This document shows, in pieces, positions 1 to 38,162 of a stretch of DNA of 38,162 nt. The DNA lies in NCBI GenBank assembly GCA_016763185.1, contig JAESUG010000053.1, positions 1-38,162 on the forward strand, written 5' to 3'. The notes beneath the pieces were generated by a model. It was not told the origin of the DNA. It was given only the letters and a program-made list of their open reading frames with translations, and did no database searches. The translations under genes and the position numbers were made by a program. The stretch comes from Robiginitomaculum sp. Its GTDB lineage: Bacteria > Pseudomonadota > Alphaproteobacteria > Caulobacterales > Maricaulaceae. Positions within the stretch are counted from its first letter, which is position 1. Every line of letters begins with the position of its first letter.

Positions 1-61
1 ACGGCTTCGCCGCCACCTCCCCCATCAAGAGGAAGAATAAGAAGTATATTGGTTTCTTCAT
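1..61 (-). CDS. Partial CDS: N-terminus of a predicted exported protein
   Basis: Only the first 20 codons lie in the window; the gene runs off the left edge. Read on the minus strand from the ATG at 61-59, it begins MKKPIYFLFF and continues with Leu and Met before Gly-Glu-Val-Ala-Ala-Lys. That is a short basic start, a hydrophobic core and a small-residue region, the shape of a Sec signal peptide. A good ribosome binding site (GAGGA, seven bases before the ATG) supports the start. It follows the sigma factor/DUF6768 pair on the same strand, with a hairpin between them, so it may have its own promoter or be read through. The mature protein is not visible and no function can be given. Confidence 0.5.
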   Translation of the reverse strand, partial: MKKPIYFLFFLLMGEVAAKP

Positions 62-131
62 TGCTTGGTCCTCGGTCTTTGAGTCGGGGTTCAGTTCTTT
101 GTATGGTAATGAAAAATTGTTTAAAAGGTCG

Positions 132-154
132 GTCCCCAGATTTAATCTGGGGAC
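132..154 (-). terminator. Perfect hairpin, likely intrinsic terminator
   Basis: Two 11-base arms (GTCCCCAGATT and its exact reverse complement) are separated by one base; the real loop would open to about five. On the minus strand the stem is followed within six bases by TTTT and shortly after by a second T-run. It lies between the DUF6768 gene and the partial gene at the left edge, where a terminator for the sigma-factor operon is expected. The perfection of the stem would also fit a repeated palindromic element, but no second copy was seen in the window. Confidence 0.5.
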
Positions 155-196
155 TGGCTTATCATGATGTGACGGCTTGGTTGATGGCCATACAGA

Positions 197-571
197 TTAG
201 CTGGTTTGGCGGGCGAGCAAGGCGACTTGCAGCTCCAACCGTTTAATCTCGCGCAATATCTCTTGTTTGTCCATTTGTGATAGAAACCAAATTTTTATGA
301 AGGATTGAAACATGATAGACAAACCGCAGCCAAATCCCCATAAGGCCATTTCGCGTCCGGTTTCGGCAAAATAGAAATTCCAACCGGTCCAAAATGCCAA
401 GCCAAGGGCGATGACTTGAATGAAAATCCCGTACCAAGCCCAACCGCCCATATTTGACTGAAAGACGCTGGTGATTTGGCCAAACAGGCCTTGGGGGGCG
501 GCTAGTTTTTCTAGTTGTTCCGCCTCGTCGCTGGACAGGGCTTCGCGGATGGCATCATCAAGTTTACTCAT
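197..571 (-). CDS. DUF6768-type two-helix membrane protein, candidate anti-sigma factor
   Basis: This 124-residue protein opens with an acidic soluble segment (MSKLDDAIREALSSDEAEQL), has two hydrophobic helices at about residues 44-67 and 75-97, and ends in a charged coiled stretch (ILREIKRLELQVALL). From memory this pattern matches the DUF6768 family, usually found beside ECF sigma factors in Alphaproteobacteria. Its ATG lies inside the last codons of the sigma-factor gene, overlapping by 8 bases, which implies translational coupling. A membrane protein coupled to an ECF sigma factor suggests an anti-sigma or signal-sensing role. That is inference from position; no zinc-binding anti-sigma motif is visible. 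Confidence 0.75.
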   Translation of the reverse strand: MSKLDDAIREALSSDEAEQLEKLAAPQGLFGQITSVFQSNMGGWAWYGIFIQVIALGLAFWTGWNFYFAETGREMALWGFGCGLSIMFQSFIKIWFLSQMDKQEILREIKRLELQVALLARQTS

Positions 572-1115
572 GGTGTTCTCCTTTCTCGAGAATACTGGCT
601 AGAACAGTTCTAGCGGTAGACAGTCTGGATTTTACGGTTCCGGCGGGAATGCCCAAAACATGGGCAATTTCGCCCATGGAAAATCCGTAAGTGTAGTGTA
701 GGGACAAAATGTCTTGTTGCTGGGTCGGTAGCTCACGAATGGCCCGGCGCAAATCCATGTGTTCAGGTTGGGTAGGGCTGGGTTGTTCGGCTTCGGGTTG
801 TTGGGATAGCTCAGCGTATACCGCTTGGCTGCGGCTGCTCCGGCGGATGATATCAACGCAAGTTACATGCGCGATCCGTAATATCCATGCCGCAAAGCAC
901 GCTGGATCCTTCAAAGCACCAATGCCGCGTAAGGCTTTTATCCAAACTTGTTGCACTGCGTCTTGGGCATCGGCCCGTTGGTTCAGCTGTCGACGGCAAT
1001 GGGCTAGTAATATTGGGGTCCACTGGGCGTAGAGTGGTTCAAAGCCGGAGCGCTTGCCAGCTTGCATTTCTAGCACGTACAGTTCGGTGGCAATTCGTTG
1101 TGGTGTACGTTGCAT
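564..1115 (-). CDS. ECF-type RNA polymerase sigma factor
   Basis: A 183-residue sigma-70 family protein of the extracytoplasmic-function type. Region 2 runs from about residues 25 to 95, with the core-binding/-10 helix around DAQDAVQQVWIKAL and FAAWILRIAHVTCVDIIRR. After a Pro/Glu-rich linker, region 4 holds the helix-turn-helix (LHYTYGFSMGEIAHVLGIPAGTVKSRLSTAR) that would read the -35 element. Regions 1 and 3 are absent, as usual for ECF factors. Its 3' end overlaps the DUF6768 gene. The regulon is unknown. The 199-base gap to the divergent msrP could hold an autoregulated promoter, but I could not pick out a convincing -35/-10 pair there. Confidence 0.9.
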   Translation of the reverse strand: MQRTPQRIATELYVLEMQAGKRSGFEPLYAQWTPILLAHCRRQLNQRADAQDAVQQVWIKALRGIGALKDPACFAAWILRIAHVTCVDIIRRSSRSQAVYAELSQQPEAEQPSPTQPEHMDLRRAIRELPTQQQDILSLHYTYGFSMGEIAHVLGIPAGTVKSRLSTARTVLASILEKGEHHE

Positions 1116-1314
1116 AATAAATGAATTCCAATTTAAAGATGTTCAACTAACCTAAGGTCGTACCAAACACCGATTTGGTTCATTTATATTCTCGCTTTTT
1201 CGTGAGCGTCGGTCATGCGCAATGTCAACATACCGTGAGCCGGGTAATCTTTTACTGGTTTATAACATAAAAATGTTCGTATAGTAGAGACAGGTAACAA
1301 AAAGGACTGACCCC

Positions 1315-2286
1315 ATGCTGATCCGCCGCCCCAAATCTTGGGAACTCAAAGAAAACCAAACGACCCCAGAAAAGCTCTATATGAACCGTCGGCAAATCAT
1401 TGCGGGGTTGGGCTTGGCCTCCGGCGCAGTTACCAGTTGCGCCCAGGCGACAACCAAACCGGATATTCCCGGACGTAAACTGGATTTTTCGTCATCAAAA
1501 TATAAAATTGACGAGCCTTCAACGCCGTATGATCTGGTGACCAGTTATAATAATTTCTACGAATTTGGTACCGATAAGAGCGATCCAGCCAAATATGCAC
1601 ACACTTTGATCACCGACCCGTGGTCGATTGAGGTCGAAGGCCATGCCGCCAAAACCGGCACCTTTGCGCTGGAGGACATCATTCGGCCTGAGGAACAAGA
1701 AGAACGCATTTACCGCTTACGTTGTGTCGAGGCCTGGTCAATGGTGATCCCGTGGGTCGGTGTGCCGTTGCACAAAGTATTGGCCAGGTTTGAGCCAACC
1801 TCCAAAGCCAAATACGTGCAATTCGTCACCAAGTTCGAACCCAAACAAATGCGCGGCACTCGTTGGCCAGCATTGGATTGGCCCTATTTGGAGGGGTTGC
1901 GCATGGACGAAGCGATGAACGAGCTGCCTTTGTTGGCGACCGGTTTATATGGCCATGAAATTCCCAAACAAAATGGTGCGCCGTTGCGGTTGGTGGTGCC
2001 CTGGAAGTATGGATTTAAGTCGATTAAGTCGATTGTTAAAATTCGGTTTGTTGAAGAAGAACCAAAGACCTCGTGGAAAAAATCAGCCCCGCGTGAATAT
2101 GGGTTTTACTCGAACGTCAATCCATTGATAGATCATCCCAGATGGAGCCAAGCTTCGGAGCGAGTTTTGGGTGGCGCTGCTGGTTTTAATTCGGTGTTTT
2201 CACGGCGGCCAACGGATATGTTCAATGGCTATGGTGATGCGGTTGCTAGCCTGTACGCCGGTATGGATTTGAAACGAGACTACTAA
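1315..2286 (+). CDS. msrP: MsrP, molybdopterin protein-methionine-sulfoxide reductase
   Basis: Catalytic subunit of the periplasmic MsrPQ system, which reduces methionine sulfoxide in oxidised envelope proteins using a molybdenum cofactor. The 323-residue protein follows E. coli YedY/MsrP closely: an N-terminal stretch before the twin-arginine signal (NRRQIIAGLGLASGAVTS, residues 24-41), then SYNNFYEFG, the cofactor-ligand cysteine in RLRCVEAWSM (C137), PWKYGFKSIKSI and NVNPLIDHPRWSQ. The ATG at 1315 is preceded by AAGGA eight bases upstream, and family members have a similar pre-signal extension; an internal ATG at 1381 is the alternative. The stop is followed at once by msrQ. Tat export to the periplasm is expected. 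Confidence 0.95.
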   Translation: MLIRRPKSWELKENQTTPEKLYMNRRQIIAGLGLASGAVTSCAQATTKPDIPGRKLDFSSSKYKIDEPSTPYDLVTSYNNFYEFGTDKSDPAKYAHTLITDPWSIEVEGHAAKTGTFALEDIIRPEEQEERIYRLRCVEAWSMVIPWVGVPLHKVLARFEPTSKAKYVQFVTKFEPKQMRGTRWPALDWPYLEGLRMDEAMNELPLLATGLYGHEIPKQNGAPLRLVVPWKYGFKSIKSIVKIRFVEEEPKTSWKKSAPREYGFYSNVNPLIDHPRWSQASERVLGGAAGFNSVFSRRPTDMFNGYGDAVASLYAGMDLKRDY

Positions 2287-2913
2287 TTGTCAAAGCTTTG
2301 GGATCGTTGGGGAAAGCCGCTGGTATTTGTAGCCTTGGCGCTGCCATTGCTGTGGTTGCTCTGGCAATGGGGTTTGCTATTTGTCGGCAAACCCGGCGCG
2401 TTGGGGGCGAACCCGATTGAGGCCACCAATCGGTTTTTGGGCGATACGGCGCTTAGGGTTTTGTTGCTGACCTTGGCGGTTACGCCATTTCGCGATATTA
2501 CGGGTTGGATTAAAATTACCAAACTTCGGCGGATGATCGGGCTTTTCACATTTTTCTATGTGGCGTTGCATTTGACCTCGTATTTTGGCATGGACTTATG
2601 GTTCTCACTGTCGGCATTGCTCAAAGACATTGCCAAGCGAACCTATATTACATTGGGGATGATCGCCTTTGGCTTGTTGATCCCATTGGCCTTGACCTCA
2701 ACCAATGGGATGATCCGAAGGCTTGGCCCGAAACGCTGGCGGCGATTACATATGCTGGTGTATCCGATTGCGATGCTGGGCGTGTTGCACCATTTCTTGA
2801 TGATCAAGGGCAATCAACCAGCGCCTTGGGTGCATTTTGCAATTCTGGCCGTGTTGCTCGGTTGGCGCATCGTGAAATGGTACCAACGCAACAAGGCTTC
2901 GGGCAAAGCTTAA
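2287..2913 (+). CDS. msrQ: MsrQ, haem-binding membrane subunit of the Msr system
   Basis: Inner-membrane b-type cytochrome that passes electrons from the quinone pool or a flavin reductase to MsrP. The 208-residue protein is mostly hydrophobic, with the ferric-reductase-like fold expected of YedZ/MsrQ. Candidate haem-ligand histidines are H95 (VALHLTSYFG), H155 (RRLHMLVYP) and H168/H169 (GVLHHFLM). The start codon is TTG, immediately after the msrP TAA with no gap, so the pair is almost certainly co-translated. The 3' end overlaps the convergent flgH by 4 bases. Confidence 0.93.
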   Translation: MSKLWDRWGKPLVFVALALPLLWLLWQWGLLFVGKPGALGANPIEATNRFLGDTALRVLLLTLAVTPFRDITGWIKITKLRRMIGLFTFFYVALHLTSYFGMDLWFSLSALLKDIAKRTYITLGMIAFGLLIPLALTSTNGMIRRLGPKRWRRLHMLVYPIAMLGVLHHFLMIKGNQPAPWVHFAILAVLLGWRIVKWYQRNKASGKA

Positions 2914-3632
2914 AACGGAAACAGAATATCATATAGCTCTTGGCCATAGCGCGGGTTTTGCGCGTCCGAAATAATACCGCGACCGCCATAAGAAATGCGA
3001 GCTTCGGCAATTTGGCTATGGGCAATGATATTGTTCGACGAGATATCTTGGGGTCGAACCACACCAGAGATCAACAAATCGCGAATCTCGTGATTGATCC
3101 GCACTTCCTGACGACCTGCGATCACCATATTCCCATTGGGCAATACCTGGGTGACAATCGCCGCCACGGTCAAGGAAATTGTCTCGGAGCGCACTACGGT
3201 GCCCGCCCCGCGATTGGAGCTGGTTGAGCCTAGGGAAGTTAAGGCGCCGGGGGTAATGCCGCCTAAATGATTTTCCAATCCGAAAAAGTTCGAAAGATCA
3301 GAATCTTCGGCGCTGGAGCGCGAACGCTCTGTGGTATTTTGCACATTTGCCGAGTCAGAAATATTGATCGCAACCGTCAAAATATCTCCAACATTATTGG
3401 CTCGTTGATCGTTAAAAAACGTCCGTGAACCTGTGCGCCATAGAGAATTAGTTTGTTGCTGCGCGGCCTCTGGTGCCGGCATGGGCATCACAACGGGCCG
3501 CCGCCCATAAACTTCGGACGGGTTCTGCATCGGCGATAATTCAGGTGCTTTGCCAATGTCTTTGATCTTTTGAAATGTGCCGCATCCACCCAATATTAAG
3601 GTCATTGCGCCGAGCAAAAGCCATTTTTTCAT
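2910..3632 (-). CDS. flgH: FlgH, flagellar L-ring lipoprotein
   Basis: Outer-membrane ring of the flagellar basal body, forming the bushing through which the rod passes. The 240-residue precursor has a lipoprotein signal ending in LGGC, with the lipidated cysteine at residue 17. It also carries the conserved FlgH segments SLWRTGSRTFFNDQRANNVGDILTV, NMVIAGRQEVRINHEIRDLLISGVVRPQDIS and the C-terminal SYGGRGIISDAQ. The serine/asparagine-rich stretch between residues 95 and 150 is typical. It is the last gene of flgF-flgG-flgA-flgH, two bases after the flgA stop. The P-ring gene flgI is not in the window. Confidence 0.97.
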   Translation of the reverse strand: MKKWLLLGAMTLILGGCGTFQKIKDIGKAPELSPMQNPSEVYGRRPVVMPMPAPEAAQQQTNSLWRTGSRTFFNDQRANNVGDILTVAINISDSANVQNTTERSRSSAEDSDLSNFFGLENHLGGITPGALTSLGSTSSNRGAGTVVRSETISLTVAAIVTQVLPNGNMVIAGRQEVRINHEIRDLLISGVVRPQDISSNNIIAHSQIAEARISYGGRGIISDAQNPRYGQELYDILFPF

Positions 3633-3634
3633 AA

Positions 3635-4627
3635 TTAACCCCCAAAGGTTTGTGTTGATGCAGCCACCGCTTGGCCAGGTCCCGTAATGGTTATTTCGAT
3701 GGTCCGGTTTGACGATACATTAACCGCTCGAACCGTGTCCCCGGTGCCGGCATTGACCAATACTTTGGCCCGTGAGGTTAATCTCAAACCAGGTACATTG
3801 TACGAAATGGTGACCAGTTCGCCTTTTTTGACCGTATCCGGTGTTTTTACATCATGTTTGCGTAGCGCTTTGGCCGCGCCTAATGAACGCCGTGCCGCCT
3901 TGCCAACAAGCTGATCTTCTTCGCGTAATAGGCTCGTGCCCAACCGGTTTGCTCGGATGGATATCCAATGAATGTCGTTGGCATTGATAATTTCGCCGCT
4001 GCTTACCCGTCGGTTTAGCGCTGGAATTTGCGTCAACTGCCAGGCGCGACCGCGTAAGGTCACTGGCTTTGCCCCATCATACGGGACGATCTGCGCTGTA
4101 AAGCTACCATTTGCTGGATTAAGCTCAATATGCTCGACATAGGGGTCGCTCATGGCTGTTTGCGGTACAAATAATCCAGCGGCGCCACCACTAATCGCTA
4201 GCTCATAGTCCATGCCGTCACCATCTTCGGTTAATTTGCGGGTCAGCAAGTTGGACAGTTCAAGCGCGCCAAGACGACGGCCTGGTCGTTGGATGAGAAC
4301 CCGCTGCACATTATCGGAATTATACCATTGACGGCCATTGGCTAGGGCAGCTCGAATAATGGTGGCGGGATGTAATGCCAGCCGGCGACCGGGTTCTGGG
4401 GCCGTGGCCACGATCTTGTCGGCCATATCGTCAGCGTTTAAAAACAAATCGCCCAGCGTTATCTGATGACTATCAACAATAATCTCGCCGCGCAGTTGTA
4501 GCGGATCTGCGGCAGGCTCCGCGGGTGCGCCAAGTACGAGCGATGCAGAAACCACCAATAATAAAAGGCCAAGTGCAAAAATGCCAAGTTTGCGACGAAA
4601 GTTCATATAATCAGCGTGTTTGATCAT
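3635..4627 (-). CDS. flgA: FlgA, P-ring assembly chaperone
   Basis: Periplasmic chaperone for assembly of the FlgI P-ring. From the ATG at 4627 it is 330 residues, with an N-terminal signal region (a basic start, then a hydrophobic run ending near VLGAPAEP). The C-terminal half has the SAF-like fold of FlgA (ALNRRVSSGEIINANDIHW, then LVGKAARRSLGAAKALRKHDVK and VTISYNVPGLRLTSRAKVL). A TTG one codon earlier is in frame, but AGGGG sits six bases before the ATG and overlaps the flgG stop, favouring the ATG. It is longer than enterobacterial FlgA (about 220 residues), with an extra N-terminal beta domain, as in other Alphaproteobacteria. Confidence 0.93.
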   Translation of the reverse strand: MIKHADYMNFRRKLGIFALGLLLLVVSASLVLGAPAEPAADPLQLRGEIIVDSHQITLGDLFLNADDMADKIVATAPEPGRRLALHPATIIRAALANGRQWYNSDNVQRVLIQRPGRRLGALELSNLLTRKLTEDGDGMDYELAISGGAAGLFVPQTAMSDPYVEHIELNPANGSFTAQIVPYDGAKPVTLRGRAWQLTQIPALNRRVSSGEIINANDIHWISIRANRLGTSLLREEDQLVGKAARRSLGAAKALRKHDVKTPDTVKKGELVTISYNVPGLRLTSRAKVLVNAGTGDTVRAVNVSSNRTIEITITGPGQAVAASTQTFGG

Positions 4628-4636
4628 CAAAGACCC

Positions 4637-5425
4637 CTATCGGCGTAAGTTAGAGCTGGTGGAGAGCATTTCATCGGCGGCGGTGATGACTTTGGAGTTC
4701 ATCTCATAGGCACGTTGGGCTTGGATCAATGCGGTGATTTCCTGCACGGCATTGACGTTCGAAGCCTCGATAAAGCCTTGGGTAATCCGTCCAAACCCTT
4801 GGGCACCGGGGGTGCCCGTACTGGCCGGACCAGAAGCCGCAGATTCGAGAAATAGATTATCGCCTTGTGGGTCAAGGCCACCTTTGTTGAAGAAACTGGC
4901 CAGTTCAAGTTGCCCGACAATTTGCGGCGCAGTTTGGCCGGCCGTGACGACTTGTACCTGTCCTTGTTGTGAAATGATGACATCAAGAGCGTCTTGCGGG
5001 ACGGTAATCCCCGGTGACACCACATAGCCGTCTTCGGTTAATAGCTGTCCGTCTGGACCAAGGGCAAAGTTCCCGGCGCGGGTATAGGCATCTTCACCAG
5101 AGGGCAATTGCACGACAAAATAACCCTCACCGGCAATGGCCAGATCATAGGGATTACCCGTTTGGGTTAAATTTCCCTGCTCGGTAACCCGGTATACGGA
5201 ACCGGCTTTTACGCCCAAGCCAACTTGTACGCCGGTGGGGACAACGGTGCCGGCATCGGACGAGCTGGCCCCTGGACGTTCTATGGTTTGATAGAGCAAA
5301 TCCTGAAACTCGGCACGTTGGCGTTTATAGCCGGTGGTGTTCATATTGGCGATATTATTGGAAATTACTTCCACATTTAATTGTTGCGCCAACATTCCAG
5401 TTGCTGCTGTATTTAGTGCACGCAT
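4637..5425 (-). CDS. flgG: FlgG, distal rod protein
   Basis: Structural subunit of the distal flagellar rod, exported by the flagellar type III system. The 262 residues have the rod/hook N-terminal signature (AATGMLAQQLNVEVISNNIANMNTTGYK), the central GNPYDLAIAGEGYFVVQLPSG and YTRAGNF segments, and the C-terminal coil with ALIQAQRAYEMNSKVITAADEML. Length is normal for the family. It starts 22 bases after flgF with a purine-rich ribosome site and is followed by flgA within 9 bases, so all four genes form one transcription unit. Confidence 0.98.
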   Translation of the reverse strand: MRALNTAATGMLAQQLNVEVISNNIANMNTTGYKRQRAEFQDLLYQTIERPGASSSDAGTVVPTGVQVGLGVKAGSVYRVTEQGNLTQTGNPYDLAIAGEGYFVVQLPSGEDAYTRAGNFALGPDGQLLTEDGYVVSPGITVPQDALDVIISQQGQVQVVTAGQTAPQIVGQLELASFFNKGGLDPQGDNLFLESAASGPASTGTPGAQGFGRITQGFIEASNVNAVQEITALIQAQRAYEMNSKVITAADEMLSTSSNLRR

Positions 5426-5447
5426 GTCCCCATCTCCCTTTTAAAAT

Positions 5448-6182
5448 TTAATTTACTTTGCCAAGACGTTGAATGGCTTGGCGGGTGGTGTCTTCTTCTG
5501 TTTTGAGCATATTAGATACCGATTGATAGGCACGAGTAACGCGGATCATCCGGCTCATCTCAAGGATCGGCACTACGTTAGAGCGCTCCAGAAAGCCTTG
5601 CATAACCTGCGGGGTTTCTATGTTTAGTATTTCGGCATTTTCCGAGGCGCGATACCGCCCAGAGCCATCTTTGGACAGATCTGAAAGCGAAGAAAACCCG
5701 ACGATTTTTAACCGACCAATTTCGACATTATTCACCGTGATTACGCCTTTGGCATCAATCCTTGGGGCTTCGCCGTAGGCATCTAGCAAAATTGGTGCAT
5801 CCGTATCAAGTACCATCATGCCGTCTGCTGTGCTCAATGTGCCTGTGGCATCTACCGTGAAACGACCATTTTTGGTGTATCGTTCGCCTTGTGGCGTTTC
5901 GATAACAAAGAAGCCATGGCCAACCAATGCAACATCTAAGGGTCGACCTGTGGTTTCCATGACGCCATCGGAAAAATCTCTGGCCACGCCCAGGTCTTGA
6001 ACGAAATTGATCTTGCTTGGGCCATCTTGATGACTGGACGTTTTGCCAGGGTTTGCGCCGAGCAACATTCTTTCCACCTTAAACCCGGCGGTGGTCATAT
6101 TGGCCAAATTATTAGCGATAATTGACAATTCCCGACGTAACGTCATTTGTCGAGAGAGCCCGACCACCATCGCATTTTCCAT
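5448..6182 (-). CDS. flgF: FlgF, proximal rod protein
   Basis: Rod subunit of the basal body and first gene of the flgF-flgG-flgA-flgH unit. The 244 residues show the shared N-terminal rod motif in a variant form (SRQMTLRRELSIIANNLANMTTAGFK), the core PLDVALVGHGFFVIETPQGERYTKNGRFTVD, and the C-terminal rod helix NVVPILEMSRMIRVTRAYQSVSNML. AAAGG lies eight bases before the ATG. Fifty-eight bases upstream is a near-perfect sigma-54 promoter (6240-6256), giving a 5' leader of about 45-50 bases. Confidence 0.97.
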   Translation of the reverse strand: MENAMVVGLSRQMTLRRELSIIANNLANMTTAGFKVERMLLGANPGKTSSHQDGPSKINFVQDLGVARDFSDGVMETTGRPLDVALVGHGFFVIETPQGERYTKNGRFTVDATGTLSTADGMMVLDTDAPILLDAYGEAPRIDAKGVITVNNVEIGRLKIVGFSSLSDLSKDGSGRYRASENAEILNIETPQVMQGFLERSNVVPILEMSRMIRVTRAYQSVSNMLKTEEDTTRQAIQRLGKVN

Positions 6183-6239
6183 TGTACTAGCCTTTTGCTG
6201 GTATAACAGCGCTCTTCACGCCGATTTCCAGTATGAGCT

Positions 6240-6256
6240 TGCATGAGGCGTGCCAA
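6240..6256 (-). promoter_or_regulatory. Sigma-54 promoter of flgF-flgG-flgA-flgH
   Basis: The minus strand reads TTGGCACGCCTCATGCA. Against the sigma-54 consensus TTGGCACGnnnnTTGCA it has exact -24 GG to -12 GC spacing and a single mismatch (A for the first T of TTGC). It points toward flgF, whose ATG is at 6182. In Caulobacter the rod, ring and hook genes of this class are known to depend on sigma-54 and FlbD, so both match and context agree. The FlbD enhancer was not identified. Confidence 0.85.
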
Positions 6257-6408
6257 CGTTTAACATATTGATTTTACTATGATTTTACAGAATTTGAATT
6301 CTATATAACAGCTGAACCCGGCAATCTGGACCCGGTTACTCGGCAGGAAATACCACTTTTATTCAAACTTGTATTTTATGGGTTGAGCAGCGAAACAGCA
6401 ACGCCTCC

Positions 6409-6416
6409 TTAACCAT
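6409..6416 (+). promoter_or_regulatory. Possible CtrA half-site upstream of fliL
   Basis: TTAACCAT, the half-site reported for the cell-cycle regulator CtrA in Caulobacter, lies 49 bases before the fliL ATG. The second half of a full TTAA-N7-TTAA box is poor here (TCTT). The Caulobacter fliL-fliM promoter is CtrA-controlled, which makes the site worth listing, but an eight-base match in an AT-rich region can occur by chance. Confidence 0.4.
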
Positions 6417-6464
6417 AAATCTTCATACTTTGCATGATAGCAGATTAAATACGGAGAACCAGTT

Positions 6465-7010
6465 ATGGCCGAAGATGCCGAAGTTGACGAAAATGAAGAT
6501 GAAGATGGCGAGGAGAAGCCCAAAAAATCGAAGAAAAAGCTCCTGCTGTTTGTCGGGTTACCGGTCGTCATTGTTTTACTAGTGGCGATAGGTGTTGGTT
6601 TGATGTTGATGGGCGGCGGTGACGAAGAGGTGGTGCTGGATGAAGATGGGAAGCCGGTGAACGTCAGCGAAAGCACTGAGAGCAAAATGGCGAGCGGCCC
6701 GGTTCCAATATTTTACCAAATGCCGGAAATTTTGGTGAATATCTCCGGAGAAGAAGAAGGTGAGCAATTGATTTTGCAGATCAATATCCAACTCGAAGTG
6801 CCTGATGAGGAAACCATTCATCAGCTTGATTTACTGTTGCCGCGTGTGGTCGACCAATATCAAAGTTTCTTACGGGAATTGCGCGTCGAAGATATTAAAG
6901 GCTCGGCGGGAAATTACCGCTTACGGTTAGAATTATTACGGCGCGTGAACCTTGCTATGCAGCCTGCTTATGTGAACGACGTGCTCATTGAAAAATTATT
7001 GGTGAACTAA
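6465..7010 (+). CDS. fliL: FliL, basal-body/stator-associated membrane protein
   Basis: Single-pass inner-membrane protein that surrounds and stabilises the motor stators. The 181 residues comprise a strongly acidic then lysine-rich cytoplasmic tail (residues 1-25), one transmembrane helix (about 26-49) and a periplasmic domain with the typical FliL sequence (YQMPEILVNISGEEEGEQLILQINIQLEV, LLPRVVDQYQSFLRELRVEDIKGSAG, and a C-terminal hydrophobic VLIEKLLVN). A GGAG ribosome site precedes the ATG. It opens the plus-strand flagellar unit, with fliM three bases after its stop. Confidence 0.95.
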   Translation: MAEDAEVDENEDEDGEEKPKKSKKKLLLFVGLPVVIVLLVAIGVGLMLMGGGDEEVVLDEDGKPVNVSESTESKMASGPVPIFYQMPEILVNISGEEEGEQLILQINIQLEVPDEETIHQLDLLLPRVVDQYQSFLRELRVEDIKGSAGNYRLRLELLRRVNLAMQPAYVNDVLIEKLLVN

Positions 7011-7013
7011 TAA

Positions 7014-8195
7014 ATGGCAAGTGATGCAGACCAAGAAGCGATGATGGCCGCCTGGGAGGCGGAAGCTGGGGATGACGATGGTGCAAGTTCCACGAAGGGC
7101 GGCGGCGACGCCGATGCGGGCAATGATGACGCATTTGCTGCCGAATGGGAGGCTATGGTTGGCGATGATGGCGGTACCATTAGCGCTACCGAGCCAGAAG
7201 GTCCCGGTTCCGAACGTATTCTTAACCAAGACGAGATTGATAACCTGCTCGGCTTTGATGGCTCCGAAGAAACCGGTGATGAGCAGTCGGGCATCCGCGC
7301 CATTATTGATAGCGGGCTGGTCAGTTACGAACGACTTCCCATGCTGGAGATCGTATTTGATCGCTTAGTGCGAATGATGACGACGTCGTTACGTAATTTT
7401 ACCTCGGACAATGTTGAAGTTAGCCTCGACAATATTTCCTCTATCCGCTTTGGTGATTATTTGAATTCCATTCCGTTGCCAGCTATTTTGGCGGTTTTTC
7501 GGGCGGAACAGCTTGATAATTATGGACTTTTCACGGTAGATTCGAATTTAATATACTCGATTGTTGATGTGTTATTGGGCGGGCATCGTGGCACGGCAGC
7601 CATGCGGGTTGAGGGCCGACCCTACACCACGATTGAACGCCAATTGGTGCAAAAAATGATCCGGGTGGTGCTCGATGATGCGCAACGAGCGTTTGCGCCG
7701 TTAACGCAGGTCGACTTCACCTTGGACCGGATTGAAACCAATCCGAGGTTTGCCGCAATTGCTCGTCCGGATAACGCGGCGATTTTAGTGCGGTTACGCA
7801 TTGATATGGAAGACCGGGGCGGGCGCATTGAGCTGATGCTGCCGTATTCAACACTAGAGCCCATTCGCAAAATGTTGCTCCAACAATTCATGGGCGAAAA
7901 ATTTGGCCGTGATAATATTTGGGAAAGCCATTTAGCCTCACAATTATGGTCAACAGGCATTGATGTGCAGGCCGTTTTGGACGAGCACTCCGTTCCGCTG
8001 TCGCGGGTGATGGATTTAAAAGTCGGCGATACATTAATGCTGAATACGCCGCCGGATGGAGATATCGAGATCCGATGTGGCAATATCCCGATAGCGACCG
8101 CCAAAATGGGCAGAATGGGGCATCATGTAGCGGTACGGATTGGAAAAACCTTGGCCAAAGAAAAAGCCGCGCAAAAAATACTGGAACAAACGTAA
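7014..8195 (+). CDS. fliM: FliM, flagellar switch protein with acidic N-terminal extension
   Basis: C-ring protein that binds CheY-phosphate and transmits the switching signal to FliG. The CheY-binding motif LNQDEIDNLLGF, usually at the extreme N-terminus, sits at residues 70-81. It follows an acidic, Gly-rich extension carrying two similar segments, MMAAWEAEAGDDDG (10-23) and FAAEWEAMVGDDGG (41-54). The middle domain (YERLPMLEIVFDRLVRMM through GGRIELMLPYSTLEPIR) and the C-terminal FliN-like domain (LDEHSVPLSRVMDLKVGDTL) are complete, for 393 residues in all. Such extensions are, as I recall, seen in other alphaproteobacterial FliM. The stop overlaps the next ATG (TAATG). Confidence 0.97.
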   Translation: MASDADQEAMMAAWEAEAGDDDGASSTKGGGDADAGNDDAFAAEWEAMVGDDGGTISATEPEGPGSERILNQDEIDNLLGFDGSEETGDEQSGIRAIIDSGLVSYERLPMLEIVFDRLVRMMTTSLRNFTSDNVEVSLDNISSIRFGDYLNSIPLPAILAVFRAEQLDNYGLFTVDSNLIYSIVDVLLGGHRGTAAMRVEGRPYTTIERQLVQKMIRVVLDDAQRAFAPLTQVDFTLDRIETNPRFAAIARPDNAAILVRLRIDMEDRGGRIELMLPYSTLEPIRKMLLQQFMGEKFGRDNIWESHLASQLWSTGIDVQAVLDEHSVPLSRVMDLKVGDTLMLNTPPDGDIEIRCGNIPIATAKMGRMGHHVAVRIGKTLAKEKAAQKILEQT

Positions 8196-8572
8196 TGACA
8201 ATCTCTCTTGCCTTTGAAATTTTAGTTAGTTTATTGCTGATGGTGACCATTGGGTACTGTTTCGTGTTGGATCGGCGCTTAAAAGCACTGCGTTCTGGCC
8301 AAGACGGGGTACGACAATCTATTGTCGAATTGGTTCAAGCTACGCTGCAAGCGGAACAAAGCGTGCAATTGCTGACCAAAACCGGGACACAAATTACGCA
8401 AGATATTTCCGCTAAAATCACTGAAGCAAAACGAGCAACTGCCAGCATTCAACAACCCATTCCAACGACCCCGGCGGCCCGGCCCAATCCATTAGCAAGT
8501 CCATTAGCCGGGTTAGGGCGTGATGCGGCGACCAGCTTGATGGATCGCTTAAAACAAGCAGGAGCACAATAA
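8195..8572 (+). CDS. DUF6468 flagellar-operon membrane protein
   Basis: A 125-residue single-pass membrane protein. The ATG at 8195 shares a base with the fliM stop. Residues 5-24 form the membrane helix, 27-82 a predicted coiled coil rich in Gln, Glu and Leu, and 87-105 a Pro/Ala linker (about six prolines) before a short amphipathic end. From memory this is the DUF6468 family, which sits after fliM in many Alphaproteobacteria. Its place and layout (bitopic, proline-containing tail) recall PflI, the Caulobacter polar flagellum-positioning protein. That identification is tentative and rests on context, not on a residue-level match I can verify. Confidence 0.75.
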   Translation: MTISLAFEILVSLLLMVTIGYCFVLDRRLKALRSGQDGVRQSIVELVQATLQAEQSVQLLTKTGTQITQDISAKITEAKRATASIQQPIPTTPAARPNPLASPLAGLGRDAATSLMDRLKQAGAQ

Positions 8573-9279
8573 TGTCCATTCGTTTATTTGCTATTCTTGC
8601 GATCATCGGCCTTGGCTTGATTGCCATCAAAGCGTTGTCGATTACGGATGAGGTATTGTCCTTGATAAATCCGGTGCAACCGGCATGGGCGGCCGCAAAA
8701 CCAAAAGAAGATGATGCGGCAAAGAAAGATTTAATGATGTCTGAGGCTTCGGACACGATGGTTGAACCGGAGGTTGCATCAAAACGCCAAGGCCCGCAAA
8801 GGCTAAGCTTTGCCGAGCAAGCTGGACTGAGCGAGCAAGAATTAAATGTGGTTTTACGCTTAAGTGAACGCCGCGAAGAACTTGACAAGCGAGAGCGTGG
8901 TCTACAAATCAGAGAAGCAGTTGTCGCTCTTTCCGAGAAACAATTGGATGAGCGCCTGATGAGAATTGAAGGTGCGATTGCCAAATATGACGAGCGTATC
9001 GGTTTATTAGACGAACAAGAAACGGTACGTATATCGGCGGTGGTCAGAACCTATGAAGCGATGAAACCAAAATCCGCTGCTGCGATTTTTAATACCTTGG
9101 ATAAAGGGGTGTTATTACAAGTTTCGACGCGAATGAAACCCTCGGCAATGGCGAAAGTGTTAGCGGCGATGGATACGAAACTGGCCTCGGATTTGACCGT
9201 CCAGATGGCCGAGCAATTCTCTATCCCCAAAACTGCCGAAGCATTGTTGAATGATAGACAATCTGCCCCGGAAGGTTAA
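8572..9279 (+). CDS. MotE-like flagellar coiled-coil protein
   Basis: A 235-residue protein with an N-terminal hydrophobic anchor or uncleaved signal (about residues 4-22), an Ala/Lys linker, a long charged coiled coil (about 95-150), and a C-terminal MgtE-N/FliG-like helical domain (RTYEAMKPKSAAAIFNTLD, then KPSAMAKVLAAMD). This order matches MotE, the periplasmic chaperone of MotC described in Rhizobium, and related proteins of flagellar operons. Its ATG overlaps the previous stop (TAATG), so fliM, the DUF6468 gene and this gene are translationally coupled. Whether it acts on MotB here, since no MotC is visible, is open. Confidence 0.8.
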   Translation: MSIRLFAILAIIGLGLIAIKALSITDEVLSLINPVQPAWAAAKPKEDDAAKKDLMMSEASDTMVEPEVASKRQGPQRLSFAEQAGLSEQELNVVLRLSERREELDKRERGLQIREAVVALSEKQLDERLMRIEGAIAKYDERIGLLDEQETVRISAVVRTYEAMKPKSAAAIFNTLDKGVLLQVSTRMKPSAMAKVLAAMDTKLASDLTVQMAEQFSIPKTAEALLNDRQSAPEG

Positions 9280-9379
9280 CCGAAAAACCGTGATTTTCTA
9301 ACTCTAGCTTAACCCTGTTTGGATAACGTAATTGCAATGCTGCGCCAATGGGGTGTGGGTTGAGGAGTTTTGGAATTTG

Positions 9380-12300
9380 ATGATGATGAACTTGGGCATC
9401 ATAAAGATTTGGTTAGCCATCATGGCGATCTGCTTTGGTCTCTTGGTGGCGGTGACGGCCAATGCCCAGCAAGCGGTCAGTTTCAGTACGCAAACCGGCA
9501 CCGGCTATGGCCGAATATTGGTGAGCTGGCCCGAAGGAAATACGCCGCCGGGGCTGCATGTAGAAGCCAATATCACCAACAGTGTATTGGTGATCAAATT
9601 CAATGAACTTTTTACCGGCGACTCTAAGCTCATCCGTGACGGGTTGCCGAACCGGATCGCTTTGGCGCGGTTGGATGGGGATGGCAAGACCATACGGATT
9701 GCTTTGCGCCAACCGGTTGAAGTTCAAACTTCAAAATCTCACAATGTGTTTGCGATTGACTTAGTGGCGCCAAACGCCGGTATTACGCCGCCAAAACTAG
9801 TTTCACCTTTGGCCAAGCGACAAGCGGACCAAATCGCTTCTGCCAAAAAACGGGTGCGTGATGAAGTAGAGAAAGCCAAGCATTTATCGCGAGAAAGCCC
9901 GGCTTTACCGTTACAAGTCAGACATGCGCAAAGCTTGGATAACACGCGTATCACCTTCGATTGGACCGAAACCGTGGAGTTTCGAATGTTGGAACGGCAA
10001 AATGGACTGGATATCGTCTTTGACCGTCCTGCGGTTCCGGCTCTTGCCGCGCTAAACGCGGCGCAACCTCGCGGGTTTTTATCGGCTAGTTCGCAAGTTC
10101 GTCAGGGCAAAACGATTGTTTCCATCAACAAAAGTTTTGGGTTTTCTCATCGTATATCCCGCGAAGGTACATATGTTAATGTCGATCTTTTTGGGGAGGT
10201 TGAACCATCGGAATTGGTTGTTTCTGCACTTGAACCGACGCCGGACTCTGTTGCGCCCTCTGTTGCGGACCCTATTGCGTCAGTGATTGTGCCGGTGAAA
10301 TCCGAACGGGATAATCCGGTTCCGCTTTCTGGTGTTGTTCCCGTAAAAGTCACGGCCAAGGGGTCGGCATTGCACCTAACTTTTGATTGGGCTGCACCGG
10401 TCGGCGCAGCTTCATTTCAACGAGGTGATGCGTTATGGATCGTATTTGATGCAACGGTGCGCATGGATATTTTGGAACTCCGAGAAGGCGGTAGCCGGCA
10501 TGTGGTCCAGCGCAAAGCCTTGCAAGGTTTGGATTATTCAGGTTTGAAAATTCGTATCCCAGCCTCAACTCAAATTGAAGCTCGTCCAAATGGCGATGGC
10601 ACAAGTTGGACATTTATACTCGATGACACATTGGCATTTCCGATAGCTGAAATTGACTTGCGCCGAGAGGCTGATGGTTCTGGTCCTGGACGCTTGGCGG
10701 CATTGGTAAAAAATGCGACTTCCTTGCTTTGGGTTGAAGACGAAGACGTGGGCGATACCTTGGTGGTGGTTACGGGCGTTGGGCCGTCAGTCGGGTTAAC
10801 GGACCCGCGCCGGTTTGTTGAAGTATCCGTATTGCCATCGGCGCAAGGCATGGCTTTTGAAATAGCGGCGGACGGGTTGGACATCCAGCTACAAGGCGAA
10901 CTGCTTACGATCAATTCTACAAAAGGCCTGAACCTCACCCCTTCGGCGACGCCGTTACATCTTAATTCCCAAAGAACAGGTGAGATCGCTCGGATGGGGG
11001 CTGCGCCCGCCATCTCTGCTTCGCCCGGGTTTATTGATTTTGAAAAATGGAAAAACCTTGGTGGTGAAGGCTCCTTTCACAAGACGTATGGTGCGTTATT
11101 ACGCCGGGTGGCGATCGAAGATACCAACCCCGAAGCTAGAATGATCTTGGCTAGGTTTCTCATCGCCCACGAATTAGGGGCCGAGGCTTTGGGGGCTTTG
11201 TCGTTGGCGCAAGCGCTGGACCCTTTGTTGGTCCAAGATGCGCGGTTTCGAGCGTTACGCGGTACGGCTAATTTGCAAATGCATCGGATTAAAAACGCCA
11301 CCGCTGACTTTGCGGCTCAAACCTTAAACCGCGATCCTTCGGCGGCATTATGGCGTGGCTATTTGGCGGTGCAGACCGAAAATTGGATTGAAGCTCGGCA
11401 TAATTTTGAAAAAGGCCATGAGGCTTTTTATCTGTTTATACCAGAATGGCAGGCAAAGTTTCATATTGCCTTTGCCCAAGCTGCGATGCAACTCAACGAC
11501 TTGGGCGCGGCGAAGGCACAATTGCGCGAGGTGTTTGGGAATAATTTATCACTACCAACGCAATTAGAAGCGTCCATGGCCCGGGCCGAATTGGCGCATC
11601 GCAGTGGCCAGAGCAACCAAGCCTTGTCCATTTTGCGTAATGTCATTGCAACCAAGTACGAGCCATTGGTGGTGCAGGCTATTTTTGCGGAAACCCGAAT
11701 GAAACAAGATCTCAACCAAATCTCTCAGTTGGAAGTATCCGAAGTACTAGAAAATTTAAGGTTTCGCTGGCGTGGTGATAAAGTTGAATTGGAATCGGCT
11801 CGTATTTTGGGCGCGTTTTATTCTGAAACCGGTGATTATCGACGGGCCATGGAGGCGATGAGCCTTGCGGTTCGGCGCTTTCCAGACTCGCCGGTCGCCA
11901 AACGATTGCAAGTTGATCTAAGCCGTACATTCTTGGAATTATTTCTTGAGGGCGGTGCCGACAGCATGGACCCGATACAAGCGGTCGCGTTGTTTTACGA
12001 GTTTCAAAGTTTTGTCCCCTTAGGCAATGATGGTGATAGAATGTTGCGGCGGATGGCGGACCGGTTGATCGTGTTTGATTTACTGCCGCAAGCCGCCGAA
12101 TTACTGCAATACCAAGTAGACCAAAAACTGTTTGGACTGGGTAAAGCGCAAGTCGCGGCAGATCTGGCATTGGTATACTTGATGGACCATCAACCAGAAA
12201 AAGCCCTACGCGCTATCAATTCTTCGCGCCAAGCCCGATTGCCAAGGGCGCTCAATATGGAGCGAAGGTTATTAGAGGCACGGGCCTTGCTCGATTTAGG

Positions 12301-12775
12301 TCGGACGCAACATGCGCTTGATCTGATTGAGGTTGACCGAACCAAAGATGCGGAATTTTTACGGGCCGACATTTTTTGGTTGCAAAAAGACTGGCCAAAG
12401 ATCACCAAGCAATTGACCCAAACGATTGAGCGCCATGTCTATAATCCCGCACAATTGGCCGAAAATGAAGCCAGTTTGATCTTACGCGCCACTATTGCCA
12501 GCGCCCTAGCCGATGACAAGCCGGCTTTTGATGCCTTGGTTAGCAGATGGGCGGATGTAATGGCCGAAACCGATGCTGCCGAGGCATTTCGCTTAATCTC
12601 GGCGCAAACCAATTTAGGCGGCGTCGAAGTAAAAGACCTAGCGCGCAGCATTGGCGGCACTGACACCATGCGCTCTTATCTCGAACAATACCGTAATCGC
12701 TTGGCTGAACGCACCCAAAGCGCCGCAGTCGGTGCGACCCTGACAGGTGATGGACCGACAAGTAACGATGGATGA
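9380..12775 (+). CDS. Large exported TPR protein of the fliL operon
   Basis: About 1131 residues. A cleavable signal peptide ends near residue 29 (VTANA before QQAV). Residues 30-540 are beta-rich with three or four repeats of the type 'LHLTFDWAAPV...FQRGDALWIVFD' (compare ITFDWTETVEFRMLERQNGLDIVFD), resembling AMIN-like periplasmic domains. From about 550 to 1060 come tetratricopeptide-type helical repeats (AEALGALSLAQALDP, RRAMEAMSLAVRRFP, AAELLQYQVDQ). It lies 100 bases after the MotE-like gene on the same strand, so it is probably a periplasmic flagellar scaffold. As I remember it, flbY occupies the equivalent place in Caulobacter. GAGGAG precedes a TTG/ATG cluster at 9377-9388, so the exact start is uncertain by a few codons; an earlier ATG at 9332 would spoil the signal peptide. 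Confidence 0.75.
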   Translation: MMMNLGIIKIWLAIMAICFGLLVAVTANAQQAVSFSTQTGTGYGRILVSWPEGNTPPGLHVEANITNSVLVIKFNELFTGDSKLIRDGLPNRIALARLDGDGKTIRIALRQPVEVQTSKSHNVFAIDLVAPNAGITPPKLVSPLAKRQADQIASAKKRVRDEVEKAKHLSRESPALPLQVRHAQSLDNTRITFDWTETVEFRMLERQNGLDIVFDRPAVPALAALNAAQPRGFLSASSQVRQGKTIVSINKSFGFSHRISREGTYVNVDLFGEVEPSELVVSALEPTPDSVAPSVADPIASVIVPVKSERDNPVPLSGVVPVKVTAKGSALHLTFDWAAPVGAASFQRGDALWIVFDATVRMDILELREGGSRHVVQRKALQGLDYSGLKIRIPASTQIEARPNGDGTSWTFILDDTLAFPIAEIDLRREADGSGPGRLAALVKNATSLLWVEDEDVGDTLVVVTGVGPSVGLTDPRRFVEVSVLPSAQGMAFEIAADGLDIQLQGELLTINSTKGLNLTPSATPLHLNSQRTGEIARMGAAPAISASPGFIDFEKWKNLGGEGSFHKTYGALLRRVAIEDTNPEARMILARFLIAHELGAEALGALSLAQALDPLLVQDARFRALRGTANLQMHRIKNATADFAAQTLNRDPSAALWRGYLAVQTENWIEARHNFEKGHEAFYLFIPEWQAKFHIAFAQAAMQLNDLGAAKAQLREVFGNNLSLPTQLEASMARAELAHRSGQSNQALSILRNVIATKYEPLVVQAIFAETRMKQDLNQISQLEVSEVLENLRFRWRGDKVELESARILGAFYSETGDYRRAMEAMSLAVRRFPDSPVAKRLQVDLSRTFLELFLEGGADSMDPIQAVALFYEFQSFVPLGNDGDRMLRRMADRLIVFDLLPQAAELLQYQVDQKLFGLGKAQVAADLALVYLMDHQPEKALRAINSSRQARLPRALNMERRLLEARALLDLGRTQHALDLIEVDRTKDAEFLRADIFWLQKDWPKITKQLTQTIERHVYNPAQLAENEASLILRATIASALADDKPAFDALVSRWADVMAETDAAEAFRLISAQTNLGGVEVKDLARSIGGTDTMRSYLEQYRNRLAERTQSAAVGATLTGDGPTSNDG

Positions 12776-12787
12776 AATTAGCTAGTT

Positions 12788-15499
12788 TTAGAAAAATCCA
12801 CCACCACCGCCGCCGGTTAAGCGGGCGAGACCTGCGGTATAATTGGCAATTTGTGCAGTAAGAAAAGCTGGAACCGGGCCATTGGCAGACCTATTTCGCC
12901 CATTGGTAAGCAAGTCTTGTAACGCAGGGTCAATGGTTAATTGCCGATAAGCGGTACGAACCAGCGATAATGCGTCTTCTAAAACTTTGTTGGCGGAAAT
13001 TGCCGCCGTTAATGTGGTAAGGCCAATGCCGGAGGAAAAACCCAATCCATATATAGGCGGTGCTGCGGAGCTAACCTCACCGGTTGTCAACAAAGGGTTG
13101 GTCCGAATAACCCCTTCGGGGATGCCAAGTGCAGACAATAAATCACGGCCATCCGGTCCAGCAAACAACTCGATGGTATGCTCGTCTGCAGCTTCAATGC
13201 GTAAGGTATCGCCAACGCTTCCACGAACGGTTCTTGAGGTGCCATCCAATACCAAAATCGCGTTGATCTTGAAGGTTAAGGCCCGGTAGGTATCATTTGC
13301 ATCAATCGTGACCGAGCGCCGTGGCCCACCATCAATACTGATCTGCAATTGGTCGCCCTCTCTGGCCACCGTACGTTCGGTGACCACCCGACTATCCGAC
13401 GTTACCGCCAGCCCATGTGGCAAACCAAATACATCCAACACCGAAGTTCCAGCCGGGTCGATGGCCAAGGCATTGGCAGTTGCAATCCCACCGCGGCCAG
13501 TCAACTGGCTGGTGCCTTCCAAGATACCGGTCGTTAGATCAAAGCGGCTAATAAAAGCATTACGGGTTCCATCTAAAACGCCGCCGCCCGGCAAGCTGCC
13601 GGCCGTAGTTCCGGCGGCGTAAAGCTTATCGTTGGCGGTGTCGATACCAGTAATGCGATCTGTCGCCGCCGTGCCTAAGAAATTGGTCCAAATGCGGGTT
13701 GGCACCCCGCCGCCGTCTTCGTCAACACGGATTACAAATCCATCATTTGCACCGGAATGGGCAACAATACCCGCGCCCAAACCATTGTTGGCACCAACGG
13801 TGCCACCGACGATAATTGCCGAACCATTGACACTAAGCGAGGCGATGGAGCCATTGTCCAAACTGCCTAAATCATGTTGCCAAAGGGCCGGATCGGTGCC
13901 GTTGCTGGCGCTATATTTTGTTAATTTACCAATACCATTTTCGCTACTGGCTACCAATAAATCGCCATTGGCATCCAACGCAATTGCAGTTGCGCTCTCG
14001 GCATTACTGGTTCCAAATTGGCGGGTAAACAGGGTATCTCCATTGGTATCTAATGCCCGGATATACCCATCCGAACCCCCATTGTGCGGCCCGCTTAAGC
14101 TGCCATTGGTTGCCCCGACTACATAAATGGTGCCATCATTTGCCACCACCACGCCATTGGCTTGATCATCGGCGTTCGCGCCAAACCGCTTGATAAATTG
14201 CTCGGTGCCATTGCCGTCATATTTCACCACAAAACTATCGGTTCCGCCAAGCTGGGTCGTGTTACTGAATACGCCGCTAACTTTACCGGACAACACAACG
14301 GAACCATCGGCGCCAATGGCCAGACCTCGAACATCGACATCACCCGCCGCCCCCAGCGCTCGTGTAAAGGCGGGCTTTCCGGTGCTGTCAAAGCGAACCA
14401 AGTATATGTCATCCTCGCCGCGCGGGGCCAGGCCAGCGATGGCACCATCAGAGCGGACAATGGCGTAAATTTCACCATTGGTACCGACTTTGGTTGCCAA
14501 GAACTCGGTGGTTGCGTCTTCTGCGGCTTCTAGCCGGGTTGAGAAGTCGATGGCCGGTCCGCCGATCGCTTCGGCATCATATTTGACCAGACGTGCGGTG
14601 GTGGTCTCATCGCTACCTGTAGTGCCTACGGTGTAGATGGCAGGGGTTGCAACGGCGGCGCTAAACTCCAATGGTTCGGTGCTGGAGCCGACAATTTGAA
14701 ATCCGAATTGATTGCCTGGTACCACACCGTTTTCGTCCGGTTCACCAATTTTTACTCGCTTGAATGTTGAAAACAATTCAGCAGCAGCCAGCTCCGTATT
14801 GATGAAATCGGCCACATTGTCCAAAGTTCTAGGGGTTGTCCCTAAATCGGCTAGATTAATATTAACCACCACATCGCCCGTTACTCGTTTGGCGGTGATG
14901 GTAAATTCGGCATCGTCGGCAAACCCTGGAACCACATCATCAAATGCGCCTTGGTGAACCACGCCGGTGATATAATCAGCGCGATTTCGTTCAATGGATA
15001 TGGTGCTGTCAGCCCGGTTGATTTCCGCGCCTTGCAAGAAGGACAATGCCTCAAATTCAGTGACGGCGAGAAAGCTTTCCAACTGGGTAATACCCTCGCC
15101 CAAACGCCGGTCTAATAACCTGCGACGGCTGTCGGTTATGGTGTCGTCGGTGGCCTCAATGCCTAAGGCGGCAAGCCGCCGTATGCCTTGGTACAGAGCA
15201 AATAATTTTTGTTGATCTTCTGGAGCAGCAGTATCGGAAAAGCTTTCCAAATCTTCGTGAAAGAACTCGCCGTTGGCCAGTGCTTGGGTTAATACTGCCG
15301 CTTGTCCCAATGGCGATGCTGCGGGGTCCCAAGGTGGGGGTACAGATGTATCTGGCCGAACGGCGTTAGAGCGCGATAAATTGTTGGCACCGCGGCTGGC
15401 AAACGCTTGTGCTTGGCGCAAAGCGGCCCCGGCCTGATAGTTGCTTAATAGCAAATCAGAGCTTAGTGAGATCGGTCGTGAGAAGCCAAAATCGGCCAT
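12788..15499 (-). CDS. FlaEY-like flagellar protein with beta-propeller
   Basis: A 903-residue protein with no signal peptide. Residues 1-190 are helical and Ala/Gln-rich (QAGAALRQAQAFASRGANNLSRS, then PPPWDPAASPLG). Residues 195-285 and 715-800 resemble the hook/flagellin 'IN' modules (LDNVADFINTELA; DGGPRRSVTIDANDTYRALTFKIN and HTIELFAGPDGRDLLSALG). Between them, about 290-690, are beta-propeller (SBBP-like) repeats of the form 'D-x-A-x-G-[IVL]-A-[IV]-x-x-D-G-x-[IV]-Y-V-x-G' followed by 'D-[AGS]-F-V-x-[KR]-[FY]-D-x-x-G'. The C-terminus is helical and ends in a poly-glycine run. I recall proteins annotated FlaEY in Caulobacter relatives with this build. The modules and the lack of a signal suggest export through the flagellar type III path, but that is inference. 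It converges on the TPR gene with a 12-base gap. Confidence 0.7.
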   Translation of the reverse strand: MADFGFSRPISLSSDLLLSNYQAGAALRQAQAFASRGANNLSRSNAVRPDTSVPPPWDPAASPLGQAAVLTQALANGEFFHEDLESFSDTAAPEDQQKLFALYQGIRRLAALGIEATDDTITDSRRRLLDRRLGEGITQLESFLAVTEFEALSFLQGAEINRADSTISIERNRADYITGVVHQGAFDDVVPGFADDAEFTITAKRVTGDVVVNINLADLGTTPRTLDNVADFINTELAAAELFSTFKRVKIGEPDENGVVPGNQFGFQIVGSSTEPLEFSAAVATPAIYTVGTTGSDETTTARLVKYDAEAIGGPAIDFSTRLEAAEDATTEFLATKVGTNGEIYAIVRSDGAIAGLAPRGEDDIYLVRFDSTGKPAFTRALGAAGDVDVRGLAIGADGSVVLSGKVSGVFSNTTQLGGTDSFVVKYDGNGTEQFIKRFGANADDQANGVVVANDGTIYVVGATNGSLSGPHNGGSDGYIRALDTNGDTLFTRQFGTSNAESATAIALDANGDLLVASSENGIGKLTKYSASNGTDPALWQHDLGSLDNGSIASLSVNGSAIIVGGTVGANNGLGAGIVAHSGANDGFVIRVDEDGGGVPTRIWTNFLGTAATDRITGIDTANDKLYAAGTTAGSLPGGGVLDGTRNAFISRFDLTTGILEGTSQLTGRGGIATANALAIDPAGTSVLDVFGLPHGLAVTSDSRVVTERTVAREGDQLQISIDGGPRRSVTIDANDTYRALTFKINAILVLDGTSRTVRGSVGDTLRIEAADEHTIELFAGPDGRDLLSALGIPEGVIRTNPLLTTGEVSSAAPPIYGLGFSSGIGLTTLTAAISANKVLEDALSLVRTAYRQLTIDPALQDLLTNGRNRSANGPVPAFLTAQIANYTAGLARLTGGGGGGFF

Positions 15500-15612
15500 T
15501 TGGGTTGAGCCTTCAAGTTATGGCCCATAGTTTCGCAGAAAATTCCTGCTTTTGACTTAAGATTATTGAAAATAGACGAAATGCCAAATGACTCACTTCA
15601 TTTGAAGCAAGT

Positions 15613-15975
15613 CTAGTCCTTTTTAGCGGCCGACCAAACCAAAGCCAAAGCAACCAAGGCCGGTAGAGCTTGGATGTAAAAGATTGAAGTACTGGCGGTA
15701 AAACCACCAAAAATTCCGGCGACCAGCACGCAAATCAGAAAGAAGTATTTCACATCCACCCGACCAGCCAGTAATCCCCAGACCAACCCGGCGGCCAAAA
15801 ATCCATTATACAGGCCTTGATTGGCAACCAACGGCGCGGAGGCCGCCGCAAATTCCGGGGTTATGTCAAATATTCGCTGCCCGATCGGAGTTTTCCAAAA
15901 AAACATCTCCAGCACCAAAAATCCAAAGTGACTGAGCGCCACAAATCCGGTGGCTAGTTTGGCGAATGCTTTCAT
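15613..15975 (-). CDS. DUF1304 family membrane protein
   Basis: A 120-residue protein with four hydrophobic helices. It carries the hallmark DUF1304 sequence: a histidine in the first helix followed by FLVLEMFFWKTPIGQRIF, then LVANQGLYNGFLAAGLVWGL. The family has no established function. Its ATG overlaps the stop of the upstream beta-lactamase-family gene by four bases (ATGA), so the two are translationally coupled. Downstream, the 113 bases to the FlaEY-like gene contain a small AT-rich inverted repeat (CTTCA/TGAAG) but no clear terminator. Confidence 0.88.
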   Translation of the reverse strand: MKAFAKLATGFVALSHFGFLVLEMFFWKTPIGQRIFDITPEFAAASAPLVANQGLYNGFLAAGLVWGLLAGRVDVKYFFLICVLVAGIFGGFTASTSIFYIQALPALVALALVWSAAKKD

Positions 15976-17321
15976 GGCGTGCTGTTATTTTTGTCGCTGT
16001 CAGATCTTGTAGCGGTCATTGCGTCGGTTTTAGCACCGCCATAAACGGCATTGGCAATACGCTGTCGAACCTTGGCGGCACCGGAACCAAGTACCTGAAT
16101 TTGGTAGACAAGGGTCAGGTTGTTTTGTGGATCAACCCAAAAGAAAGTTCCACCGGCGCCGCCCCAATGGTACGAGCCAATGGGTAGCCGTAAGCCAGTA
16201 TCTGGGGCTTGTCCGATTTTTACTGCAAAATTAAACCCAAATCCCGTGTCGGGGCCGAACCGGTCACTGGGGATATCGCCCAAATGATTTTGGGTCATCA
16301 AAGCCATGCTTGCTTCGGAGATAATACGAACATCACCCATTGCGCCACCATTGACCAGCATTTGGGTAAATTTGGTATAATCATCAACGGTCGAAACCAA
16401 ACCGCCACCGCCGCCTTCAAAGGCTGAACCCCCTAAAAATGGTGCATCAACTTGGAAAAATACATTGTCAGTCATCCGAACCACACCATTGCGGGTCAAG
16501 CGATAGGCTGGACTGAATAATTCGAGATGTTCTGGTTTTACCGAAAAGGCGGTATGGGGCATGTCTAAGGGCATAAATATGGTCTCGGCTAAATATTCGC
16601 CCAAGCTTTGGCCGGATAACACTTCGATCAAGCGGCCCTGCACATCTGTGGCCACGCTATACACCCATTTTTCGCCGGGTTGGTGCAAGAGCGGAAAACT
16701 GGCTAATTTGGCACTGAACTCAGCATTGGTTTTATCGGGGCGTAACAGACCTGCGGAGCGATATAAAGCATCTACCGGTGTTTGGCCCAATAATCCATAG
16801 GCGAACCCGGCGGTGTGGCGCATTAAATCCAAAATAGTAACGGGACGCTGCAAGTCATCCAGCAAAACCTTTTCGTCGTCATCTTTGCCGGCATAGACTT
16901 TCAGGTTTGCATATTCGGGAAGGTATTTTTCGATTGGATCATCGAATGCGAATTTGCCTTCTTCGTATAATTTCATCATGGCGACACCGATGATCGGTTT
17001 CGTCATTGAGTAATACCGGGCCACGGCCTTACGGGTCATCGGCTTGGCGTTTTCTCTGTCGACATCGCCAACGGCGTTAAAATAGGTTTCGACCCCGTTT
17101 TCATAGAGCAATAGCGAAATGCCAGGAACCGAATTTTCGGCCACGAGCTCCGCCAACACCGCATCTAACCGTGTGGTACGGGCGGTTTGCGCGGGCGTAA
17201 TAACCGGCCCAGCCGTCGGGGCAATGGTTGCAGATGGGTTCAGCGTGTTTGCCGCGCACGCAGCCAAGCCCAATACCGCCAATAGGCCAACCATGCGAAA
17301 GCTTGAGGTTATTCCTGTCAT
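15972..17321 (-). CDS. Serine hydrolase of the class C beta-lactamase/esterase family
   Basis: A 449-residue lipoprotein, with the signal ending LAAC (lipidated cysteine at residue 22). The beta-lactamase-type fold follows, with catalytic SxxK as SMTK (S105, K108) in RYYSMTKPIIGVAMM and the second motif around YSVATDVQGRLIEVLSG (Y221). HWGGAGGTFFWVDPQNNLTLVY near the C-terminus fits the third, HxG-like motif of esterase-type members. This family (EstB/AmpC-like) hydrolyses esters or peptides; true beta-lactamase activity is not implied. The start has AGGGA six bases upstream. It is divergent from the exported MBL-fold gene at 17482. Confidence 0.88.
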   Translation of the reverse strand: MTGITSSFRMVGLLAVLGLAACAANTLNPSATIAPTAGPVITPAQTARTTRLDAVLAELVAENSVPGISLLLYENGVETYFNAVGDVDRENAKPMTRKAVARYYSMTKPIIGVAMMKLYEEGKFAFDDPIEKYLPEYANLKVYAGKDDDEKVLLDDLQRPVTILDLMRHTAGFAYGLLGQTPVDALYRSAGLLRPDKTNAEFSAKLASFPLLHQPGEKWVYSVATDVQGRLIEVLSGQSLGEYLAETIFMPLDMPHTAFSVKPEHLELFSPAYRLTRNGVVRMTDNVFFQVDAPFLGGSAFEGGGGGLVSTVDDYTKFTQMLVNGGAMGDVRIISEASMALMTQNHLGDIPSDRFGPDTGFGFNFAVKIGQAPDTGLRLPIGSYHWGGAGGTFFWVDPQNNLTLVYQIQVLGSGAAKVRQRIANAVYGGAKTDAMTATRSDSDKNNSTP

Positions 17322-17481
17322 TTTATTTCCCTAATCTCTAAATTTACGGGACTATAGCGGTGATTCATTGCATAATGGAACATCGAACCTTAAAACGGGC
17401 AGGCACTTCACGACTTTGTGTATGCCCTTCACCCCCAAATCAAATTATATAGGTGAATATTTTCAACAAAAGGACATCCCG

Positions 17482-18396
17482 ATGAAACAGACAATTGCAG
17501 GATTATTGATCACGAGTGTAGCTGGTGCGGCCTTGCTGGCACTTCCAGCTAGCGCCCAACAAGATAGGTTCGCCAGTGTAACCATCAGTACCACTGATCT
17601 GGGCGGTGGTGTCTATATGCTCAGCGGCGCTGGCGGCAATATGGGGCTTAGCGTTGGGGAAGACGGCGCATTTTTAATCGATGATCAGTTCGCGCCGTTG
17701 TCAGAAAAAATCAAAGCAGCAATTGCTGAGGTCAGCGAAACACCAGTGAAGTTTTTGATCAACACCCATTGGCATGGCGATCATACCGGCGGCAATGAAA
17801 GCTTTGGCCATGATGGAACGACCATTATTGCCCATCATAATGTTCGCACCCGGCTATCCACCGACCAAGTTATGGAGGCCTTTGGCCGTGAAGTAAAAGC
17901 CGCGCCTGAAGCTGCATGGCCGGTGATTACCTTTAACGACGAAGTGAACTTTTATCAAAACGGCCAAGAGATCGAAGTGTTTCACGTCGCCACCGCCCAT
18001 ACCGATGGCGATGCGCTGATTTATTTTAGAACCGCTGATGTGCTGCATATGGGAGATGTGTTCTTTCACGGCAGTTATCCATTTATCGACACCGGTAGTG
18101 GTGGCTCGATCGATGGTGTCATTGCCGCCCATGAAGAAGCATTGGCGTTGGTGGGCGAGAATACTAAAATCATCCCCGGTCACGGCCCAATGGCGACCCG
18201 TGCGGACCTAGTGGCAACATTGGCTATGATTAAATCGGTGCGGGCTAAAGTCGCTCAAACCATTGCCGATGGTTTGACGCTAGAACAAGCGATTGCTGCT
18301 GATCCACTGGCCGAGTTTAACGAGCAATGGGGCAAGGGGTTTATCAAGCCGGAAAGCATGTTGCGGATTGTCTATGGCGATCTGTCTACCGAATAA
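17482..18396 (+). CDS. Exported metallo-beta-lactamase-fold hydrolase
   Basis: A 304-residue protein. A signal peptide ends at ASA before QQDRF (about residue 25). The MBL metal motif is complete: HWHGDHTGG (HxHxDH), a later TAHTDGDALIYF histidine, the aspartate in LHMGDVFFHG and the final histidine in IIPGHGPM. The periplasmic location and sequence style resemble the SoxH/quinoprotein-relay group rather than a specific antibiotic-hydrolysing class. The substrate cannot be read from the sequence. The ATG at 17482 is chosen because AAAGGA stands nine bases before it and it begins the signal peptide; the frame stays open to 17368 upstream. Confidence 0.88.
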   Translation: MKQTIAGLLITSVAGAALLALPASAQQDRFASVTISTTDLGGGVYMLSGAGGNMGLSVGEDGAFLIDDQFAPLSEKIKAAIAEVSETPVKFLINTHWHGDHTGGNESFGHDGTTIIAHHNVRTRLSTDQVMEAFGREVKAAPEAAWPVITFNDEVNFYQNGQEIEVFHVATAHTDGDALIYFRTADVLHMGDVFFHGSYPFIDTGSGGSIDGVIAAHEEALALVGENTKIIPGHGPMATRADLVATLAMIKSVRAKVAQTIADGLTLEQAIAADPLAEFNEQWGKGFIKPESMLRIVYGDLSTE

Positions 18397-18483
18397 ATTT
18401 ACCTTCATCATCTCATTAAGCCTTCTTCCATCATCTGCACGCAAACTAGAATCTGATTCTTTTTTGCGGCAGTGGTGGTTGGC

Positions 18484-20250
18484 ATGGCTTTAGCTCTTGA
18501 TAATTTATTAAACGCAGCACCAGAGGCGGCAAAACGCGCCGCCCACGACAGTGTCGGCGGGATGCAATTACCCGCGATCACCGGACAGGGCGTGTCAGGC
18601 AAACAACGCAAAATCCTACCCTTGTTAAAGCGTGCCATGCAGGCGTTGGCCCAAGAAAACCCGCTAGAGGCGGTGAAGCTTGGGGCCAAGGCGCTCGATA
18701 TTGATGAAAACTCGGCGATGGCCAATCATTTGATGGCCGTGGCTATTGAGAAATTAGGGCATCTATCCAAGGCGCTTAACTTTTACGAGCGGGCGTGGAA
18801 GTTAAACCCAGAAGATGCGGATATTTATCTGAATCTGTCATTGGTGGCATGGAAGCTGGACCTGCTACCGGCGGCGGAGAAGTTCTTGCGTTTGTTTTTA
18901 GAAATGAAGCCGGGCAGTATTAATGGTGTGATCAATTTGGCCGGAGTGTTGCGTGATGATGCGCGTTTTGAGGCGGCGATCGAAATATTGAAAACTTCAT
19001 TATTTAGCCACGAAACCGAGCCAACCTTGTGGAATTCGTTGGGTACTGTGTTGTTGGAACAAGGTCATCCGGACCAAGCCATTGTTTTTTACGAAGAAGC
19101 ATTGCGGTTACAGCCTGATTTTTCAAGAGGCTGGCACAATATGGCTTACGCTGCTGGTTTGTGTGGCGACCGCCAGCGTGCGATTACGGCGGCGCGCCAA
19201 GCATTGTTGAACCCTGGCACCGCCGAAGACCGCGAAACCATGCGCTATGGATTGGGCATTGGTTTGTTATCAATCGGCGAAATTGCCGAGGGTTGGGAAC
19301 AATATGCGGCGCGGTTGCATCCCGATTATGAACGCTCCATGCGCTTTGTACTGGAGGGTCCACAAATCCCTGTTGATGGTGATGTGCAAGGTAAAACCAT
19401 ATTGCTGATCGGCGAGCAGGGCCTTGGTGACGAAGTCATGTTCATGAATGCCTGCCAAGATTTACAAACTGCAATTGGGCCAAACGGAACTTTAAAAATC
19501 GCCGTCTCGCAGCGTTTGATGAAACTGATGGCGCGGTCCTTTCCGAAACTAGAAGTTGGCGCTCACAAAACCGCAGAAGTTGAAGGCCAAACTTTTCGGG
19601 TGGTAGATTGGCAATCCAAAACCGGTGAAAATGACGGCTGGCTCCCCATGGCGCAATTGGGAGCCATGTATCGTAACTCTCTTGACGCATTTCCCAAGCA
19701 GGACAAATTCCTAACTGCCGATCCCAAACGCGTAGCCGAAATTGCGCAACAACTTGCCGCCTTACCCGCCGGTCCAAAAATAGGTATTTCGTGGAAATCT
19801 CTATTGATGAATGTATCGCGTTCGAAATATTACAGCCCGTTTGCGGCGTGGAAACAGGTGCTGCGCACCCCCGGTGCAGTGTTTGTGAACATGCAATATG
19901 GTGAATGCGAAGAAGAAATAAAACAAATCCATGACGAGCTTGGGGAGCAAATCCACCAAATTGCGGACCTTGATCTAAAAAATGACTTGGATGGTGTGGC
20001 CGCTGCCTGTTGTGCGCTGGACACCATGATCGGGCCGATGAATGCCACCACCAATTTGGGTGCGGCCACCGGGGCCAATGTCTGGTTTTTAACCACGGCC
20101 GAGGCTTGGCCATTATTGGGGGCTGCGGGTAATCCGTGGTATCCAAGTGCCAAGGTTTTCACCACGCCAACCTTGTCCAGTTGGGATGAAACCATGGCCG
20201 AAGTTGCAGCCTATTTGGCCGAACAAATCGCGGTCCAAGAGGCTGCTTAA
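18484..20250 (+). CDS. TPR-glycosyltransferase, FlmG-like candidate flagellin glycosyltransferase
   Basis: A 588-residue two-part protein. Residues 45-250 hold about six tetratricopeptide repeats (SKALNFYERAWKLNPEDADIYLNLSLVAW; PDQAIVFYEEALRLQPDFSRGWHNMAYA). Residues 300-588 form a GT-B-like domain of the family 9/41 kind found after TPRs in Alphaproteobacteria (ILLIGEQGLGDEVMF, PKIGISWKS, CALDTMIGPMNATTNLGAATG). Caulobacter FlmG has this build: its TPRs bind flagellin and its GT domain adds a nonulosonic-acid-type sugar. Nearby flagellar and sugar genes fit that role, but a lipopolysaccharide or other protein substrate is possible. An ATG at 18484 is taken, with in-frame GTGs just upstream; no strong ribosome site is visible. 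Confidence 0.75.
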   Translation: MALALDNLLNAAPEAAKRAAHDSVGGMQLPAITGQGVSGKQRKILPLLKRAMQALAQENPLEAVKLGAKALDIDENSAMANHLMAVAIEKLGHLSKALNFYERAWKLNPEDADIYLNLSLVAWKLDLLPAAEKFLRLFLEMKPGSINGVINLAGVLRDDARFEAAIEILKTSLFSHETEPTLWNSLGTVLLEQGHPDQAIVFYEEALRLQPDFSRGWHNMAYAAGLCGDRQRAITAARQALLNPGTAEDRETMRYGLGIGLLSIGEIAEGWEQYAARLHPDYERSMRFVLEGPQIPVDGDVQGKTILLIGEQGLGDEVMFMNACQDLQTAIGPNGTLKIAVSQRLMKLMARSFPKLEVGAHKTAEVEGQTFRVVDWQSKTGENDGWLPMAQLGAMYRNSLDAFPKQDKFLTADPKRVAEIAQQLAALPAGPKIGISWKSLLMNVSRSKYYSPFAAWKQVLRTPGAVFVNMQYGECEEEIKQIHDELGEQIHQIADLDLKNDLDGVAAACCALDTMIGPMNATTNLGAATGANVWFLTTAEAWPLLGAAGNPWYPSAKVFTTPTLSSWDETMAEVAAYLAEQIAVQEAA

Positions 20251-20259
20251 CCGACTAGC

Positions 20260-21210
20260 TCAGTGCGCCAATTCTTTGTCGATCAACAACCGGATCATTT
20301 GCTCAAAATTATAAACCGGCTGCCACCCGGTCAGCGCCCGTAATTTGGTGCTATCGCCACACAATGGGTAGCTGATATCGGTTTTTTGGCGGTTGCTTGG
20401 TTCTTCTTTTACATAGTCGCGCCAGTTCAAACCAACCGCGCCAAACGCAATTTCGGCAAAATTTTGGACACTGTGCAATTGGCCGCTAGCAATGACCATA
20501 TCATGCGGTTGGGCAAGTTGCAGCATCAATACAAAGGCCCGCACCGTGTCAGCGGCAAAGCTCCAGTCGACCTGCGCCGATAAATTATGCAGCACCAGTT
20601 CGCTTTGTTGTTCACGCAAAATGGCGGCCACTGACGAGATGATATTTCGGCTCAAAAACGAAGGGTTGCGCCGCCATGATTCATGGTTGAACAAAAACCC
20701 GCTACAAACAAATAATCCGTGTTGATCGCGGTAGTGGCGGCCCAATTGCACGCCCTCTAGCTTGGTTTGTGCGTAAATACCGACCGGCGCAAACGGCGTG
20801 GCTTCGGTAATGGGGGTTGCAGTTTGCTGTCCGGCAAACAAATGCGAACTGGCCGCATAGAAAAACCGTGCTTGCGGGGCGTGGACGCGTATGGCTTCCA
20901 AAAAATGCCTCGGTGCATCTACGTGCACGGCTGTGGAGCGCGCCATCAAATCATCGGCTAAAATAGTGCTGTCTTGGGCGGAATGATGGACGGCGGCCAA
21001 GAAATAAACGTGATCCGGTTGGATGTCGTTGATCAATTGCGCCACCGCCAGGCCGTCGCAAATGTTGATGGCGGGCTGCACCGTGTCATCTGGCGCATAC
21101 AGGTATTGACGCGATAAGCCCCATACGGATTGGTCGCGTAAGGTCAGATACTGTTGTAAAAACCAACCATCTTGGCCTCCTACACCAACAATCAATGATT
21201 TAACCGACAC
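20260..21210 (-). CDS. GMD-like NAD(P)-dependent nucleotide-sugar epimerase/reductase
   Basis: Extended short-chain dehydrogenase resembling GDP-mannose 4,6-dehydratase along its length: the dinucleotide motif as GVGGQDG, the active-site tyrosine-lysine as YAQTK, then GFLFNHESWRRNPSFLSR and DWSFAADTVRAFVLMLQ. At the GMD catalytic segment (ASTSELYG in E. coli) this protein reads ASSHLFAG: the dehydratase glutamate is replaced by leucine. It may therefore be an epimerase or reductase acting on a GDP- or dTDP-sugar rather than a 4,6-dehydratase. GTG at 21210 is preferred, five bases after AGGG; an in-frame TTG lies 12 bases upstream. It follows the methyltransferase gene directly and is likely co-translated. 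Confidence 0.8.
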   Translation of the reverse strand: MSVKSLIVGVGGQDGWFLQQYLTLRDQSVWGLSRQYLYAPDDTVQPAINICDGLAVAQLINDIQPDHVYFLAAVHHSAQDSTILADDLMARSTAVHVDAPRHFLEAIRVHAPQARFFYAASSHLFAGQQTATPITEATPFAPVGIYAQTKLEGVQLGRHYRDQHGLFVCSGFLFNHESWRRNPSFLSRNIISSVAAILREQQSELVLHNLSAQVDWSFAADTVRAFVLMLQLAQPHDMVIASGQLHSVQNFAEIAFGAVGLNWRDYVKEEPSNRQKTDISYPLCGDSTKLRALTGWQPVYNFEQMIRLLIDKELAH

Positions 21211-21211
21211 C

Positions 21212-22453
21212 TCAGCCCTCAATAATTTCTAGGGTTGGCAATGGGAAGATGAACTTCACCCCAGCCTCCAGATATGGCTGCCCACGGGCTAGAATATTGT
21301 CACGAAAGTGCCACGGTAGAACGAAAAAATAATCCGGGTTTTCGCTCAAAATACCAGCCTCAGCGCGGATCGGGATATTGGTACCGGGGGTGCGGTGGCC
21401 AAATTTTTCCGAATTGACTTCAACCGCACCAGTGATGAGGTCCGTATCCAAACCATAATGCTGCAACAACACATTGCCCTTGGTCGATGCGCCGTACAAC
21501 CAAACGGTTTTGCCTTGGGATTTTAGATCAAACAGCAAAGCTCGAGTTTGTTCGCGTAGGTTCGCAATGCGGGCGGTAAACGCAGCATAGGGCGCGGGGG
21601 TGTCCAACGCCAATTGCTGCTCCGCTTGGCGCATAGCTGCAATCGCTAGGGTGTTGCGCGGCCCAACGCCGGTTTCCTTGCCCAATGCAAGGCGAAAACT
21701 GCCGCCATTACAGGCGTTGGTTTGCACATCAACAACCACCAAGCCGTGCTGTTCCGCCACCCGCTCTATTTGCGCCAAGGCGTAATATTCAAGGTGTTCA
21801 TGACAGATGGTATCAAAGCTATTATTGGCCAACATGGTGGGCAAATAGCTTTGCTCCAACACCCAAATTCCATCATCGCTCAAGGCACTGGCAATGCCCG
21901 CCACAAAGTCGCTGACATCCGGCAGATCATAAAACATCGAGATCGAGGTGATGATCCTGGCTTTGCGCCCGGCCAGTTTGCGCAATACCATCTCGTGGGT
22001 AAAAAACCCGGCTATTTGTTCAATGTCATCAGGGAATTGGTGCGAAAACTTCGCCAAAATCGGATCAATCGCTAGCCGGTTCACGCCGGCATTTTGCCAC
22101 GTCGCCAGCAAAGTCCCGTCATTGGCCCCGATATCAATCACCAGATCACCCGGCTCCACCGCAAATCGCTTGGTAATCCAACCGTGCAATTCTTGCAAAT
22201 GCTCCTGCATGGCCGCGTTTAATGACGAGCGATAGCCATAATCACTAGTGAACATTTCTGTTGGATCAACCGAATGACGTAATTGCACCAATTGGCAATT
22301 TTGGCACCGGCACAAAACCAAGGGCGCACTTGGCGCATCGGGCTGGCCGGGTCCGGGAAAACAGCCAGACAAAGCTTGCTGCCCCAGATCAAAAAAATCA
22401 TCCAGGTTCGAGCTGGCACACAAACGGCAATGGGATTGAACGATGAAGGTCAT
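21212..22453 (-). CDS. Zinc-finger SAM-dependent sugar C-methyltransferase
   Basis: A 413-residue protein with the three-part layout of TylC3/NovU-type sugar C-methyltransferases. It has an N-terminal zinc-binding domain (CRLC at 9-12, CRCQNC at 48-53), a Rossmann methyltransferase domain with the SAM-binding VIDIGANDGTLL (105-116), and a C-terminal domain starting near VWLYGASTKGNVLLQHYGLD. These enzymes add a branch methyl to a keto-sugar nucleotide. Paired with the GMD-like gene it suggests a branched deoxysugar. The ATG at 22453 gives the usual family length and places the zinc finger at the N-terminus; the reading frame remains open past the divergent GT2 start. Confidence 0.87.
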   Translation of the reverse strand: MTFIVQSHCRLCASSNLDDFFDLGQQALSGCFPGPGQPDAPSAPLVLCRCQNCQLVQLRHSVDPTEMFTSDYGYRSSLNAAMQEHLQELHGWITKRFAVEPGDLVIDIGANDGTLLATWQNAGVNRLAIDPILAKFSHQFPDDIEQIAGFFTHEMVLRKLAGRKARIITSISMFYDLPDVSDFVAGIASALSDDGIWVLEQSYLPTMLANNSFDTICHEHLEYYALAQIERVAEQHGLVVVDVQTNACNGGSFRLALGKETGVGPRNTLAIAAMRQAEQQLALDTPAPYAAFTARIANLREQTRALLFDLKSQGKTVWLYGASTKGNVLLQHYGLDTDLITGAVEVNSEKFGHRTPGTNIPIRAEAGILSENPDYFFVLPWHFRDNILARGQPYLEAGVKFIFPLPTLEIIEG

Positions 22454-22546
22454 AGCGTCACAGATGAACGGTGAAGGGTAAACAACTGGTATGCGAATTT
22501 GACGTTTTGACCAAGCTTTAATCATTATGCTGGCAAAGTTTGCGCC

Positions 22547-23398
22547 ATGAACAAGCAAGTCAACCAAACCCTACCGCCGGTATCCGTGGTTCTGTGCGCC
22601 CGTAATGAAGCCAAACGTATCCGCAAATCCCTCGAAGCCATCGCGGCTGCAAACCCTGACGAAATTATCGTCGTCGATGGCAATTCCGAAGACGAAACAG
22701 TCGCCATTGCCCGCGAGTTTACCGAGCATGTGATTGTCTCAATGGCCGGCTCGTTAACCGCCGACCGACAAGTGGGCATTGATGCCTGTCAGCACGACTT
22801 AATGGCGATGATAGATGCCGACCACCGGATATTACCAGATACGTTGGTGGGGCTTTATGCAGACCTGTGCGAGTTTGATCTGGACGTGGTCCAAGCAGAT
22901 CTCGGAATTGAAGATACCGGATTTTGGGCCGCCGCCGAAAACCAAGCCTTTGACGTTTTTTTGAACAAACCCGGCCCCAAAACCATGATCGGTACCGCAC
23001 CGGCCATGTACCGGCGCCGGGTGTTTTCGGTCAACAAATTTGACGCGCATATCACCCGCCACAAAGACGATGCCGATTTCTTTTATCGGTTATCGAAACA
23101 CGCCAACTATCGCTTTGGCTCTGGTCGTACTCGCGTCATGCAAGAGCATTTTGCATCATTTTCGGATTATGTGAAAAAATTTAACTGGTATGGCATTGGC
23201 GATGCCGAGTTTTGTGTCAAACATCCAAACCGCGCGCCGTCGATGTTTTTTCATTTATTTGTGCGCTATCCGATACTGCGCCCACTACAGGCCATCAGCA
23301 AAGGCAAGTTCAAAGCGATCCCTTATATGATGCTCTGTGGATTGGTGCGCGGTAGTGCGATGACTTGGAATTTAGCTATCGGGCGTTCACAAAAATGA
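22547..23398 (+). CDS. Family 2 glycosyltransferase
   Basis: A 283-residue GT-A enzyme with the start VSVVLCARNEAKRIRKSLEAI, the nucleotide-binding EIIVVDGNSEDET and the metal-binding DAD at residues 90-92 (MAMIDADHRILPDTL). It ends with two hydrophobic, probably membrane-associated helices (about 230-275). It would transfer a sugar from a nucleotide donor to a lipid or glycan acceptor; the substrate is unknown. It is divergent from the methyltransferase gene across a 93-base gap, and its end overlaps the convergent Nudix gene by 12 bases. Confidence 0.88.
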   Translation: MNKQVNQTLPPVSVVLCARNEAKRIRKSLEAIAAANPDEIIVVDGNSEDETVAIAREFTEHVIVSMAGSLTADRQVGIDACQHDLMAMIDADHRILPDTLVGLYADLCEFDLDVVQADLGIEDTGFWAAAENQAFDVFLNKPGPKTMIGTAPAMYRRRVFSVNKFDAHITRHKDDADFFYRLSKHANYRFGSGRTRVMQEHFASFSDYVKKFNWYGIGDAEFCVKHPNRAPSMFFHLFVRYPILRPLQAISKGKFKAIPYMMLCGLVRGSAMTWNLAIGRSQK

Positions 23399-24094
23399 TC
23401 GGATATGCTGGCCCCGGCGGGTATAATAATACGGTTTTGCGGCTGTTGGGTCCTTGGCTTGGATTTGTAGATCTTGCAACACAGCGCGGGTGATCAACGG
23501 CAGGTCCATATCCGCAACTTGGGCACAGCTTACCCATTGTAATTGCTCCAGCTCGCCACTGGCCAAATCCGCCGGATCGTCAATCAAAGTATCAGCCTTG
23601 GCCGTAAAAAACCAAGTATCAAAACGCTTGGGGTGATAAGGCGGCGTAATCGCTCTAGCCAAAACCGACAATGCCCCCAGATCAAGCCCTAAATGGTTAT
23701 CCGTAAAGGCCTGATATTCCGCCGGTGCGCTTTGCGCTTCGCCTGTCGCTTGCGCCAGTTTTAACCCGGTTTCCTCATAGGTTTCACGGATGGCTGCACA
23801 AGCCACCGCACAGGCTCGTTGCGCCGGAATATGTGCGGCCATCACCTCCAACACATCTGAGCCGATCGGGGTTGCCAATGGCGCACGAGCGTCTTGTCGG
23901 TCGACCCCGCCACCGGGAAACACAAACTTGTTTGGCATGAACCGATGCGCGCTGGTGCGCTTGCCCATCAAAAACTGCAAAACGCTGTTTTCTTCGCGCA
24001 GCAAAATCAAAGTTGCCGATAATTTTGGCCGTGTGGCGCGGCCTTGCCGTTTGCTGTCCGCCGGATCGGTATCGCGAAAATCAGGGTCGGTCAT
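23387..24094 (-). CDS. Nudix hydrolase
   Basis: A 235-residue Nudix protein. After a charged N-terminus, the domain begins ATLILLREENSVLQFLMGKRTSAHRFMPNKFVFPGGG. The Nudix box follows in a spread form: GGG at 61-63, then about 40 residues before RETYEETGL (103-111). That long insertion is typical of the NUDT19-like branch, which hydrolyses CoA-type substrates or other nucleoside-diphosphate derivatives. Later segments (ITPPYHPKRFDTWFF) also fit that branch. The gene follows rnr with an ATGA overlap of four bases, so it is part of the topA-rnr unit. Confidence 0.88.
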   Translation of the reverse strand: MTDPDFRDTDPADSKRQGRATRPKLSATLILLREENSVLQFLMGKRTSAHRFMPNKFVFPGGGVDRQDARAPLATPIGSDVLEVMAAHIPAQRACAVACAAIRETYEETGLKLAQATGEAQSAPAEYQAFTDNHLGLDLGALSVLARAITPPYHPKRFDTWFFTAKADTLIDDPADLASGELEQLQWVSCAQVADMDLPLITRAVLQDLQIQAKDPTAAKPYYYTRRGQHIRSFL

Positions 24095-26334
24095 GATTTA
24101 CGGCGTTTCGAACGACGTTGGTCTTTGTGACGGGGACCTTTGTGCCGTGGACCTGCTCGCCCACGTCCACCGCTATGCTTTGGTTTGGCACCAGCTTCCG
24201 GCGAGGTTAGCATTTCAAATAGCAAACCACCGGTTACCGGTGTGGCTTCAACCAAGCGCACTTCAACCGCCAATCCCAACCGATACCGTCCGCCGGTATT
24301 TCGGCCAATGAGGGCATGGGCTTGTTCATCATGGTGGAAATACTCATTGCCCAAACTGCGTACCGGCACCAAGCCATCGGCGCCGGTTTCATCCAATGTC
24401 AAAAATAAACCAAAGCGCGTAACCCCGGAAATACGAGCGTGAAACACCGCACCGATTTTTTCGGCCAAATGAGCCGCAATATAGCGACTAGTGGCATCAC
24501 GCTCGGCGGCCATTGCTGCGCGTTCACTGGCTGTAATTTGTTCGGCAATGGATTTTAACTCGGCCTGTTCCGTATCCGTCGCCCCGTCATCACCCAGCCC
24601 ACAAGCCCGGATCAACGCCCGATGAATGGTAAGATCAGCATATCTTCGAATGGGTGAGGTGAAATGACCATATCGTTCCAAAGATAACCCAAAATGGCCA
24701 ATATTTCGGGTGTCATAAATCGCCCGCATTTGACTACGCAACACCACTTGGTTGATCATTTGCTCAAGGTCTGTGCCGGAAACTTTGCGCAATAGCTGAT
24801 TATAGCGTTCCGGTGTTGGCCGTTGGGCTTTGGCCCATTTCATGCTGACGGTGTTTAAAAAATCAGCCAAGGCATAAATCCGGCTTTGTTCGGGCACGTC
24901 ATGGACGCGATAGATCAACGGTTGTTGTTTTTGTTCCAAAGTCTCGGCAGCCGAGACATTGGCTTGGATCATACACTCTTCGATCAATTTATGGGCATCA
25001 AGGCGCTGTTTGCTGGTAATGGATAACACTTCACCGCTATCGCCAATCCGGATTTGGCGCTCGTCGGTTTCAATTTCCAACGGCGCACGGCGGGCACGGC
25101 CAATTTGTAATACGCCATAGGCCGCCCATAGGGGCCGCAGCAAGGTTTCCAATATCGGTGCCGTGATCTCATCGGGCTGGCCATCTATTGCCGCTTGTGC
25201 CTGTTCGTAAGTCACCCGTGCGTGCGAGCGCATCAGGCCGCGAACAAACCGGTGGCCCCTTCTGTGTCCCATGGCATCAAACACCATCCGCACTGCCATA
25301 CAGGCGCGATCTTCGTGCGGGCGGAGGCTACAAAGATCAGCCGACAATCGCTCTGGTAACATCGGCACCACCCGGTCGGGTAGGTAAATCGAATTGCCGC
25401 GTTTTCGGGCGCCGCGATCCAAGGGCGAACCGGATGGCACAAAATGGGCAACATCGGCGATCGCCACCCAAACCACCCAGCCGTCTTTGTTGGCCGGGTC
25501 CGTATCTGGGTGGGCATGTACCGCATCGTCAAAGTCACGGGCATCATGGGGGTCGATGGTGATCAATGGCAATTGGCGCAAATCCTCGCGGGCTTTGTCC
25601 AAAATTGGGGCGCTGGCCGTGTCGGCTTGCAGCTCTTCTTCGGCGCTAAAGCCGTCCTCAATGCCTTGTTCGGCTAGGGCCAACAAGCTGGCGGCTTTTG
25701 GGTTGTTGATGTTGCCGATACACTCAATTAATTTGGCTTGGGTTTCGCCGTTTTTACGATCCGTGGTCGGCTGAAAGCGAACCAAATCACCCTCGATGAC
25801 CAATTCGCTGTCTGCGCGGCGCAACCCGTAACTGGTACGGCTTTTTCGGCTAATGCTTTCAATGCGCCATTGGGTGCTGCTTTGGGGGGTGCGGCTTTTG
25901 GTGATCAAACCGAGCATAGCACTTTGTTCGGAGGCATCTAACTTGCGGATGACTTTGGCCAAGTACCCATCGGGACTTGTGCTGAGACGCACCAAAGCCT
26001 GATCGCCAACTCCGACACTGTTCGGGCCAGCATTACCTGCGACCAAGCGGATAACCGGGGTGTTTTCATTCTTGCCTTTGGGTCGGGCTAAAAGATCACC
26101 ATCCTCATCGCGGTTATAAAATTCAACCACCAATACCGGTGGCAATGAACCTGTGCTGCGAAACTTGCGCCGTTCGGTTTTTTCGATTTTTCCGTCGGCC
26201 AGTAACGATACCAACGCGTCTTTTAACTCGGTGCGCCGGTTTGATTTTAGGTTTAGGGTACGCGCAATTTGCTTGCGATCCATACCGTTTCTATGGGTGT
26301 CTAAAAGTTCAACAATCTGCTGGGTTAAAGTCAT
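24091..26334 (-). CDS. rnr: Ribonuclease R
   Basis: Processive 3'-to-5' exoribonuclease acting on structured RNA. The 747 residues show a winged-helix start (residues 1-60), cold-shock domains (about 65-230), and the RNB catalytic domain beginning DPHDARDFDDAV (261-272, magnesium-binding aspartates). Then come GAFHARISGVTRFGLFLTLDETGADGLVP, an S1 RNA-binding domain, and a basic Gly/Lys/Arg tail. All four catalytic aspartates appear present. It starts three bases after the topA stop and overlaps the Nudix gene, forming a topA-rnr-Nudix unit. Confidence 0.96.
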   Translation of the reverse strand: MTLTQQIVELLDTHRNGMDRKQIARTLNLKSNRRTELKDALVSLLADGKIEKTERRKFRSTGSLPPVLVVEFYNRDEDGDLLARPKGKNENTPVIRLVAGNAGPNSVGVGDQALVRLSTSPDGYLAKVIRKLDASEQSAMLGLITKSRTPQSSTQWRIESISRKSRTSYGLRRADSELVIEGDLVRFQPTTDRKNGETQAKLIECIGNINNPKAASLLALAEQGIEDGFSAEEELQADTASAPILDKAREDLRQLPLITIDPHDARDFDDAVHAHPDTDPANKDGWVVWVAIADVAHFVPSGSPLDRGARKRGNSIYLPDRVVPMLPERLSADLCSLRPHEDRACMAVRMVFDAMGHRRGHRFVRGLMRSHARVTYEQAQAAIDGQPDEITAPILETLLRPLWAAYGVLQIGRARRAPLEIETDERQIRIGDSGEVLSITSKQRLDAHKLIEECMIQANVSAAETLEQKQQPLIYRVHDVPEQSRIYALADFLNTVSMKWAKAQRPTPERYNQLLRKVSGTDLEQMINQVVLRSQMRAIYDTRNIGHFGLSLERYGHFTSPIRRYADLTIHRALIRACGLGDDGATDTEQAELKSIAEQITASERAAMAAERDATSRYIAAHLAEKIGAVFHARISGVTRFGLFLTLDETGADGLVPVRSLGNEYFHHDEQAHALIGRNTGGRYRLGLAVEVRLVEATPVTGGLLFEMLTSPEAGAKPKHSGGRGRAGPRHKGPRHKDQRRSKRRKS

Positions 26335-26337
26335 AGA

Positions 26338-28917
26338 TCATGTGGGCTTCTTGGTGACCGGTTTCTTCTTTGCCGTGGACTTTTTCTTCGCAGTAGGCTT
26401 CTTTTTTGCGGCAGGTTTTTTCTTTGCCGGTGCTTTTTTGGCTTTTGCGCTAATCCACTCTACGGCTTGCTCCACGGTTACCGTTTGCGGGTCTGTGCCA
26501 CGGGGCAAGGTCGCATTGGTTTTTTCATGTTTTACATATGGCCCATATCGCCCGTCCAAAACTTGCATTGGCTTGCCGGTTTCGGGGTGTTCGCCCAAAT
26601 CCTTTAACACCACAGCTCCGGCTCTGCCGCCTTTTTTGGCTCGTTTATCGGCGAGCAAATCAACGGCGCGGTTCAAGCCAACCTCGAACACATCTTCAAT
26701 ACTCGGCAAATTGGCATAGGTTTTTTCATGATGCACATACGGCCCATAGCGGCCAATGGCAGCGGTGATCATTTTGCCATCTTCAGGGTGGGGGCCAACC
26801 TCACGGGGCAGGTTCAACAGTTTTAGCGCCTGGGCCAGATCAACTTGATCCACTGGCCAGGATTTAGGAATACTACCGCGCTTTGGCTTATCCTCGGTGC
26901 CCAATTGTACATAGGGGCCAAAGCGTCCAGTTTTTAGGAAAACCTCCAAGCCCGTATCCGGATCAGTGCCCAAAGTTTCATCTTTGGCCACGGGCGCGTC
27001 ACCGTTTTCACCCTTATTGGAGAGCGGCTTGGTGAACTTACATTCAGGATAATTGCTACAGCCAATAAACGCACCATAGCGGCTAAGCTTTAGCCCAAGG
27101 CGACCATCATCACAGGACGGACATATCCGAGGGTCAGGCTCGCCATCGGCTTGTGGAAATAAATGCGGGCCTAAGGCTTCATCCAGTGCATCCAACACAT
27201 GGGTGACCCGAAGATCGGCGATATCAGCGATGGCCGCAGAGAAGTGATTCCAAAAATCGCCAAGTAGTTTTTTCCAATTTAGATCGCCACTGGCTACTTG
27301 GTCCAACTGGCTCTCCAGCTCGGCCGTAAAGTCATATTGCACATATCGGGCAAAAAAGTTTTCTAAAAACGCCACCACAACCCGGCCTTTATCATCAGGC
27401 ACGAAGCGCTTTTTCTCTAGGGTGACATAGTCGCGGTCCTGAAGGACTTGCAAAATTGAGGCATAGGTCGATGGTCGGCCAATGCCTAAGTTTTCCATCT
27501 CTTTGACCAAAGAGGCTTCGGTGAAACGCGGCGGTGGTTGGGTGAAATGCTGTTCGGCATTGATGTCGGAAATGATGGCGTTTTCACCAACACTTACTTT
27601 TGGCAATTGATTGTCGGTTTCGTTTTTTGCGTCATCGCGTCCTTCTTGATACAAAGTCAAAAAGCCGGGAAACAAGGTTACTGTTCCAACGGCCCGCAAA
27701 ATAGTTTTGTCATGGCCCAATTCTATGGTTGTGCGCTCTTGGCGGGCGCTTTGCATCTGGCTGGCCACGGCGCGGTTCCAAATGAGATGGTATAGTTTTT
27801 TCTCATCACCGCTTAAGTTCACGCTATCTGGATGGCGAAAGAACGAAGTGGGGCGCACGGCTTCGTGGCCCTCTTGGGTGTTCTTGGCTTTGGATTTATA
27901 AAAACGTGGTTTCTCTGGCACGTATTCAGCGCCAAATCGTTTATGGATAGCGGCGCGGGCTTCGTGCACAGCTTCGCCGACCATTTGGATAGAATCGGTT
28001 CGCATATACGTGATTAAGCCAACCGTTTCACCGCCAATGTTAATACCCTCGTACAAACGCTGGGCGGCGCGCATGGTTTGCGAGGCGGCAAAGCCTAATT
28101 TGCGCGAGGCTTCTTGTTGCATGGTCGAGGTGATAAATGGTGGTGATGGGTGGCGTTGGGTTGGTTTGGCTTCGACGCTGTTGACTGTGAAATTGCCAGT
28201 TTCGACGATTGTCTTGGCAGCCATCGCGCTGGCTTCATTGCCAAGGTCTAATTTATCAAGTTTTTTGCCCTCCAATACCACCAATTTGCTGTCAAAAGCG
28301 GCATGACTTGCAACTTTGACCCCGGCATCAATGCTCCAATATTCTTCGGAACGAAACTTTTCTATTTCCATCTCGCGTGAACAAATTAACCGCAATGCCA
28401 CCGATTGCACGCGGCCTGCCGAACGAGAGCCGGGCAATTTGCGCCATAATACCGGCGATAATGTAAAGCCAACCAGATAATCCAAAGCGCGGCGGGCCAA
28501 ATAGGCCTCGACCAGTTCCATGTCCACATCTCGTGGGTTTTGCATGGCTTCGGTTACCGCAGACTTGGTAATGGCATTAAACACCACACGGCTAACCGGT
28601 GTATCTTTCTTCAGAGCGCGTTTTTGTTTTAATGCTTCGAGTAAATGCCATGAAATAGCTTCGCCTTCACGATCCGGGTCAGTGGCCAAAATCAATGCCG
28701 AGGCCGTTTTGGTGGCATCAGCAATGGCTTTTAGATGCTTGGCGGACCGCGAGCCAACTTCCCAACTCATCGCAAAATCTTCGTCGGGGCGTACAGAGCC
28801 ATCCTTGGCTGGTAAGTCGCGGACATGGCCAAAACTGGCCAAGACGTGATACTCACTACCTAGATACTTATTGATGGTTTTCGCTTTGGCTGGACTTTCG
28901 ACAACGACCACTTTCAT
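26338..28917 (-). CDS. topA: DNA topoisomerase I with lysine-rich tail
   Basis: Type IA topoisomerase that relaxes negative supercoils. The 859 residues carry the Toprim residues E7 and D80-D82-E84 (ATDPDREGE), the active-site tyrosine Y304 in GLITYMRTDS, and a C-terminal part with one four-cysteine zinc finger (CPSC, CSNYPEC). Three topoisomerase C-terminal repeats containing GRFGPYV or GRYGPYV follow. The last 40 residues are a tail of (A/P/T)KKK units, encoded at about 26338-26450. The ATG has AGGA ten bases upstream. It is the first gene of the topA-rnr-Nudix unit. Confidence 0.97.
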   Translation of the reverse strand: MKVVVVESPAKAKTINKYLGSEYHVLASFGHVRDLPAKDGSVRPDEDFAMSWEVGSRSAKHLKAIADATKTASALILATDPDREGEAISWHLLEALKQKRALKKDTPVSRVVFNAITKSAVTEAMQNPRDVDMELVEAYLARRALDYLVGFTLSPVLWRKLPGSRSAGRVQSVALRLICSREMEIEKFRSEEYWSIDAGVKVASHAAFDSKLVVLEGKKLDKLDLGNEASAMAAKTIVETGNFTVNSVEAKPTQRHPSPPFITSTMQQEASRKLGFAASQTMRAAQRLYEGINIGGETVGLITYMRTDSIQMVGEAVHEARAAIHKRFGAEYVPEKPRFYKSKAKNTQEGHEAVRPTSFFRHPDSVNLSGDEKKLYHLIWNRAVASQMQSARQERTTIELGHDKTILRAVGTVTLFPGFLTLYQEGRDDAKNETDNQLPKVSVGENAIISDINAEQHFTQPPPRFTEASLVKEMENLGIGRPSTYASILQVLQDRDYVTLEKKRFVPDDKGRVVVAFLENFFARYVQYDFTAELESQLDQVASGDLNWKKLLGDFWNHFSAAIADIADLRVTHVLDALDEALGPHLFPQADGEPDPRICPSCDDGRLGLKLSRYGAFIGCSNYPECKFTKPLSNKGENGDAPVAKDETLGTDPDTGLEVFLKTGRFGPYVQLGTEDKPKRGSIPKSWPVDQVDLAQALKLLNLPREVGPHPEDGKMITAAIGRYGPYVHHEKTYANLPSIEDVFEVGLNRAVDLLADKRAKKGGRAGAVVLKDLGEHPETGKPMQVLDGRYGPYVKHEKTNATLPRGTDPQTVTVEQAVEWISAKAKKAPAKKKPAAKKKPTAKKKSTAKKKPVTKKPT

Positions 28918-28988
28918 GGAGTTTTCCTATTTTGCGTAGTGCTTTCCTCTAAGGCAAGCGCGCGAAACTGCAAGGGCTTATGAGCATT

Positions 28989-28994
28989 TGTCAA
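28989..28994 (-). promoter_or_regulatory. Possible -35 element of topA
   Basis: A perfect TTGACA on the minus strand, 72 bases before the topA ATG. The matching -10 position 17-18 bases on reads GCAGTT/CAGTTT, which is weak, though alphaproteobacterial -10 elements are often degenerate. Listed as a candidate only. Confidence 0.3.
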
Positions 28995-29010
28995 TGAAAA
29001 CTGTCTTGCG

Positions 29011-29041
29011 TTGATGAAAAAACTCGTTAAAAGGGTATAAT
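29011..29041 (+). promoter_or_regulatory. Likely promoter of the 68-residue gene
   Basis: A perfect -10 TATAAT at 29036-29041 is preceded by TTGATG at 29011-29016 with a 19-base spacer, slightly longer than ideal. It points at the small gene starting at 29070, giving a leader of about 20 bases. It is back to back with the topA control region. Confidence 0.5.
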
Positions 29042-29069
29042 TAGTAAAATGCACGGTGCGGGGATTATT

Positions 29070-29276
29070 ATGAGTAACAGACAAAACACTGAAACGGAAG
29101 ATGCAACAAATCAAAGCTTTCCGATGTTAACCCGTCAAGATGCCGCCGATTATCTAGCTGATATTTTACCGCAATTGGCAGTCATCGCGACTAGGTCTGG
29201 ATTGGTGGAGCTTGGTGAAATGGTTCGTTCGGCTTCGCGCCTTGCCAATAATGCAAAAGATATAGATAGCGATTAA
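29070..29276 (+). CDS. Small conserved-looking protein of unknown function
   Basis: A 68-residue soluble protein: a polar N-terminus (SNRQNTETEDATNQS), then a helical core (MLTRQDAADYLADILPQLAVIATRSGLVELGEMVRSASRLA) and an acidic end. The DAADYLAD...A...GL..L motif recalls short alphaproteobacterial proteins I have seen without a function. The ATG at 29070 has GGGGA six bases before it, and a good promoter lies upstream, so it is probably a real gene. It stands alone on the plus strand between topA and dprA and overlaps dprA by four bases at the 3' end. Confidence 0.7.
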   Translation: MSNRQNTETEDATNQSFPMLTRQDAADYLADILPQLAVIATRSGLVELGEMVRSASRLANNAKDIDSD

Positions 29277-30388
29277 ACGCTGGCAACCAACCCGCCGGGC
29301 AGGTTTTCTGCGAGGCCCGCCAATTCAAGCTCGACCAAGGCCGCCGCACAAACCGCCGCCGAAAAGCCACTGGCGCGGACCAATTCATCACGGTGAATGG
29401 GGCTTGGTGATAACAGGCTGATAATCAGCTCGCGGGCTTCATCGATTTCGGCTTCATCAATTTCGGCGATTGGATGTTTCGTGTATTCTTGCTCGCCATC
29501 AAACAAATGGGTGGGCCGGGTGTTTTGTAACCCGTCCAGCACATCCGCCGCGTTTTCAATCAGCTGTGCGCCATCACGGATTAAGCCATTGGCACCGCTG
29601 GCTCTGGGGTCAAGCGGCGAGCCGGGCGCGGCAAATACTTCGCGGTTTTGTTCCAATGCATAGCGGGCGGTTATCAGCGAGCCGGAACGTTTGGCAGCTT
29701 CGATGACAATCACCCCCAACGATAAGCCAGAAATAATCCGGTTGCGCCGGGGAAAATCGCGAGCCGTGGCGGGGTGGCCTAAGCTTCGTTCGCTCACCAA
29801 TGCGCCTTGTTCGATGATCATTTGCCGAAGCTGCGCGTGTTGCGGCGGGTAAACATGATCAACACCGCCAGCAACCACGGCAATGGTACCGGTGCTTAGC
29901 GCGCCACTATGGGCGGCCCCGTCAATACCACGGGCCAAGCCGGAGACCACGACCATATCCGCTTGTCCCAAATCATTGGCCAGCTCGCGGGCAAAGCGCA
30001 TGCCAATTGCCGAGGCATTGCGCGCGCCAACAATGGCGCAGCTGCTTCGTTGCAACAAGGAAACATCCCCCAACACCGAAAGCACCGGCGGCGGCGGGTC
30101 AATGGCGGTTAACAATGCCGGAAAATCAGGATCGCATGCCGCTAAGAACCGCCCGCCCAATTGCTGCAGTGCGTCCATCTCGCTCTCAATTTCGTCGCGT
30201 GTGGGGGTCGAGAGCGGCTTAATTCGTCCGCCGCGTCCGGCCAGTCGTGGAAGATCAGCCAAGGCGGCACTGGCATCGTCATAGCGCCGTAACAAATCGC
30301 GAAATGTCACCGGCCCGACACCACCCGTTCGACTGAGGCGCAACCAGTCGCGTAACTCGGCGTGCGAAAGGGTGTGGCGTTGGTTCAT
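29273..30388 (-). CDS. dprA: DprA, DNA-processing protein
   Basis: Protein that binds incoming single-stranded DNA during transformation and loads RecA. The 371 residues have an N-terminal SAM-like helical region (LRDWLRLSRTGGVGPVTFRDLL), the Rossmann-like domain with SCAIVGARNASAIGMRFARELA, VVVSGLARGIDGAAHSGAL, SERSLGHPATARDFPRRNRIISGLS and SGSLITARYALEQNREVFAAPG, and a C-terminal winged-helix domain. Length and motifs are normal. Its ATG overlaps the plsY stop by four bases. No other competence genes are in the window. Confidence 0.96.
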   Translation of the reverse strand: MNQRHTLSHAELRDWLRLSRTGGVGPVTFRDLLRRYDDASAALADLPRLAGRGGRIKPLSTPTRDEIESEMDALQQLGGRFLAACDPDFPALLTAIDPPPPVLSVLGDVSLLQRSSCAIVGARNASAIGMRFARELANDLGQADMVVVSGLARGIDGAAHSGALSTGTIAVVAGGVDHVYPPQHAQLRQMIIEQGALVSERSLGHPATARDFPRRNRIISGLSLGVIVIEAAKRSGSLITARYALEQNREVFAAPGSPLDPRASGANGLIRDGAQLIENAADVLDGLQNTRPTHLFDGEQEYTKHPIAEIDEAEIDEARELIISLLSPSPIHRDELVRASGFSAAVCAAALVELELAGLAENLPGGLVASV

Positions 30389-30990
30389 TTGCGGTCTTTG
30401 GAGCCGAACTTAGGCTCGGTTCCGGCCAGCAAACGCCGGATATTATCAATATGACGTATGGTAACAACCAAGGCCATCAACCCAGAAAACGCCGCCAAAT
30501 CCGGTCGGCCAATTGCCAGCGCCAAAGCCGGTGCGCCATTCACCGCGACCAAAGCTGCCAACGATGACATACGCAACGCCAATGCCGTCATCAACCAAAC
30601 GGCACCGACCAACAAGCCCAATGGCCAATGGGCGATGAGCAAACCACCAAAGAATGTGGCAACGCCTTTGCCGCCTTTGAACTTTAACCATACCGGATAG
30701 CAATGCCCAACCAATGCCGCCAATGCTGCGATGGAGGCCATCAACCAATTGCCATCGGGCACCACATACATCACCAACCCATAGGCCAAGGCTGCTTTGC
30801 CAGCATCGAGCAATAAAGTGGCCAAGGCAATGTCTTTGCGCCCGGTTCGTAACACATTGGTCGCCCCAATATTGCCAGAGCCAATGGCGCGAATATCGCC
30901 AAGGCCAAACCATCGGCTCAACAACACACCAAACGGTATCGAGCCTAACAGATAGCCACCAAGGGCAGCCAATATCCAAATCGCGGTCAT
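30385..30990 (-). CDS. plsY: PlsY, glycerol-3-phosphate acyltransferase
   Basis: Inner-membrane enzyme that transfers acyl groups from acyl-phosphate to glycerol-3-phosphate, the first step of phospholipid synthesis. The 201 residues contain the family motifs GSIPFGVLLSRW, GSGNIGATNVLRTGRK and KFKGGKGVATFFG in a multi-helix membrane protein. It overlaps the upstream pyrC-type gene by four bases and dprA by four bases, continuing a tightly coupled series pyrB-pyrC-plsY-dprA. Confidence 0.96.
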   Translation of the reverse strand: MTAIWILAALGGYLLGSIPFGVLLSRWFGLGDIRAIGSGNIGATNVLRTGRKDIALATLLLDAGKAALAYGLVMYVVPDGNWLMASIAALAALVGHCYPVWLKFKGGKGVATFFGGLLIAHWPLGLLVGAVWLMTALALRMSSLAALVAVNGAPALALAIGRPDLAAFSGLMALVVTIRHIDNIRRLLAGTEPKFGSKDRK

Positions 30991-32282
30991 TTACATCTTC
31001 CCTCACGGTCAAACACGACCGCGCCAGCAACCAAAGTCGCATGGGTTAGCCCTTGCATACGCCGTCCATCAAACGGTGTATTTTTGGACTTTGACAGAAG
31101 CTGGCCGGCATCGCAAACCCAAGGTTGCTCCAAATCGAACAAAATCAGATCGGCAGGGGCGTTTGCAGCGATGCGGCCTGCGGGCAAGTCGAGCAGATCC
31201 GCCGGGCCAGAGGTAAGTGCGCCGAGTACGACGGATAGCTCAGCATCACCGTGATGAACCAGCGACAAAGCACCGCTTAACAAAGTTTCCAAGCCACAAG
31301 CCCCAGCCGAACTTTCGGCAAAGGGTAAGCGTTTTTCCTCGGCAGGGCGTGGGTCATGGCCGGAGACAATCGCATCTATGGTGCCATCGCACAGCGCGGT
31401 AATTAGCCCTTGGCGGTCGCTTTCAGCGCGCAAAGGTGGCGATAATCTGGCAAAGGTTCGGTACTCGCCGACATCCAATTCGTTTAAGGTCAAATGATGT
31501 ACGGACACGGTGCAATAAATTTCCAAGCCTTTGGCTTTTGCGTCGCGAACCATTGCGATACCCGCAGCGCTGGAAACTTGATCGATCAGCAACCGCCCGC
31601 CGGTATATTCAGCCAAGGCAATATCGCGGGCAATGGCGATGGTCTCGGCGGCAATAGGTATGCCTTTTAACCCAAGGCGCGACGACAATTCACCGCTGTG
31701 CATAACCCCTCGTCCGGTCAAGCTCGCGTCTTCGGGCCGGCAGCTGACCAAGGCGTTAAATGCACCGGCATAGGAGAGGGCTTTGCCCATGATATCGGCA
31801 TTGGGTATGCCGGTATCCCCATTGGAGAACAGCACGGCACCGGCCTCGCTCATCAAACCGATCTCGGCGATTTGCTCACCGTGTAATCCTTGGGTTAAGG
31901 CCCCGGCGGGTAGGATGTTGACCAAAGATGTACCGCGCGACGAGCGTCTAATATATTCAACCAATGCGGCATCATCAATCACCGGCTGGGTGTCGGGCGC
32001 GATCACTATGGTCGTGACCCCACCAGCGGCTGCGGCATGGCCAGCGCTTTGCAGGGTTTCGCGGTGTTCAAAGCCCGGCTCGCCAGTTTTGACTTTGAGA
32101 TCAATCAGGCCGGGTGCCAAGATAAGGGCGGTAGCATCAATGATCTGGGCATGGCTTGGGTGCTCTATATCTGTGCCAACTTGTGCAATGACACCATCGG
32201 CCAGCAGCACATCCATAACCTCGTCCAAGCCGCTAGCCGGGTCAATGGTTCTGGCGTTTTGGATGAGGATCGGCTGGGTCAT
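30987..32282 (-). CDS. pyrC: Non-catalytic dihydroorotase-like subunit
   Basis: A 431-residue protein of the dihydroorotase fold, but the metal site is gone. The canonical DxHxHxREPG reads [10 protein letters not shown] (residues 61-70: both histidines are lysine and the arginine is glycine). The region of the third histidine reads LVSCRPED, the fourth reads IDQVSS, and the catalytic SDHAP reads SGHDP. Such PyrC-like proteins, known in Pseudomonas (pDHO, PyrC') and, as I recall, general in Alphaproteobacteria, associate with aspartate carbamoyltransferase and support its assembly instead of catalysing. It overlaps pyrB by four bases, fitting a stoichiometric complex. An active dihydroorotase must be encoded elsewhere. 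Confidence 0.92.
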
Positions 32283-33232
32283 TTTGCCGCTTCCATTCGA
32301 GTGGTGGCTAACATATCGAGCACGGCCATGCGGACTGCGACACCCATTTCGACCTGTTTGGTGACCAAGCTAATGGCCGGATCATCGGCAACATCGCTAT
32401 CAATTTCCACGCCTCGGTTCATCGGGCCGGGGTGCATGACCAAGGCACCGGGATTGGCTTTGGCCAACCGGTTGCGGTCCAGCCCGTAAAACTTGAAATA
32501 CTCGCGGGTGGACGGGATGGCGGCTTGGTCCATGCGTTCCGATTGCAAACGAAGCACCATCACCACATCGCAACCGACCACCGCCTCGTCCATATTGTGA
32601 AATACGTCTGCGCCCCATCGGTCGGCATCGGAGGGCAACAAAGTTGGCGGTCCACACAAGCGCACTTCGGCGGCCAGTAAATTAAGCAAAGCGACATTCG
32701 AGCGCGCCACTCTTGAGTGCGTAATATCGCCACAAATGGCAATGCGTAACCCATCCAACGACCCGAGCGCCCGACGAATAGTCAACGCATCGAGCAAGGC
32801 TTGGGTCGGGTGTTCATGCTGGCCATCGCCGGCATTGACCACCGCGCAATCGACTTTTTGGCTCAGCAGTTCGGCCGCGCCTGATGCCGAGTGCCGCACC
32901 ACCAATAGGTCTGGATGCATGGCGTTTAAGGTAACGGCGGTATCAATAAGGGTTTCGCCTTTGGCCACGGACGAGGTGCCAAGCGCCATGTTAATCACAT
33001 CCATGCCCAACCGTTTGCCAGCGATTTCAAACGAGGATTGGGTGCGGGTGGATGGCTCAAAAAACAAATTAATCTGGGTTAAGCCGCGTAATTTATCGGA
33101 ATTTTTTTGGGTGCGCCGACTTTGCTCGACATAGTCATCGGCTAAATCGAGCAATGATTCTGCTTCTGGCCGGTTTAATCCAGCAATGCCCAAAAAATGC
33201 GGCTGTGCAAAACGGTAATCTTCAGTTGTCAT
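32279..33232 (-). CDS. pyrB: Aspartate carbamoyltransferase catalytic chain
   Basis: Second step of pyrimidine synthesis: carbamoyl phosphate plus aspartate gives carbamoyl aspartate. The 317 residues contain the phosphate-binding FFEPSTRT, the [12 protein letters not shown] substrate site, the SxxxR-type [12 protein letters not shown] and the C-terminal MVLRLQSER and MHPGPMNRG. All key residues appear intact. The ATG at 33232 begins the family-typical [24 protein letters not shown]. An in-frame TTG at 33295 would add 21 residues but looks unlikely. The first ~90 bases of the gene and 58 bases upstream of it are duplicated at 34624-34773. A 13-codon reading frame ends on the pyrB start (ATGA). 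Confidence 0.95.
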
Positions 33233-33290
33233 CCAATGGCCCAGTGGTTTTCGGCTTGTAGCGCACTCATCAGGTTCGGGCAAGTCTAAG
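33141..33290 (+). repeat. Direct repeat, copy A (5' end of pyrB)
   Basis: 150 bases covering the start of pyrB and its immediate upstream region. They recur in the same orientation at 34624-34773 with 145 of 150 bases identical by hand alignment. The five differences are two near each end plus one inside. Similarity stops sharply at 33290 (the next bases are TGCAAATG here and GTTCGTCT in copy B). This copy is joined to the intact gene. Confidence 0.95.
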
Positions 33291-33511
33291 TGCAAATGTG
33301 GATTTGTTGGTTTTGTGCCCGTTCATCATTTTGACTTGCTCAGCAAGGGTAAGTTCATTGTGATCGTAAGATGCGTTGCGTAATTCAAAAAGAGGAAATG
33401 TCCCCAAAGATGAGGTAGGTTAGAACCTTAGATCCGAAGCACTGTCCGGTGCTGATTGTACAGTTGGAAATATTCATGGATTAGTATGCTTTATAAAATA
33501 GAAAATATCTT
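33291..33511. other. Unassigned 221-base region between repeat A and the acyltransferase gene
   Basis: No gene is recognised. It must now hold the pyrB promoter on the minus strand and the acyltransferase promoter on the plus strand. An AT-rich TATAAAAT at 33492-33499 just before the acyltransferase ATG could be a -10 element without an obvious -35. Two short hairpins are visible (CTTGC/GCAAG near 33342-33354, AGCAC/GTGCT near 33439-33454). A minus-strand open stretch ends near 33271 without a convincing start. Confidence 0.5.
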
Positions 33512-34600
33512 ATGCTGTCACCAATTGCAAAATTTGGATACATACCGGGGTTGGACGGACTAAGAGCACTTTCTGTTCTGATTGTTATTGCTGCCCATTT
33601 CGGTTTGGAACATATAATTCCCGGAGGGTTTGGGGTAACTGTTTTTTTCTTCATTTCTGGATTTTTGATTACCCGGCTGTTGATTGCAGAATCTGAAAAA
33701 GCAAAGAAACTAAACCTATTTAACTTTTACATGCGCCGACTTGTTCGCCTTTATCCGGCTCTTTTATTTATGATTATTGGCTCAACTATACTTTTTGCTT
33801 TGTTCAAATTTGGAGCACCGACCAAGTCAGAACTTTTTGCTGCTACTTTTTATGCGATGAACATATTATTATTGCTCCAATCTGAAGGCACGGTTTACAC
33901 CTATATGTCTTGGAACCCCCTTTGGTCACTGGCTGTAGAAGAGCACTTTTATTTGGTTTTTCCGGCGTTAATCGTCTTTCTTAATCGAGATTGGCATCGG
34001 CTGATAACTGCAACAGTTTTCCTTTTATTGATGGTTCTGATCTGGCGGTTTTTTATCGTCCTTGCTACTGATCTACAGGCAGAAATCTATACAAGCGTCA
34101 TGACCGATGCCCGGATAGACAGCATCGTATGGGGATGCTTTTTGGCATTGCTGTTACACACGCAAAGCTCAATCATCGACAGAAAATGGCTTGTCGGTGT
34201 TGTGCCCACAGGCATTGCGATTTTGGTCTTGTTATCAACCTTCTTAATTAGGGATCCGGTTTTCAGGCAAACACTTCGATATTCTTTACAGGGTGCGGCG
34301 CTTTTGATTTTATTTGCAAATCTGTATTACAATCAAAGATTCTCGCTTGCCATCTGGATTTTGGAATGGAAACCTCTTGCATGGCTGGGTCGTCTTTCTT
34401 ACCCGCTTTATCTATGGCATTTTGTAATGTTCGACTTTTGGCAACGTGTCTTAGAGAATGTCACGCTCGTTGTATTTTCTGCTGTTTTCAGTAGTGTTCT
34501 TCTTGCGAGCATCTCTTTTTATCTGGTTGAAAAACCAACTATAGCCCTACGCAAACGGTTTGGCGCGCATATTGTTACCGAAAGACAGCCACTAAAGTAG
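33512..34600 (+). CDS. Acyltransferase family 3 membrane protein
   Basis: A 362-residue integral membrane protein with about ten hydrophobic helices and the acyltransferase-3 opening GYIPGLDGLRALSVLIVIAAHFG. That opening has the catalytic-type histidine at residue 29, followed by GGFGVTVFFFISGFLITRLL, FYMRRLVRLYPALL and WNPLWSLAVEEHFYLVFPAL. Members O-acetylate or otherwise acylate surface glycans such as O-antigen, exopolysaccharide or Nod factors; the target here is unknown. No ribosome site is evident before the ATG. Base composition differs from the neighbours: a hand count of 33601-33720 gives 45 G+C of 120 (38 percent), while 32461-32520 in pyrB gives 36 of 60 (60 percent). Transfer from another organism is likely. 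Confidence 0.92.
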   Translation: MLSPIAKFGYIPGLDGLRALSVLIVIAAHFGLEHIIPGGFGVTVFFFISGFLITRLLIAESEKAKKLNLFNFYMRRLVRLYPALLFMIIGSTILFALFKFGAPTKSELFAATFYAMNILLLLQSEGTVYTYMSWNPLWSLAVEEHFYLVFPALIVFLNRDWHRLITATVFLLLMVLIWRFFIVLATDLQAEIYTSVMTDARIDSIVWGCFLALLLHTQSSIIDRKWLVGVVPTGIAILVLLSTFLIRDPVFRQTLRYSLQGAALLILFANLYYNQRFSLAIWILEWKPLAWLGRLSYPLYLWHFVMFDFWQRVLENVTLVVFSAVFSSVLLASISFYLVEKPTIALRKRFGAHIVTERQPLK

Positions 34601-34619
34601 CAGCTAAAGCTTGTAGCGC

Positions 34620-34715
34620 TCAGGCTAAACCCAGCAATGATTCTGCTTCTGGCCGGTTTAATTCAGCAATGCCCAAAAAATGCGGCTGTGCAAAACGGTA
34701 ATCTTCAGTTGTCAT
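34620..34715 (-). pseudogene. Truncated duplicate of the pyrB 5' end
   Basis: Starting at the same ATG context as pyrB, this copy reads the first 31 codons ([24 protein letters not shown], then SLLGLA) and stops at TGA just where similarity to pyrB ends. Compared with the intact gene it has Glu for Gly at residue 18 and Gly for Asp at residue 29. It cannot make a functional protein. It is most simply the remnant left when the acyltransferase segment entered. Confidence 0.85.
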
Positions 34716-34773
34716 CCAATGGCCCAGTGGTTTTCGGCTTGTAGCGCACTCATCCAGTTCGGGCAAGTCTAAG
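34624..34773 (+). repeat. Direct repeat, copy B (orphan pyrB 5' end)
   Basis: Second copy of the 150-base repeat, same orientation as copy A at 33141-33290, offset by 1483 bases. It lies between the acyltransferase stop and the MBL-fold gene. Immediately before it, 34609-34624 repeats GCTTGTAGCGC plus TCAGG from the far end of the same sequence, with five bases missing, so the junction looks stepwise rather than clean. Confidence 0.95.
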
Positions 34774-34853
34774 GTTCGTCTTGTATAGTGATGGAGCATG
34801 GCAATTTGCTATACGGCTCTTTTCATCGCGCAAATGAGTGCTATGTTTTGCTG

Positions 34854-35528
34854 ATGAGCCAGACAGACACCCCGCAATCGAATTTACAGATCCAGATCAT
34901 TCCGGTGACACCATTACAGCAAAATACCTCGCTGGTTTGGTCGCCGGTGAGCAAAGAGGGGGTATTTATTGATCCCGGTGGTGAGACGGATAAATTGCTG
35001 GCGGCGGCGGCCGGGCATGGGGTAAAAATTATTGCGGTTTGGTTGACCCATGGCCATCTCGATCATGCGGGAGCGGCGGATGAAATTCGCGAGCGTACCG
35101 GCTGTCCGATCATCGGTCCGCACAAGGATGATCAATGGCTATTGGATGAGATCGAAGCGCAAGGGGCGAAATATGGCATTGTTGGTGGCCGTAATGTCAA
35201 ACCGGACCGTTATTTAGACGAGGGCGATGTGTTGGAATTAGACGGCAACTCGTTTGGCGTGGTTCATTGTCCGGGCCATACGCCAGGCCATGTGGTGCTG
35301 TTTAATCGTGAGGGCGCGTTTTCGTTTGTTGGTGATGTGTTGTTCAAAGGTTCCATTGGCCGCACTGATTTTCCGCGGGGCAATCATCAGCAATTGCTGG
35401 ATAGCATTGTGCAAAAACTATGGCCACTGGGTGATGAAATGCGCTTTGTCCCCGGACATGGCCCGATGAGTACTTTTGGTGCCGAGCGTGCCAATAATCC
35501 ATTTGTTGGCGATGCCGTTTTAGGGTGA
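34854..35528 (+). CDS. MBL-fold hydrolase, glyoxalase II-like
   Basis: A 224-residue cytoplasmic metallo-beta-lactamase-fold protein with the start IQIIPVTPLQQNTSLVWSP, the metal motif THGHLDHAGAA (H66, H68, D70, H71), HCPGHTPGHVVLFN, the bridging aspartate in SFVGDVLFKGSIGR and the last histidine in FVPGHGPMSTFG. This small form is common in bacteria as a glyoxalase II-like or YcbL-type thioesterase with broad substrates. The ATG at 34854 is chosen because it begins the family-typical sequence; the frame is open to a GTG at 34788. It ends one base from the convergent redoxin gene. Confidence 0.88.
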   Translation: MSQTDTPQSNLQIQIIPVTPLQQNTSLVWSPVSKEGVFIDPGGETDKLLAAAAGHGVKIIAVWLTHGHLDHAGAADEIRERTGCPIIGPHKDDQWLLDEIEAQGAKYGIVGGRNVKPDRYLDEGDVLELDGNSFGVVHCPGHTPGHVVLFNREGAFSFVGDVLFKGSIGRTDFPRGNHQQLLDSIVQKLWPLGDEMRFVPGHGPMSTFGAERANNPFVGDAVLG

Positions 35529-35529
35529 G

Positions 35530-36384
35530 CTAGACGGTAATCCCGTGTTGTCGCAGCACCGCTAAAAACACGTCTGGCTCTGGTCGCACGCGGTAATTGT
35601 CGGTTTCATCCGTCCACAGCACGGTGCCGTTCGCGTCGGTAATGATGATGGTTGGTAATACGGTTTCGCTGTTATAACCCATAGCTTGTAAGCCAAAAGG
35701 CAAGCCAAACGGGCTGGAAATGCCAAGGATCCGCGCGGCTTTATTGCCGGTGTCTGTATAAAACTCAAAGCCGACATTAAATTTTTTGGCCAAGCCAATA
35801 GTATATTTGTGTGGTTGTGGTGAGATGAGGGCGATGCGAATATTGGCCGCTTCTAATTGTTGATAAATCGCGGTGATCTCTTTGATTTGGGCCACGCATA
35901 ATGGGCACCAATTGCCACGATAAAACATGAAAATACTGGCTTTGTTGGCTAAGTCGCTCGTGCGTAGCGTATCGCCTTTGGTGTTGATCAGTGTAAAATC
36001 CGGTAGGGTTTTGCCGACCTCGATTTGACTGGAACGGTCGGTGAAACTGGAGTACCAATACGAATATCCCAAAAAGCTAAGCCAGCCAAACCCGGCCAAT
36101 ATAACGGCCAAACCCGGCCCGCTTTGTTGCCAATAGCTCCACAGCGTCAATCCCACACCAAGCGCTCCTAATGCAATAATACGGGGAAAACGGGCGCTGG
36201 TTCTGGCGGTTCGCTTGGCGGCCATGATCCAGCCCAAGGTCAACACAAAGGGCACAATCGTTAGCAACACCCCGCCCCACGCCAAAATCGGTCCGCCGCC
36301 GTAAATAGCAAGTCCGGCATAAAGCGTAAGGGCAACAGAGCCGATGATGAAAGCAACAACATAGACAGATTTTAGAAAATGCAT
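35530..36384 (-). CDS. Membrane-anchored redoxin (AhpC/TSA-type thioredoxin fold)
   Basis: 284 residues in two parts. Residues 1-110 form about four transmembrane helices. From residue 120 on is a peroxiredoxin-like domain with VGKTLPDFTLINTKGDTL and the active-site CPLC (C160, C163) in FYRGNWCPLC. It would catalyse thiol-disulfide or peroxide chemistry at the membrane; which side the domain faces is not clear from the sequence. The ATG at 36384 has GGAG six bases upstream, better than the longer frame starting at 36438. Confidence 0.83.
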   Translation of the reverse strand: MHFLKSVYVVAFIIGSVALTLYAGLAIYGGGPILAWGGVLLTIVPFVLTLGWIMAAKRTARTSARFPRIIALGALGVGLTLWSYWQQSGPGLAVILAGFGWLSFLGYSYWYSSFTDRSSQIEVGKTLPDFTLINTKGDTLRTSDLANKASIFMFYRGNWCPLCVAQIKEITAIYQQLEAANIRIALISPQPHKYTIGLAKKFNVGFEFYTDTGNKAARILGISSPFGLPFGLQAMGYNSETVLPTIIITDANGTVLWTDETDNYRVRPEPDVFLAVLRQHGITV

Positions 36385-36482
36385 AACAGGCTCCAAGCCG
36401 TGAGGCTGTGTTTTGCGGCTAATTTCAACAAGAAACAAGGTCGCTGGTTTGAATGGGTTGTGCGCTAGCCGTGGCCTGCTGC

Positions 36483-37859
36483 TTAGTCACCAAATGAGCC
36501 CGCCGCGCCGGGAAATACCACTGGGCTTTCGGCGCCATTTGTTGCAACCGAGGCTACCCCGAAATAGTAATTATCAATGACGATGTTCTCCAACACCGCA
36601 TGGTCAACTTTGCCGACAAACCGTGAGAACTGCCAATTCGGGGCATCGGTCAAGCGCCAATACACTTTGTAGCCGGCTAGGTTTTCTGCGGCTTTGCCAT
36701 TGGCCAATGTCCAGCTTAGCTCGGTGGAAGGTTGCACCGCGCCTTTGATGGTGACATTGGCCGGAAACGGTGGTGCGTCGGCCATTTCGGCTAAGCTAAC
36801 TACATTTAACGCGGTAAGTTTGCGCACATAGTCAAAATTAACGCCCTCGATCACATCGCCGTATTGCCGACCATTTTCAGTACGCAGGTCTTGGTGTTGG
36901 CGGTCATAATGCTCGTGGGTCTCCATAATGCGAACCCCAGGAATACCAACTTCGTTAAATGGCCGGTGATGACCACCGCGTCCAAAGCGGTCAAGGCGAT
37001 AGACCATCATCACATCCAAGTTTGGGATATACCGGTCTGCACGCACATCCACATATCGGGCCAAATTGCGTGAAGGCGAGTCGACCTCGCCGCCAGTGAA
37101 CCTGCGAATACGGGCCTCTTGCACGGTTTCATTATCGCGGGTGCCTTCGGAAAACACCCGTGCAGTGGCATTGTCGGTTACCCCATCAATGCCGGTAATA
37201 TTGCCGATCATATCATTGTTCAGTACCGCCTTGATCCGCCAGTCATTGGCCAAAGCATGAGCCGCCAATATTTTACCGCCGAACAAGCCTTGTTCCTCGC
37301 CGGCCAAGCCAGCATAAATGATGGAGCCGGCAAATTTGTGCTTGCTCAACACCCGTGCCGCTTCTAATGCGCCAGCCATGCCGGTGGCATTGTCATTGGC
37401 ACCGGGGCTGTCATCGGTGAAATTCATCGCGTCGGTAATGCGGCTGTCGATATCGCCAGCCATCAATACATAGCGGTCCGGGTCCAAAGTTCCTCGTTGA
37501 ATGGCAATGACGCTCACCACATTTACCGGGTCCGGAATACGGGTTTCGCCTTGGATGACAGCGCTAACGGTGATGACCTCCAAACAACCACCACATTCAG
37601 CGCTGATGGCTTCGAACTCGCGCTTGATCCAACGCCGCGCCGCGCCAATACCACGGGTTTCGGAGGCGGTTTCTGACAAGGTATGGCGGGTGCCAAAATC
37701 AACCAATTTTTGTACGTCTACCTGCAACCGTGTCGCCGAGACATCGGCCGCTAATTCGTGCATGATCAGCACTTCTGTGGGTGGCGTTTGTGCAGATGCT
37801 GGCGCAAAACCAAGCATAAGGCCAGCGAATAGACTAGAGCTAAGCAATTGAAGTCTCAT
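36483..37859 (-). CDS. Exported M28-type metallopeptidase with C-terminal FN3-like domain
   Basis: A 458-residue exported protein (signal ending ASA before QTPP) of the M28 aminopeptidase fold. Visible metal and catalytic residues are D138, D156 in PGANDNATG, E188-E189 in AGEEQGLFGG, D216 in LNNDMIGN and the late histidine in METHEHYDRQHQD. The usual first ligand, the histidine of GHYD, is replaced: the segment reads GDID (D136). The rest of the site is complete, so it may be an active subfamily or one with altered metal use. After about residue 365 a fibronectin-III-like domain follows (PANVTIKGAVQPSTELSWTL, YKVYWRLTD). AAGGA precedes the ATG. Confidence 0.87.
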   Translation of the reverse strand: MRLQLLSSSLFAGLMLGFAPASAQTPPTEVLIMHELAADVSATRLQVDVQKLVDFGTRHTLSETASETRGIGAARRWIKREFEAISAECGGCLEVITVSAVIQGETRIPDPVNVVSVIAIQRGTLDPDRYVLMAGDIDSRITDAMNFTDDSPGANDNATGMAGALEAARVLSKHKFAGSIIYAGLAGEEQGLFGGKILAAHALANDWRIKAVLNNDMIGNITGIDGVTDNATARVFSEGTRDNETVQEARIRRFTGGEVDSPSRNLARYVDVRADRYIPNLDVMMVYRLDRFGRGGHHRPFNEVGIPGVRIMETHEHYDRQHQDLRTENGRQYGDVIEGVNFDYVRKLTALNVVSLAEMADAPPFPANVTIKGAVQPSTELSWTLANGKAAENLAGYKVYWRLTDAPNWQFSRFVGKVDHAVLENIVIDNYYFGVASVATNGAESPVVFPGAAGSFGD

Positions 37860-37892
37860 GATGGTTTTTCCTTGGGTTGATTGATGTTGAAT

Positions 37893-38162
37893 TTACTGCC
37901 CCGTTAACCTCAAAAACCGGTCGCGCATTTCAGTACAATCTTTGAACGCGCCGGTAAAGCGGGTGGTGAGGGTGGCGACACCCGGCTGGTTGACACCTCT
38001 GGTGCTCATGCATTGATGTTCGGCTTCAACCATGACGGCAACGCCTCTGGCCCCGACGCTGTTGGCGATGGCGTCGGCGATTTGGGTGGTCATGGTTTCT
38101 TGGGTTTGTAGGCGTTTGGCAAAAATTTCGACAACGCGGGCGATTTTCGAGATACCAACCAC
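37893..38162 (-). CDS. folE: GTP cyclohydrolase I, C-terminal part
   Basis: The last 89 residues of FolE; the N-terminal part lies beyond the right edge. The enzyme converts GTP to dihydroneopterin triphosphate, the first step of folate synthesis. Visible signature: [27 protein letters not shown], then [15 protein letters not shown], which holds the zinc-ligand cysteine and substrate-binding residues. The end (FLRLTGQ) is slightly unusual, but the length past the motif is normal. The 33 bases before the M28 gene show no terminator. Confidence 0.95.

Follow-up and report, generated by a model that had tools for sequence, protein, structure and literature searches.

The FlaEY locus and its beta-propeller

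The window, by which we mean the whole 38,162-nucleotide stretch of the Robiginitomaculum sp. contig JAESUG010000053.1 that was analysed, contains an FlaEY-family gene convergent to a group of forward-strand flagellar genes. The features discussed here are as follows:

2910..6182, minus strand: FlgH, FlgA and two rod proteins, FlgG- and FlgF-like (Pfam; the G/F split follows gene order)
6465..12775, plus strand: FliL, FliM, DUF6468, an MgtE_N/FlbB-like protein and a TPR protein, convergent to FlaEY (Pfam/NCBIfam)
12788..15499, minus strand: FlaEY-family gene, a 903-aa ORF with an ATG start, open throughout and encoding no cysteine
12815..13012, minus strand: C-terminal helices, residues 830-895 (AlphaFold2; conserved PAYLxAQIANYQAGLxRL motif)
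13106..13360, minus strand: IN-type module 2, residues 714-798 (hhalign to FliD; low pLDDT in the model)
13445..14647, minus strand: predicted seven-bladed SBBP/CylK-type beta-propeller, residues 285-685 (AlphaFold2, fold search, phmmer)
14651..14923, minus strand: IN-type module 1, residues 193-283 (hhalign to module 2; pLDDT 70-92 over residues 191-290)
15029..15187, minus strand: flagellin D1-like helical hairpin, residues 105-157 (hhalign to 36 flagellins; model helices)
15404..15460, minus strand: predicted N-terminal helix, residues 14-32 (AlphaFold2, pLDDT <50; family consensus LLxxWYxA; no profile match)

In the forward group, the MgtE_N/FlbB-like protein and then the 1147-aa TPR protein (8572-12775) are encoded directly after fliL-fliM; the matches to MgtE_N and FlbB fall short of the cut-offs.

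The FlaEY protein of the window has no Pfam or NCBIfam match above the curated cut-offs, regulatory or other; its sub-threshold matches are to NHL/SBBP and LipL53-family models plus two weak rows, and across a set of 52 FlaEY homologues 24 Pfam families are matched at E<=0.1. A preliminary description had placed about 400 residues of SBBP-type propeller repeats between two hook-type modules, and the structure prediction agrees as to the propeller: the AlphaFold2 model of the full protein (built from a 5-sequence alignment, mean pLDDT 69, pTM 0.58) has seven blades, as counted on its strand list, at residues 285-685. The top fold match of the model is CylK (Z 39.5, rmsd 2.7 A, 352 residues, 25% identity), which is also the sole confident PDB match by sequence (phmmer 9e-36); the remaining PDB rows (antibodies, nucleoprotein, transthyretin and designed propellers) all have E>0.007 and were set aside as chance or general propeller likeness. 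FlaEY thus shares seven blades with CylK and the SBBP propellers, and differs from them in that the likeness is confined to its propeller, the match spanning residues 285-664. The SBBP assignment holds across the family, with repeats in 37 of the 52 homologues at E<=0.1, whereas the window protein itself falls below the Pfam cut-off. Because propeller matches fill the fold list of the whole model, that list is uninformative on the flanks, and the lack of flagellar folds in it does not count against flank homology.

Flagellin- and FliD-like elements in the flanks

For comparison of the flanks, sub-profiles were cut from the alignment of the 52 homologues and aligned with hhalign to five flagellar family alignments: FliD (16 sequences), flagellin (36), FlgK (6), FlgL (6) and FlgE/rod (12). 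The two IN-like modules proposed at about residues 195-285 and 715-800 were recovered at 193-283 and 714-798, and the AlphaFold2 model has a bb-a-bbbb element at 198-294 and a bb-a-bbb element at 717-780, the second at low pLDDT. Module 2 aligns with the IN region in the set of 16 FliDs (96%, P 4e-9, FliD columns 152-239), and Pfam puts Flagellin_IN at 154-210 in one FliD of the target set (L106). FliD alone of the five families is matched, FlgE and FlgK being unmatched; the homology of the modules to hook proteins suggested previously is thus not borne out, module 2 pointing to FliD instead and module 1 on its own having no significant match among the five families. Reversed FliD gives 0.1% and 20 column shuffles no more than 0.3%, and among 50 decoy families from the same loci the next-best score is 4.3%, once the family recognised as FliD (15 of its 21 members lie within the FliD set) is put to one side. 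Between modules 1 and 2 the match covers 71 columns at 89% (P 2e-6) with a 65-sequence profile, a value that falls to 21% with the 52-sequence profile. Pfam Flagellin_IN (PF07196) has no matches in the organism's own genome, so the module call depends on profile-profile comparison; the second module of one long homologue (L053, residues 1312-1351) reaches E 0.19 and 12.4 bits against Flagellin_IN, below the cut-off of 22.7. Judged by these profiles, module 2 and the IN module of FliD are homologous, and so are modules 1 and 2, which flank the propeller.

The helices of the N-terminal part lie at residues 14-32, 66-74, 94-116 and 123-146 in the AlphaFold2 model. Flagellin is the sole family of the five that they match: the hairpin at 105-157 aligns with the 36 flagellins at 93-95% (P 3e-7 to 6e-8), and the alignment terminates at the flagellin FxGxxLLxG turn. 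The best non-flagellin family among the 50 decoys reaches 1.6%, a family with 34 of its 40 members within the flagellin set having been set aside, and the controls for both flank matches are low (reversed targets <=0.5%, 20 column shuffles <=0.3%). Moreover, 13 homologues outside the first alignment repeat both flank matches when used alone, at 94.7% and 94.9%. On this comparison residues 105-157 are homologous to the D1 helices of flagellin. Residues 1-60 match none of the five families, giving no indication of D0-type termini; one of the 52 homologues matches Flagellin_N (5.7e-4), none matches Flagellin_C in Pfam at E<=0.1, and the C-terminal helices score 1-2.6% against flagellin and have no significant relative among the five families or the decoys. 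FlaEY therefore resembles flagellin (FliC/Flj) in its N-terminal D1 helices, up to the turn, and is unlike it in having no D0 or Flagellin_C match, in being about three times longer, and in containing a propeller. Helical ends had been described for this protein: the model has helices at both ends, and the N-terminal hairpin is flagellin-like, whereas no relative is recognised for the C-terminal helices. The proposed likeness of the flanks to axial proteins is likewise upheld for the hairpin and module 2 by profile-profile comparison. A model made for residues 1-300 only is of low quality (pLDDT 52), and Foldseek returns nothing for it at E<=0.001. The flagellar filament 6jy0, at rank 46 of that Foldseek list (E 0.84), was not counted.

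As was stated in the preliminary description, there is no Sec signal: no hydrophobic N-terminal stretch is present, the highest mean over 19 residues being 0.63 within the first 60. Flagellar axial proteins tend to avoid cysteine, and the FlaEY family contains very little of it. There are 11 cysteines per 48,969 residues in the 52 homologues, 45 of which have none at all, and three of the 13 class-level homologues have one; the 14 other proteins of the window have 45 in 7,165 residues (0.63%), at which rate a single 903-aa protein would be free of cysteine by chance with P 0.003. The other flagellar sets contain no cysteines in FliD, FlgK and FlgL, four in flagellin and one in FlgE/rod.

Distribution and gene neighbourhoods of FlaEY and FliD

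FlaEY is matched at E<=1e-5 in 160 of the 299 genomes of the order, 155 of them strongly, with five weak rows (G170, G179, G204, G228 and G264) left out of the strong set. In a sample of 385 genomes of the class, 39 have a match at 1e-10; 27 of these matches are long and include at least one flank, two are partial (G325 and G535) and ten consist of propeller repeats only, and the last two groups are excluded from the class counts. Three of the ten excluded propeller-only genomes contain FliD_N (G351, G361 and G646). The 27 long homologues comprise four from inside the order and 23 from outside it. Thirteen were read as ORFs, in all of which the profile match begins at position 4-39 of 916 and covers module 2; 11 reach position 906-913, and L114 and L115 end at 872-875. 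Two homologues (L053 5310-9758 and L054 4945-9372) are about 1480 aa in length, with an insert of about 570 aa separating module 1 from the propeller, and the insert contains at least one additional IN-type module (79%). Another (L060 6496-9212) is broken into ORFs of 183 and 709 aa, possibly by decay or sequencing error; its genome, G061, also has FliD.

The presence of strong FlaEY homologues tracks that of flagella. FliM is found in 153 of the 155 order genomes with strong homologues, and the two without it are 57 and 65% complete and both have flagellin. Outside the order, 20 of the 23 genomes with long homologues have FliM and all 23 have flagellin, including the three that lack FliM, one of which is rated 100% complete; 13 families outside the order keep both FlaEY and flagellin. 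All 27 genomes with a strong or long homologue that were checked have flagellin, and FlgK is present in 35 of 36 checked. Congeners without an FlaEY homologue (G464, G560, G615 and G436) have neither FliM nor flagellin. Flagellin is also absent from the two genomes with partial matches, and in one of them (G325) a 181-aa C-terminal FlaEY remnant and a broken FliM stretch share a contig, with about 8 kb between them. The converse fails: in two genomes of family f1 (G019 and G073) flagellin and FlgK are present and FliM (PF02154), FlaEY and FliD_N are absent, and these genomes probably have a different type of flagellum; their FlgK frame is short, at 492-497 aa versus 699-804 in the others listed. 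Strong FlaEY is absent from 38 of the 191 FliM-positive genomes of the order, none of which has FliD_N, and FliM is present in 17 of 43 genomes sampled from the 279 of the class that have neither protein, which shows that a flagellum can do without FlaEY and FliD.

FliD_N is present in nine of the 299 order genomes and in 76 of the 385 class genomes, and in none of the 27 that have a long FlaEY homologue; the P value for this exclusivity, 1e-5 to 7e-5, was computed from an extrapolated number of flagellated genomes and takes no account of relatedness. Strict exclusivity is ruled out, as all nine FliD-bearing genomes of the order also carry FlaEY. Six of these nine were examined, and in each a single 17-kb stretch contains FliD together with flagellin, FlgD, FlgE, FlgK, FlgL, FliS and ECF sigma genes of its own (called by blastp from seeds named by Pfam, FlgL via Flagellin_C only); FlaEY lies either on a different contig or at a distance of over 180 kb. 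Because FliD is placed with a flagellar set of its own and far from FlaEY, and in view of part of PMC12826043, it appears to serve an accessory filament in these genomes. A Caulobacter vibrioides control has FliM, FlgK and flagellin, and no FliD_N match. A passage of PMC6913195 reports that Rhizobiaceae are without FliD; PMC8781033 lists a gene code for Brucella FliD from KEGG, with the remark that FliD has not been described in Brucella, and this counts against a FliD-less picture of the Rhizobiales relatives.

In the Caulobacteraceae-like family (f3), flagellin genes lie within about 6 kb of FlaEY at 10 of 12 loci, and both FlbT and FlaF are nearby at five, one of which (L046) was confirmed by Pfam; we take this flagellin/FlbT/FlaF locus to be the flaEY locus. 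Rod or ring genes are near the homologue at L001, L002, L057, L117 and L118. At 23 of the 38 loci examined with seeds there is no flagellar seed within the stretch covered; L108, which is among these 23, has FlgI and FliF near the homologue. At L114 the homologue adjoins genes for a PfkB-cytidylyltransferase, an SIS isomerase and an NAD epimerase (Pfam), and similar sugar-nucleotide-type neighbours are seen by eye at L111, L112, L115, L116 and L119; the same set includes a 'DFDNT' protein and a kinase-like protein, recognised by eye and unnamed by Pfam on L114. Upstream of 63 homologues we find five exact CtrA-type TTAA-N7-TTAA pairs (0.1 expected from mononucleotide shuffles) and, with one mismatch allowed, 21 (1.6 expected), and there is none in the 200 bases upstream of the window's own gene. 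Sigma54-type sites number four in loose form (0.7 expected), and none are found in strict form upstream of the same 63 homologues.

Possible roles of FlaEY

The axial-type flanks, the propeller, the absence of a Sec signal, the low cysteine content, the co-occurrence with flagellin and FliM and the flagellin neighbours are together more readily explained by a filament-associated protein that is exported than by a regulator in the cytoplasm. We regard it as probable that FlaEY is a structural part of the Caulobacter-type flagellum, of the hook-associated or filament class; its export and its location outside the cell we infer from the homology of the flank elements and the linkage to flagellin. 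As such, FlaEY would be built as a flagellin-like hairpin and two FliD-type IN modules that form a stalk and have the propeller as an insert between them. Export would take place in the unfolded state via the flagellar type III channel, and the protein would then join the growing end of the filament, its propeller facing outward; its likeliest position would be the tip or close to it, in the place that FliD (HAP2) takes in other flagella. The old designation as a regulator could then reflect an assembly defect that feeds back on flagellin expression.

The boldest step is the placement at the cap, and we offer only tentatively the suggestion that FlaEY is the long-missing filament cap (HAP2) of FliD-less Caulobacter-type flagella, composed of flagellin-like and FliD-like pieces and bearing the propeller on the outside; the odds of a role at the junction or in decoration are about equal. 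FlaEY is like FliD in that its module 2 is a homologue of the FliD IN module and sits between helical parts, in that both proteins have helical ends around IN modules, and in the complementary distribution of the two in the class sample. It is unlike FliD in having two IN modules, an inserted propeller and N-terminal helices that are flagellin-like rather than FliD-like, and FliD_N and FliD_C (PF02465/PF07195) are absent from the window protein at E<=1 and from the 52 homologues at E<=0.1. The argument for a cap is weakened by the many flagellated alphaproteobacteria with neither protein, and these same flagella favour a low-copy protein that is exported and axial and displays its propeller over the length of the filament or where hook and filament meet, for adhesion or for contact with a sheath or glycan, without capping. 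The export-type evidence applies equally to such a protein, display would be well served by a large propeller set between two stalk modules, and the extra module in the insert of the two 1480-aa homologues is in keeping with it; however, retention with flagellin in so many families outside the order suggests a more central part than an optional adhesin, and the junction slot already has FlgK. We consider decoration of this kind a real contender, if short of an even chance.

That FlaEY is a cytoplasmic protein regulating the expression of flagellin and chemotaxis genes, as its old name would suggest, is improbable, and the earlier remark that a regulatory role does not obviously fit this architecture is in agreement with the axial-type flanks, the near absence of cysteine, the tracking of flagellin and FliM, and the flagellin neighbours. 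The regulatory label is a published one: a passage of PMC8921679 states, citing Minnich 1988, that FlaE and FlaY modulate flagellin and chemotaxis gene expression and, citing Czieborowski 2020, that a mutant of FlaQ, the Sphingomonas homologue, is changed in fliC and flgI expression, and flaY is named a putative flagellar regulator in part of PMC3667746. Assembly defects can themselves shift expression, however, and the protein has a propeller with flagellin- and FliD-like flanks and, as noted above, no match to a regulatory family above the curated cut-offs. The passages on FlaEY found in the open-licence full-text literature describe no structural or axial role. The structural reading given here departs from the published label for Caulobacter FlaEY, and the likeness to that protein rests on synteny in the Caulobacteraceae-like genomes, the homologues of which adjoin flagellins, FlbT and FlaF. 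It is also conceivable, and in our estimation very improbable, that FlaEY is an enzyme that is exported and acts on flagellin or on flagellin glycans, with the CylK-like propeller as putative active site; the top fold match is an enzyme and sugar-pathway genes adjoin the homologue at L114 and, by eye, at the five similar loci, but many non-enzymatic propellers also match by fold, though CylK is the only confident match by sequence.

Caulobacter crescentus is a main model of flagellar assembly and of cell-cycle control. FliM, FlgK and flagellin are present in C. vibrioides but FliD_N is absent, and FlaEY, conserved with flagella and having axial-type flanks, is a testable candidate for guiding growth at the filament tip in Caulobacter. 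If FlaEY is indeed a filament-class component, a nominal regulator would become a structural part of the flagellum, and the propeller would count among the domains that flagellar axial proteins can take up as inserts.
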